DNA from: Basidiobolus meristosporus CBS 931.73
Lineage: Eukaryota > Basidiobolomycota > Basidiobolomycetes > Basidiobolales > Basidiobolaceae
Length of the DNA: 64,000 nt
Direction: 5' to 3'
NCBI GenBank assembly: GCA_002104905.1
Contig: MCFE01000427.1
Location: 1-64,000, forward strand
In this document: positions 1 through 64,000 of the stretch, in pieces
Layout: every line of letters begins with the position of its first letter
Numbering within the stretch: the stretch's first letter is position 1
The notes under the pieces: generated by a model
Databases searched by the model: none
The model's input: the letters and a program-made list of their open reading frames with translations, nothing else
What the model was told of the DNA's origin: nothing
Made by a program: the position numbers and the translations under genes

Positions 1-1816
1 AAGTTGACTAATATTCCATCATATCTGGAAGCCAATATAAGTAACTCAAATGAAGAAACACCAATGCTTTGGCACAGGATATTTGGGCACATCAATTTTG
101 ATTATTTGTGTAAAATGATCAAAGTTTAGCTAATCTCTGGAGTAAAAACTGATCCCTCAGCTAATTTGGAGCACTGTGAAGCTTGCATATATGGGAAACA
201 AGCCAGACAACTGTTCAAGAGCTCTGGGTTGATCAAAACTAAGAAAAAGCTAGTCTAGTTCACTCAGATCTGTGTGGACCTATGCAAAATTTATCCTTAG
301 GTGGGATGAAGTATTTAATCACTTTTATTGCTGATTATACAAGATACACATGGGTCTACTTCATGAAGAGAAAGGAAGAAGCTCTGTCTAAGTTCAGGGA
401 GCTTAAAGCCATGGTGGAGAGAGAAACTAGTGAAAAAATCAAGAAATTATGCTCTGACAATGGTGGAGAATATACCTCAAAACATTTCATTCACTTCTGC
501 AAAATTCATGGGGTAAAGCAAGAGACTACTGTACCATACTCCCCACAGCAAAATGGAGTAGCAGAATGTGCTAACAGATCAATAATTGATATGGTAAGAT
601 CTATGGTCCATGATCAAAAATTATCTTATGACTTTTAGGCGGAATCAGTTGCCACTGCTGTATATCTTAAAAATAGGAGTTATAGCAGAATACTTTGTTA
701 TTCTATTCCATTTGAAGCATGGTATAGATACAGATCAAGTGCAGATCATCTAAGAATATTTCGGTGTACAGCATATGCCAAGAAACTGCCAGGAAATCAG
801 TCAAAACTTGAGCCAAAAAGTGTAAAATGCATACTTTTGGGTTACTGCAATGAGAGTAAAGCATACAGACTCTACAATACCAAAGCAAAGAAGCTAATCA
901 AGCCAAGGGATGTGTTATTTGATGAAAATTCAAAATTTTTGCAAAAAATGACATCAGATGATGACAAAAATCTGATCCCAAGTCCATCAATTATCAGGAT
1001 TAAATCAGAGCAAAACAATGAAATTTTTTCACTCCAGAGGACTCTACAACCATGGTTCAGCCAGAATCAGTGCCCAGGAATATCCCAGAAGTGATAATTC
1101 CAGTATTAAATGCCCGGAGATCCAATCGGACAAGAAATAGCCCAAATTACTATATCAATGAGGGTACAAACTTAGCCTATGCCTATTCAGTCCATATTGA
1201 TGAGCCCCAGACTGTAAAAGAGGCCCTAAATAGCCCTCAGACAAAGTTTTGGAGATATGCAATGACTGAGGAATATCAGGCCCCAATGGAAAATCAGACT
1301 TGGGACTTGGTCAAATTACCAGTCAACTGAAAATCAATTGGATGCAGATGGGTTTTCAAGACAAAATATAAGGCTGATGGTACAATTGAAAGATACAAAG
1401 CAAGACTTGTAGCCAAAGGATACTCTCAAACAAAAGGACTTGACTATACTGAGACCTTTGCACTGGTAGCCAAGTTTAATTCCATCAGATTAATATTCGC
1501 TATTGCAGCCAAATATAAGTTTTTTATTCATCAAATGGATGTAAAAGCTGCATTTTTGAATGGAGAACTTGATGAGGACATGTATATGGACCAGCTTGAT
1601 GGGTTTGTTGACCAAGATAACCCCCATTTGATCTGCAAGCTTAAAAAGTCACTATATGGTCTCAAACAATCACCTAGAGTCTAGAATTGCAAGATAGATT
1701 CTTATTTGGAATCTTTGAGTTTCAAAAGGAGTAATGCTGACTATAGTATATACTATATGCCAGATAGAGCAAATCCAGTTCTATTAGCTCTATATGTGGA
1801 TGATCTTATTATAGCC
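1..1816 (+). pseudogene. Ty1/copia retrotransposon family A, decayed copy 1 (integrase to RT)
   Basis: Relic of a copia gag-pol gene cut by the window edge. It matches the better copy at 49734-54402 from about base 51274 onward. It reads GAG-pre-integrase, the integrase core (open stretch 282-638 with the PYSPQQNGVAE motif), the middle linker (837-1330) and reverse transcriptase up to the YVDD box near 1794. In-frame stops (for example near 133, 256, 636 and 1327) and a missing 5' half make it non-functional. A foreign insertion splits it just after the YVDD box; the rest resumes at about 2885. Confidence 0.9.
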
Positions 1817-2884
1817 ACTGTAGTGGGGTGACAGTGACACCCACTGACGGATGTGCTCATTCCCTTATTTTCTACTTCCCTTTATCTCTACTACACTTAT
1901 TTTAGTTTTATCCCATTTGTCTTACCTGATCAGTACTATCCCATAAGCCGGTTGACTATCATACCTGCTTACCTTATTGCATAAGTTACCCCTCACTTTA
2001 TGTAAGATTACTAGCTATAAGTGCTTCTATATTAGGCAAGTACCCACGCCAGTACCCATGACACATGGTCACCCCGTATCACCATCCCTACCATTTCCAT
2101 ACCATGTATGGTATCCCTATGTTACACAGGTTTCAGAATACTGATTCCTGATTGGTTGGATGTGCTGTGCCTCTTAGAACCTTCCGGCACCTACTTAGAA
2201 CATTCTTAGGTCATTCTGATGTCATTAAGATTTCTACTGATATCCGGAACCTTCTAGAACACCATGATTGGTAATCACTTAGGCAGTAAGAAAAGTATAT
2301 AAGGGAGGCTATCCCTCAACAATAAATCATCATCCCTTTTATCAATATACCAACTTGTTGATTAGTGTGATAACTGCTACCGGGTGCTACCTGAACTTCC
2401 AACCCCAGACCACAGGACACTCCCAGGAAATCACGCTGACAGCCAACTCATCTTGGAGGCACTACTTGTGAGGAATACTCAGAGTGGGTATCTTTTATTT
2501 TATTTAATTCTTTCACAAGTTTGATCTTGTACAGGCAAAGATACTTTTCTGTCTTTGTAACTATTGACCACAGCTGCATTCTTATCAAGTCCCTGCTGGT
2601 GGAGTTTACAGTTGTTTTGACTTTGGAAGCTTTAGTACATTGTCATCTCAAAGGACGCTGAACCCAGCACATACTTTTGCTAATATGCCAACTAAGTTGG
2701 GTATTGTGGCTCAATAGTTTTCCCTTGACAAGCTTGTGGCTTTATTCCCCTTCACATTAGATTAGAGACAGAACCCAAGTATTCCTAGCAAGCTTTTGCC
2801 AGAGGTTATTGCACCTAGTGAACACCCCACACACAAAACACTTGAGAAGTGTTGGACGCTCTCTCTTGGACTTATACACCACCA
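1817..2884. mobile_element. ~1.07-kb LTR-like insertion inside copia copy 1
   Basis: This block interrupts the reverse transcriptase reading of copy 1: family A coding sequence stops at about 1816 and resumes at about 2885. It begins TGTAGTGGGGTG and ends in a CACCACCACA-like string, so it has LTR-like TG...CA termini. Inside are a TATA-like box (TATATAAG near 2296) and an AATAAA signal near 2322, as in an LTR. No transposase or polymerase was recognised, so it may be a large solo LTR or an internally deleted element of another family. Exact ends and a target duplication are uncertain. Confidence 0.5.
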
Positions 2885-3849
2885 CATTGCCAATAACCTA
2901 GAAACATTGGAAGAGACTAAATCCGGCCTATCTAAGGAGTTCAAGATGTCCAATCTAGGAGAACTTAGTTACTACTTAGGGATTAAGTTCCCCATAGACA
3001 GAAGTACCCAGACTATTAACCTAAGCCAATCCAAGTATATTCAAAATATACTAAAGGAGTACCAAACAGAAGACTGTAAACTGGCAGCTACCCTAATGGA
3101 GACAAGCCTTGACTTGGTCAAAACTCAACCAAATCAAGAGAGCTTGGTGCCATCTAAAAGCCCTGACTTTCCTTATCAATCTATAGTTGGCAGTCTGATG
3201 TATATTATACTTAGAACATGTGCAGATATCTCATATTCAGTGGGAGTTGTCAGCCAACATAATCAGTACTATGGATCTGATCATATTGCAGCAGTTAAGT
3301 GGATTTTCAGATACCTAAAAGGAACTGCTGATATCTGCTTAAAATACACTTATAAGGATTCAGACCAGGATCTTCTGGGATACTCTGATGCAGATTGGGA
3401 AAGAATTGTGGAAGACAGAAGATCCACCACAGGATACACCTTTCTTTACTGTAAAGGAGCAATTGCATGGAATTCAAGAAAGCAACCAACCGTAGCACTT
3501 TCCACCACAGAGGCAGAGTATATGGCAGCCTGTGAAGCTACAAAAGAAGTAATGTGGTTAAGAAAGCTTTTTAAAGATTTAGGCCTATGTCAAAAACTGT
3601 CTATTACCTTATTTCAAGATAAACAAGGAAGTATACAATTAAGTAAAAATCCAACTTTTCATGCTAAGACCAAGCACATAGATATCAGACATCATTTCAT
3701 ATGTGGAGCTATAGAGAATAGCTTAGTTAGCTTAGTTTACTGTCCTACAGGTGAGATGATTGCAGACATATTTACCAAACCATTTGCTAGAGACAAGTTT
3801 GAATATTTTAGGTCAAAATTTGGACTAGTCAGTATGAACATTTAGCTGA
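2885..3849 (+). pseudogene. Copia family A copy 1, 3' part (RT end and RNase H)
   Basis: Continuation of copy 1 after the insertion. One long open stretch (to 3845) reads the RT connection (SYYLGIKF), the copia RNase H signatures GYSDADW, ALSTTEAEYMAACEATKE and TKHIDIRHHF, and the C-terminal ADIFTKPFARDKFEYFRSK. It is open to its natural stop, so this portion is the best preserved, but it lacks everything upstream in one frame. The LTR follows 7 bases after the stop. Confidence 0.88.
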
Positions 3850-3856
3850 GTGGGAG

Positions 3857-4198
3857 TGTTGTAAAATTTGTAATTCCACCTAAATACTCACTTAACTTAG
3901 TCACTTAGATCATTACCCTCAAATTCTATAGAATACTGACCAAATTCCTTGTTGGGATTTACTTGGAATATTTTTACCAAAATACCAGGTACCCAGAACA
4001 TGAAAATTCTCAAAGTTGTCCAAACAGCCCCAAACTTTGCACACATGTTCTTGAGACCTTCCTTAACCTATTCTATGTGTTTGTAATGCCAAGACCAGGT
4101 AAAAGTATAAATACTACTTTACATTCAATAAATAATCAAGTGAAAACCACATAATCTACTTGTTCACCCAATCACTTCTAATATCTCCAAGACTCTTA
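3857..4198 (+). repeat. 3' LTR of copia family A copy 1
   Basis: Starts TGTTGTAAAATTTG after a GTGGGAG polypurine tract and ends at CTTACA, lacking the last bases of the usual TTACAACA end. It carries the longer LTR version (with the CCAAAATACCAGGTACCC segment), like the 3' LTR at 54054-54402. A second truncated element begins directly at its end. Confidence 0.85.
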
Positions 4199-6145
4199 CA
4201 ATAAAGAATAGAAGTTATAATAGTGCACTTTGTGATTCTTCTCCATATGAAGCATGGTATGGGCACAGATCAAGTGCTGAACAACTAAGAATATTTGGGT
4301 GTACTGCATATACCAAGGTACTGCCTGGAAATCAGTCAAAATTTCAGCCAAAAAGTGTAAAATGCGTATTTTTGGGTTACTGCAATGAGAGTAAAGCATA
4401 CAGACTCTACAATATCAAAGCAAAGAAGCTTATCAAGCCCAGGAATGTGTTGTTTGATGAAAATTCAAAACTTTCACAAAAAATTACATCAGATGATGAC
4501 AAAATCTGATCATAAGTCCACCAATTGTCAGGATTAAATTAGTGCAAAACAATGAAGATTTTCACTCCAGTGGACTCTACAACCATGGGTCAGTCTGAAG
4601 CAGTGCCCAGGAATATCCTAGAAGTGATTATTCCAGTATCAAATGCCTGGAGATTCTATCAGACAAGAAATAGCCAAGTCACTATATCAATGAGGGTACA
4701 AACTTAGCTTATGTGTATTCAGTCCATGTTGATGAGCCCCAGACTATAAAAGTGGCTCTAAATAGCCCTCAGACAGAGGTTTGGAGATCTGCAATGACTG
4801 AGGAATATCAGGCTCTGATGGAAAATCAAAATTGGGACTTAGCTAAGTGACTGATCAACCAAAAATCAATTGGATGCATATGGGTCTTGAAGACAAAATA
4901 CAAGGCTGAAAGCTCCATTGAAGGTTTCAAAGCAAGACTTGTGGCCAAAGGATAGTCTCAAGCAAAAGGTTGTGACTATACTGAGACCCTTGCACCGGAA
5001 GCTAAGTTTAATTCCATCATATTGATATTGGCTTTTGCAGCCAAATATAAATTCTTTATACATCAAATGGATTTAAAAATTGCTTTTTTGAATGGAGAAC
5101 TTGATGCGGACATGTATATGTACCAGCCTGACAGTTTTGCTGACAAAGGTCACCCCACTTGGTCTGCAAGCTTAAAAAATCTCTATTTGGTCTTAAACAA
5201 TTCCAAGAGCCTGGAATTGCAAAATAGATTCTTATATGGAATCTTTGAGTGTCAAAAGAGTAATGCTGACTATAGTATATACTATAAGCCAGATAGAGCA
5301 AATCCAGCTCTATTAGCTGTGTATGTGGATGATCTTATTATAGATGCCAACTGACCTAGCAACATTGGAAGAGAATAGATCCAGCCTATCTAAGTAGTTG
5401 AAGATGTCCAATCTAGGAGAAGTCAGTTACTACTTCAGGGATAAAGTTCTCCATAAACAGATGTATCCAGATTATGACCCTACGCCAATCCAAGTATATT
5501 CACAGATATACTAAAGAAGTACCAATGGAAAACTGCAAACTGGCAACTACCTCAATGAAGACAAACCTTAGCATGGTCAAAATGTAACAAAATAAGAGAG
5601 CTTGGTGCCATCTGAAAGCCCTGACTTTCCTTATCAATTGATGGTCAACAGTCTGATGTATAACATGCTGGGAACATGTCCAGATATCTCATACTCAGTG
5701 GGAGTTGTCAGCTGGCACAATCACAACTATGGTTCTGATCATATTGCAGCAGTTAAGTGGATTTTTTGATTCCTAAAAGGAGCTGCTAATATCTGCTTAA
5801 GATACACTAATAAAGGTTCAGAACAGGATCATGTGGGATACTCTGATGCTGATTGGGGACAAATTCTGGAAGACAGAAGATCCACCACAGGATACACCTT
5901 TCTTTACTGTAAAGGAGCAATTTCATGGAATTCAAGAAAGCAACCAATCATAGCAGATTCTACTGCAGAGGCAGAGTATATGGCAGCCTGTGAAGATACA
6001 AAAGAAGCAATGTGGTTAAGAAAGCTTTTTACAGATGTAGGCCTATATCAAAAAACACCTATTAAGTTATTTCAGGATTATCAAGGATATATACAGTTAG
6101 GTAGAAATCCTACTTTTCATGTTAGAACCAAGCACATAGATATTA
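4199..6145 (+). pseudogene. Copia family A, decayed copy 2 (5'-truncated)
   Basis: Starts abruptly inside the integrase region (equivalent to about base 51939 of the full copy), directly after the LTR of copy 1. It runs through the linker, RT (open piece 5022-5354 ending LYVDDLI-like) and RNase H (open piece 5833-6162 with GYSDADWG, AEAEYMAACE and RTKHIDIR). Many frameshifts and stops. It is interrupted at 6146 by a DNA transposon; its last part reappears at 8494. Lacks a 5' LTR and gag. Confidence 0.88.
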
Positions 6146-6791
6146 GACTTGTTCCATTGTAATGTGCCAGGGTGTGCAGCGCAATCCATAGCCTCAAAGA
6201 ACAATAGGGCCCAATTCTATAGCTACCAGTAGGCAGGATTGCTCTTGGACAATTTTGCACCTTGGGGGACAATCTTGCATACTATGGCACAATCTGACAC
6301 AATGAGGTTGGCATGGATGATTGCACCAACTTGTAATGTTTGCATCACATGCACAATTGGATACCACTATTATAGTAGGTAAAATCTGGTATTTGGATAC
6401 ATTTCTTTAATGTAAATGGAAATAAATGCGTATCACACTATAAACTACACTGATACTTACCATTATGGTTACCATCACTCCAATTGGATGGGATCTCAGC
6501 AATTAATGAACAGGTGCAAAACAGATTAAATGGCTGCACTGGTGTAACCAATAATGTACATATATGCAGGGTGCCTATTTATAAGGGTTCTGTCTCAAAT
6601 GTGCAGACAACCTTGATATTGCTTTTATCAAAAATTAAGTGATCACTGATTGCAATGGCTTGAGTTGGATTGCAAAAAAAATGCATTGCTCAGATCATGA
6701 CAAATAATAGCAATTCAATGCAATTGCATAATTTTCTCCTTGGTTTTTTTCCCACAGGGATTACTACCAAAGCATTTGGAAGTTATTCACT

Positions 6792-7836
6792 TTAAACACC
6801 TAAACTACTTCCTTGTAGACTATCCGCTTGGCTACTTGTGTATTTGTAGTCAGTATTTTGCCTCCTAGCTGATGAATGCAATGCTGCAGCTTGGCCTTGC
6901 TTAATGGCTCCAGATGATGCTACTGAACCAGCCTGCAGTGCAACATGCTGACATGTTATTTTACTTGCCAAAGACTTAGGTGGTGGATGTACTTTGTATG
7001 AGTCATCATCAGTCATTTCACCAGAAGAAACTTGCTGATGGTCAGGTGTTATGGCACACACAGGCGCTCCTTGATGTGCTGGAATGGTCCTTTGGCTGAG
7101 TTCAATGTGATGCTGCTTGTTGATGCAATTTGGCCTGCTCCAATGTACTTGTGTATAAATGAGCAGTTTAGCAAGTTCTGGTGGTTTTGCTCTGAAGTGC
7201 ATGCATTGACCCAACACATGTTGACTTGATGCAAGGTGCTCTTATGAAGGGTGCTGATGTAGTTTGGACTGATGTGCACTGGCGTGCTGAAGTTGCAAGG
7301 GATGGTAAGGAATCCAGCAAAGAGTGCTGGCGCAATTTAGACCCTGTTGCTTGCGGTCTGTATTCTTCCTCTTGAAGCTCACTTTCTGATCCCTCAAGGT
7401 ATTCACCTACACTCTGTCTGATACTTTGGAACTGTTGCCTGGATGAGTCCTGTGTATATTGCTCTTGAAAGCCACTTAGCTTTACTAATATATCACATAG
7501 TACATTAGTCATATGAGGCAAAAACTCATTCAAAATGTCTTTGGTTCCCAGATTTGAGGCACAAACAGACACGTTCAGCCCATACTGTGCAAATTGCATG
7601 CAAAATTGCTCCTGCACAGCTTCCTCATCAAACCTCCTCACTCTCAGCTCATTCTTGACCACAATGGAGAACCACCTTGCAGAGGGTTTGAATGACTTAG
7701 AGCAAGCTTGGAATACTAGGTTCAGAAACTCCAACAGACTTCCATATCCCAGAGTGTTCAGGAACAGGTACCATATAGGAGTACTTTGGAAACCTTCCCA
7801 GTCAAGATGAACAGACCTTCTGGAGGGCAGAGGCAC
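6792..7836 (-). pseudogene. Second ORF of the Harbinger-like element (unknown function)
   Basis: Minus-strand coding region transcribed away from the transposase. The first open piece (7836-7168) starts MPLPSRRSVHLDW and includes an acidic EGSESELQEEE stretch. A second piece in another frame (7217-6792) continues downstream, so a frameshift near 7200 is likely. A homologous but broken sequence is present on the plus strand of the other element (12735-14100, including a NELRVRGFDEEA-like stretch), so it belongs to the transposon. PIF/Harbinger elements often carry a second gene for a DNA-binding partner; I see no recognisable Myb/SANT motif, so the role is open. Confidence 0.55.
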
Positions 7837-8306
7837 TTTTATACTGGCCAGGCCACTGTGTGAAGTTTCAAGTACTATCTGATATTGAGGGTAACATCAT
7901 CTGGTTTAGTGGGCCATTTGCTGGAGATAGTCATGACAGAGCACTCTGGGTAGAGAATCAGCCAGAATTCAGTAGAGGGGAGAAATATGTGGCAGACTTA
8001 GCTTATATAGGAGAGGATTGTCAGAGAATAGGATGTATTGCAGCATATAGGAAGCCAAGGATTGGTGTGCTTAGTAGGAAGCAGAAGCTCTACAATGAGA
8101 TATTTAATCATTTCAGAGTGAGGGTAGAGCATACACTTGAATATTTGCAGAAATTCAGCATATTGGCTGGTAAATTCAGAGGAAAGTCATTTATAGGAGA
8201 AAACAGCAGAATAGGTAATCTAGTCAAGATACCTATCAATGCACAGTATATTCATACTAGAAGACATCTACTGAGAGAAATGTGTCTGAAGCATTATGAA
8301 GAGTAA
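7837..8306 (+). pseudogene. Harbinger-type (DDE_Tnp_4-like) transposase, C-terminal part
   Basis: Reads VKFQVLSDIEGNIIW, then FAGDSHDRALW (second catalytic Asp region), ADLAYIGED, and RVRVEHTLEYLQKF (Glu of the DDE triad followed by the typical helix), ending YEE at 8306. The order and spacing fit PIF/Harbinger transposases. The N-terminal half with the first catalytic Asp is absent: upstream bases are the start of the opposite-strand ORF. There is no good ATG at the 5' end (7860 is GTG). This copy cannot encode a complete transposase. Confidence 0.75.
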
Positions 8307-8493
8307 ATAAAGCAAGGAATGCACTATTCTGATCAACATAACTAAGATAAAATAAAATTACCAGTAACTATATCCTACCACTGGCATTATGTTAGAAATT
8401 ATAGTGCCAGATAGTGCCATAGAGTGCCTGATCAATCCAGCACTATAAACAGGCTTGTACTATTTGGCAATGCCCAATGGAACAAGTCTATTA

Positions 8494-8651
8494 AGCATCA
8501 TTTCATAGGAGAAGCTATGGAGATTAACTTAGTTAGCTTAGTTTACTGTCATTCAGATGAAATGATTGCAGACATATTTACCAAACCATTAGCTAGAGAC
8601 AAGTTTGAACATCTTAGGTCAAAACTAAGACTAGTCAGTATGAACATTTAG
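8494..8651 (+). pseudogene. Copia family A copy 2, last RNase H segment
   Basis: Resumes the copia sequence exactly after the Harbinger target duplication. It reads KHHFIGEAMEINLVSLVY, then a MIADIFTKPLARDKFEHLRSK stretch, and stops just before the LTR. It proves that the DNA element inserted into copy 2. Confidence 0.85.
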
Positions 8652-8662
8652 CTGAGTAGGAG

Positions 8663-8986
8663 TGTTGAAAAAATTTGTAATTTCACTTAACTATCCACCC
8701 AACTTAGTCACTTGAGTAATATCCAATTCCTTGTGGGGATTTGGTTGGAATATTTTCACCAAAATATCAGGTACTCAGAACATAACAATTGGATAAGCTG
8801 TCCAAACAGCCCCATACTTTGCACACATGTTCATGTGTCTTTCCTTAGCCTATTCTATGTGTTTGTAATGCTAAGATCATATAAAAGTATAAATACTACT
8901 TTTCTATCCAATAAATCATTAAGCAAAAACCACATAATCTACTTGTTCACACAATCACTTGCAATTTGTCCAAAACTCTTACAACA
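8663..8986 (+). repeat. 3' LTR of copia family A copy 2
   Basis: Starts TGTTGAAAAAATTTG after GAGTAGGAG and ends CTTACAACA. It contains the family's TATAAATAC box near 8888 and AATAAA near 8910. Diverged from the young LTRs by many substitutions. Confidence 0.82.
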
Positions 8987-9506
8987 ATACAAGCATGTAC
9001 AGTCTGTTAAGGAAGGTCTCAAGAATGTGTGCTAAGTATGGGGTACTTTGAACATCCTTGAGCAAGGTCATAAGCTGGGTACCTGATAATTTGCTGAGAA
9101 TATTCTAAATTGATCCCAATAAGAAGTTTGGTTATCACAGAATATTAATCATGGAATAGGATATGTGGCTAAGCTAACATGAATATTTAGGTGTCAACTA
9201 AAGAATTACAACAATAAATACTATGAAAGCTTCCCAAAAGCCACCCAGCTTTGCACTCATGCTAATGATGCAGCAGCACTCTATAGAGTAGAGGAAATGG
9301 TTACGACAACTAGAAATCTGCATGATATTTGTTTTCTGTGTATCAAGTGTAAATAGAGTATTTATACTTCTAGTAGAACCCTGTAGAGCTACTGCCAATA
9401 TTTCTTAGAGCAGAAAGCAGCTCTTGGAGTAATTTGTCCAGCCAATATTATCCTCATTGCTAGGCATATCTTATTGCAACATTGGGTATGTGGAAAATGA
9501 ATATAT
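8987..9506. other. AT-rich stretch with old LTR scraps, no gene
   Basis: About 520 bp. The beginning and the 9209-9420 part resemble decayed reverse-strand family A LTR pieces (GGAAGGTCTCAAGAATGTGTG and similar). No open frame looks coding. Confidence 0.5.
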
Positions 9507-9875
9507 TGTTGAAATATTGGACTATTTGGTATCATTCAGCAGCTAAAAATTTACTTAACAATTCTAGGCTAGTCTTAGTTACTGTAGGACTCATTTACTG
9601 CCTTAACTTCGCCACTTTCTCCAGATATATGATCTTATGATTATTCCCCTATAGTCAGGATCAAATTAGCACTATTACCAAACATTATGTACTAACCCTG
9701 AAACTGTTACAGAATGCTCCTGAATATTGAGAAACCCTCCCTACTTAGTGTTGCAGCTGTATTACTTCTACAAAGGTATAAATACTGAGCTTCTTTATGA
9801 ATAAACAAAAGTTCAACTATTATCACTATTTCTTGATAAGTTCCTTATATCCAAATCACTTCTTAAATTGCAACA
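9507..9875 (+). repeat. Solo LTR of copia family B
   Basis: 369 bp, TGTTGAAATATTGG ... AATTGCAACA, flanked on both sides by TATAT (9502-9506 and 9876-9880). It matches in reverse the LTR at 14935-15284 next to family B pol. Contains a TATAAATAC box and AATAAAC. Confidence 0.85.
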
Positions 9876-9932
9876 TATATTAGTTTTGTACAAAGGCCCC
9901 TGACCTTTTCACACCTGCTTGTAAATGTTTCA

Positions 9933-10405
9933 AGAGACTTGGAAATATTGGAAGTGATTAGGACAACAAGTAGATAATGTGGTTTCCACTAAAAATTTTA
10001 TTGAATGTAAAAGTAGTGTTAATTCTTTTACATAGTATTGGCAGAGCAAACATACCAAATATGCTTAAGAAGGTCCCAAGAATATGTGTGCAAATCTTTG
10101 GGCTGTTTGGACAGCTTGGAATAATTTCATCAAGATAGCAGGTACCCAGAGCATGAAAATTCTCAAAATAAATCCAACAAAAAATTGGGTCTGTATTCTC
10201 CTAGATTTGTAGGTATGAATCTAAGTGACTAAGTTGGGTGAGTATTTGGTAGAGTTACATACTTTACATCAGTTTTCACTTAATGCTTGAATCAATGTGA
10301 AAATATTCCAAGTCCCAGCAAAATATATGGTCAGAACACTTCAAGATTTGCAGGTGATGCTCAAAGTGAGCGTTCAGTTATAATACAAGCTTTGCAACAT
10401 TCCTG
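9933..10405 (-). repeat. Old family A LTR sequence, two joined pieces
   Basis: Reverse-strand LTR-like sequence in two overlapping pieces: one with the GATTTATTGAATGTAAAAGTAG-type core near 9990-10020, another ending CTTTGCAACATTCCTGCTC at about 10405 next to copia coding relics. This looks like one LTR nested in or fused to another. Highly diverged. Confidence 0.6.
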
Positions 10406-12088
10406 CTCACATGAAAATTCATACTACCAAGTCCAAATTGTGAACTGATATATTCAAATTTGTCTACAGCTAATGGCTTTGTATATATGCCCACAATCAT
10501 TTTATCTGTAGGGCAGTAAGTTAAGTTAGCTGAGTTGTTCTCTATAAATTCCAGTATGAAATGATGTCTGGTATCTATGTTATCAGTTTTAGCATATACA
10601 AAAATTGCATTTCAAATGTTGAACCAAAAACATCAGCTGAATATCAGCAAAGTAACTTTAGAATACAAGCAGAGTACCAGCTGAAAGTTCAATGAATTCC
10701 ATGTTTGGGATTTTTCACAGTGATGTATCTGGTGGTGAATCTCCTGTCTTCTGAGTTTTTCCTCATTCTGCATCAGAGTATCTCAAAAGATCCTCTTGTG
10801 AATCCTTATTTGTGTACCTTAAACATATACTAGTAGCTCCCCTTGAGTATCTGGAAGTTTGCTTAACTGCTGCATTATAATCTGATCAAAATGGCTATGC
10901 CAAGAACATTGACATTTAGAGCAAATAGAACTGGACTTGATTTGTGTGGCTATAGTAGAAGCATTAGTAGGCAGTACTTCATTGGGAACTCAGGGACTCC
11001 AGATAAGAGTCAATCTTGTACATCCAGGCTCTAGGTGACTTACATGGACTGTATGAAGGTTTTTTAAGCTTGCAGCCCAAACAGGGATCATATTAGTCAG
11101 CAAACCCATTAGACTGGTCCAGGTGCATGTTGTCATCAAATTTATGTTTCAAAAAGGGTTCTTACATCAATTTGAAGAATAACAAACTTATACTTGGCTG
11201 TAACTGCAACTATTGATTTGATGGAATCACACCTAGGTACAAATGCAAAGGTTTCAGTGTAGTCCAGTGATTTTGTCTGAGAGTATCCTATGGCCACAAG
11301 TCTTGCCTTGTATGTTCCAGTTATACTATCAGCCTCATATGTTACACTGAAGACTCATCTGCATCCAACCAATTTTCAGAAAGTTGGTAATTTGGCCAAA
11401 TCTTGAGTTTGATTTTCCATTAGGGCTTGATATTTCTGAGTCATTGCAGAACTACATAGCATTCGTTGAGGGCTATATAGGGTATCTTTTACAATCTAGG
11501 GCTCATACCTCTGGAATGATCCTGGGAACTGATTCCAGCGGAACCACAAGTGCAGAGTATTTGGAGTGAGAAAGTTATTGATGTTTTGCTCTGAATGAGT
11601 TACAACTGCTGGTAGACTTGGAATTATGCTTTTGTGATGATCAGATGACTTATTTTGTCAGAATGATAAGTTTAATCAGTTAGCACATCCCTAGATCTGG
11701 TCAGCATCTTTGCTTTGGCATTTCAGAGTCTCTATGTCATACCCTCATTGCATTAACCCAAAAATATGTTCTCACCACCTTTTGGATCAAGTTGTGATTG
11801 ATTTCCAGGCAGTTTCTTAGCATATGCTGTGCTATCAATTAATTTTTTGGTGCTCTACACTTGGTCTATATTCATTCCATGCCTCCTACAGAATAGAAGC
11901 ATGAAGTATTTTGCAATTACCCCCAATTTAAAGATGTGCATCTGTAACAACTTATTGCACCCAAAAACCATACCCTATGAAAAGTAATTTGGTCTTGCAG
12001 GTGGATCCAGTCTAGATCAGGCTTCAGGATCCCACCAGGAGACTTTAACAATACCAGCAGCTTTGAATTCATGACTCTCTACATATTA
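10406..12088 (-). pseudogene. Decayed copia family A internal region
   Basis: On the minus strand the sequence follows the RNase H end (AGACATCATTTCAT-like near 10560), RT and linker of family A in order, but with stops and frameshifts everywhere. The longest open pieces are meaningless. The second Harbinger-like element begins at 12089. Confidence 0.65.
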
Positions 12089-14560
12089 GACTTGTTCTGC
12101 TCAATAGTGCCGCATTGTGCCAGCCTGTTTACAGTGCTGGAGTGATCTGGCACTCTATGGCATTATCTGGAACTCTGATTTCAACAATTTTGCCAGTGGT
12201 AGGATTCAGTTACTGGTCTTTTACTCAATCTTACTCATGTTGCTCTGAGCAGTGCTTTTCTTGCTTTATTTACTCTTATAATGCTCCAGATACATTTCTC
12301 TCAGCAGATATCTTCTTGTATGAATATACTGTGCATTAATAAGTATCTTACCCATTTTACTTATTCTGGTGTTTTCTCCTATATATGCCTTTCCTTTCAG
12401 TTTACCTGCTAATATGTTGGATCTCACTATATAGACAAATGTATGCTTTACTCTCACCCTGAAATGCTTAAATATCTCATTGTAGGGCTTCTACTCCTTG
12501 CTCAGCACTCCATTTCTTGGCTTCCTATGAGCCGCAATACAACCTAATCTCTGGCAATCCTTTCCTATATAAGCAAGGTTTGCTGTACATTTTTTTGCTC
12601 TACTGAATTCTGGATGGTACTATACCCAGAGTGCTTTATCCTGCCTACTCCCAGCAAATGGTATACTCAACCAGATGATGTTACCCTCAATGTCAGACAG
12701 TGTCTAAAACTTCAGTCAGTGCGCCTTGCATTTGCCAGAATAAAAGTGCCTCTGCCCTTTAGAGAGTCTGTTAATCCTGCCTGGGAAGATATCCAAAATA
12801 CTCATGATATGGAACCTGCTGCTCTACACTGTGGGATATGGAAGTCTATTGAAGCTTCTGAACCTAGTATTCCAAGCTTGCTGCAAGTCATTCATACCCT
12901 CTGCAAGGTGGTTCTCCATTGCTGTAAGCTTGGAATGAAAGCTTTTAGAACTTCTGTTGCCATGAATGGTGGGATGAAACCTTGTAGGGCAAGAGTATTT
13001 GTAATAGTAGAGAAGCTTAACAAGTGATCCCCTAGAGTAGACTGGGGTTGTTGGTCCATAGTACTTGGTATAGATTGCCTCTATGTGTCAAAAGGATATC
13101 CAGCAGTAGTGATGAGATTGATGAGAAAAGAACATTCAGGTGAGTAAACAATATCAAAATTGGTACATGATTGAGTAGAGGTGATTTGAGTTGATTTGGT
13201 GCAATCAGCTTAATTTATCTGATTTCCATGCATTATGATTAAACCTCCATCAGTTGCCATGTATTCCATCATTATGTTGCAAAAATCATCCTCAAACAAA
13301 GACTTGGTGGCTTTATTGATGCTTTACTCACCAGCTTATAACCAAATAGAAAATCTGCAACTGATGTAGTGTTATCTGTGTCAATGCAATCCAAGATGCA
13401 TCATGCATAATCTTTGGAAAATCAAGAATCCCATTAGTTTTTATGCATACTTCATATAAGACTAGGTTGATGCCAATATACTACTGTACAAGCATCCAAA
13501 TCTGTCACTATGGTCCCTATATCAAATCTCAACTCTTCTTAGGTATAAACCAGAAAAAACCCATCTCTCAGCTCACAAGTGCAGTCTTCACCAAAAAAGT
13601 CAATGTTGGATCTGCTTGAGTTCTTGCCAAATATTTTTAGTATGGTGCAAGTGTCTATGATATGCCTTCATACAGATATATGGGCACTACTCATTAATCT
13701 AGCAGAGCTGGATACCTCAGAGAGTCAACAAAGACGGATGAATCTGAGTAGTAAGCTGTGGCATGAGTTCTAAATCAAGATTCCAGTGCATGTATGTAAG
13801 ACAATATATAACAAGAGAAGTATTGGAGAAAAGAATGAGCTGAGAGTGAGGGGATTTGATGAGGAAGCCATGTGTGAACAATTTCACATGTAATTTGCAC
13901 AGTATGGGCTTGATGTGTCCATTTGTGACTCAACTTTGGGAACCAAAGAGATTCTGAATGAGTTTTTGCCTGAGATGACTAATATATTATAATATATATT
14001 TGTAGAGCCAAGTGGTCTCCAAGAGTAATACACACAGGACTCATTAAGGCAACAGTTTTAATGCATCAGTCAGAGTGCAAGTGAGTACCTTGATGAATAA
14101 GAAGGTCAGCTTCAAGAGGAAGAATTCAGGCTACAAGCAACTGCATCTAGAATGGGCCATCATGCCTTGCTGGATCTCCCACCATCCCCTGCAGTGTTGG
14201 TGCACCAGTGCATGCCAGTCCAATCTCAGCTAAAGCCCCTCACAGGAGTGTCCTGCATTGAGTCAACACTCATCATATCAATGTGCATGCTTTAGAAGAT
14301 ACCTACTAGAACTAACCAAACTGCTCACTTAGACATAGGTTCATTGGAGCAGGCTAAGTTGCATCAAGATGTAACATCACATCAAACTCAGCCAAGGGCT
14401 ATGCTAATGCATCAAGCTATACCTGCACATGCCAGTACACCTGAGCATTGCAGGTTTTACCCTGATCGGTGGTTGGTACTCTTCCTGCATGGCATGTTGC
14501 CATATAATAGCATCTGGACTCTGAATACCATGTTCCAGATTCTTAGGTTTCACACATAAG
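12089..14560 (-). mobile_element. Second Harbinger-like element, rearranged relic
   Basis: Left end reads TATTA then GACTTGTTC, like the terminus of the element at 6146-8488. Minus-strand transposase scraps occur at 12266-12740 (short open piece with GENTRISKMGKILINAQYIHTRRYLLREM). Plus-strand scraps of the second ORF lie at 12735-13020 and 13790-14560. It is therefore inverted relative to the first element. About 0.75 kb of unrelated sequence (13030-13780) separates the scraps. No matching right terminus was found. Confidence 0.6.
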
Positions 14561-14934
14561 GCAAGATAAGCATCCTCAAGGCCATGGGGTGCCTGCCAGC
14601 AAGATCCTGGGGCATTTTTTTTTGGTCAATCTCATGACTGGATAATCTGTTCTGATCTGGAACTTGTAGAATTCTCTTGCATATCAGTTGGAATTAGATA
14701 CATATTTTCTTTATTTGGAAGTATTAAAGTCTCCTGAGCTCTCAGAACATTGCCTAGCTTGTTTGACATGTGAATATTCCTCTCAGACACTCAATTTGAT
14801 TGAAGTTGAGATATTTTGTGCCAAAACAGATTAATTTCTCACTAATAGGCACATTTCCTAATCCCTAATGTGTTCTAGCCCCCTGTGTCATATTTCCCAG
14901 TTGGTCTCATCAGTTTTGGCAGTGATAACATACC
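14561..14934. other. No recognisable gene
   Basis: AT-rich transposon-derived sequence between the Harbinger relic and a family B LTR. I see no open frame or repeat terminus. Confidence 0.4.
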
Positions 14935-15284
14935 TGTTAGATATAAGGAACCTATCAAGAAATAGTGATAAAGATTGAGATGTTGTTTATCAATAAAGAA
15001 GCTCAGTATTTATACCTTTGTGGAAGTAATACAGTTGTAACACTAAGTAAGGAGGGTTTCTTGATATTCAGGAGCATTCGGTAACAATTTCAGGGCTAGT
15101 ACATAGTTTCTACTAATAGTGCCCATTTGATCCTGACTATAGGGAAATAATAATAAGATCATAGATCTGAAGAAAGTGGCCAAGTTAGCGCTGTAAGTTA
15201 GTCCCACAGTGACCAAAACTAGTCCAAAATTGTTAAGTAGGTTTTTAGCTGCTGAATATTACCAAATTGTCCTATATTTCAACA
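14935..15284 (-). repeat. 3' LTR of copia family B
   Basis: On the minus strand it begins TGTTGAAATATAGG at 15284, directly after a GAGGGGGAG polypurine tract, and ends near 14935. It matches the solo LTR at 9507-9875 apart from a small deletion at its far end. Confidence 0.8.
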
Positions 15285-16220
15285 CTCCCCCTCAACTAAA
15301 TAATTTCTTAATCGTAATTCCTCCCTGAGATTCACAAATTGTGGCCTAGCTAGTGGTTTTGTCAATATATCTGCCACCATTCTGTTAGTTGGGAAGTACA
15401 CTAACTCTACTAAGCTGTTTTTTGCAGCTTTCCTCTCTGAGTGATGCTGTATATCAATGTGCTTAGTTCTGGCATGATTAGTATGATTTCTAGCTAATAA
15501 AATACAGCTTTGATCTTCTTTGTAAATACCTTTTGGCTCATCTGAATAAAAACCTAAGTCTTTGAATAGTTTTTGTTGCCATATAGCCTCCTTAGTTGCT
15601 TGACATGCAGCCATATATTCAGCTTCAGTTGTAGATAGGGCCACAGTTGGTTGTTTCTTGCAGTCTTAAGTAATAGCTGCACCAGCATAAAGAAAAACAT
15701 ATCCTGTGGTAGAGTGTCTGTCAATCAGATCCCTACCCCAATCTTAATCACTATAACCATCAAATTCTTGCCTATTAGCTTCTCAGGAGTATTCCAGTAC
15801 CATACTTATGGTACCTTGTAGATATCTGAAAATCTGCTTAACTGCTGCAATTTGATCTGGTCCATATTTCTGCATGAATTGACTGACTATTCCAACTGCC
15901 AATGCAGTATCTGGACAAGCAGACACCATCAGGTCCATTAGGTTGCCAACCATTGATTGATAGGGAAAGTTTAGGTCCATATTTGAGCTGTTCTCATCCA
16001 TAACTGGATGGGATTTGCCTGATTTCAGGTGATTGTCCTTAGTGATAGCTGCAGGCTTGCCATTTTCCATTTTGGAGAGTCTAAGAATGTCCCTCATGTA
16101 CTTGGACTGATTCAGCACAACTTTCTGCGTAGGTCTGTCAAATTTGACTTCAATTCCAAGAAAATAGCTCAATTTTCCAAGATCTTTGATGTCAAACTTG
16201 CTGAAGAGATCTGGTTGTGG
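15285..16220 (-). pseudogene. Copia family B pol fragment (RT end and RNase H)
   Basis: Minus strand. The open piece 16223-15783 reads the RT connection (LGKLSYFLGIEVKFD) and NFPYQSMVGNLM. The piece 15644-15279 reads ALSTTEAEYMAACQATKE, ARTKHIDIQHHSERKAA and a MVADILTKPLARPQF stretch, then stops before the LTR. A frame break separates them (15650-15780). Only the 3' part of pol remains; at 16221 it is joined directly to the first unit of the tandem array. Protein differences from family A are large, so this is a separate family. Confidence 0.85.
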
Positions 16221-16620
16221 CAATTTATATTTGGTATCAGTGAGATAATTTAATCAGGTGTAGTGAATGGCTGAACAAAATCTGGCCAATATCAAATTCA
16301 TTGTAGTGATTGTCATAGCCTAGTGGCAACTACCAAGCAGGGTACATGTCAGGTGCAGGGATCAATTCCTACCTGATGGCAAATGTGGGAAACTCTAAGT
16401 AGGGAGATTTCTCTTTTGTGAAAAATAGAATCCAATATTTGGCTGCATACCCACCAGTGACCCTACTTTTTAGCTGACCCTAAGCAGGGACTCTGCCCAA
16501 TATATTCTTTCCATGCAGCAAAATTGGGAGACTTACATTGTGTTTATTCAAAAGATTCTTAATAGGCCAAAACTCATGTACTGTTCAAAATGGAAGAACT
16601 TCTGCTTTGAAGACCAGAAG

Positions 16621-17001
16621 CTAGCAATAGTCACTATAGCAGTCATCATAATAGTCATCATCATAGCAGTCATCATAACTGTCATCATAGCAGTCATCAT
16701 CATAGTTATCATCACAGCAGTCATCATAGCAGTCATCATCACAGCAGTCATCATAGCAGTCATCATCACAACAGTCATCATAGTCATCATCACAGCAGCA
16801 ATCTTCATCATCCCAGTCATCATAGCAGTCATCATCACAATCATCACAGCAGTCATCATCATATCCATAAGAGTTGTACCACCTCTTCTGGAGAGCACTC
16901 CCTGTGGCAGCTACCTCACCCTGAGGTAAAGCTGAGCCATTCTTCAGAAGAAGCACACTGAGTATGACCACAAGGGAAGCTCTGCTTAGAAGGGATCTCA
17001 T
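16621..17001 (-). CDS. Secreted Asp/Cys/Tyr-rich protein, array copy 1
   Basis: 126 residues, no recognised family. Residues 1-24 are a clear signal peptide (RSLLSRASLVVILSVLLL core, GSA cleavage). Residues 25-40 form a short propeptide ending LQKR, a Kex2 site. The mature part (41-126, 86 residues) starts WYNSYGYDDDCC and is built almost wholly of D, C and Y: I count 43 Asp, 19 Cys and 15 Tyr, in DDDCYDDCC-like units. Expected to be exported and very acidic; Asp plus Cys suggests cation binding or disulfide-crosslinked assembly (inference). A TATA-like ATTTAAAT lies at 17139-17146, about 140 bp upstream. The other frames over this low-complexity DNA are also open, but only this one has signal peptide, Kex2 site and composition consistent with a product. 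Confidence 0.8.
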   Translation of the reverse strand: MRSLLSRASLVVILSVLLLKNGSALPQGEVAATGSALQKRWYNSYGYDDDCCDDCDDDCYDDWDDEDCCCDDDYDDCCDDDCYDDCCDDDCYDDCCDDNYDDDCYDDSYDDCYDDDYYDDCYSDYC

Positions 17002-17703
17002 AGTGATGGGAGGTGCTCAGCAAGTGGCAGGAGAGAAAGGGTTGTGTATCAGGAAGAGCAGAGAGCCTGGCAGCTGTTGCTATGAGAGGGAGAAGAGAAG
17101 CCTGGGAAGATAAGTGGGAGTAGCCTGTGCCAACTCTATTTAAATGCTCTCTTGATAAGGCCAAGGGAAGGTCAGTGAAACAAGGTCAGTGTGATCAGTG
17201 ACTGCAATGCAACTGATGGATATAATCCAAGTGAGCATCTGCATTTAGCACACACCCTGCTGCCATCACTATTACCCAGACAGTGTAGGTCAAGGATTAG
17301 GCAATTTATATTTGGTATCAGTGAGATAATTTAATCAGGTGTAGTGAATGGCTGAACAAAATCTGGCCAATATCAAATTCATTGTAGTGATTGTCATAGC
17401 CTAGTGGCAACTACCAAGCAGGGTACATGTCAGGTGCAGGGATCAATTCCTACCTGATGGCAAATGTGGGAAACTCTAAGTAGGGAGATTTCTCTTTTGT
17501 GAAAAATAGAATCCAATATTTGGCTGCATACCCACCAGTGACCCTACTTTTTAGCTGACCCTAAGCAGGGACTCTGCCCAATATATATTCTTTCCATGCA
17601 GCAAAATTGGGAGACTTACATTGTGTTTATTCAAAAGATTCTTAATAGGCCAAAACTCATGTACTGTTCAAAATGGAAGAACTTCTGCTTTGAAGACCAG
17701 AAG

Positions 17704-18084
17704 CTAGCAATAGTCACTATAGCAGTCATCATAATAGTCATCATCATAGCAGTCATCATAACTGTCATCATAGCAGTCATCATCATAGTTATCATCACAG
17801 CAGTCATCATAGCAGTCATCATCACAGCAGTCATCATAGCAGTCATCATCACAACAGTCATCATAGTCATCATCACAGCAGCAATCTTCATCATCCCAGT
17901 CATCATAGCAGTCATCATCACAATCATCACAGCAGTCATCATCATATCCATAAGAGTTGTACCACCTCTTCTGGAGAGCACTCCCTGTGGCAGCTACCTC
18001 ACCCTGAGGTAAAGCTGAGCCATTCTTCAGAAGAAGCACACTGAGTATGACCACAAGGGAAGCTCTGCTTAGAAGGGATCTCAT
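17704..18084 (-). CDS. Secreted Asp/Cys/Tyr-rich protein, array copy 2
   Basis: Residue-for-residue identical to copy 1 (126 residues: signal peptide 1-24, propeptide ending KR at 39-40, 86-residue D/C/Y mature part). Upstream region including the ATTTAAAT box (18222-18229) and the 3' flank are also the same as in copy 1, so both are expected to be expressed alike. One complete tandem unit separates their starts. Confidence 0.8.
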   Translation of the reverse strand: MRSLLSRASLVVILSVLLLKNGSALPQGEVAATGSALQKRWYNSYGYDDDCCDDCDDDCYDDWDDEDCCCDDDYDDCCDDDCYDDCCDDDCYDDCCDDNYDDDCYDDSYDDCYDDDYYDDCYSDYC

Positions 18085-18815
18085 AGTGATGGGAGGTGCT
18101 CAGCAAGTGGCAGGAGAGAAAGGGTTGTGTATCAGGAAGAGCAGAGAGCCTGGCAGCTGTTGCTATGAGAGGGAGAAGAGAAGCCTGGGAAGATAAGTGG
18201 GAGTAGCCTGTGCCAACTCTATTTAAATGCTCTCTTGATAAGGCCAAGGGAAGGTCAGTGAAACAAGGTCAGTGTGATCAGTGACTGCAATGCAACTGAT
18301 GGATATAATCCAAGTGAGCATCTGCATTTAGCACACACCCTGCTGCCATCACTATTACCCAGACAGTGTAGGTCAAGGATTAGGCAATTTATATTTGGTA
18401 TCAGTGAGATAATTTAATCAGGTGTAGTGAATGGCTGAACAAAATCTGGCCAATATCAAATTCATTGTAGTGATTGTCATAGCCTAGTGGCAACTACCAA
18501 GCAGGGTACATGTCAGGTGCAGGGATCAATTCCTACCTGATGGCAAATGTGGGAAACTCTAAGTAGGGAGATTTCTCTTTTGTGAAAAATAGAATCCAAT
18601 ATTTGGCTGCATACCCACCAGACCCTACTAGCTGACCCTAGACTAGACCCTACTTTTTAGCTGACCCTAAGCAGGGACTTACTGACCCTACACTATATAT
18701 TCTTTCCATGCAGCAAAATTGGGAGACTTACATTGTGTTTATTCAAAAGATTCTTAATAGGCCAAAACTCATGTACTGTTCAAAATGGAAGAACTTCTGC
18801 TTTGAAGACCAGAAG

Positions 18816-19196
18816 CTAGCAATAGTCACTATAGCAGTCATCATAATAGTCATCATCATAGCAGTCATCATAACTGTCATCATAGCAGTCATCATCATAG
18901 TTATCATCACAGCAGTCATCATAGCAGTCATCATCACAGCAGTCATCATAGCAGTCATCATCACAACAGTCATCATAGTCATCATCACAGCAGCAATCTT
19001 CATCATCCCAGTCATCATAGCAGTCATCATCACAATCATCACAGCAGTCATCATCATATCCATAAGAGTTGTACCACCTCTTCTGGAGAGCACTCCCTGT
19101 GGCAGCTACCTCACCCTGAGGTAAAGCTGAGCCATTCTTCAGAAGAAGCACACTGAGTATGACTACAAGAGAAGCTCTGCTTAGAAGGGATCTCAT
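18816..19196 (-). CDS. Secreted Asp/Cys/Tyr-rich protein, array copy 3, different promoter
   Basis: Same 126-residue protein as copies 1 and 2. The frame is open further upstream (to 19265, MLINLLYLSQ...), but I chose the start at 19196 because it gives the signal peptide used in the other copies. Sequence immediately upstream of the start is unrelated to that of copies 1-2, so copy 3 lost the shared promoter or keeps the ancestral one. Regulation could therefore differ. Confidence 0.75.
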   Translation of the reverse strand: MRSLLSRASLVVILSVLLLKNGSALPQGEVAATGSALQKRWYNSYGYDDDCCDDCDDDCYDDWDDEDCCCDDDYDDCCDDDCYDDCCDDDCYDDCCDDNYDDDCYDDSYDDCYDDDYYDDCYSDYC

Positions 19197-19230
19197 AGTG
19201 GGAGCAGCTTGTCTCACCTCCTCTTGAATG

Positions 19231-19630
19231 CTCTCTTGAGAGAGGTACAGTAGGTTTATCAGCATGAGAAGCAGGAACTTCAGCTGGTTGAATGTGTCTT
19301 TGATTTTCTTGTAATACTGCAGTATTGGTCTTTTTCATACTGATAAGTTTTTATAAGGCTTTGCTCTGCATGTCACAACTTTTGCATCCTCACATGCTCT
19401 GGCATTCTCTATCTCTGTTGTTGAATGAGATTCAAGTGGTAGCTTACACAATTTTATATCTCATTGCACAGTTAAAGTAAAGTGTGCTGTATGCTGTTGT
19501 CAACATTTGGTCTTCTGGATCTCATAAAAAATCATTGCTCATGTATCCTAAACCATCCAGCTTTAGAAACTTACTAGTGTACTTCAAGCAGACATCAGCA
19601 GTTTCTCTTAATTTACATCATATATTCCTA
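19231..19630. other. Flank of the array, no clear gene
   Basis: 400 bp of AT-rich DNA upstream of array copy 3. It may contain that copy's promoter. Nothing else recognised. Confidence 0.4.
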
Positions 19631-22300
19631 ATTATTGCCCTACAATTAGATCCAATGGTCCAACTATGAATGCTGACCACTCTGAATAAATTAGAAATAT
19701 TTGCACATGCTTATTGCATGAATGCATCCAACTGCCAATCACAGATTGGTCAGGGGGGTATGGACATTCTGGTGGGCCAAACGTTTCTTGGCTTGGGTGA
19801 TCTATGACCAATTTGAGGCTTGCCTCCATTGGTGTAGCTGCTGGCATTCTGCAGTTCATTTGGTGCTTCTTAGCTTTATATGCTGGATATCCCTAGCTTG
19901 ACTTAGGGAGGTAGTCTGGGCGCTTCTGTCTCAGATGAGCTGCATCCCTAGCTAGTAACTGTGCACTCCTAAGTTGAACATTTAAAACTCCTGATGAAGG
20001 CTGGAACTATTCTCCTCCAATACCTCTTTGATATTGGTAGCTATAATAAGATTATCCATATATGAAGCTAATAGTGCTGGATGTGCTCCATCTGGCTTAT
20101 ATTAAGCACTATTGTTAGTGGTACTTCTTTGGAAACTCTCAGATTCCAATCAATATGGCAATTACAGGCTCTTGGTAATAGTTTCAGTCTGAATGGAGTT
20201 TTTTTAAGTGTTCAGACTAAATGGGGCTTATTTTGGGCAATAAACCAGTCAGGTAGGTCAATATACAAGTCCTCATAAAGGTTCCCACTTATTATGGTGC
20301 TTTTACATCCATTTGCAGAATAAGAAGCCTGTGCTTTGTTGCAATAGTTAATTTTGGTCTGATTAATTTAGCTTGGCTGTCAGTGCAAAGGTCTCAGTGC
20401 AGTCCAGTCCTGTTAGTTCAAAGTATATATTAGCCATGAATCCCACCTTGTATATATCAGCTGTATCACAGGCCTCATGTTTGTCTTGGAGACTCACTTA
20501 CATCCAATTGATTTTGGTTGATTGGAAACTTACCTAAGTTCCTAGTTGATTTTCCATTAGGGGCTGGTATTCTTGCTTGTTAGAGATCTCCAGAAGCTGG
20601 TCCACATGGTCATTAGGGGTCTCCTTCACAGTCTGGAGCATGTTAATATGGACAGACTAGGGATAGATTTAATTTAGACCCTCATTGATACATGGAATGT
20701 GCTATTTCTAAGCCTGTTGGATCTCTGGCCTTGTGATACTGCATTTCTTACTTCTAGGACATTTGGGGCTCCAATTCAGGCAGAATTGTGATAGTAGATT
20801 CATCTGAAGTGAAAAAGCTCTTCATTTTTTGCTCCAACTCACACCTATCAACTGTTGTACCAGAGATTGTATTATGGCCATTAACTGATCTTTTGTGTGA
20901 GAATCTTGAATATTCATAAGCCACACATCCATGTGTCTGATCAGCTTCCTTGCTTTGGTACTGTGGAGTCTGTAGGTGTTACTCTCATTGCAGTAACCCC
21001 AAGATTGATAACTGACCACTTTTGGCTAGATCCTGACTGATTTTGGGAAAGTACTTGGCATATGCTGTGCAACCAAACATTTGTAGATGCTTCAACACCT
21101 AATTTATATCCTATGCCACTCCTCAAATGGAGTAGAATCACCAACACCTCTTCAATAACTTCTATTTTTAAGATATATATCTGTAGCAAGTAAAGCCACT
21201 CAATAGCAAAGGATAACTTTAATTCTTTTTCTTATTGAAGCCCAGCTCTGATTGGCATGCTTTCCAATTGCTAAAGCTACAAAAGAGGTTGTTGTTGCCT
21301 CTGAGGGACTTTGAGTACCTTTCTTGGTGCTCTCATGGCTTATTAAAGCTCCTGCTTTTGCCTTTTTATCAGCACTTGATTCTCTGAATTCCAAATCTTT
21401 AGTTACATTGCCTATGACATATACAAGGCCCTGATGTGTGTGTCAGGCTATTCAGGGGCTAATCATTGCATATCCCTCAGTAGCTTTCTATGCCCACCAA
21501 CTTAATCTCATCAACAAACGAGGAAGATTAATTAATTAGTATTTTCATTACTTCTTGTGGCAGCTGTAGTTCTGAAAAGGGAATTCTTGCCTAAGAAACA
21601 TGTCTCTTAGCAGCTAAACGTGATTGAGCAGTGTCTGTAAATGCCTTCTAGGCATTCCTTGCCACTTTTGCTCTTCAGTATTGAATTAGCAATCTGTCTT
21701 TGACACTGAAGCAAATGCTGGTAAAGGCAATTTGTTCTTTTGGCTGATAGTCTGAAGCTTCTTCTCCAACAACTTTAAGAGGGCATTTGCATTCTATAAT
21801 AATATCTCAAAAGCCATTTTCCTATTGCAGCATCTACTTCTTCAACATCTGTACTTTGTGGCTAGATCCATCCAACTTTTTGGCAGAGGGAGAAATCCCA
21901 GTATTAGCAGTATTGGACATTCCTTAGAGTATCAACTTGGGACTTGAAGCCTATTGTAATGGTTGTGGAGATATTGGAAGTGAATGGGAGAACATGTAGA
22001 TTATATGATTATCACTCAGTGATTTATTGAATGTAAAGGTAGTATTTACACTTTAGTATGATATTGGCACCACAAGCAAGTATAATAGGCTTACAAAGGC
22101 CCTAAGAGCATGTGTGCAGGTCTTGGTACTTATTATACAACTCTGAGAAATATGATGTTTGCAGTACCCAATGTTTGGTGAAATATTCCAAGTGATCTCC
22201 ACATGGAATTTAGTCAGAACTCTCTAATATTTGTAGATAAGAACCCAAGTGACAACACTAGGTGAATGTCCAGGTGTAACTACAATATTTACAACAACAC
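19631..22300 (-). pseudogene. Decayed copia family A-like element
   Basis: Minus strand, strongly mutated. RT scraps lie at 19632-19859 (CRMPAATPMEASLKL resembles the CKPAATPMETNL region). Linker scraps occur at 20822-21019 (WGYCNESNTYRLHSTKARKL), and gag scraps at 21200-21394. A reverse-strand LTR with TAATGGTTGTGGAGATATTGG starts near 21958. Order and orientation fit one element with all frames broken. Confidence 0.65.
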
Positions 22301-22385
22301 ACCCAATACCATTTGCTGGAGACAAATTAGCTTATCTCAGATCACAATTATTACTTGTTTGTACAAGTATTAAATTGAGTGAGAG
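22301..22385 (+). pseudogene. Tip of a copia RNase H relic
   Basis: Reads PFAGDKLAYLRSQLLLVCTS, matching the last residues of copia family A (PLARDKFEYFRSKLGLVS), just before a plus-strand LTR. All that is left of this copy's coding region. Confidence 0.6.
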
Positions 22386-23064
22386 TGTGGTAAATTTTGC
22401 AATTACACCCCAGTACCCCTCCAGCAAAGTTGTTTATATCATGGTTACAAATTTTAGAGAACTCAGACCAAATTCCTTGTTAGAATCAACTTGGAGTATT
22501 TACCAAACATCAGGTACCCCAAAAATGAAATTTTGCAAAGTTGTCCAATCTGCCCCAAACTTGACACACATGCTCTTTGGATCTTTCTGAGCTGATTGTG
22601 CATACTATATTTGCCAAGACTGTGTAGAGCTCTATATACCACTTTTACATTCAATATATCATCAAGTGAAAACTGTTGTAAAAATTTGTATTTCCACCTA
22701 AATATTCACCTAACTTAGTCACTTAGATCATCACCTTCAAATCCTAGAGAATACTGACCAAATTCCTTGTCGGGAATTACTTAGAATATTTGCCCAGAAC
22801 ATGAAAATTAGATAAGTTGTCCAAACAGCCCCAAACTTTGCACACATGTTCTTGGGACCTTCCTTAACCTATTCTACGTGTTTGTAATGCTAAGACCAGG
22901 TAAAAGTATAAATTCTACTTTTACATTCAATAAATCATTAAGTGAAAACCACATAATCTACTTGTTCTCCCAATCACTTCCAATATCTCCAAGACTCTTA
23001 CAACAAAAACCACACAATCTACTTATTCTCCTAATCACTTCCAATATTTCCAAGACTCCTACAA
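22386..23064 (+). repeat. Old family A LTR split by a younger solo LTR
   Basis: Diverged LTR starting TGTGGTAAATTTTGC at 22386, running to 22673, then resuming at 23006 (CACACAATCTACTTATTCTCC) to about 23064. The interruption is the young LTR at 22674-23005, so the order of insertion is readable. Confidence 0.75.
22674..23005 (+). repeat. Young solo LTR of copia family A (332-bp type)
   Basis: TGTTGTAAAAATTTG ... CTCTTACAACA, flanked by AAAAC on both sides (22669-22673 and 23006-23010). Same short LTR type as the 5' LTR at 49734-50065. A solo LTR left by recombination between the two LTRs of a complete element. Confidence 0.88.
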
Positions 23065-24170
23065 AACATCATAGCCTAGTGACAATTACCAAACAGGGTA
23101 TACCAGGCACAGAGACTGGCTCCTATCTGATTGCAAGAATAGGAAACTCCAAGCAGTGAGATGTTGTTTGTAGAAAAAAGTATCCTATATTTTGCTGCAT
23201 ATGCACCTATGTCCTGAGTCTTTGGCTGATCCTAGGCAGAGAATTTACACCCAACATCACTACTGTGGCTTACTTGGATAGCTTCTGTTAACTTGTGTTA
23301 AGTGCTCTGTTGTCTCCCATGCAAATCTTCATTTGTATCCTTAGATAATGGGTATAAAGTTCGTTTAAGTGTGGCAAATGTTGAGATGCTCCAGAATCAA
23401 TAAGCCACATCTGAAAATCTTTGTTTGCTGCTGCACTTATCACAGATATGAGTAGTTAGTACTCAGTGGCTGTGGTGTTTTCAAGTTTATATATTTTGGG
23501 TTCATATCTCTTGTTGAGGAGCACCAGTCCTATGAGTATCCTTTCCTTTTTCAGTATTTACAACATACAGTGTTTCTTTCTTTATAGGGTTGTGCACATG
23601 ACTTTGGATGGCCAATATTGCTTAATAAAGCAACTTATACTTCCTTTAGATTGGGATTTGATTTGCTTAGTTTAGTGCACAAGTGTCTGTACACATAAAT
23701 AATCCAAAGTCAAGTCCTCAGTTCTGGACTCTAGGGTGGACACAAGATCCTGAGATCAGTCTGTTAGGGTACTTAGGATGGTAACTATAACATGTTCATC
23801 AGTGGTTAGCACTTCAATTGTTTATATCACATCTACTAACTGGACAATTCAGATAATTATGTTTTTCATCTCTTTTCCCAGAGTTTGCATATTTTTATTG
23901 AGTCCCAAATGCTGATTGGATGTACTGGTAAATATTGTGAAAATGAGATGTCCGGTCTGCCAAACGATCATATAAAACATCATCAGATTTTTTGGTGGCC
24001 TATATTAATGAATATCAGAGGGCATTGAAAACGATTTGGAGACCTGGTACATATGCATGAAAATCTGTTGCTGCTCTACTGTGTCCCGACAGAGTAGATG
24101 TACTTTCTGGATAGCCTCAGGGAACCGATCTCCATATTGTATTTAGAAAGGTTCCAGCAGATGACACACC
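23065..24170 (-). pseudogene. Retroelement relic with a protease motif
   Basis: Around 23385-23410 the minus strand reads WLIDSGASQHLPHL, the DSGAS protease signature of a copia-type polyprotein, with no intact frame around it. Bases 23066-23260 instead resemble the 3' flank of the Asp/Cys-rich gene array (CATAGCCTAGTGACAATTAC...). The 23300-24170 stretch probably holds gag/protease scraps of another family. Confidence 0.5.
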
Positions 24171-24964
24171 GTTTTTGGGGCGACATGGGGGAAAATCTTG
24201 AAGTTTGGACAACTTCGAAGATATCATAAGTACAGTGAACTAGCTAGTATGTTACAAACCGGATCTCGAGGCAACCGATGATTTCGAGGCGTGAGGTGGT
24301 TGACACATTTGATGATCAACCTAAGTGATCTAGGCAACTTACTGATACTAGGCAGGCGGGTTTTTCTGGTGCCACTTCCTAGGTGGCAAAGCCGAATCAA
24401 CTCTGGGATGTCCATGGAAACATAGGCAGAGCACCTCATCCCAACAGAACACTTGATGCCATGGATCGTTTGATACAAGGGAACTGCCGCTATCGCGACG
24501 CTCATCACCCAAATCAAGATAATGCATGCATGGTTTCATTCAAAGCAAGGCGGGAAGTTCAAGTGGCATGCAACGATTCCGGAATGCGCGGATTGGTCGG
24601 TCATGGCATGACTCATTTGGAGGGAAATCGCATCAGTGCCGTGGATGTTGATGGCTTACTTGAAGCAGGCACATGGGCGTTCCTAAGCCACCTGTGTTTC
24701 GTTGGGTCAGCGTGTTTCATCAGTACAAAGAATAGGAATGGGAATGGAATGGCAATGGAGAAGGAATCGGGACAATTAATCCATGGTAAAGTGCAGGATG
24801 AGGGGTCACAAAAAAGGCTAGTTCTTGTTTGGGCCGCCATCTAAGACCAATGGTCCATGGTCATGGTAACCGCAACCACAGGCGGGTTATATAGGTGCTC
24901 ACGGCGGACGGGATTGGTTGTACTGATATCTCGCTGGAGAGGACACTTCCCGCCGCCTTCTGCG
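24171..24964. other. Transition from AT-rich repeats to GC-rich gene island
   Basis: About 800 bp. CpG and GC content rise visibly from about 24170. Several overlapping open frames exist on both strands (for example 24383-24844), but none has codon or motif support. The last 100 bp should contain the promoter of the next gene. Confidence 0.4.
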
Positions 24965-25971
24965 ATGAACTTTGGTGAACACCCAGCGGAGTCCCTTGAG
25001 GGGGACCCTTCGTTGTCGACCAACCCCGGACATTTCTTTGACCTCCGCGCGGAGAGCCTGGTGGACATGCCGTTTCACTGGAAGCAGTACTTCGAGGAGC
25101 TACAGAATGCGATGCTGTCCCAGATAACGCTGAACTTTCGAAGCTTGCACGAACGTCTCGATGGAGTAGAGGAGAAGCTGGAGTACGTGCTGCGGACGAG
25201 CGCCGGGAATTACTGGAACGCCAAGGTGTCCGGGATCGAGGCGACCCTGGACAGCCTGACCAACACCACTCCGAAGCCCCCTCACCTTTCACGAAACGAC
25301 CACTTACCGGTTGAGGGCACCCCGGGTAGGCAGCATATACCCGACAGCTCGACCACCCCTCGCCCCAACCCGAACAGTATAAGCAACGCACTTTCCCCAA
25401 CCACCCCAGGTACCGAGAGGTTTCTGTTCCAGGTAAGAAGCCCGAGTGTTGGCCAGTACAACTAACTAGACCTTTGACGGCAGTGTCCCAGCTACCCTCG
25501 GAAGAAAGTGCCAAGGTGAAGGTGCTGCTGAGGCAGTTCGCAGCCGGTGCCATGAACTACATCGACAAGAACGCCACCACCTTTCTCAATGTGAACAACC
25601 ACGCGGGAGGTAAGGCTCTGTGCGCAGTGTAGCCCGTCAGCAGGTCGACGAGGTTCTAACCCCCCCCCCCCTTTGCGTTCTGCGACACGCCAGCCATCTC
25701 CACGATGAAACGATTCGGGCTCTACGAGTCCCCGGCGTGGGACAATTTCACTCAGCTCCACTTCCCCCACGTGCTGAAACGGGACCTGACGGACGAATTG
25801 GTGAAGATAATCACGGTCAAGGTGAAGAACACCAAGGCCAGATACAAAAAAGTAAGGGATCGCGGTTTGGTTTGTCTCGCCCACGGTCCCACTAACCCCC
25901 GACCTCCTCCTCGCATTTAGAAACACTCCACCTCGCAGTCGACCGAACCCAACTCTGGCCTCGATGGCTGA
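24965..25971 (+). CDS. Hypothetical four-exon protein, 264 residues
   Basis: No family recognised. Exons 24965-25432, 25492-25609, 25694-25851 and 25921-25971 join in frame, with GTAAG donors and CAG/TAG acceptors (introns 59, 84 and 69 bp). The start was chosen as the first ATG giving a protein-like sequence (MNFGEHPAESLEG). Residues about 35-75 look like an amphipathic or coiled-coil helix (RSLHERLDGVEEKLEYVLR). Residues 90-155 are Pro/Ser/Thr-rich and probably disordered. The C-terminal third (from LPSEESAKVKVLLRQF) is a conserved-looking domain with YESPAWDNFTQLHFP and a basic KVKNTKARYKK end. No signal peptide or membrane segment. Converges with TIM13, ending 370 bp from it. Confidence 0.65.
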
Positions 25972-26341
25972 GCCTCCGCCTCGGGCAGGAGATCGATTTT
26001 TGTCCAGGATTTTGATATATCTCATTCACCACTTGTATTTTCCCTCGGCCATCTTTGCAGTCAGGCCAAACATATGTAAATGTCCCCGAATGTTGATGAG
26101 TTGCCACTACCACGGAAGGTACATACTGTAATCAATGTAAAGCTCGTCCACAACCCCTCCTCCCTCCTCCCTCCCTCCCCCCGACCACTTTTCCTTCACC
26201 AACACCTTGCCCAGATAAATGTTCGCCGAACCGGAAATGCGAGGGAAGTGCACCTCGCTGACCCGAGAAAACCGATGACTGCTCTAAGGAGAAATGTTTA
26301 TTTGCTGTTTGATGCCAGTTTGGTAAAGATGAGGGGTGAGT

Positions 26342-26756
26342 TTAGAGGGAGCCTTGCATGTTCTGGGACTCGCGTTGGACGCGAGTGATGTAGGCACGGG
26401 AGACGGTGTTCCAGGCCTCCATGTAGCGGTCCATGCACTTGGAGATGCAACCTTGCTCACCGCTGTCGAGACGGGAGCCGGGCTTGGGCACGCACTTGGC
26501 GAAGCATTTGTCGTTCATTTTCTGAAGGGAGAGAGAGTGAAGTGAGTTTGGGGGTTCCGAAGGTAAGGGCTCAACAGCGGGGACCCGATGAACCGAGTCC
26601 CCACACTCTCCTCGGCCCATTTGAAGAAAGACCACTTACGTTGATGAGCTCCTGGGCGTTGGCAAGGGCCAACTCGCTTCTGACTTGGTCCATGACCTGT
26701 TGCTTCTTTCCAGCACCGCTGGAGGGGATGGAGAAATCACTGGCGTATTCACTCAT
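26342..26756 (-). CDS. TIM13: Mitochondrial intermembrane-space chaperone Tim13
   Basis: 98-residue small Tim protein from two exons (26756-26640 and 26521-26342; intron 118 bp, GTAAGT donor, TTCAG acceptor, phase 0). It shows the family's twin CX3C motifs, CFAKC and CISKC, separated by 15 residues, within [17 protein letters not shown] and [17 protein letters not shown]. Small Tims form hexameric chaperones (Tim8-Tim13, Tim9-Tim10) that escort hydrophobic precursors across the intermembrane space; the four Cys form two disulfides through Mia40. Length is normal for Tim13, and the spacing and GEQGC...RYMEAWN features favour Tim13 over Tim8, Tim9 or Tim10. Divergently arranged with the Kre9-like gene across about 480 bp. 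Confidence 0.9.
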
Positions 26757-26803
26757 GGTGTAGGTGTGGTGGTGGAGGTGGTGGTGGTAGTGGAAGTGGA
26801 CAC
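26757..26803. repeat. GTG/GGT microsatellite in the TIM13 5' UTR
   Basis: GTGGTGGTGGAGGTGGTGGT-like run directly upstream of the TIM13 start. On the coding strand it is a CAC/CCA-rich leader. Confidence 0.75.
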
Positions 26804-27239
26804 GGACGTCGACGAACTAGGTAAACTTGTAGGTGGTCAGTTTCCTCGAGCTTATTATTCAAAATTTCCTCGTCCCCCCCCCGTTTCCGCTCCCTCCGAT
26901 CGTACCCTCTTTCCCATTTTTTCCAAAGCGAAAATTTTTCCTGCTCCGCCATCTCGCCGATTTCCTCCACTTACGGCGTTCGATTTCGTCCTCTCACCCC
27001 CCCCCACTCCACCGGGGTGGGGGAATCGGAGGTGAGAGTTGGACCAGGGGTGAGAATGTGACAGGGGGAGGGGATGCTATGACGTCAATTCGGAGAGGGC
27101 GCTGACGATGAGGTATGGGCCGCCCGTTTCAGAATGGCCACCTATGATACCATGGCCTGGTGAGCCAAATAAATTCATCTCAGGTGGGATATCTCCAAGG
27201 CGATGTATAAAAGCCAAGGCGGACCTACGGATGCCACCA

Positions 27240-27798
27240 ATGAAGTGTGTAAACCTCTACAGAATCACCATCCTACTGTTCGCACTGTGCGCGGTCTCCT
27301 GCGTGGATCGGGAGGTATCATGGTCGGCCCCTTGCCTCACCCAGTCCCCTGCTAACCCATCTCGAATCACCCTCTAGATTGTCCGTATCACCAGTCCCAA
27401 AGCTGGGGCCACGCTGAAGTTCGGCCAACCGATCGATGTCACCTGGGAGTTGCCGCAGGACCTTGGTTTCATGAATTTCACCGCGGAGCTCTGGTCCCTG
27501 AACACCATCCAGGCTGGGAGCTCCAGGAAAATCGCCACCATCGGACACACAGACTCCTCCAAAGCCCAAAGACAACGGTTCAAGATCCGATGGAATGTCC
27601 CCACCTTCACCACCGAGATGAAGACGGGGTATTTCATCGCGGTGTACGGGAACGTGTTAAAGTAAGTCCCCCCTCCGGAACGAGCTATCCCTGATGAGAG
27701 ACTAACGAACAAGTGGACATAGCAAAGGGCCGGTCTTCTCGTGGGTCTATCCCTGGGACAACGTCTACTACGGGTTGGTCAACGTTCGCTTCGCCTGA
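27240..27798 (+). CDS. Secreted Kre9/Knh1-like Ig-fold protein
   Basis: 144 residues from three exons: 27240-27314, 27378-27661 and 27723-27798 (introns 63 and 61 bp, all joins in frame). Signal peptide at residues 1-22 (RITILLFALCAVSC). The rest is a single Ig-like domain of the Kre9/Knh1 N-terminal type (PF10342): IVRITSPKAGATLKFGQPID then VTWELP near its start, SLNTIQAG in the middle and GYFIAVYGN near its end. In yeast, Kre9 and Knh1 act in cell-wall beta-1,6-glucan assembly; many fungi have short secreted relatives. This one lacks the Ser/Thr-rich tail and GPI signal, so it is probably soluble or wall-associated. A TATAAAAG box lies at 27206-27213, only 27 bp before the ATG. A longer upstream ATG frame exists (27108) but would destroy the signal peptide. 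Confidence 0.85.
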
Positions 27799-28486
27799 GT
27801 GCTCGGATGAAAACCTCGTGTCACCAAGAATACCGCCAGAATAAACAAACCTTGCTTCGTTTGAAACAACCAGGGACTTAAGTGATTTATAGGAATAGCA
27901 TGCAACTTGCCATGTTGTCACCATGGGCATGCGGGTGGCGAGGGGGGGGGGTATCCTAGCATTCTTCCAAGGCCCCCGTCCCTTGATGCGTATGATCTAA
28001 CTTGGCTGTAAATGAATCCGATGAGGGTTAGAGTGAGTGATTTGTGCCCAACACCAAATTAATGAGCAACTGGAGTGGTACCTGATCCATCCAGATCGCG
28101 CTACATGGATACTGGTGCTGGATGATGTTGACCAGGATCCAGTCATTGCCTGGCAATTGTGGGTGGGATATATCCGCGATCCAAAGATGCAGTGCACCCG
28201 AAGGTGCCATGCGTACATGTGTCTTCATGCAAGCAGCCATCAGGAGTTTCGGGTTTAGGAGATGCTGTTCTGCAGGTATTCCAATTGCCAGGGATAACTT
28301 CCGTAAGGCGTATCCATGTAATGGAGGGCCAATAATCCGAGCTTCACGGTGAGCGGCTACAGCACTATTTAAGTGCACCAGAGGCCACACTGGATGTCCA
28401 AGCAAGTATCATCCTCATCTCTAGTAGCCAGCACCAAGCACCGCTTTCACCAAGCATATAGATCTTCTTTCCCTCCACCATCAATC
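27799..28486. promoter_or_regulatory. Intergenic region with the repeat-precursor promoter
   Basis: The 3' region of the Kre9-like gene (AATAAA at 27840) is followed by the upstream region of the repeat precursor. A TATTTAAG box at 28366-28373 lies about 115 bp before the ATG at 28487. Open frames here on both strands have no support. Confidence 0.5.
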
Positions 28487-29038
28487 ATGCGTTTCTTCTC
28501 AGTCAGCCTTGCCTTGGTCGCTTTGACCTCCCTCCTCCTGACCAGCGCCAATGCTGCGTCATTTGAGAAACGCCACGGAAACGAGAAACACGTGGCCTCT
28601 GCGCTTGAGAAACGTCACGGTAACGAGAAACATGTGGATGCTGTACTTGAGAAGCGTCATGGTAACGAGAAACACATCGCGGCGGTTCTTGAGAAACGCC
28701 ATGGCAACGAGAAACATGTGGATGCTGTACTTGAGAAGCGTCACGGCAACGAGAAACACATCGCCGAGCTTGAGAAGCGCCACGGAAATGAGAAACACGT
28801 AGTAGAGCTCGAGAAGCGCCACGGCAACGAGAAGCATATCGCCGAGCTCGAGAAGCGTCATGGTAACGAGAAACACGTCGCGGCGGTCCTCGAGAAGCGT
28901 CATGGCAACGAGAAGCACGTGGTAGGCCTCGAGAAACGTCACGGTAACGAGAAGCACATTGCTGAACTCGAGAAACGCCATGGCAAGGAGAAGCACGTGG
29001 CCAGCGTGGAGAAGCGACACGGTAATGAGAAACATTAG
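28487..29038 (+). CDS. Kex2-processed repeat peptide precursor (12 HGNEKH repeats)
   Basis: 183 residues. The start MRFFSVSLALVAL gives a signal peptide (to about residue 23, TSANA). The rest is 12 repeats of KRHGNEKH (one reads HGKEKH) joined by 4-6 residue spacers such as VDAVLE, IAELE and VVGLE. Each repeat begins at a KR Kex2 site, so processing should release about a dozen near-identical 11-14 residue peptides beginning HGNEKH. This is the layout of fungal KEP proteins: alpha-type pheromone precursors, Ustilago Rep1 repellent peptides and dikaritin RiPP precursors. Codons differ at third positions between repeats while the peptide stays constant, which argues for selection. No UstY-like (DUF3328) enzyme is nearby, so a RiPP is not supported. 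AATAAATT near 29183 is a likely poly(A) signal. Confidence 0.88.
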   Translation: MRFFSVSLALVALTSLLLTSANAASFEKRHGNEKHVASALEKRHGNEKHVDAVLEKRHGNEKHIAAVLEKRHGNEKHVDAVLEKRHGNEKHIAELEKRHGNEKHVVELEKRHGNEKHIAELEKRHGNEKHVAAVLEKRHGNEKHVVGLEKRHGNEKHIAELEKRHGKEKHVASVEKRHGNEKH

Positions 29039-29401
29039 AGGGCCGCAACCACTAGACCCACACCCAAAGAACCCTCATTTATCACCAGATCCCCCGTATC
29101 TCACTGGCCTGTATACAGCCATACGGCGAAACCAATAATTATCAAGCAACACCCGAATTAACCCAGAATTCACTATTTGCCCAATAAATTACCCGCTGTT
29201 TATTTCGATCTTGGGTGTGTGCTCGAGTTGATCTGGAACGGTATTTCGGGCTCCAGTCCTTTCATCAACCGGAGCCACTAGTGAGTATCATGATAAGGGG
29301 TGGGGTGAGGTGAGGTGAGGTGGGATGGGTAAAGGAGTAGGAAACAATGTGGCAGGGACAGCAGACTACCTGCCCTGCCTGCGTTCCTCTTCTCTCCCCT
29401 C
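29039..29401. other. Convergent 3' flanks
   Basis: 360 bp between the repeat precursor and the DUF4112 gene. Includes a GGTGAGGTGAGGTGAG short repeat at about 29306-29325. No gene. Confidence 0.5.
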
Positions 29402-29800
29402 CTAGAGAACTTTTTTGCTCACGAATTGGCCACCGGTAGTCCCCTCACGCACGAAGGTGGGGTCGTTCTTGGCCAACCAATTCTCCAGCAGGGCCAGGTT
29501 GTAGATGTTGGCCTTGAACAGGACATCCAAGAAGTCCCCGACGAAAGGGACCAGTCCGATCACGGCGTCCACGACGACGTTCAACACCATCAGCCCGATC
29601 AGGGTGACCGGGATGCCGAGCTGGGCGGACATGTAGATCTGGTACAGCGAGATGAGCAAACCGGCAATGTCACCTATCCCGGGGATCAGCCCAATCAGAG
29701 GGTCAAGGCCGATACCAAAGGGCACACCGGGGATCGCATCCATGTAGGAGGCGAAACGGCGGATGTTGTTGAGCAAACGCTGCTTTTCACTGGAGTTCAT
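29402..29800 (-). CDS. DUF4112 membrane protein
   Basis: 132 residues, single exon. It matches the DUF4112 pattern: an N-terminal helix (LLNNIRRFASYMDAIP), then GIGLDPLIGLIPGIGDIAGL, then two hydrophobic helices (LLISLYQIYMSAQLGIP and VTLIGLMVLNVVVDAVIGLV), PFVGDFLDVLFKANIYNLALL, and a short polar C-terminus. The paired GLIPGIGD and GLVPFVGD motifs are diagnostic. Function of the family is unknown; the protein is probably membrane-associated. The tail is short: many fungal members carry long charged C-termini. Start at 29800 precedes a complete first helix. Shares a 620-bp divergent upstream region with trpB. Confidence 0.85.
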   Translation of the reverse strand: MNSSEKQRLLNNIRRFASYMDAIPGVPFGIGLDPLIGLIPGIGDIAGLLISLYQIYMSAQLGIPVTLIGLMVLNVVVDAVIGLVPFVGDFLDVLFKANIYNLALLENWLAKNDPTFVREGTTGGQFVSKKVL

Positions 29801-30420
29801 GGAGATGCACAGTGGTGAAGGTCAAGGTGAAGGCGAAGGCGAGGTGGATGGACTTGAACAAGAACCGTAATCCCCAGGATGAATTAGGTCACTACTAGCA
29901 TGACTGTCTTCAGGGATGGATTGGTTCGGGTTCGCAGTTAAGCTTCATCCAATCGATGTGGAGAATACCTGACTGGTCTATGGATCAGGATTGGCTACGG
30001 AAATATCCCATAGATCTCGCTTCGGGTTGCCACCTCTGAAAGACGTAACAAGATAACAGGATCCGCAGAGATAAATGTAGGTGGTGAGCATCTCACATAC
30101 TGATGCCAACTCACCTCGCAACGACAGGGCCAGCGAAACGGCTCTTATCTATCAAGCTGATTCGCCATAGAAAGGAAGGTGAGGCTCAAACGCACGTGCT
30201 ACTCCAAATCAATGGCCACTATATTTGGCACAACCGATATGGGACCACAATACTGGCTGGCAGCATCTTTCCGAAACCGTCGATGCCTATTTTATCAGGC
30301 CACGGGTAAAATCTCATTCGAGTCATCCTTGCTCAGGAGGTCCGAGATCCTTTATAAGCGTAGATCAGGGCCTTGCCAACTACTTTTCCACTTCTCCACC
30401 CCCACCCCCCCCCCGCAAAA
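29801..30420. promoter_or_regulatory. Divergent promoter region between DUF4112 gene and trpB
   Basis: No gene seen. A TTTATAAG box at 30351-30358 lies 63 bp before the trpB ATG, and a CT- and C-rich run (30383-30415) immediately precedes the start, as in many fungal promoters. Confidence 0.55.
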
Positions 30421-31897
30421 ATGGTTCTTGAGAGCAATCCCGTCAAGTTAGAGAAGGTCCCTGACGCCAATGGGTTCTTCGGACCGTTCGGCGGCTCTTT
30501 CATTCCGCCGGAGCTCCAGAAACAAATGGACGACATTAATTTCGGGTATACTCGACTTAGCAAGTCCCACGATTTCATCCAAGGTGAGTGCTAGACGCAG
30601 CCCCGGTCGCATTTTCGGTCGGCTGACGTTGTTTCGGTTGATGTAGAACTACGCAGGATCCGCAAGCACTTCCAAGGTCGCCCGACCCCTGTCTATTACT
30701 GCAAAAACCTCAGTGAGAAGATTGGCGGCGGCCGAATCTATCTGAAGCGAGAGGATCTGAATCACACCGGCGCCCACAAGTTGAACCATTGCATGGGAGA
30801 AGCCCTGGTGGCGAAATACCTGGGCAAGAAAAAGCTGATCGCCGAGACCGGAGCGGTGGGTAGATCCTCGTCACCTGCGCCACCCCTTTGTTCATCCCGC
30901 TAACCATCATCCTCTGCAGGGGCAGCATGGCGTCGCTTTAGCCACGGCAGCGGCCTACTTCGGCCTCGAGTGTGAGATCCACATGGGAGAGGTGGATATT
31001 GCCAAGGAGCATCCGAATGTCACCAGAATGAAGATCTTGGGCGCCAAGGTCGTCCCGGCCACCCACGGACTAAAAACGCTCAAGGAGGCGGTGGATTCCG
31101 CATTCGAGGCGTATCTCAAAGATCCAATCGACTCCATCTACTGCATCGGCAGTGTGGTAGGCCCACACCCATTCCCCAAAATGGTGCGCGAGTTTCAGCA
31201 TGTGGTGGGCCTGGAGGCACGTGAGCAATATCTGGAGATGACTGGTGAGTGGCGGTTATGCACTGAGTCCAGGATGCAATCTTGACTGACTGTGGTGTTC
31301 AATTAGGGGATCTTCCTGACCATGTTGTCGCATGTGTGGGTGGTGGCTCAAATGCCATTGGAATGTTCACTGCTTTCCTTGAGGATAGCGAAGTTCAGCT
31401 GCACGGAGTGGAGCCAATGGGCAAAGGAACCAAACTTGGTGAACACGCAGCCTCGTTGAGCTATGGCGAGGAAGGAATCATGCACGGTTTCAACTCGATC
31501 ATGCTGAAGGATGAAGCCGGTGAGCCCGCCCCGGTCTACTCTATCGCTTCTGGCTTGGACTATCCCAGCGTAGGTCCAGAGCATGCTTACCTCAACTCCG
31601 TGGGCAGAACCCAAGTTGGTACGGCTAACGACGAGGAGACGCTGCATGCGTTTTTCCAGCTTTCACGACGGGAAGGTAAGGTGGTGGAGTAGCTGAGTTG
31701 CCGGTTGTATGCTAACCGATAGCGTTCTAGGAATCATCCCAGCTCTAGAGTCGGCTCATGCTGTGGCATATGCCATCAAGCTCGCCCGAGAAAACCCCAA
31801 TGCCAGCATCTTGGTAAATCTCAGTGGACGTGGTGACAAAGATATAGATTTCGTCATGGAGAAATATGGGGAGTATGCTGACCGCGACGACTATTGA
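30421..31897 (+). CDS. trpB: Tryptophan synthase beta subunit, stand-alone
   Basis: 410 residues from five exons: 30421-30583, 30647-30855, 30920-31244, 31307-31675 and 31731-31897. All four introns (55-64 bp) have GTRRG donors and YAG acceptors, and all joins keep frame. PLP enzyme making L-tryptophan from indole and serine. Visible: GRPTPVYY substrate region, [16 protein letters not shown] with PLP lysine K99, AETGAGQHG (catalytic Glu 121), [21 protein letters not shown] (phosphate site), [12 protein letters not shown] and NLSGRGDKD near the end. Length is that of bacterial or plant TrpB. Fungal TRP5 is normally an alpha-beta fusion of about 700 residues; no alpha domain is attached or adjacent here. 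Introns and fungal-like neighbours show it is resident in the genome. TATA box at 30351 and AATAAATAA at about 31918. Confidence 0.92.
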
Positions 31898-32939
31898 TGT
31901 ACTGTATTCTTGACCTAAATAAATAATGTTCCCCGTAATTCCCCCGTAGCTCTATCATTCAGCCTTGGATTGTATCTTGTATGCTGGATAACCAAAGGAT
32001 TAAGCTTTCCTGCACAATATTGGTCAGATGGGATATATCAAGCCACTGATTATTTTCCAAGAAAGCATTGCATTAAATTGCTCATCAACTGCTATCTTGA
32101 GTCCATTTCCTAATTGGTTTTCATAGCTTTTGTGGCTGACCAACTCATTTATTGGCCAGTACAATGATTGATGAATACTGGGCCTTTTAGTGTAGTGTGT
32201 TACATACCTATTTTCCAACTCTTAATGTTTTAAATGTTTCAGAATCACCTAAAGCTAACACTAGATTTAACATTCTAATCATGTTAAACTTTATCATGTA
32301 CCAGAATATTTTGCTGATCTTTGATATAACTCACATGCTATGTGCAACATTATCAGTATTCTATAGGATTATTCCCAGACCCAAAAACTTTGAAGCTAGC
32401 AGATTTGTTTGTAGATTCCATGGATTGCTCAGCATCTATGTATTTGCACCAAATGCAGAAATAAAAGTTCTAAATACTTATACAGTTTACAAGCTTTCCA
32501 TACCAACTATATGCTGAGTAAAATGCAAGATTATAAAGCAGTTATCTGAAAACAAAAAATTTTCTGAATAACTTAATTCTTTGAAATGACATTCCATAGG
32601 AACCAAGTATGGTTTTAGATTCCAAGCTCAAGTCAAATGAGTATTATTTTTAGAAGGTAAACCAAGATCAGTTTGTCATAGACCAATTGAATAAATTCTT
32701 GAGGAAATATCTTTTGGTTCAATCAGCTTTGTAAAGATCATACCAAGTATATATTTTAAAAGTCACATCAAGGAGTATTGTCCTAAACTTTGCTGAGCAA
32801 GCTATCTTAATCTACCTGTAGTGCTCTGCACTCAGCTGCTCTCTGACACAGTACATCTCAGCAAAAGAGTCATACATTCCTTCTTGGATGCAACAGAAGT
32901 AACAGTGCTCAAAAGCTGAAAATGGTCTAGAGAGAAATT
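31898..32939. other. Island edge and AT-rich repeat-like DNA
   Basis: GC drops sharply after about 31950. The stretch has no supported gene; 32197-32517 is open but featureless. It is probably decayed transposon sequence. Confidence 0.45.
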
Positions 32940-33331
32940 GTTGATTTCTAAGTTGTGCTAAGACACAATCTTAATTTTGTCAAGACACACACTAAGCCAA
33001 AAGGTTCAGTAATCTTTATTTACACTTCTCTGGTGGGTATTTAGGTGCATAAGACAGATGAAAATTGCATCATCAATTAGCCAATGCCTTGGCAACTGCA
33101 TAGTGGTTGGAACAATCTCAGATGGCTAATCACTTGGAAATGCTCAGCAGATCAGTTGAGGATGTAATGGCAACATGAAAACTGATCAGGTATGACAGCT
33201 AAATTAGATTCTGGGAGGTGATAAAATAAACTACAGCTGGGATTAGTTAAGTTTGGGTTAGGGAAAATCAGTTTGAGTACTAGATTTTCAAATGGAGTAA
33301 AATTGGCTAAGTTTAGGTGTTTATGCACAAC
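32940..33331 (-). repeat. LTR family C, truncated and diverged copy
   Basis: Reverse complement of the ~697-bp LTRs at 58972 and 60671: it begins (minus strand) TTGTGCATAAACACC at 33331 and shares the ACTGATTTTCCCTAACCCAAAC and TTTGGTTTAGTGTG stretches. The 3' end is lost or unrecognisable beyond about 32900. Confidence 0.7.
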
Positions 33332-33374
33332 AATAAGTACCCCATAGTAAGTGCCACCTGAGCTTAGTGGAATA

Positions 33375-33714
33375 TGTTGTAAGAGTCTTGAAAATGTTGG
33401 AAGTGATTGGTAAAAAAATAGAATATTGGGTCCCACTTGGTGATTTATTGAATGTAAAAGTAATATTTATACTTTCTCCTGGTCTTGGCCAACCCTAAAC
33501 ACAGAGTATTTTAAGGAAGCTCCTGAGAGCATGTGTGTAAAGATTGGGGCTGTTTGAACAACTTCAAAATTTCTGATGTTCTGAGCACCTGATATTCTGG
33601 GGAAAATATTCCAGATTTAGACAAGGGACTTAATTAGAATTCTCTGCACCATGTAGACAATGATCTCAGTGACTAATTCAGGTGTGTATTTAGGTGAAGC
33701 TGCAAAATTTGCAA
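33375..33714 (-). repeat. Old solo LTR of copia family A
   Basis: TGTTGTAAGAGTCTTGAAAATG at 33375 to about AAATTTGCAAC at 33714, matching the reverse complement of the family A LTR with many differences. Confidence 0.72.
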
Positions 33715-34606
33715 CCTATGATATGATTTGGATGCTAGAGGGATCTCCACTTACTAGGCTCATACCAGTAAAGCTGCAGTAAAGATTCTTGTTACATCAT
33801 CAGGGGGCTCAATTCCATGATTTATCTGCTGATCTAAGTGAAGGTAGAATAAATATTCATTTGAGCTATCTACAAAGCTTATATTGTATGTAGAGAATAA
33901 AACTTTTGGCTGATTAGCTCTATTTGGTTTGCCTGTAGAGAACCTGCAGTTCATAATTCAGCACTTAAACAGGGACAATAAATTTACCCATAACATTTGT
34001 GGATTACTATGAAAGTATTCACCTGGGGTTTAAGTAATATACCTCAGAAGCAGGAACTCCAAGTACCACTGTTGCCAAAGTTGCATATGAGGCTTTGGAT
34101 ACATATGTTTTTGAGATCTTCTCAAGCATCCTGCTGATGCTTTCTTTGCAAGGACACAGTAAAGTAACAGCTTCTCTCAAGCTTGATGTGTCATCAAGCA
34201 GAAACTGTGCAACCTGCAGGTTCTTTCAGCTATCCTCAGTGTCCTGAAGGTGCCAGAAATAATGATGAGCCATCAAGGCAATAGTGTTTCAACAAGTTGC
34301 AGGCATTAATACCAGTATTATTTTAAAGGGAGCTAAGAGATGTGTCAGTTATAAAGGTACTCCTAACAGTAACACTACATAACACTTCTCCTTCAGCAAA
34401 TGCCACAGTAATAGATTGTTGCCTGTGCCAGAGTATCAATGGGTGTATCTATTGAAAGATTTTGATCTTGGCAAACAATTACCAATGCTCAGGCTCACTC
34501 TGCATGAATACCAGAAGCATTATGCAATTTCCTTTCAACTACAGCATAAAATCTGGTTGGTGCTGACTTGATATTTGGCATTGTAAGTCATCTGTAACAG
34601 TAAGGG
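33715..34606. other. AT-rich sequence without a supported gene
   Basis: The open stretch 33954-33760 on the minus strand faintly resembles a copia integrase-to-RT linker, but the support is weak. Nothing else recognised. Confidence 0.35.
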
Positions 34607-34912
34607 TTAGGCATCAGATTGATTAAGTGATTGCAGACAAACAGCACAGCAGTGAGTGTTTGATTGAGCTTGGCAAGTACTGCCAGATGCCATGAGCCCT
34701 GCCTTGTAAGTGGCCATCCTGACCCAACTGCCATATCCATTGGAGTTGGCAACACTTATAAAAATCCTATTTCCATTATAGGCTACAGCATATGCACAAC
34801 ACCGCCTGGTCATGGCTCCTGAATTGTACCAACCAATGGTAGTGTTTTTGACAAGTGATAAAAGTCCCACCAAGGGCACTGGAGAGCAGAGGAGGCAAGT
34901 CAAGAAAAGCAC
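34607..34912 (-). pseudogene. Diverged copy of the 93-residue Cys-rich secreted protein
   Basis: 101-residue open frame, clearly homologous to the genes at 36901 and 38981 (shared: GLLSLV, NSGAM, AVxYNGN, NGxGSWVRMAT, THCCAVCL). It has lost about five of the nine mature cysteines (the GGC, FRC, ATC and ASC positions are changed) and runs past the usual stop. The flank at 35012-35115 matches the flank of the 38981 copy. A decaying paralogue, though still open. Confidence 0.7.
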
Positions 34913-35115
34913 AATAGTGAACCAAGTGCAAGGAAGGGCGATGGGATGGTGGATGAATATACTTTAGCACTCTGTTGTTGCTTTTGTCATGACTACAAGG
35001 GTGCTGATCCATGCTTCCACATTATTGATTGAGTGGATGATCCAGAGAAGTATAGGGTAATCACCAAGGTTTTAATAAATCCATGTCTGTTCTCTAGAAC
35101 ACTATTGAGGACAAG

Positions 35116-36026
35116 CAATCACAAGGGCATTAGTGAACACGGAGTCACAGTTTTGTTGATGCCCACGATGTCTACAGGTGAATGGAAGATGAGCGTGTGA
35201 GCATATATGGGAAAGATCTACGTTGCCAACATTGGTTCGGTGATACGATGCGCTTGAATTTGAGAATGGCAATTACGCCTGCTGATCTGCTTTTTTGGCA
35301 GTTACTTCCGTTGGCACCAGAGCCTATTGGTTCGCAGACAATAAGCGATTTAATGGAAGCAGTACAAATAGACTTCGTTGTGTTCTACACGTGTAGCGAA
35401 TCCATCAATCTGTAGAATTCCAAGTAATTTCCTAATATACCGTTCATCAAAAGAACTGTGTATTTGATGTAACTATAGATAATACCGGCACTGATGAACC
35501 CTCCTCACTTGTGACATAACTCGATTCTATTATCCAATTCATACTTGTAACAAATGAAGATATTATCGTGATTAGCTGAAGCACTTATTTTGTAGCGGGC
35601 TCCTATCATTTTTGCTCCAAAGTCAAGCCCACACACCTGCACACCCAATCTTGCTTACTCCGGCCCATATGTAGCTGTATAAACCATGATATCCATCCGT
35701 ATCAGCTGTAAATGGGATCATGCCAGAGATTGGTAGGCGTATTGGTCCAACACATCTCCATCTGAGTCAATATTCCCAGAGCCTATAAATGAATCATGTG
35801 CGCAGTAACAAGGTGTACGCCTTCGTATCAATATTCTAATGTGTGCAGTAATACTATCTAATCGTGCTACAAGTTAAGCCCGTACTACCGCTATCTACGA
35901 CATCACTTGAAGAAGTGCTACTCTGAAGGATGGGGAAAGAGCATTTCACTAGTCTGCAATGGGAAAATGCTTACTCCCGGCATTAGTATATATAGCAGCC
36001 ATTGCATGCGCTGATAAGCCAAGAAA
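35116..36026. promoter_or_regulatory. Upstream region of the lysozyme gene
   Basis: No supported gene (the open frame 35182-35415 has no motif). A TATATATA box at 35989-35996 lies about 35 bp before the lysozyme ATG. Confidence 0.5.
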
Positions 36027-36518
36027 ATGCAATTTAGCAGCAAGGGTGAGAATCTACTGAAGTCCATCGAGGGCCTATCGTTGCAACCGTACGATGATCA
36101 AAAGGGCCTGAGTTCGGCGCCAATCAAGAGCTGGGTTGCAGGAGCAACCATTGGGTACGGACACCTGATCCCCAGCGCTCAGTGGAGCAAGTACAAGAGC
36201 GGCATCACCAAGGCCGAGGCTGAAGCCCTTTTCCAAGCCGACCTCAAGCCATTCGTGCAGGCTGTCAACGATTCGGCCAAAGTGAAGCTCCAGCAGCAGT
36301 TTGATGCCTGCGTGCTTTTATGCTTCAACATTGGCGTTAGTGCATTCAAGACCTCCTCTGTAGTCAAGATCCTGAACGGGCAAACCACCAGCTACCCCTC
36401 CCTGGAAGCGGCCTGGAAAGCCTGGAACAAGAGCCAAGGACAGGTGAATGCTGGACTGGTCAACAGACGAAATGCCGAATGGAAAATCTATACACAAGGA
36501 ATCTACGAGAAGTGGTAG
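36027..36518 (+). CDS. Phage-type (GH24) lysozyme
   Basis: 163 residues, intronless. It hydrolyses the MurNAc-GlcNAc bond of bacterial peptidoglycan. Diagnostic features: catalytic Glu 15 in LLKSIEGLSLQPYDD, Asp 23/24, Thr 41 in ATIGYGHLI (the E-D-T triad of T4-type lysozymes), DACVLLCFNIG, and the C-terminal VNRRNAEWKIYTQG. Normal length for a bare GH24 domain. No signal peptide is visible from this start, so export would need another route or an unrecognised upstream exon. The family is mainly bacterial and phage, suggesting ancient acquisition (inference). It is now in a fungal setting, with a TATA box and an AATAAA at 36551. Flanked by copies of the 93-residue Cys-rich gene; a fossil second lysozyme lies at about 38021. 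Confidence 0.88.
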   Translation: MQFSSKGENLLKSIEGLSLQPYDDQKGLSSAPIKSWVAGATIGYGHLIPSAQWSKYKSGITKAEAEALFQADLKPFVQAVNDSAKVKLQQQFDACVLLCFNIGVSAFKTSSVVKILNGQTTSYPSLEAAWKAWNKSQGQVNAGLVNRRNAEWKIYTQGIYEKW

Positions 36519-36900
36519 CAGATGATGTTAGTTGGAATCCTAAAATGAGCAAATAAACATCCATCTGATTTCTGTGTTCATTGCCCTCCAACGAAGTACA
36601 ATACATTTGCTGATATTATGATATAATCAGAAAGAATTGGAATAACTCCACATGGATAATGATATCATTTTCCCCCTAATTCTTATATAGTGTTGTCGGT
36701 AATCCCTACTCCAAATGCACTCGTTGACTCATCTCTATATAGGAAATCACGCATTGTGGAGAGGCTTGGATCTAAAATATAATTGGGCACACTATGCAAT
36801 GTATGGACCCTTACTAGTACTCAACAAGCATCCACACGCTTTTCTAGATCCCTTAACCTACAATTCATTTATTACTTAGCACAACCGTAATATACGGTGA

Positions 36901-37182
36901 TTACAGACAAACAGCACAGCAGTGAGTGTTTGGTTGAGCTTGACATGTACCGCAAGATGCCGTGAGGCCAGCCTCGCAAGTGGCCATCCTGACCCAGCTG
37001 CCATTTCCGTTGGAGTCGGCAACACATCTGAAAATCCCATTTCCATTATAGCCCACAGCATATGTACAAGGCCGCCCGGCCATGGCTCCTGAATTGCACC
37101 CACCAACGATAGCGCTTTCGACAAGTGATAAGAGCCCCACCGAGGGCATCAGAGAGCAGAGGAGGCAAATGAAGAAACGCAT
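36901..37182 (-). CDS. 93-residue Cys-rich secreted protein, copy 1
   Basis: No family recognised. Signal peptide at about residues 1-23 (RFFICLLCSLMPSVGLLSLV). The mature part is about 70 residues with nine Cys, including GGCNSGAM, RPCTYAVGYNGNG, FRCVADSNGNGSW, TCEAGLTASCGTC and HCCAVCL at the very end. The spacing suggests a disulfide-stabilised secreted mini-protein (inference). A TATAAAT box lies about 45 bp upstream on the minus strand (37226-37232). Identical in protein to the copy at 38981-39262; the diverged third copy is at 34607. The frames that overlap it on the same strand are shadows. Confidence 0.8.
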   Translation of the reverse strand: MRFFICLLCSLMPSVGLLSLVESAIVGGCNSGAMAGRPCTYAVGYNGNGIFRCVADSNGNGSWVRMATCEAGLTASCGTCQAQPNTHCCAVCL

Positions 37183-37382
37183 GATAGTGAACCAAGTGTA
37201 AGGAAGAGTGATGGGATGATGGACGATTTATACTGTGGCACTCCTGTTGTCCCTTTTCGACCTTAGTCATGGATACAAGGATGCTAATCCATGCTTAGTG
37301 CTAATAACTAAGGTTTGAGAAAATCCATATCTGCTCCCTAGAATACTATTCAGGACAAGAGGGGAGCGCACAGAAGTTTAGT

Positions 37383-38637
37383 GCTGCAGTAAGCGGCATT
37401 GTTCCTGCTTTTGATTTACTACCCCTCATGCCGATATTTGGTAATAGCTTAGCAACCAAAAACAGGCCATCATGCATACCATCCTGTAGTTGATTAGTAA
37501 TAGCAATGCTGTAACAATACCGATGTACTGTTCAGCGTTGATTATGAGGATTTAGTAACAAGAGAGAAGGCACTAGTGGGTTTCTGTATAAAGAGACAGT
37601 TAGCTGCAGATGAATGAAAAATGGGAGCGTATATTGAACAACGTATATGAAATAAACAAAAGTCAATATTTATTACGATTGGAAATATTCAGCCTGCAGT
37701 TTCGTTGGATTCAGTGGCTGTTGGTGCTTTTGCTCGCTACACAACCAAATCAAATCAATCAATCGGCATAATCATAAGTGGTTACCCGATGTTTCATTTG
37801 TCAACAGCTTTCAATTGATCCTGGTTGTATGTGAATATAGGTAGATGTAGACACCAATGTACCCTCACTTTCTTGTTCATCCACAGCAATATTAATGCTG
37901 ATGCTTCCAATTGAATTTAAACTTGCATTTTAGCGACTTACACCCACTTCTCAGCTCATGCACATACTAGAGAAGAATACGGCTAAACTAAGGGGTATTA
38001 ACCCTAACCCTAAGTCGACTTCAAGATATTTGTGCAGGCGGTCAACGACTAAGTTGGTATCCTAAAAGTTGCACGAACCAATAAAAATCATCGAACAAAT
38101 ACTTGCTGACAACTGGCACACGTTATCCAGATTGACCATCGAAAGTCACAACGATTTCAACCTGACTGTCGCAATATTGGTAGTGGGCTATTAGCAGCAT
38201 AAGCAACGAGGAGAACTTTTGTTCCTGAATGGTGTGCTATTCGGCAGTACTCGTGGAAATAGACTCTTTGGAGTCAATGCTACAGCCAAATCGGAAGATT
38301 CTGAGCTATTGTGACAACCAAGTGAAAGATATTGGGCATTAAAAATATTGCTTCACACATTCCAGCCAATTTCGAGGATTCCGGGCATTAAAAATAAACA
38401 TCCACCAACTAAAGCCATTGCAATATGGTTTTTTGCCTAAAAGTAAATATTGAAATCAAATCGTTTGATCACCCTACTGTTCCATAGGCCTCATTAGATT
38501 TTCATTTGCTCAAACTATCGAACAAGTACTGTGCATCATCAACAATAAGTGAATATATATGGGAATACCAACGGTCGATTCAGGGACAGTTAGCATGATC
38601 TTTTGCATATTATGGGAACAAGAATGTGTGATTTCTT
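37383..38637. other. Intergenic region with a lysozyme fossil
   Basis: No intact gene. At about 38021-38062 the plus strand resembles bases 36236-36277 of the lysozyme gene (GTCGACTTCAAG, GTGCAGG, GTCAACGA), roughly 30 of 37 positions, with no open frame around it. This shows that a second lysozyme once lay here. An AACCCTAACCCTAA string sits beside it (38009-38022). Confidence 0.6.
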
Positions 38638-38945
38638 CTAATTTTCTGGACAAAATACTAGGTTAGTGAAGCTGATTTCTGCGACATATTCTCCCCTTAA
38701 CTTTTCGTAGCAGCAATAATACTCATGGTTGACCTCGTTGGCTTGATACCAAACATTGTAATTCTTGCTCTGAGCAGTCATGACCATACTGAGATGCATG
38801 TCAAATCTGCAAATCAGGCAGCTTTCAAAGAGAACATCAGATATTTGAAGGGCCTCAAAATCTTGAGAATCGATTGATATGGAACTCACGCGCAATAATA
38901 GACTAAGAGTTGCTAACACTAAACAGGCGTGGTAATTACCAGATC
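38638..38945 (-). other. Possible small Cys-containing ORF, unsupported start
   Basis: Open minus-strand stretch downstream of the Cys-rich gene. It reads a hydrophobic run (ACLVLATLSLLLRVSS), then CLICRFDMHL, then YYCCYEK and ends FCPEN. It looks like a small secreted protein but has no ATG before the hydrophobic run, so it needs an unseen 5' exon or is a relic. Confidence 0.3.
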
Positions 38946-38980
38946 TATTTATTACTAAATACAACTGTGATATATGGTGA

Positions 38981-39262
38981 TTACAGACAAACAGCACAGC
39001 AGTGAGTGTTTGGTTGAGCTTGACATGTACCGCAAGATGCCGTGAGGCCAGCCTCGCAAGTGGCCATCCTGACCCAGCTGCCATTTCCGTTGGAGTCGGC
39101 AACACATCTGAAAATCCCATTTCCATTATAGCCCACAGCATATGTACAAGGCCGCCCGGCCATGGCTCCTGAATTGCACCCACCAACGATAGCGCTTTCG
39201 ACAAGTGATAAGAGCCCCACCGAGGGCATCAGAGAGCAGAGGAGGCAAATGAAGAAACGCAT
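38981..39262 (-). CDS. 93-residue Cys-rich secreted protein, copy 2
   Basis: Protein identical to copy 1 at 36901-37182, including signal peptide and all nine mature cysteines. At least 200 bp of upstream flank also match, with the TATAAAT box at about 39306-39312, while the flank continues (39361-39490) in common with the diverged copy at 34607. The identical coding sequence points to recent segmental duplication or gene conversion. Confidence 0.8.
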   Translation of the reverse strand: MRFFICLLCSLMPSVGLLSLVESAIVGGCNSGAMAGRPCTYAVGYNGNGIFRCVADSNGNGSWVRMATCEAGLTASCGTCQAQPNTHCCAVCL

Positions 39263-39826
39263 GATAGTGAACCAAGTGTAAGGAAGAGTGATGGGATGGT
39301 GGATGATTTATACTGTGGCACTCCTGCTGCCCCTTTTCGGGCATTTTCATGGATGCAAGGGTACTAATCCATGCTTCCACATTACTGATAGAGTGGATGA
39401 TCCAGAGAAGCATGGGGTAATTACCAAGGCTTTAGTGAATCCATGTTTGTTCCCTGCAGAACTACTGAGGACGAGAGCGCAGCGCACAGAAGAAGTCAAG
39501 TGCAGCAGCAAGCGGGTTTATTCCAGCTCTGGATTTACCGACCATCCATGCGGATATTTGGTGATGGCTTAGCAGTCAAGAACAGGCCATCATGTACATT
39601 ATACTCTAATTGCTTGGAATCAACAATGCTACTACAATAGCACTATTATAGTCACCAAAACTGATTCCTTCATTTCAATTCAATAATCATCTGACAAATA
39701 GATTTTATTAATGATTCTTACTCAATGAAAGTACAAAAATACTACTGGTTGATTGCATGTTGGCCGGTGACTATTGACATGAATTCAGGATCTAGCTAAT
39801 ATCAATCAATCGCCTGTGAAAGTCAG

Positions 39827-40066
39827 CTAATCGCTGCATTGAATGAGGGAGCATGACTTGCAGTTGGTGTAGTTGGGCCAGCCTTGGGCTTGGCATTTCA
39901 CATTCTGGTCAGTGCACTGCACGGTGGTTCCGGAGACATAGCAAGATCTGGTACCGAGGGAGAGGGCGCTGGCACACTTCTGGGCGGAGGAGCCGCATTG
40001 AAGAGAGAACTGGGTGGCGCTGACGGCCAAGCCGAAGAAAGCGATGACAAGAGCAGCAGTACGCAT
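39827..40066 (-). CDS. 8-Cys small secreted protein, tandem copy 1
   Basis: 79 residues, no recognised family. Signal peptide 1-17 (RTAALVIAFFGLAVSA), then a mature part of about 62 residues with eight evenly spaced cysteines (LQCGSSAQKC, SCYVSGTTVQC, VKCQAQGWPNYTNC, KSCSLIQC). There is no CC pair, so it is not a hydrophobin. One N-glycosylation sequon (NYTN). Residue 34 is Ala. TATAAAAG on the minus strand at 40126-40133, about 60 bp upstream. First of four copies spaced about 1.1-1.2 kb. Its 3' flank differs from the other three, so it may be the oldest or the array border. Confidence 0.82.
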   Translation of the reverse strand: MRTAALVIAFFGLAVSATQFSLQCGSSAQKCASALSLGTRSCYVSGTTVQCTDQNVKCQAQGWPNYTNCKSCSLIQCSD

Positions 40067-40930
40067 TAGTGTAGATGGAGTTGGAGCGTTGTAGGTGTTT
40101 GTGATGTCCGTAGGTACTGCGTTGATCTTTTATAACAGACAGCTTTAGTTGAGATACCGTAAAAATGGAGTCGGACAGAGGATTCTGCACTTCTCCAGGT
40201 CACACTATCATGCGGACTATTTTTAGTGGCTGAGGAAAAGAGCCGGCTCGGCTTGATGAATTGATAGGCCTAGTCAAGCAAGGATTTTATGGACCACTAT
40301 CCGCATTCTTAGCCCCGGGTTACGAGACATTACTCCATAAAGAACCTCACATCAAAATTGGTGATTGATAATGAAATGCAACGGTGTAAAGCCCCTGGCT
40401 GGAATGGCTATATCCTAGCACCAGCCTTTGATAAGTCGACCCAATGGAAAGCAAAAGGAAAGTGGGATAAATCTCCGGTACAACTGAAAGGGCCAATAAG
40501 ATTGATTGATTCGCTGGCGAGAGGTTACGCCACGAGTAAGTTCAGTAAGACTGTTACATCAGTATAGCGCAACCCATGAGTGGAAAATTGAAACAATCAA
40601 TTCTCTGGTACAATGTCGATCTGACCCATATTAGTGAAATAGTACAAAATCATCAGAGATGTTTAACAAGGTTATTGGTCCATGCTTATTATGAATTCCT
40701 TGACACAATTCCGGTCCATTCCATGCTTGAAAATGAAGTTGCACAAAACCTTATTAAACAACTAACGAGATGCCTTCGTATTTTGTTTCATTTATTCACA
40801 AAGGTTGCTAGCTGACACTTTAAATTTGATGAAAATGCTGAATGATAACCGGGTTCAATCAGAATGACCTGATGATGCTTGCCAGGTCAAGGTAGCCTCG
40901 GAATCGCATTCAGTCGCCAGTAAAAGCCAG

Positions 40931-41170
40931 CTAATCGCTGCATTGAATGAGGGAGCATGACTTGCAGTTGGTGTAGTTGGGCCAGCCTTGGGCTTGGCAT
41001 TTCACATTCTGGTCGGTGCATTGCACGGTGGTTCCGGAGACATAGCAAGATCTGGTACCGAGGGAGAGGGAGCTGGCACACTTCTGGGCGGAGGAGCCGC
41101 ATTGGAGAGAGAACTGGGTGGCGCTGACGGCCAAGCCGAAGAAAGCGATGACAAGAGCAGCAGTACGCAT
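40931..41170 (-). CDS. 8-Cys small secreted protein, tandem copy 2
   Basis: Same 79-residue protein as copy 1 except Ser at residue 34. TATAAAAA box near 41232. The 3' flank (GAATCGCATTCAGTCGCCAG) is shared with copies 3 and 4, and upstream non-coding DNA shares segments with the other copies, so the whole ~1.1-kb unit was duplicated. Confidence 0.82.
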   Translation of the reverse strand: MRTAALVIAFFGLAVSATQFSLQCGSSAQKCASSLSLGTRSCYVSGTTVQCTDQNVKCQAQGWPNYTNCKSCSLIQCSD

Positions 41171-42125
41171 TGGTATAGAAGAAGGTAGAACTTTGCAGAT
41201 GTTCGTGATGACTAGAGGTGTCTTGTTGCCTTTTTATAGCAGATGGGCATATTCAAAAAACTGGAAAAACGAAGCGAATTGACCAGAGGATTCCCGCTCC
41301 GTAAGGTCGTACTAATGTCCACAATTAAGATACAGGAAAAATGGAGTAGGACAGAGTACTATACACTTCTCCAGGTTACATTATCTTGCGGAGTATCTTC
41401 AGTTGTGTGTCCAGAATGCCTAATTGCTGAAGAAAAGAGCCGACTCGGCTTGATGGGGTTTGATAGGCGCAATCAAGCAAGGATTTCCACGACCACTATC
41501 CACAACCGATTTACGAGTTATTGCTTCATTACGATTCTCACTTCGGAGTTGGTAATTAATAGTGAGAAGTAACTATGCAAAGTCCCTGGCTGTAAAGGCT
41601 CAAGACTAGGCCTGGCCTACAGCACATCGACCCATTGAAGAACGTTGGGAAGGTAGGAGTAATATCCGGCACAACCGAAAGAGCAATAGCCGTCGAGAGT
41701 ATAGAATGATTATCTGATGGGAAGTAGCGCCACTAGTAAGCTCAGTAGGATTTTTGTTTCGATTCAAATGCAATCCAGATGGAGCAGCCCATGAGTGGAA
41801 AATCGGAACAAATCAATTCTCAGGTACAACGTCGATCCATTCCATATCTGGAAGCGAAATAGTCCAAAACCATCTGCACTGTTCAAGTCATCCAGGTTAA
41901 TAATTGATACTTACTACGGATTCTCAGGCACAATACCGATCTACTTCATATTGGCAAGTGAGGGTGCACAAAATCCAGAACTTGTTAAAACTAATGAAAT
42001 ATATTGAAATTTTATTTGATTTATTAAAAATGTTATAAGATAACCGCATTCTTTCAGATAGACCTGATGATGTTTGCCAGGTCAACGTAGCCTCGGAACC
42101 GCATTCAGTCGCCAGTAAAAGCCAG

Positions 42126-42365
42126 CTAATCGCTGCATTGAATGAGGGAGCATGACTTGCAGTTGGTGTAGTTGGGCCAGCCTTGGGCTTGGCATTTCAC
42201 ATTCTGGTCAGTGCACTGCACGGTGGTTCCGGAGACATAGCAAGATCTGGTACCGAGGGAGAGGGCGCTGGCACACTTCTGGGCGGAGGAGCCGCATTGG
42301 AGAGAGAACTGGGTGGCGCTGACGGCCAAGCCGAAGAAAGCGATGACAAGAGCAGCAGTACGCAT
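42126..42365 (-). CDS. 8-Cys small secreted protein, tandem copy 3
   Basis: Protein identical to copy 1 (Ala 34). The proximal upstream sequence is nearly identical to that of copy 2, including the TATAAAAA box near 42427. Flanks therefore pair it with copy 2 while residue 34 pairs it with copy 1, suggesting gene conversion among copies. Confidence 0.82.
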   Translation of the reverse strand: MRTAALVIAFFGLAVSATQFSLQCGSSAQKCASALSLGTRSCYVSGTTVQCTDQNVKCQAQGWPNYTNCKSCSLIQCSD

Positions 42366-43311
42366 TGGTATAGAAGAAGGTAGAACTTTGCAGATGTTCG
42401 TGATGACTAGAGGTGTCTTGTTGCATTTTTATAGCAGATGGGCATATTCAAGAAACTGGAAAAACGAAGCGAATTGACCAGAGGATTCCGCGCTCCGTAT
42501 GGTCGCACCAATATGCATGGTACCGTTGGCTGTGTCGGGTATGTCTAGAATATGTCTTTATGTTTGACGGAAATAGCTGATGCGGTTTGATTGGTAAAAT
42601 CTCGCCAGCACAGCAAGAGATGTGACAATCGTTTACCACAAGTAATTACCACGGGCCATTGCTTCACAAAGATCCTCCCATCAGAATTTGTATTCACGAG
42701 TGGAAATCTGACAGAAACGGCTGACGACTAGGCCGAATCTACGTTAGTGCAACCTATTAGAGAATACGAGAAATCGGATACAATATCCCGCAAAACTCGA
42801 AGTTCACTGGTCGTAAATAAAGCCGATTGGTTCACTGGCTTATATTAATATTGTCCACATAATCCAGATGGAGAAATACGTACACATAAACAGCAATAAC
42901 CAACCAATCAATGCCCGGTACGGTGTGTGCAATTGAAGGTAAAAAATAATCCGAACTTTCATTTTATCCAATTATTCGGCCAAATCGGCGCTGTAAAGGA
43001 TTGATTTTATTTGTATGTAATAAATTTCAGTTTGGAAATAATTCACTTGCTGTTGTCCTGATCATGCCTGCATAATATATTCGGTTAGTGTCATCCTGTT
43101 ATGTCTCACGAGAGTTAAGCCAACCGGGATAATGAGCAAAGGGTGAATCGTTTCTTTATTTATTAAGGTCACAGCTCCAATCCATGTGCAGTAATACTTG
43201 AAACTGTTGAAAATGTTGTGTAATAAAGGCGGTTCTCAACGAAAAAGTTCTGATGATGCTTGCCAGGTCAAGGTAGCCTCGGAATCGCATTCAGTCGCCA
43301 TTAAAAGCCAG

Positions 43312-43551
43312 CTAATCGCTGCATTGGATGAGGGAGCATGACTTGCAGTTGGTGTAGTTGGGCCAGCCTTGGGCTTGGCATTTCACATTCTGGTCGGTGC
43401 ACTGCACGGTGGTTCCGGAGACATAGCAAGATCTGGTACCGAGGGAGAGGGAGCTGGCACACTTCTGGGCGGAGGAGCCGCATTGGAGAGAGAACTGGGT
43501 GGCGCTGACGGCCAAGCCGAAGAAAGCGATGACAAGAGCAGCAGTACGCAT
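43312..43551 (-). CDS. 8-Cys small secreted protein, tandem copy 4
   Basis: Protein identical to copy 2 (Ser 34). The frame is open upstream (to 43695), but the start at 43551 gives the signal peptide conserved in the other copies. TATATA-type box near 43614. Last unit of the array. Confidence 0.82.
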   Translation of the reverse strand: MRTAALVIAFFGLAVSATQFSLQCGSSAQKCASSLSLGTRSCYVSGTTVQCTDQNVKCQAQGWPNYTNCKSCSLIQCSD

Positions 43552-43695
43552 TGGTGTAGATGAAGTTAGAACTTTGCAAGTGTTTGCAAAATCTACAGGT
43601 ACCATCCTCCACTTATATATCAGTTGACTACAATAGCGATCCAGGGAATATAAAGTGAGCATGACCGAGAGTATCTTCTTTCTCGACCATGTCAT

Positions 43696-44870
43696 CTTTT
43701 AACTGACTTGGTGCAACGTGAAATGTAATTACGAGTCATGGCGTCAAGGAAATTCGCACTGCAGTTCGACACAGCACCATAATTTGTGGCCAATAGTGAA
43801 ATGTTACTAAAAAGAATCTCAGTCATGAGACTAGGCCCTACTCGTGATACGGGCAAGGTGGCAAAAACATCGGGTGGCACTAAAGCCGACTGGTTCCTGG
43901 GCAAAACACATCTACTATCAGATTCAAGAATAATCTAGCAGGGGTTATACATGTTTAACGGTGGAGATTAATTGAAATTCAATGCCGATCTGCTCCATAT
44001 AAAGGCCTTACCTGTATCTATGTCTGGTGCTGAATAGAATATGCACGAAGTAACGAAGTTAAAAGCAAACAGGAGTGAACTAGGTAACTAATCAGCTATT
44101 ATTGTTACAGAAATAAATATAATACCTTGCGTAAAATGCGACATTTGTTGTTAGTTAATCCATGTCAAGTAAAATGTGTTAGGTAAACTAATCCAACTCA
44201 CTATGTTAAATGGTATCAAACTGTATGCCTGAGGGAATGATATGGAGAATCAAACAAGAGCACATCTTAACTTTACTTACGCATACAGACGGCCTAAGCA
44301 TATGCACTACTTTTATTGTTATTGTCATTATATCACGGCAGTATGCTTTCCAGTAGAGGCCGTAATAAGATTGGGTAGAACGGTATACACATCTCCAATG
44401 TAAATTATATTCAAATCACCGTCGTAAGTGGCAACTTTATAGCATCAATTCCCACAAGCTTACAGAGAATCATTGGTCTAAATGTTGTCCATCATAGAAA
44501 GGAAAGTTCCACACCCAGTACCACGCATACAACATTACCTTTGATTGTGCAACTCATTCAGCATAAATACTTAGACCTCGCTACCCAATGTATATCTTAG
44601 TGTTGTATGTTTTGATTAGGCTTTGAGCTTCCTGGGAAGAGTTGTTACGGAAATTGATAATGCATCCACAAATATAGGCCATGTAAGCCACGACTAGACA
44701 ATGGAATTCGATGAAACTCACCACTGTGAAAGAGCTACCGATTCCAAATATAAAACGCAAATTACAATCTTCTAACATGAAAAACAAAGGAACAACCAAA
44801 CACTTCGCAAACTGTTTAATCACTCCTTAACCTCCATGGGATACAACATGAAACCCACAGAGTGGGAAGT
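43696..44870. other. Intergenic, no gene seen
   Basis: About 1.2 kb of moderately AT-rich DNA between the secreted-protein array and a tRNA gene. Short open frames only, none with motif support. Confidence 0.45.
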
Positions 44871-44943
44871 GGCCTCGTAGCTCAGTGGATAGAGCGTCCG
44901 CCTCCTAAGCGGAAGGTCCCAGGTTCGACCCCTGGCTTGGTTA
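44871..44943 (+). tRNA. tRNA-Arg (anticodon CCT)
   Basis: Cloverleaf read by eye: D arm GCTC...GAGC, anticodon stem TCCGC/GCGGA with loop CTCCTAA (anticodon CCT), variable AGGTC, T arm CCAGG-TTCGACC-CCTGG. A- and B-box consensus are intact and a T-rich terminator follows. The acceptor stem is imperfect: GGCCTCG against CTTGGTT gives two mismatches (positions 5 and 6) and two G-U pairs, so it may be decaying or divergent. The minus-strand open frame across it (44820-45335) is an artefact in this part. Confidence 0.75.
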
Positions 44944-45646
44944 TTTTTGAAGTATAGTAGAAAGCTGTCTAGCTCAAGGTAGGATGAAATGTATATCACC
45001 TGTTCCACCGGATTCAACATCTGGATCCTATCTTTCACTCTCCTTCCAATTTTACCACTCATTTTCGCTTGGTTTAATACGCATTCTCTGTCGATTACTA
45101 AATCAATAAAGGCAAGGTATCCAAAGTTTCTTGTTAACGCGTGGTACAATGACCACAAATACCAGCCAATTGGGACGAAAGAGTTTGTGCCAATCACAGA
45201 ACTATCAGTAACGCTGATCGAAGCTTTGGTAAAGAGTGTGCTGCAGTAGGATATTTGCCAAAGTCTAGCAGCAAAGATTGTAGAAATCATATTTTCCTTT
45301 AAATTGGTGGTTTTGGTATTAGTAGCACTAGCCATGGAGAAGGCAGATTGTAATATCTTCAGTTAGAGCTTGAGCCAGAGAAACCTGCATTTCAAGTTTG
45401 GCATCAGTCAGCTCATCGATTCCAAAAACATATGTATCTAAAATGTTGAATGACAAGTGACGTTTTTGTTGCAGATTATATTAGGCTACCTTCGAGCATC
45501 AGGCACTTCATGAAACCTTCTCAATGGAGAATTGTATTTGAAGATGCTATAGCAGCTTTCGTGGACTATTCTGACACATGACATTGATGCTGAATATACA
45601 AGAAACAACTAGATGAAGGTAAAAAGCATTGCCCAACAGTACCCAC
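44944..45646. other. Intergenic with unsupported open frames
   Basis: Contains open stretches on both strands (44989-45249 plus, starting with a hydrophobic segment; 45335-44820 minus). Neither has a recognisable motif, and the minus one runs antisense through the tRNA. No call is made. Confidence 0.35.
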
Positions 45647-45953
45647 ACGATTGTTCGACACTGGCTTTGAGAAATTCGTTTCCTCCCAAGTGGCAGGCCC
45701 TACCAGATACGACGTCCTCATTGCTGGTCATTCTTTCTACTCTTTAAAGTCCCTGGCACCTGTGATGGACTCCATCTTCTACAAGCTTCTTGCACCTGGT
45801 GGCTGCCTCACCATTATTCACGCCACTCCGGCCGACTTTCAGTGCTCGCTAGCGATGACACTCTTCAATAAAGGCCAGCCTCGAACACACGTCCAAATTC
45901 TCCGGGAGGTAATCAAGCAGCTGGACCCACTATCCTGCTCAGGTGACAGTTGA
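45647..45953 (+). pseudogene. SAM-dependent methyltransferase, C-terminal fragment
   Basis: Homologous to residues about 155-220 of the methyltransferase at 62710-63432 (shared: FVSSQVAGPTRYD, IAGHS, DSIFYxLLAP, GCLTI). The N-terminal half with the SAM-binding GCGNGD motif is missing: homology starts abruptly at about 45647. The frame continues into a C-terminal region not kept in the other copy (LFNKGQ, REVIKQLDPL), then breaks; scraps continue to about 46215. It lies 580 bp upstream of the mpaB-like gene, the same order as at 62.7-64 kb. Confidence 0.75.
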
Positions 45954-46534
45954 ATACCCTCGCTAAGCTCCGAAGAATCACTAGTCCAGGTCCGGATCAA
46001 CGATCTCTATGTCAGTGTGAGATGTTGTCTTGCCGGATACAACAAGGGTGTATGCAACTCCAGGGCTCCGCTAAGCTTCTTCGTTGGAAAAGATCTCAGG
46101 CTGGCCAATTCAGAACATCCAAGTTCCATTTTGAGAGCGCAGTGGATCAACCTCGAGTCTGATCAGTGGGTTCTGTGGCAGCCAGAGGTTAATCTCCCGG
46201 GCAATGATTGCTTCTAATCGGCCAGACCGTCTCCTTACGGTATGTATGCGGCTGAACGGGTGCTCTAAAGGGCGCTATCACTTTGCAATTCCCTAGCCAT
46301 GCACAGGCTGTGCCTGAATTTTATTACCTTGGCTTCTGCAGCTGATTCCTGACAATTGATCGAATGTATCATGAAACAGACTGCAGCTGATCGTCATTGG
46401 GTCAGTATGTGTGCCTCTGATGGTGGCACAGTCCCGGATATTATTATCAGTAAAACGCTAGCTGGCGGAACATAAGAGTTTTCCTATAAAGGCCGACCAC
46501 CACAACCTTCGTTTACGTAGTAATAAATTCAACA

Positions 46535-47599
46535 ATGGCTTACTCAGATTTTGATCTAACTGTGATTCTGGTGACCATTTGCATTTTGATCGCCTCCTAC
46601 CTGGCTGTAGTGAGATCTCATCGATTCAGGAGAAGGAGCTACATCCAGCAGCTGTATGGACGGATTCAAACAAAAGATGAACACTACAAAGCCGTTGCCT
46701 ACCACAAAATCTTCCGGGAAACCACCGCAGACTTTCCACTAACCATGGACTTTGCACTTGGTTTAGCCAATGTCTATTTATGTGGCATTCCTAGTGTTAG
46801 CAAAAAACTTGCCGCCACTAAGCAGCTCACTGAAGCAACCGAGAAACGGTTCGAAGACACAGATATAATGTTGCGGGAGGTAATGGAGAACCCGCCTGGC
46901 AGTAGCCGCTCTGACATGGCACTTCGCCGGATCAATTATATGCATAGGCGTTACCAGATCAATTCGGAACATGCCTGGTATGTCTTTGGGCTCTATGTGT
47001 TCGTTACCATCGACATGATCTCCAAATACGAGTGGCGCTCGCTACTGGAGGCGGAGAAACAGGCCATCTACCAATACTGGATGGGCTATTTGGCCAAAAA
47101 GATGGGATTTTCTCCTAGCACAGTGATAGACAGCTATCAGAAGTTCGAGGGGTGGTTCCGTAAATACCATTCCAGGCACCAGGTTCACCATCCTCTGAAT
47201 TCACGACTAGGTAACGTCACATTGGAGTATTTCCGGTCCATACTTCCGACATACCTTCAGTGGCTCTCTGACCCTGTGGTTTTGAGCCTATGCGGGCCCC
47301 TGGAGCTTCATGCTATCTTCCACTGCCCGGATATGCCCGACTGTGCAAACGAACGGCTAAAGCGTAGGGTTTGGCCTTCTCTGCTGATATCTGGTGGTTT
47401 TTTTTTGCGACGATGCATTGTCAGGTACCTCTGCTTCCCTAAGGAAATACCCCGGCGCACCCCTGAATCCAAGCGCCCAGATGGGAGTTACGTGCCCAAC
47501 TGGGAAATCTCCCCGGGTTGTATCTATGCGAATGGGTACAAGATTGAATCAATTGGCCCTCCAAAGTTTGCTCACAGGTTTGGCGAGCTCTACCATTAA
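46535..47599 (+). CDS. MpaB-type ER-bound oxygenase (DUF2236 family)
   Basis: 354 residues, intronless. Residues 9-27 form an N-terminal membrane anchor (LTVILVTICILIASYLAVV), followed by basic residues, so the catalytic part should face the cytosol from the ER. The body matches the mpaB / rubber-oxygenase catalytic family (PF09995), including the RRINYMHRRYQINSEHAWYV region (residues 131-150; His 137 in the conserved segment) followed by an aromatic, hydrophobic helix. MpaB' cleaves the farnesyl chain in mycophenolic acid biosynthesis; fungal relatives act on diverse, mostly unknown lipophilic substrates. Length is slightly below the usual ~400. TATAAA at 46485-46490, 45 bp before the ATG. 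Associated with a methyltransferase fragment upstream; the pair is duplicated at the right edge. Confidence 0.85.
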   Translation: MAYSDFDLTVILVTICILIASYLAVVRSHRFRRRSYIQQLYGRIQTKDEHYKAVAYHKIFRETTADFPLTMDFALGLANVYLCGIPSVSKKLAATKQLTEATEKRFEDTDIMLREVMENPPGSSRSDMALRRINYMHRRYQINSEHAWYVFGLYVFVTIDMISKYEWRSLLEAEKQAIYQYWMGYLAKKMGFSPSTVIDSYQKFEGWFRKYHSRHQVHHPLNSRLGNVTLEYFRSILPTYLQWLSDPVVLSLCGPLELHAIFHCPDMPDCANERLKRRVWPSLLISGGFFLRRCIVRYLCFPKEIPRRTPESKRPDGSYVPNWEISPGCIYANGYKIESIGPPKFAHRFGELYH

Positions 47600-48487
47600 G
47601 TTGTGCTTTTGTATAGCTGGCGTCACGCTATAAACACTTCAAAGTATGGGATTTACAGGCTCTGAGGCTTATCGCAGGCTGTGATATTGATACCTCATTT
47701 TTACAAGCGATTTCCATATACATGATATTATGGCTATTTATTCAGTTTGCAATTGTCAGTCTTTAGCGGTTTATTTGTGTCGTTCACTTTTGAGATCTGT
47801 TAGTATGGAGGTGCACTATTCAGCTATATTAATGCGTATTTATGGATCCAATCATCAATAGGAATCGAATTCGCAGAACTAAACAGGCGAATCTCGCAAA
47901 AGTATCATTGTAGGGTAGAGACAAACCTTTTAGCGGTGGGCATATTCAAAGTACTCACAATGTATTGAGGACCGTTGAAGCTCAGCAAGCGTTTCGAGGG
48001 ATTCTATCACTTTCTGGAGAAAGAAACCCCACTATACTGTGACCTGATACATCTAAGTGTATGATATATCGCGTGCTATTCAACCCTAGTTGGCATGAAG
48101 CATATGTCTTTTTTATCTGATACATACTCCTCCATTTTTAGAGAATTCAGTGTTAAGCTCAATAAACTCAGATCGGAGCGGTTAACATTGATTGGTGATT
48201 CGATCAATTTTCGGACTGTGAAAATTGTCTATCTTTTATTTGAGTGCTGGGTTATAGTTATATACTTCTAAGAATTCGCGCAGAAATTTTCAAATGATTT
48301 CAAGCACAATAGTCGGTCTATTTGGAACCGAGTCGCTATAAAATTAACTATCACATGGAATGTAAGTTATGATATAAACCATGCGAGGCACAGTTAATAA
48401 AGCAGTTCTCTTTTGACAATTGAAGTGGTTACGTTTGATCTTTTTCCTTTTGTAGGATTGGATAATCCAAAAACGACAGGTATATGC
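47600..48487. other. Intergenic, no gene seen
   Basis: About 890 bp between the oxygenase and a tRNA gene. No open frame with support and no repeat terminus recognised. Confidence 0.45.
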
Positions 48488-48560
48488 GGGGCGTTGGCCT
48501 AATGGATAAGGCATCAGACTTCGGATCTGGGGATTGTGGGTTCGAGTCCCATGCGCCTCG
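48488..48560 (+). tRNA. tRNA-Arg (anticodon TCG)
   Basis: Full cloverleaf: acceptor GGGGCGT/GCGCCTC (all seven pairs, including wobbles), D arm GCCT...AGGC, anticodon stem TCAGA/TCTGG with loop CTTCGGA (anticodon TCG), variable GGATT, T arm GTGGG-TTCGAGT-CCCAT, discriminator G. A T-run terminator follows at 48565. No intron. Confidence 0.93.
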
Positions 48561-49733
48561 TAAATTTTTTGAATCAGGAAGTATTATCTGAATCCCAACG
48601 TCTTGCACTATCAATCTTGGGTACCGAGGCTATTTATGTTGTACAAGTTACAATCACTGCGAGATTTTGTGGATGACATACATGTGATGGAAGTGGAATC
48701 ACCGGTTTGTTTGTAAAGAAATCAAGTATCTCTATTGGAGACCCTTATATTACTATCAAATCCACCATTGCTTACATGAATATAAAAATGGATTTATAGG
48801 AAGGATGAAGGGAATGTACAGGAGCTCCACCTTAGCCCTTGCTTTAGTGAGTAAAATGAGCAAGATGAGCCTGGTTTTACATTGTAACATATCAATAATG
48901 CTGCAAAAGCCAAGGCACTATCTTATCAATGTAGGGCATTTTTGCCATCAAGGTGCAACAAACCTGCTTCAGGGGGAATTGATAATGGCTCAGAGCTAAT
49001 CATCATTTGTGTTACCAGACTTTCAAGGAGACTTGTATGAATATTTAATTAGTACTGGGTGTGGGGTTGAGAGTTATTTACAATATGGATGTGAGCACTG
49101 TCTGCTGGGAAGATGTTGTATTTGAATCAAGTGTCATGTTGCCAAGAAGTCTCATATCATAAGAGTAATATATGACTCTTGATGGTGTACCAAGGCCTGT
49201 CTTTATCTTCTGTGTAGGATTCACATGATTTCATCCATACATCATTTACCTCATATTTGTCCTGCTTGCATAAATTTCTCTATATGTTGCAATCTGGTTA
49301 GGATTCACTTTGTTGTCACTGATATGCTATATTTAGATCCATCAAATATTCAAAAAGGGCCTGTTGATTGCAAGTTACTTTGTTAATTTATTCTTTGGCA
49401 TGTTTGATGGGCATATTTTGTTATCCTGAACCAATGCAACTTGGGCTGTGATGGTGCTATATCTATGTGGTACTGATCCCTTATCTAGATGCTTATAAGG
49501 TATAGCCAGTTAGCTTTTCTTACAGGATTATTTATTTTATTCTCACTGCATTGAAGTAAACTTTATCTCACAATAATTCTGCGGAAACTTTGTAAATGGC
49601 TGATGATTGAAGAACTGAAGGTAGGCTTATAACATCTCATTTGAGAAGTAAGTACATGCTGCTGGCATATAAGGCAAAGCTTGCACACTAATGTTAGTTG
49701 CCGCTGGTACCTACTATTGTACACCTCTATAAT
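48561..49733. other. Transition back to AT-rich repeat DNA
   Basis: No supported gene. From about 48850 the composition is transposon-like and CpG-poor. The target site of the copia element (ATAAT) is at its right end. Confidence 0.45.
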
Positions 49734-50065
49734 TGTTGTAAAAATTCGTATTTCCACCTAAATATTCACCTAACTTAGTCACTTAGATCATCACCTTCAA
49801 ATCCTAGAGAATACTGACCAAATTCCTTGTTGGGATTTACTTAGAATATTTACCCAGAACATGAAAATTTGATAAGTTGTCCAAACAGCCCCAAACTTTG
49901 CACACATGTTCTTGGGACCTTCCTTAACCTATTCTACGGGTTTGTAATGCCAAGACCATGTAAAAGTATAAATACTACTTTTACATTCAATAAATCATTA
50001 AGTGAAAACCACATAATCTACTTGTTCTCCCAATCACTTCCAATATCTCCAAGACTCTTACAACA
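49734..50065 (+). repeat. 5' LTR of the family A element (short type)
   Basis: 332 bp, TGTTGTAAAAATTCG ... CTCTTACAACA. TATAAATAC near 49969 and AATAAATC near 49989 give promoter and poly(A) signals. Lacks a ~19-bp segment present in the 3' LTR; same type as the solo LTRs at 22674 and 54689. Confidence 0.93.
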
Positions 50066-50077
50066 GGTTATGAGCCC
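50066..50077 (+). promoter_or_regulatory. Primer-binding site for an initiator-Met half-tRNA
   Basis: GGTTATGAGCCC directly abuts the LTR. It is the complement of the anticodon stem-loop of eukaryotic initiator tRNA-Met (GGGCTCATAACC), not of a tRNA 3' end. That is the priming mode known for Drosophila copia and yeast Ty5, where a tRNA cut in the anticodon loop primes reverse transcription. The complement of the CAT anticodon supplies an ATG at 50070 in frame with gag. Confidence 0.8.
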
Positions 50078-53000
50078 CAAGCTGTCACTCTCTGCAATGT
50101 CTACTACTGCTATTACTGGAATTTTTCCCTCTGCTGAAAAGTTGGATGGATCTAACTACCAAGTGTGGAAGGTGAAGATGAAGATGCTGCTACAAGAAAG
50201 AGGCCTTTGGGATATTGTCATGGGAGAAGAATGCCCTCCTAAAAACATGGGAGAGGAAGCCTTAAAGTACCAGAAGAAAGAACAAAGTGCCTTTAACTGC
50301 ATTTGCCTTAATGTCAAGGACAAATTGCTAATTCAATGCTCAAGAGCAAAAACGGCAAAGAATGCCTGGAAGGCATTAGAAGACACCTACCAGTCATGTT
50401 CAGCTGCCAAGAAAATGTATCTGAGAAGAAAATTCTTTACTACAAAGATGCTGCCAGGAGAAGAAATGAAAAATCTAATTAACAGAATTACCCTGCTGGT
50501 AGATGAGATGGAATCTGTGGGCGTACCAACTACTGATGAGGATGTGATAGTTACCATCCTGAATAGCCTGACAGACGAGTTTCAGGGCCTTGTATCAGCC
50601 CTAGAGTCCAGAACTGAAGATTTGACCTTAAATTACGTATATGGAAGGCTCCTGGATGAAGAATTAAGAAAATCAAGCGCCAATAAGAAGGAAGAAGAAA
50701 ATGCTTTAATAAGCAATGATAACCAACAAAGGAGGTACCCAAGACCCTACAAAGGCAACAACAACCTATTTTGCAACTACTGCAAAAGGAAAGGACACAC
50801 ATCAGACCGGTGTTTCAAAAAGAGAGATTATCAGCAAAAGAAGCCTGAATATGGAAATGCTGCAACAACTGAAGATAGACTATTCATATCTGCACTAAAT
50901 ATGACCACAAACAAGGATTCTCAGACGTGGTATATTGACTCTGGAGCTTCCCAACACTTTACACACCAAAAAGAACTTTTTACCCAATATCAAGAAATTC
51001 CAATTAAGAAGGTTTTCATGGGTGACAATAGAACACTTGATGCAGTGGGAGAAGGAACTATCCAAGTAAACCTTAGAAGCAGTGAAGGAAGCCATACACT
51101 GACCTTTAAAGAAGTACTCTATGTACCAGAAATAGCCAAGAACCTACTCTCTGTAAGCAAGGCCACAGCAGAAGGACTCAGTTTCAGTTTTAACAATTCT
51201 GGATGCAGGATCACTGATCAAAATGGTGCCCATATTGCTTCGGGCATCAGAGATCAGAATCTATACAAGTTGACTTATATTCCATCATATCTGGAAGCCA
51301 ATATAAGTAACTTAAATGAAGAAACACCAATGCTTTGGCACAGGAGATTTGGACACATCAATTTTGATTATTTGCGTAAAATGATCAAAGATCAGCTAAT
51401 TTCTGGAGTGAAAATTGATCCCCCAGCTATTTTGGAGCACTGTGAAGCCTGCATATATGGGAAACAAGCCAGACAACCGTTCAAGAGCTCTGGGTTAATC
51501 AAAACTAAGAAAAAATTAGATCTAATTCACTCAGATCTGTGTGGACCTATGCAAAATTTATCCTTAGGTGGGATGAAGTATTTAATCACTTTTATTGATG
51601 ATTATACAAGATACACATGGGTCTACTTCATGGAGAGAAAGGAAGAAGCTCTGTCTAAGCTCAGGGAGTTTAAAGCCATGGTGGAGAGAGAAACTGGTGA
51701 AAAAATCAAGAAAATACGCTCTGACAATGGTGGAGAATATACCTCAAAACTCTTCATCCACTTCTGCAAAATTCATGGGATAAAGCAAGAGACTACTGTA
51801 CCATACTCCCCACAGCAAAATGGAGTAGCAGAACAAGCTAACAGATCAATAATTGATATGGCAAGATCTATGATCCATGATCAAAAATTATCCTATGATA
51901 TTTGGGCGGAATCAGTTGCCACTGCTGTATATCTTAAAAATAGGAGTTATAACAGAATACTTCGTGATTCTACTCCATTTGAAGCATGGTATGGATACAG
52001 ACCAAGTGCAGAACATCTAAGAATATTTGGGTGTACAGCATATGCCAAAAAACTGGCCGGAAATCAGTCAAAATTTGAGCCAAAAAGTGTAAAATGCATA
52101 TTTTTGGGCTACTGCAATGAGAGTAAGGCATACAGACTCTACAATACCAAAGCAAAGAAGCTGATCAAGTCCAGGGATGTGTTGTTTGATGAAAATTCAA
52201 AATTTTCACAAAAAATGACATCAGATGATGACGAAAATTTGATCTCAAGTCCACCAATTGTCAGGATTGAATCAGAGCAAAACAATGAAAATTTTTTCAC
52301 TCCAGAGGACTCTACAACCATGGTTCAGCCAGAATCAGTGCCCAGGAATATCCCAGAAGTGATCATTCCAGTATCAAATGCCCGGAGATCCAATCGGACA
52401 AGAAATAGCCCAAATTACTATATCAATGAGGGTACAAACTTAGCCTATGCCTATTCAGTCCATGTTGATGAACCCCAGACTGTAAAAGAGGCCCTAAATA
52501 GCCCTCAGACGAAGTTTTGGAGATCTGCAATGACTGAGGAATATCAGGCACTGATGGAAAATCAAACTTGGGACTTAGTCAAATTACCAATCAACCGAAA
52601 ATCAATTGGATGCAGATGGGTCTTCAAGACAAAATACAAGGCTGATGGTACAATTGAAAGATACAAAGCAAGACTTGTAGCCAAAGGATACTCTCAAACA
52701 AAAGGACTTGACTATACTGAGACCTTTGCACCGGTAGCCAAGTTTAATTCCATCAGATTAATATTGGCTATTGCAGCCAAATATAAGTTTTTTATTCATC
52801 AAATGGATGTAAAAACTGCATTTTTGAATGGAGAACTTGATGAGGACGTGTATATGGACCAGCCTGATGGGTTTGTTGACCAAGATAACCCCCATTTGGT
52901 CTGCAAGCTTAAAAAGTCACTATATGGTCTCAAACAATCACCGAGAGCCTGGAATTGCAAGATAGATTCTTATTTGGAATCTTTGAGTTTCAAAAGGAGT

Positions 53001-53651
53001 AATGCTGACTATAGTATATACTATAAGCCAGATAGAGCAAATCCAGTTCTATTAGCTCTATATGTGGATGATCTTATTATAGCCGCCAATAACCTAGAAA
53101 CATTGGAAGAGACTAAATCCAGCCTATCTAAGGAGTTCAAGATGTCCGATCTAGGAGAACTTAGTTACTACTTAGGGATTAAGTTCTCCATAGACAGAAG
53201 TACCCAGACTAGTACCCTAAGTCAATCCAAGTATATTCAAGATATACTAAAGAAGTACAAAATGGAAGACTGTAAACCGGCAGCTACCCCAATGGAGACA
53301 AACCTTAACTTGGTCAAAACTCAACCAAATCAAGAGAGCTTGGTGCCATCTGAAAGCCCTGACTTTCCTTATCAATCTATGGTCGGCAGTCTGATGTATA
53401 TCATGCTTGGAACATGTCCAGATATCTCATATTCAGTGGGAGTAGTCAGCCAACATAATCAGAATTATGGATCTGATCATATTGCAGCAGTTAAGCGGAT
53501 TTTTAGATACCTAAAAGGAACTGCTGATATCTGCTTAAGATACACTTATAAGGATTCAGAACAGGATCTTGTGGGATACTCTGATGCTGATTGGGGACGA
53601 AATTTGGAAGACAGAAGATCTACCACAGGATACACCTTTCTTTCACTGTAA
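50070..53651 (+). pseudogene. Copia gag-pol polyprotein, broken in RNase H
   Basis: Single frame from the ATG at 50070 (a second candidate is 50097) to a premature stop at 53651; the frame is also open into the LTR but that part is not natural. Order: gag (YQVWKVKMKMLLQERGLW), CCHC zinc knuckle CNYCKRKGHTSDRC (about 50773), protease YIDSGASQH (about 50930), pre-integrase WHRRFGHIN, integrase HSDLCGP and YSPQQNGVAEQANRS, RT RWVFKTKYKADG, MDVKTAFLNGELDEDV and the catalytic LYVDDLI (about 53060), RNase H GYSDADWG. This integrase-before-RT order is diagnostic for copia. Relative to the sister copies there is one extra C at about 53644, shifting the last 130 residues out of frame. Confidence 0.92.
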
Positions 53652-54042
53652 AGGAGCCATTTCATGGAATTCAAGAAAGCAACCAACCGTAGCACTTTCC
53701 ACCACAGAGGCAGAGTATATGGCAGCCTGTGAAGCTACAAAAGAAGCAATGTGGTTAAGAAAGCTCTTTACAGATTTAGGCCTATGTCAAAAAACGCCTA
53801 TTACTTTATTTCAAGATAATCAAGGATGTATACAATTAGGTAGAAATCCAACTTTTCATGCTAGAACCAAGCACATAGATATTAGACATCATTTCATACG
53901 TGAAGCTATAGAGAATAACTTAGTTAGCTTAGTTTACTGTCCTACAGATGAAATGATTGCAGACATATTTACCAAACCATTAGCTAGAGACAAGTTTGAA
54001 TATTTTAGGTCAAAATTAGGACTAGTCAGTATGAACATTTAG
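53640..54042 (+). pseudogene. Out-of-frame C-terminal RNase H part of the polyprotein
   Basis: Continues the polyprotein in the next frame after the insertion: CKGAISWNSRKQPTVALS, TTEAEYMAACEATKE, FQDNQG, RTKHIDIRHHF, then ADIFTKPLARDKFEYF to the natural stop at 54040-54042. All RNase H signatures are intact, so the defect is this one base, or a sequencing error at that position. Confidence 0.88.
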
Positions 54043-54044
54043 CT

Positions 54045-54053
54045 GAGTGGGAG
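54045..54053 (+). promoter_or_regulatory. Polypurine tract
   Basis: GAGTGGGAG immediately before the TG of the 3' LTR, the usual place of the plus-strand primer. The same string precedes the other family A LTRs; family B has GAGGGGGAG. Confidence 0.75.
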
Positions 54054-54402
54054 TGTTGTAAAAATTTGTATTTCCACCTAAATATTCACCTAACTTAGTC
54101 ACTTAGATCATCACCTTCAAATCCTAGAGAATACTGACCAAATTCCTTGTCGGGATTTACTTAGAATATTTTCACCAAAATACCAGGTACCCAGAACATG
54201 AAAATTCTCAAAGTTGTCCAAACAGCCCCAAACTTTGCACACATGTTCTTGGGACCTTCCTTAACCTATTCTACGTGTTTGTAATGCCAAGACCATGTAA
54301 AAGTATAAATACTACTTTTACATTCAATAAATCATTAAGTGAAAACCACATAATCTACTTGTTCTCCCAATCACTTCCAATATCTCCAAGACTCTTACAA
54401 CA
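54054..54402 (+). repeat. 3' LTR of the family A element (long type)
   Basis: 349 bp, TGTTGTAAAAATTTG ... TTACAACA, with the TCACCAAAATACCAGGTAC segment absent from the 5' LTR and a few substitutions. The long type is shared with the LTR at 3857. Confidence 0.93.
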
Positions 54403-54529
54403 ATAATTACACTTAGTTATTTCATTAGCTTGTTGCCTAGACTATTTGATATGAGTCTTAGAATACCCTATACAAATTATTTATCAATAATTACTTGCAA
54501 TATTGCTCACGCAATAAGCAGATATTTAG

Positions 54530-55209
54530 TGTTGTAAGAGTTTTGGAGATATTGTAAGTGACTGGGAGATAAAGAAAACTATGTTGCCTTAACTTAATGA
54601 TTTATTGAAAGCAAAAGTAATATTTGTACTTCTACATGGTCTGGAAAAAACCATTCCAAATATGCTCAGGAAGGTTGCAAGGTCAGGTTGTTGTAAGAGT
54701 CTTGGAGATATTGGAAGTGATTTGGAGAGCAAGTAGATTAGGTGGTTTTCACTTAATGATTTATTGAATGTAAAAGTAGTATTTATACTTTTACCTGGTC
54801 TTGGCATTACAAACACGTAGAATAGGTTAAGGAAGGTCCCAAGAACATGTGTGCAAAGTTTGGGGCTGTTTGGACAACTTATCAAATTTTCATGTTCTGG
54901 GTAAATATTCTAAGTAAATCCCGACAAGGAATTTGGTCAGTATTCTCTAGGATTTGAAGGTGATGATCTAAGTGACTAAGTTAGGTGAATATTTAGGTGG
55001 AAATACAAATTTCTACAACACAGGTGTGCTAAGTTTGGGGCCGCTTGAGCAACTTTGAAACCTTCATGTTTTGGGTACTTGGTGTTTTGGTGAGAATATT
55101 CCAAGTAAATCCCAAAAGAAACTGGGGTAGAATTCTTTAAGGCTTGTAGAAGATGATTCAAGTGACTAAGTTAGGTACGTATTTAGGTGTAGCTATAAAA
55201 TCCACAACA
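54530..55209 (-). repeat. Old family A LTR interrupted by a younger LTR
   Basis: Reverse-strand LTR starting TGTTGTAAGAGTTTTGG at 54530, broken at 54688, resuming at 55026 (GTGCTAAGTTTGGGG) and ending CCACAACA at 55209. Strongly diverged. Confidence 0.8.
54689..55020 (-). repeat. Young nested solo LTR of family A
   Basis: 332 bp of the short type on the reverse strand, TGTTGTAAGAGTCTTGG ... TTTCTACAACA, with CAGGT on both sides (54684-54688 and 55021-55025). It lies inside the older LTR. Confidence 0.9.
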
Positions 55210-56388
55210 CAAAGGGTGAGGGATGATGGACAAGCTTTCAAATCATGATAGCATTAAGGCCTTTACTCATTTCAAGAATATGCTGAATATAGAGAACACA
55301 AAGCACTTGCTTTTAGCACTTGTATCTGTCAATATAGCAGTAGCACTTGCTCCATTCAGAAATGCAAAGTCTTTCCTTAACAATTCTGCTACTACACTAT
55401 TAATTTTTTAATCAGCACCACCTTGCTAAGAGCTTGGATTCAAGTATTGCTCCCATATTTAATAATGAAGGCATTAGGGAAGGGTATACTAATACAAGAC
55501 ACTGTTGCTAGATATCAGTAGATGCAACATTTTCACGCATATGTTGTATCCTAGACATTAAATGGACAAGCATAGATCAACACTCGGACTACCTTGATAC
55601 TCTGATCCTATACATTTCACAATTTCATTTATAAGTATGCAGCAATTTTGTAGATTGCAAATACACTACATGGGGCACTGGCATTTGATTTCATCTAATA
55701 AAAAAGTGCTTTCTCGGTATATTCACCAGAGTGCTCTTAACTGAGCTTCAGCTAGAAACATAGTATCAGAATCACTTATTCCTCAGAGATGTGGAAAACC
55801 TCAGTCTGTAATCTCAAATAATCGATAGTAGATTCCTAACAGCGAGTAAACAGGGTTAGGGTTAAATGCTCACTAAATCCCATGATATCGAGTATAAAGC
55901 TAGTTGCGTGCGCCAATACATTCTTCTTGAGATCATACAATCCAGCACCCGATATATTCAATCAGCAAACATTATTGCCAAAGACTCATTTAAATTGATT
56001 TCAATAGGCGCAAAAGGTAGAGAAGAGCTAGGGAAAACAAGAGCCCGAATGACAATATCTTATTATACCATGGGAGTGGTGTTATCCACGCTATGCAAGT
56101 GAAAAGTGAACGCCGAAGAATAATGGCCAGCAATAATCGATTCCAATAGCACAGTTCAGAGGGATACAATATTTCGGGTCAAAAGCCTGATCCTTACAAA
56201 TGTTTGCCACCAAAGCTACATGAAGGTCAGTTAGCTAATGCTTTTATTGTGCCATTACATTAAAGAGTGTAAAACACTACACATACATACCAAGAATTAG
56301 GCAGATAAACAGTGTGTTTCACAAGGTGTGTTTCACAAGGAATGCTTGTAGTATCCACTTGAAGGGTCCACTTGGCTCTGAAGAATAT
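55210..56388. other. No supported gene
   Basis: AT-rich to about 55850, then mixed. Open frames at 55223-55411 and 55866-56102 have no motif. A GGGTTAGGGTTAA string at 55853-55865 is too short to call an interstitial telomere. Confidence 0.4.
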
Positions 56389-57489
56389 CTACGCTTCAGG
56401 TTGATCACGAGTTGCGCAATGAATGCCTCCACCACCTGCTGCAATGTAGTCGATGTTCAAGGGAACAATTTGTCGACCAGGGAATACACCTCGAAGAACA
56501 TTCTGCGCCGCCCTATCCGCCTCTGCATCCCCAAACTCCGGCATGATAATGGCTCCATTAGCAATGTAGAAGTTAGCATAGGAGCCTAGGAACGAGTCCC
56601 CGAACACCTCCAGGGACACTTCATCTGTGGCTCCTTCGGCGGGCATCCCCCTGATTTTCTCGTAATCTGGCTCAGGCAGTTGTATGATCTTTAGTCGGTT
56701 CCCCTTTGCATCGGTAGCTTGAGTCAAGACTTGCATGGCTTGACGATATTGCTCGGCCCAGATGGCAGAGTCAGGGTCATTCTTTCTGGCTGGCCCTGGA
56801 CGACTCACTACCACAACACCCGGTGCAACAAACCGAGCCAAGGTGTCCACATGCGAGTCGGTAATATCCTTCCCTTTGACTCCCTTGAGCCAGATGACCT
56901 TCTGGATGCCAAGCTCAGACTTGAGCTCCGTTTCGATCTCCTTACGACCCATCCCAGGATTGCGGTTGCTGTTCACGATGCTGCTCTCTGTCACTAGTAG
57001 CGTCCCCTGGCCATCGGTCTCAATGGCCCCTCCTTCGGCAACAAGAATAGATCGGAGTCGAGGGATTTTGTAGTGAGCGAGATAGTTACGTGATGCACTC
57101 CCATCATTCTTGCGGTACCTGGATGGGATTTTCATTCCCCAGCCATTGAAGTTGTAATCAACGCCAATCGTCTCCTTTCCCTTGGTAAGAAACAGAGGCG
57201 CAGTGTCCCGAGTCCAAAAATCATCCACAGCAATGGGGATCACCTCTACCTTGTCTCCCAAAGCCTTTTTAGCGTGGTGGATCTGATCAGGTGAGACTAG
57301 AACTTGGACTGGCTCGAAACGGGAGATGGCTTGCGCTAGCTGAGCAATGTTTCTTTGAGCGCCAGTAAGTAGATTTCGCCAGATGTATGTCGACGCAGGC
57401 CAAGCCATGATGGTACGCTTGTGCGGCTCCCATTCGGGGGCAATGCGGTAGCCAGTAGGCGCTTTGGTTAGGGGCTTGTTCTTGCACAT
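56389..57489 (-). CDS. Agmatine deiminase (PPAD family)
   Basis: 366 residues from the ATG at 57489 (MCKNKPLTKAPTGYRIAPEW). The frame stays open to 57582, but this start is just downstream of a TATATATA box (57525-57535) and gives the usual N-terminus. The enzyme converts agmatine to N-carbamoylputrescine and ammonia on the route to putrescine. Family motifs in order: EWEPHKRTIMAWP, FWTRDTAPLF, EGGAIETDGQGTLL, NRNPGM, DSHVDTLARFVAPG and the C-terminal GGGGIHCATRDQP with nucleophile Cys 358. Length matches known agmatine deiminases. No signal peptide. Patchy in fungi and common in bacteria and plants, so transfer is possible but unproven. It stands alone, with no polyamine genes nearby. Confidence 0.88.
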   Translation of the reverse strand: MCKNKPLTKAPTGYRIAPEWEPHKRTIMAWPASTYIWRNLLTGAQRNIAQLAQAISRFEPVQVLVSPDQIHHAKKALGDKVEVIPIAVDDFWTRDTAPLFLTKGKETIGVDYNFNGWGMKIPSRYRKNDGSASRNYLAHYKIPRLRSILVAEGGAIETDGQGTLLVTESSIVNSNRNPGMGRKEIETELKSELGIQKVIWLKGVKGKDITDSHVDTLARFVAPGVVVVSRPGPARKNDPDSAIWAEQYRQAMQVLTQATDAKGNRLKIIQLPEPDYEKIRGMPAEGATDEVSLEVFGDSFLGSYANFYIANGAIIMPEFGDAEADRAAQNVLRGVFPGRQIVPLNIDYIAAGGGGIHCATRDQPEA

Positions 57490-57599
57490 ACTTTTGGATA
57501 TGAGGAAGTGGGAGATGGAAAGTAGTATATATACATACCAGGATCGGAGGGATTTCCATATTTGGGGTTTATCCACCGCCAAGCCTCTAATAGATCAAC

Positions 57600-58199
57600 T
57601 GGTCAACAATTCGTACAAGAACCTTTACATGAATTTTACCCACTGTACACAAATGAAGTTCATTGGCTCACGTAATTGCTATATTTGGCTTATTTCCCAA
57701 CGCTTATGACATGCAGCATTGGTGATCATAGAAGAGACTATGAGTGGGCCATAATTGGCTATCCACAAACTGGGCGGGTTTTCTTGAAGGCACTTCCAAA
57801 TTTAGCTAGCAAATGATTATAGATGGAAGGTGTTGAGATGCTACCAGTTGTAGAGAGACCCTGCCAGGATCCAAGTTTCTTTTATTGGTGAAGAATGGCC
57901 AAAGTTCAATGGCAAGTTCAAGGACCCAATCAATACTAGCTTATATCGTGGAAGATTGCTCAGTAACCCTAACAAACCCTTCACGCATTCATCATCCCAT
58001 GCTTACTTCAAGACTCCAAATTTAACAAAATCAATTGCTATCCACCTCTGCCAGAATATTTGAGGTGTTGTGATTTGTAATCCGAGCTTGGTGATAATCA
58101 ATGTTTTACTAATTTTTGTGAACGGAGATATGGCTGATCAAGCAGAGAAGTGATATCTAAATAAATGATCTAAAGGTTAGTTGACTTTTAGTTTCATAG
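57600..58199. other. Intergenic, no gene seen
   Basis: Upstream of the agmatine deiminase gene. AT content rises towards the next repeats. Confidence 0.4.
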
Positions 58200-58495
58200 T
58201 CGGTCCAATGATTGAATGGTAGGCATATTTCATTAACTTAGTCACATGGATAATAGTCTACAAGTCTTGGAATATCTTACCCAAAATCTTTGTTAGTACT
58301 GGCTTTGGAATATCAGGCACTCATAACATCAAAAATCTCAATGTTGTCTAAAAACCTCCAAACTTTGCACATATGCACTTAAGACAAAATAATAATTTTC
58401 ACCACTTTACTATTTAATAAATCATCAAGTGTGGACCAGAAAATCTGCTTGTTCTCCCAATCCCTTTGAATATTCTAAGAACTCTTACAGTTGAC
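58200..58495 (+). repeat. Old, degraded family A LTR
   Basis: Shares TTAGTCACATGGATAAT, CCTCCAAACTTTGCACATATG and CTTGTTCTCCCAATC with family A LTRs. Ends AACTCTTACA near 58490. Confidence 0.6.
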
Positions 58496-58689
58496 CAACA
58501 ATCAGTTGCCTTAGCCTTTATGCTAAATGTTATCCTACCAATGCTGCAGGCATGATAGGTTTGATAAGCTTACAGCCAAGAATAGTCTGAGCTAAGTATT
58601 ACTATGCTTTAGTGGGAGATGATCTACTGGACTAATTGGTATATACAAGTGTCATTGGTGAGCCTTTGCACATCTGTATGATATATTGC

Positions 58690-58930
58690 AAGACTTGAGG
58701 GAGTATTGAAAGTGATTTAGAAAACTACAACTGCATGATATTCACCTGTTATTTTATTAGGCTCAAATAATATATTTATACTTCTAGAGGAACTTTGTAA
58801 AATGATAAGAGTATTTTGAGGAAGGTTCCAGGACACTATATGCAAAGTGCGGGGCTTCTGTACAGACTTAAAGATATAAATGACTCTCAGACCTTCACTA
58901 ACAATAAGAATTAGCAAAGTTCTTACAAAC
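58690..58930 (-). repeat. Degraded reverse-strand LTR fragment
   Basis: Core similar to LTR families A/B in reverse (TTTATTAGGC, TATTTATACTTCTAG, TGCAAAGTGCGGGGC). Too diverged to set ends. Confidence 0.45.
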
Positions 58931-58971
58931 TAAATCCTAAGGGATTTGCAACTTAGCAATAAGCCAAGTGG

Positions 58972-59668
58972 TGTTGTGCATCAACATTTAAAACTTAGCC
59001 AATTTTACTCTGTTAGAAAATCTAGTACCCCAACTGATTTTCCCTAACCCAAACATAACTAATCCCAGTTATGGCTTGTTTTATCTCATCTTGGAATATA
59101 TGTTAGCTGTCACACCTGATCAGTTCTCATGTGGCCATTACATTGACCACTTATTTGCCAAGCCTTCTGAGGTAATTAGTCATCTGAGATCTATCCAACA
59201 ACTTAGCAGTTGTCAAGAAATCAGCTGATTAATGATGGAACTTTCCTTTATCTTATACACCTATCAATATTCACACAGATTTCAATTAGTCCAGTCTATT
59301 GACACTTACTAATTCAACTTGATCAAAAAAGTATAAATAAAGCTTACTGGACCTTTGGTTTAGTGTGAGTTTCATCAAAATTAAGATTGTGTCTTAGCAA
59401 AATTAGGAATTCAAAAACAGCATTCTAATTTCTACCCAAGTCTAGCATACCTAGCACACCCAAGAACACCAAGCCTAGCCTGCATAGAAAACCAACTCTA
59501 TTGCCTTTATAGCCAAACCCAGCTCTATACAATACCAATATTAGACTAGTACCTCTCTGCTAATATTTCTGCCACTCTCTGACAATTCTAAGATTTTGCA
59601 CTTTGTTGTCACTTAGGTTCAGTTAGACCATTCAAGAGTTTTATTACACTTTTCTCTTGGGTACAACA
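58972..59668 (+). repeat. Solo LTR, family C, copy 1
   Basis: 697 bp, TGTTGTGCATCAACATT ... CTTGGGTACAACA, with TATAAATAAAG near 59332. Flanks AGTGG and GGTGG, an imperfect target duplication. No internal region of this family was found in the window. Confidence 0.82.
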
Positions 59669-60024
59669 GGTGGAATCATATGCTATATGAGAGGTTTAGG
59701 TGTAAGCATTACAGCATGATTATTGTAGGCCTGTCTTGCAAATTTATGGACTTCAGAGCTACTTGTGATACAATACCCAATACATATAGCCAAATTATGT
59801 TGGAGTTGGCATATTCAACATCACTCATAAAGTTATCTGAGCTGCAAACAGGGCAGTAGCTTGTATACAACCAATGATGCTATGGGATCAGTTTAGTGAG
59901 GCTCTGTAGTCAACTAGAGTCACTGAGTCATTATTGTTGTAAATCAGATTTTGCATCAGATTTTGCAGCATTTATACATGAGATACCACTTTGTTTCATG
60001 TAAGTTACTAATGCCGGCTTAAAC
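59669..60024. other. No gene seen
   Basis: AT-rich spacer between two LTRs. Confidence 0.4.
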
Positions 60025-60373
60025 TGTTGTAAACATCTGTAAATCCACATAAATAATCATCTAGCTTAGTTACTTACATCAATACTTGGAAATTTTACAG
60101 AATACTAACCAAATTCCTTGTTGGAATTTACTTGGAATATTTACAACAAAAATATCAGGTACCCAAAACATGAAAATTCTCAAAGTTATCAAAGTAGCCC
60201 AAGGCTTTACACACATGTTCTTGGGATCTTCCTATATATACTCTGTAGGTTTGTTTTGCCAAGATTGTGTCATAGTACAAAACTATGCTTACATTGAATA
60301 TATCATGAAGTGAAAACCACATTATCTACTTGTTCTCCCAATCACTACCAATATCTCCACAAATGTTACCACA
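60025..60373 (+). repeat. Old solo LTR of copia family A
   Basis: TGTTGTAAACATCTG ... ATGTTACCACA. Long-type LTR with many substitutions. Its open stretch 60086-60313 is only LTR sequence. Confidence 0.75.
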
Positions 60374-60670
60374 TAAACATCAATCACTATTGTGTCAAGA
60401 AGCTGCATTGAGATAATAATAGCAGTATTGCAAGCAGTAAGCAAATACTTAGATCTCTCTCTATTACTTCAATTTTCACTCCATCTTGATTTGTATGCAT
60501 ATGATGGCAGCTGTAATACCTTCATACAACAGTATGGTATCTACAACATCACCAGCTAAATGCCATCAAACTTTCACAATAAATGGGAGTATTATTGCAT
60601 TCACCAGTACCATGACCTCATATGCCATTGTAATACTACTTGAGTCATAGTATATTTTGAATGAACCCCC

Positions 60671-61367
60671 TGTTGTGCATCAACATTTAAAACTTAGCCA
60701 ATTTTACTCTGTTTGAAAATCTAGTACCCTAACTGATTTTCCCTAACCCAAACATAACAAATCCCAGTTACAGTTGATTTTATCCCACCTCAGAATCTAT
60801 TTTTAGCTATCACACCTGATCTATTTTCAAATGGTCATTACGTTATCAACCTATCTGCCAAGCCTTCCCAGGTGATTAGTCATCTGAGATCTATCCAACC
60901 ACTGTGCAATTGCCAAGACATCAGTTGATTGATGATGTAATTTTCATTTATCTTATGCACCTATGAACACCCAAATTGATTTCAATCAATCCAGTCCCTT
61001 GGCGCTTACTAATTCAACATGATCAGAAAAGTATATATAAAGTTTACTGAACCTTTTGGTTTAGTGTGTGTCTCAACAAAATTAAGATTCTGTCTCAGCA
61101 AAAATAAGAATCCAACAATTCCGTTCTGGTTTCTACCCAAGCCTAGTATATCTAGCACTCCAAAGAACACCAAGCCTAGCCTGCCTAGCAAACAAATATC
61201 ATTGACTTTATAGCCAACCCAGCTATATCCAAGACCAATATTAGATCAGAATCTTTCTGCTAATATTTCCACCACTCTCTGACAATTCTAAGATTCTGCA
61301 CTTAATTGTCCCTTTGGTTCAGTTAAACCATTCAAGAGTTTTATTACACTTTCTCTTGGATACAACA
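60671..61367 (+). repeat. Solo LTR, family C, copy 2
   Basis: 697 bp, TGTTGTGCATCAACATT ... CTTGGATACAACA, with perfect CCCCC flanks (60666-60670 and 61368-61372). Aligned end to end with copy 1 without length change. Confidence 0.85.
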
Positions 61368-62709
61368 CCCCCTGAATGCAACATTGTAAATGTTCATCAT
61401 GAGATTCAGACAATATGATGCGGATCTGATCCACCTGTATGATCAAGTTTATCCTAATGGGTATGATGGCCTAGTTAGGGTGCATGGTGAAATATTTAAA
61501 GTTGCATTAGAAGCTATATAGTGAGCCTGCAGGTTAACATGAATGATTAAGTAAATCAAAAGCCATGAAAAGCATTGATGGTTTTGAATACGTTAGTAAG
61601 GTCAATTAGTTTGCTGTTGAAAGACAACATGAACATGAAGCATAGGCGGATAATCCCGTCTCAGCTATGAGTTCATGGTTGCAACTAATATATAACAATC
61701 CAATGCCAAAAAGATGTGGATTTCTAGCATAAATGTGAAGACCCTGCTACACACCAATTCTCATAGTAATCTTCTCATCAATGACATTCATCTAATCGGC
61801 CCATATCTAAGCACCCGGATGTTATGCTATGTATAGGCAAATGAGTAGTTCAACTTGTCAACCATTTCCAGCAACGATTTGCATCCAGTCGCAAATTAGA
61901 ATCCGGAAATTATGAAACGGACATTTGTGAATCTGGATTAGAGCCAGCTTCCAATCAACCGAAGGCTCACTACGAGAGTTGGTCACCCGCCACTTTTCTC
62001 ATAGCCTCTGATCCATCGGTCATTATGCTTTCTTCGCTCATGCCTGGAAGTGGAGTGTCCGTCCTATTCCACCACGTCACCGTATTGATGTTTGATCTGC
62101 AGTCAATGCTGTTCACTGCATTGGAAATTCCGTAATCTCAATTGGTTGGTGCACGTCTAATCCGGATACCCACGGTCAAGCAATTGGATATCGGGGTTAG
62201 GATTGCCAATAGTGCGGCACCGATATTGAAAAGTCCATGGTACACTCGTGAACGAGCAACAACCTCCTTGGCCTGCACGGCTCGTATGAAAATATCTGTA
62301 GCCAATTGACTTGCACTTCAAATCACGGCCTAAAGCAAGGAAGTATTGCCAGCTAGCGACCACGAGGTCAGTAGATCTTGGTGGTCTGAATCACAATCTG
62401 TGAATTTGCTCTCTGGTCTTCATTTGCCTCGTGGCCTTCTCGGTGAACAGGGTTTTTGGTAAAGCACATGATTTCTTGGGATAGTAGAATTACAGGCATC
62501 GCTTATCTAGACCGTTCTTACCATTGGAAGGGGTGCATGAGAGGGTTATTCATCCCTCTAATGACCGCATTCAAGACAGATGCAACACATCGCATACACA
62601 AATGAGATTTAACTAACCAGCTACATACATATCTATCCAAGAAACCCCGACCGCACTAGGATGGGCACAGTCGCCATCCTGATTGTGCTTATGATGCCGG
62701 CCAGCAGAC
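61368..62709. other. Intergenic; CpG content rises again
   Basis: AT-rich to about 61600, then unique-looking DNA. No supported gene. A CTAAC branch-point-like string followed by CAATAG at 62726-62749 suggests that the next gene has an upstream exon here that I could not place. Confidence 0.4.
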
Positions 62710-63432
62710 TTGCCCTTCTCGTACTCTAACAGCACCTGCTTATCAATAGATACATGGAACTTGGGCTATGCAATCCCCTATGACATGACTCTCTCTGACC
62801 TGCCCAACCTCCACAGCTCAAGCGACTACTATGCTCAGGCATTCAGCCTTTTCCGCCACTATTCCGACCAGAAGCAGAACGCCAAGCGATGGTACCTGAA
62901 CAACCTCACGCCGTTGGCTCAAAAGTACTCTAGGCTTTCTGTCCTCTCCATCGGCTGCGGGAATGGCGACGTGGATGGCTATCTGATTCGCGAGATATTC
63001 TTGACCAACTGTGCCCACACTGTTTACCATGGGGTTGAGCCAAGTAGAGCCCACCGATACGAATTTCTCGACAAGATGCGCTCGGCTAGCAGCAGCGTGA
63101 CCGTCGGTTATGGGGAGAACACACCCTGCGGTATCAAAGTCGACTCGTGCGTGTCCGAGAGCATTGATATGCTACTGTTTGACACCGACTTTGAGACGTT
63201 CGTTTCCTCTCAAGTGGCAGGCCCCACCAGATACGACATTATCATTGCTGGTCATTCTTTGTACTACTTGAAGCTCCTGGCCCCGGCGCTGGACTCCATT
63301 TTCTACCGGCTTCTTGCACCGCGCGGCTGTCTCACCATTGTTCACGCCACTTCGGCTGATTTAAAGTGCGAGAGGCCTGTTTGCGGTTTTCTTAGTATTA
63401 TTCAACCAAGATTATCGGTATCCTATGTTTAG
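62710..63432 (+). pseudogene. SAM-dependent methyltransferase, 3'-truncated copy
   Basis: Open frame with class I methyltransferase signatures: SVLSIGCGNGDVDGYL (motif I, glycine-rich SAM loop), YHGVEPSRAHR (motif II acidic residue), RYDIIIAGHSLYYL (motif IV) and RLLAPRGCLTIVHA. The overall pattern resembles histamine N-methyltransferase-like enzymes; substrate unknown. There is no ATG at the 5' end of the frame (first in-frame ATG 62785), so a first exon is probably missing from my model. Similarity to the fragment at 45647 stops at about 63369, and the last residues (CERPVCGFLS...) are unrelated, so the C-terminus is lost. It may still be expressed as a shortened protein. Confidence 0.65.
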
Positions 63433-63654
63433 GTTCATGTGTGGATATTGGGCGCTTTATGCAATGCGTTGGCTGTTTGAGCGGACGCTCAGAGTCAAAC
63501 AGAAATAACATGAGGTAGGCTGTAGCTGATCGCCGGTGCCTTGGGCCCTGAATCAGGTTCCAGACAAATGACCAAATTATTCAGAACCAGCTTGGACTCC
63601 GGGCATCTCGTCATTGCTCACCTTCGTGAATCATTTGCTACGATAGGTCTTAAA

Positions 63655-64000
63655 CGGAGGCCAGTATGTTTGTTGCTAATGGAGGCACAGTCACTGTGAT
63701 GCAGAAATGCTAAAATCGGCAGAGCGCATGTTTTTTGCTTTTTACCCTTCAGTGGCTCTCTGGCCCTGTGATTTTGAGCGTGTGCGTACCCAGGTGTCCC
63801 GGACTGTGCGGGCGAGGGGTTAGAGCGTAGGGCTCAACCTATATTATCTGCTGATCTCTGGTGGGGTCTTTTTACGGCGATACAGCGTCAGGTACCTCTG
63901 CTTCTCAAAGTAAATTCCTCAATGCACATATGGGTTCGAAATTACAGACTTCGTACCTAACTGGAAAATCTCACTGGGTAGCATCTATGCCAACAGGTAT
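63655..64000 (+). pseudogene. Remnant of a second mpaB-like oxygenase gene
   Basis: From 63746 the sequence follows the mpaB-like gene from about base 47256 on (TCAGTGGCTCTCTGGCCCTGTG against TCAGTGGCTCTCTGACCCTGTG; then GTGTGCG, CCCGGACTGTGCG, TCTGGTGG, GCGTCAGGTACCTCTGCTTC), with deletions and stops. Upstream bases 63660-63700 also match the promoter side of the intact gene (about 46400-46440). The 5' two thirds of the coding region are missing. Cut by the window end. Confidence 0.75.

Follow-up and report, generated by a model that had tools for sequence, protein, structure and literature searches.

In Kex2-processed repeat proteins (KEPs), Kex2 sites lie between the repeated units. As set out in a survey of this group, KEPs are further recognized by an ER signal peptide and a highly repeated sequence (PMC7329392). 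Small Cys-rich proteins with CCXP(X) repeats are known from wool, where keratin-associated proteins (KAPs) form a disulfide cross-linked matrix (PMC4929423). Fluke eggshells are hardened via DOPA, with disulfides suggested for one group; in one account, the cross-link partners named for DOPA are Lys and His, and Cys was undetected in the eggshell of the fluke studied (PMC11727788).

Here we describe a family of predicted secreted proteins from Basidiobolus meristosporus CBS 931.73, whose genome was obtained by PacBio sequencing; the same study also draws on RNA-seq data of this species (PMC7466969). The window, a stretch of 64,000 nucleotides, sits on contig C677 (77,097 bp) of an assembly of 89.0 Mb and 1311 contigs. 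The family resembles KEPs in its signal-like N-terminus, Kex2-type site and repeats (tetrads in a sister branch; periods of 12, 27 and 39 nt in the window copies), but contains no Kex2-type sites between the repeats. The CCDPCCDP stretches of the sister branch recall the small, Cys-rich CCXPX-repeat proteins KAP2 and other Cys-rich KAPs (PMC4929423), whereas KAPs are animal proteins bound to keratin filaments and the family looks secreted, is rich in Asp, carries a KR site and repeats with a period of four residues. No KAP family match was found in Pfam for the window protein (E ≤ 10) or for the C1112 and sister proteins (E ≤ 1). Trematode eggshell (vitelline) proteins, described as Tyr/DOPA-hardened structural proteins with disulfides suggested in one group (PMC11727788), are comparable to the role proposed below for the family, yet its mature part lacks the DOPA-link partners Lys and His, and the trematode eggshell synthesis domain was not found in the family proteins with Pfam. 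Metallothioneins share with the family a high Cys content and CC and CxxC spacings, but the family differs in its signal-like N-terminus, 50% Asp and abundant Tyr; no metallothionein family match was obtained with Pfam or with the bacterial and archaeal models of NCBIfam.

Three tandem gene copies encode one Asp/Cys/Tyr protein

Three minus-strand ORFs of 126 codons each encode one identical 126-aa protein (Table 1); the ORF list entry for copy 3 begins at an upstream ATG and comprises 149 aa, while its inner ATG gives the 126-aa product. The protein consists of a hydrophobic N-terminus of ~24 residues, a 16-residue propeptide ending in KR and an 86-residue mature part, with the signal end and the Kex2 site placed by eye. 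The mature part contains 43 Asp, 19 Cys, 15 Tyr, 3 Ser, 2 Trp, 2 Asn, 1 Glu, 1 Gly and no basic residues, with a computed pI of 4.05 and a computed charge of about -44 at pH 7. An earlier note on this DNA had described the same layout of signal peptide, short KR-ending propeptide and an 86-residue remainder, for which it counted 43 Asp, 19 Cys and 15 Tyr; our translation returned the same counts, and the N-terminus is signal-like by eye. The window has 133 stop-to-stop frames that are 80 codons or longer. Measured over 80 residues, D+C+Y amounts to 94% in these three and to no more than 26% in any other; the Asp/Cys/Tyr frames are not due to chance. Structure prediction from the single sequence of a family protein gave a pLDDT of 49.8 and no confident fold, with a helix at residues 8-21 in the low-confidence model, although disorder can hardly be concluded from such a prediction when the protein is repetitive.

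The window copies are spaced 1083 and 1112 bp from start to start. Units 2 and 3 differ by five mismatches and three gap openings, and their alignment ends near position 19200, just upstream of the third ATG. As units 1 and 2 align without mismatch and copy 3 carries two silent changes (codons 9 and 11), the term 'identical', which the note had applied to all three copies, holds exactly for the protein of all three and, at the level of coding DNA, for copies 1 and 2; copy 3 departs in its two silent codons and in its 5' flank.

Table 1. Features of the window array and distribution of the family over contigs of the assembly
Feature	Contig	Position	Strand	Details
Gene copy 1	C677	16621..17001	-	Signal-like N-terminus 16930-17001; propeptide LPQGEVAATGSALQKR 16882-16929; mature part (86 aa) 16624-16881; stop 16621-16623
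Gene copy 2	C677	17704..18084	-	CDS identical to copy 1; N-terminus 18013-18084; propeptide 17965-18012; mature part 17707-17964
Gene copy 3	C677	18816..19196	-	Same protein, DNA with two silent differences, other 5' flank; N-terminus 19125-19196; propeptide 19077-19124; mature part 18819-19076
Two complete tandem units	C677	16219..18382	-	16219-17299 and 17300-18382; zero mismatch over ~1.08 kb, single 2-bp gap
Third unit, partial	C677	18383..19200	-	95.8% identity to unit 2 over 818 columns
TATA-like TTTAAATA	C677	17137..17144	-	143 nt upstream of copy 1 ATG; copy 2 equivalent 18220-18227
AATAAA	C677	16543..16548	-	73 nt past stop of copy 1; copy 2 17626-17631; copy 3 18738-18743
AGCTGACCCTAAGCAGGGACT spacer element, CCCTAA-containing 21-mer	C677	16472..16492	+	Others at 17553-17573 and 18659-18679
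Spacer element with tRNA A-box/B-box-like words	C677	16306..16413	+	Opposite to gene; equivalents 17387-17494 and 18470-18577
Diverged stray copy of A/B-box-like spacer element	C677	23069..23242	+	73% identity over 178 columns
Family copies	C677			3 copies (window)
Family copies	C1112			4 copies + 1 with start lost at copia element
Family copies	C1272			1 copy
Family copies	C629			5 copies, one frameshifted
Family copies	C429			2 copies
Family copies	C669			2 copies
Family copies	C1093			3 copies + 1 with internal TGA
Family copies	C740			1 copy + 1 frame-broken, cut by contig end
Family copies	C793			1 copy, cut by contig end

A wider family with two branches

Searches of the genome itself gave 12 matches with the window protein and 28 with the sister protein, several of them fragments. 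Merged by place and then read in the fetched loci, these represent 25 copies on nine contigs, 20 of them open and five damaged or cut, which lie in tandem units or at contig ends. The three-copy set recognized previously is a real tandem array, but the 25-copy family and its tetrapeptide sister branch had been overlooked. Since the arrays on four contigs (C1112, C1272, C740 and C793) extend to the contig ends, the true copy numbers are probably higher. One open copy (C629:74437) has a stretch in another frame before returning to the original one, with 33 Cys and 16 Pro. The final two matches of the sister protein (E 0.04 and 0.11), on C567, were rejected, as a composition filter recovered no member there. 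Two degenerate motif scans allowing at most one mismatch had no match for either control; one yielded 42 matches, all 42 in arrays, and the other 192, with every one of the 100 listed lying in arrays. A poorly discriminating pattern scan, in which the pattern matched 36 times and its reversed control 17 times, pointed to loci L014-L021 and to C361, C991, C552, C1132 and C1166, in which the composition filter found no family member.

The window branch comprises C677, C1112 and C1272, with mature parts of 86 or 70 residues and 89-90% D+C+Y. The sister types examined (C629, C1093 and C740) have mature parts that span 103-115 residues, of which 36-43 are Cys and 17-20 are Pro, composed of near-perfect [C/Y/W]-D-[D/P]-C tetrapeptides (in register for 24 of 25, 24 of 25 and 27 of 28 tetrads) in which Cys residues are spaced by 1, 3 or 4, including CC and CxxC. 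Window-branch proteins are off this register (2 of 21 and 5 of 17 tetrads), mainly, by eye, through added Asp. Judged from these repeats, the sister tetrapeptide branch shows the repeat logic of the family. Across the five types, D+C+Y accounts for 78-90% of the mature part, and K, R and H are absent from it in all five. KR is present in 22 of the 23 rows compared, and the remaining row stops just before R. Both branches, which are 43% identical over 44 N-terminal residues, share LP at the start of the propeptide, QKR or LKR, and the mature start (W/G)Y(N/S)(S/Y).

Coding potential and selection

The earlier note had proposed, as a test, a search for homologous loci of relatives in which the named frame is broken while another is conserved. 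Applied to paralogues of the same genome, this test found the named frame (+0) to be the only one of six that is stop-free over the whole coding stretch, in all five types. If the mature part is taken by itself, three or four frames out of six lack stops, so that the repeat itself is no evidence of coding. This openness, together with the seeming lack of annotation of the family, would suit a GAT/TGC minisatellite within a tandem DNA repeat that is open by accident, a reading which we regard as very improbable. Each antisense or other frame open over the mature part has stops in the non-repetitive signal and propeptide region in all five types; over this region alone, one or two extra frames are open in C1112, C1093 and C740, and these have 11-32 stops in the mature part. 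The synonymous bias of the substitutions also argues against a minisatellite, as does the retention of LP, KR and the mature start in both branches despite their 43% N-terminal identity.

Within branches, dN/dS of the mature part (NG86) was 0.044/0.363 for C677 and C1112, 0.049/0.399 for C629 and C1093, 0.027/0.381 for C629 and C740, and 0.004/0.312 for C1093 and C740, corresponding to ratios of 0.01-0.12. Cross-branch pairs (0.232/0.787 for C1112 and C629; dS not computable for C677 and C629) say little because they are near saturation. Changes in the mature part fell at third codon positions in 9 of 15, 16 of 27, 15 of 21 and 12 of 13 cases (tested against one third, P 0.03 to 2e-5), although the pairs drawn from the three sister types are not independent of each other. 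Within branches, change in the mature part is purifying and not diversifying, and the family very probably codes for secreted proteins.

Flanking and spacer elements

A TATA-like site was absent within 250 nt upstream of copy 3. In all four C1112 copies a TATA-like TATATATT lies 148 nt upstream, and 13 of 15 sister-branch rows have a TATA-like site at -101, the exceptions being C793 and C669:101567; the C1272 copy has 41 nt of upstream sequence only. Of 23 rows, 17 have AATAAA within 200 nt past the stop, the position being +73 for the window branch and +107 for the sister branch. The other six comprise three that run into a contig or locus end, two with an early stop inside the gene, and C669:100371, which lacks it.

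The four 1059-bp units of C1112 show no differences in any of the three neighbour comparisons. Units of C677 and C1112 align over the 5'UTR and CDS (83% over 453 columns), a 3'UTR stretch (72% over 110 columns), a 24-bp element and the A/B-box-like element (72%, 87 columns), and elsewhere by internal repeats only. The 21-mer spacer element AGCTGACCCTAAGCAGGGACT has 15 matches genome-wide at up to two mismatches, all 15 on the three window-branch contigs, with none for the reversed-pattern control. For the A/B-box-like element, a DNA search of the genome placed three of four matches in arrays, the fourth being the one at 23 kb of the window, and a second search placed 12 of 12 in arrays; these counts are lower bounds, as the search skips common words. 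No family gene match lies beside the stray element. The A/B-box-like element is also present in loci L009, L010, L011, L013, L022 and L024. A tRNA gene or SINE was considered for this element and rejected, since its matches lie almost exclusively in these arrays and Rfam returned no tRNA at E ≤ 10 in L009, L011, L024 and L035; on L011 it gave weak matches to the tRNA-like mascRNA (E 4.7), far under the gathering score. Fold z-scores of -1.08, -0.63, 0.56 and -0.49 gave no fold signal for the element. We therefore read the A/B-box-like sequence as a conserved spacer element of these arrays.

Searches for known relatives

A collection of 5.8 billion proteins yielded 546 candidates for the window protein, none at E ≤ 1e-3, while Pfam gave no match at E ≤ 10 and the PDB noise only (E 0.32 and worse). 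The C1112 protein has no Pfam match at E ≤ 1, and the sister protein has only MSSP (0.21, under its cut-off) at this threshold. Among 694 candidates in the protein collection, the sister protein matched seven proteins at E ≤ 0.01, bacterial-looking and with CCDP/CYDPC stretches, which cover at most 40% of the query where coverage was given; the nematode Ditylenchus destructor is one named source, and none is named Basidiobolus. Three of these CCDP/CYDPC-repeat proteins (P0001, P0004 and P0005) resemble the sister protein in an N-terminal CCDPCC/CYDPC stretch, with 46-55% identity over 29-40% of the query, but differ in an additional C-terminal BclA_C-like domain (below cut-off, E 0.06 and 0.006 in the two tested), and no match to the signal or propeptide of the family was noted. 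For this likeness, convergence appears likelier than descent. In the PDB, the sister protein matches seven chain sequences, every one of them circumsporozoite and the best at E 1.3e-9, inside residues 52-125, where its repeats lie; as circumsporozoite tetrapeptide repeats are not known to contain Cys, we tentatively take this match as a shared period. The window protein has no circumsporozoite match in the PDB.

As a control, the window protein at 46535-47599 found two proteins in the collection: one matches it without differences across 67% of its length, and the other, 49% identical, comes from Basidiobolus ranarum. Since the collection includes a B. ranarum protein and apparently one of this contig, its predicted proteins probably do not include the family, although this absence rests on one control query, and word seeding or composition effects could mask the family. 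The composition is extreme, and the absence may reflect gene callers and composition filters that skip such genes. Literature searches on cysteine-rich proteins of Basidiobolus and on Cys-rich CCDP or CDPC repeats gave no paper, and judged by titles and abstract openings, no such family is the subject of the papers found on Asp/Cys/Tyr-rich fungal secreted proteins and on spore-wall cross-linking. The note's statement that it knew of no fungal family with this composition agrees with the lack of a family match in Pfam and in the bacterial and archaeal models of NCBIfam and of a full-length homologue in these, the protein collection or the PDB, matches being limited to repeats. Among what could be searched, the family has so far been seen in one genome and is apparently missing from public protein sets.

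Putative function

We propose, with a probability of roughly 40%, that the family forms a cross-linked structural or adhesive extracellular material, amplified for dose. The precursor would enter the secretory pathway via its hydrophobic N-terminus, Kex2 would cleave after the KR of the propeptide, and the mature chain would be exported as a flexible polyanion whose acidity and repetitiveness probably prevent folding. Outside the cell, Cys could form intermolecular disulfides, Tyr (and Trp) could be oxidized, the tyrosinases of the fungus perhaps making catechols, and could then be linked among themselves or to Cys, and Asp could bind water, calcium or metal ions. The product would be an insoluble or sticky matrix, for example in the spore wall or as the adhesive of the capilliconidium tip, and tandem arrays that stay nearly uniform would boost its production.

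The genome has 55 matches to the tyrosinase family PF00264 (32 places on 30 contigs by hand grouping) in a search with 14 prokaryotes as controls, and these matches make Tyr oxidation possible. Tyrosinases serve many roles. Some of the PF00264 matches contain stops, which could be introns or decay. One genus of Basidiobolaceae is described as bearing adhesive material on its capilliconidia (PMC13370150). Together with the tyrosinases, this observation, the disulfide-linked CCXP repeats of wool and the DOPA-hardened eggshells lead us to prefer a cross-linked material over the alternatives, with the counter-point to DOPA links that the mature part has no Lys and His.

Acidic, Cys-rich chains would fit metal binding too. 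As an extracellular binder, the protein would take up Cu, Zn, Fe or Ca through Cys thiolates and Asp carboxylates, acting as a metallothionein-like buffer or a mineral-directing protein; the 19 Cys and 43 Asp in 86 residues and the CC and CxxC spacings of the sister branch agree with this, but the Pfam searches above returned nothing beyond the sub-threshold MSSP match, 15 Tyr are unusual for metallothioneins, and free thiols outside the cell would tend to oxidize, and we judge such a function to be rather unlikely. A peptide acting on the animal host gut, microbes or other fungi seems improbable: the protein is secreted-looking, has a KR site, is amplified and is confined to one genome in what could be searched, and Basidiobolus has been described as amphibian gut-dwelling (PMC10386755), yet its mature part shows purifying rather than diversifying change within branches, and a family match of any kind is absent. 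Cleavage into many small peptides, as for a ribosomal peptide natural product or a KEP, is more improbable still. The signal-like N-terminus, Kex2-type site, repeats and tyrosinases of the genome would suit it, and a KEP survey ranks B. meristosporus CBS 931.73 as its top strain with 43 KEPs (PMC7329392), but the family has a single dibasic site, and with K, R and H absent from the mature part in all five types, Kex2 would be unable to separate the repeats.

Returning to the cross-linked material, a more specific and doubtful version would be a fungal 'acid keratin-associated protein', in which a [C/Y/W]-D-[D/P]-C code and its Asp-stretched derivative are joined by disulfides and tyrosinase-made cysteinyl-DOPA, tuned by Asp-bound calcium and deployed in the Basidiobolus spore adhesive or wall, with arrays for dose. 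Should the family form a cross-linked material, an early-diverging fungus would have a genetically encoded, polyanionic polymer of very simple make-up as its adhesive or wall, and the naturally occurring repeat variants would form a series for study; should it bind metals, it would be an unusual secreted chelator.

Other arrays and neighbouring genes

The amplified array singled out earlier is real but less special than it seemed, as other small secreted-looking genes of the window and genome are also tandemly repeated. Such arrays are common in the genome, and an array alone is therefore little reason to assume a special role. On the minus strand of the window, a secreted-looking protein of 79 residues that contains Cys (MRTAALVIAFFGLAVSA...) is present in four tandem copies (39827-40066, 40931-41170, 42126-42365 and 43312-43695); NCBIfam gave no match at E ≤ 1 for the one copy tested. 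At 28373-29038 (+), a signal-like N-terminus is followed by 12 EKRHGNEKHV-type repeats, which has the look of a Kex2-processed repeat protein precursor. A separate Asp/Tyr-rich, signal-peptide-like tandem family with 52 matches consists of DYDDDYDG units split by KK, RR or RRKK sites and occurs on C552, C13, C231, C824, C743, C752 and C1072 and in locus L028, where three true tRNA genes lie between the units on the opposite strand.

By eye, pieces of Copia-type retrotransposons are present at 2796-3845, 15279-16223 and 49869-54042 of the window, one of which adjoins the window array, and in L009 the C1112 array begins with a gene copy into which a copia-type piece (2104-2715) is fused. The window also encodes an intronless phage-type lysozyme at 36027-36518 (+; PF00959, E 1.7e-30), perhaps of phage or bacterial origin, and a bacterial-type protein of the peptidyl-arginine deiminase family at 56389-57582 (-; PF04371, E 1.1e-106).
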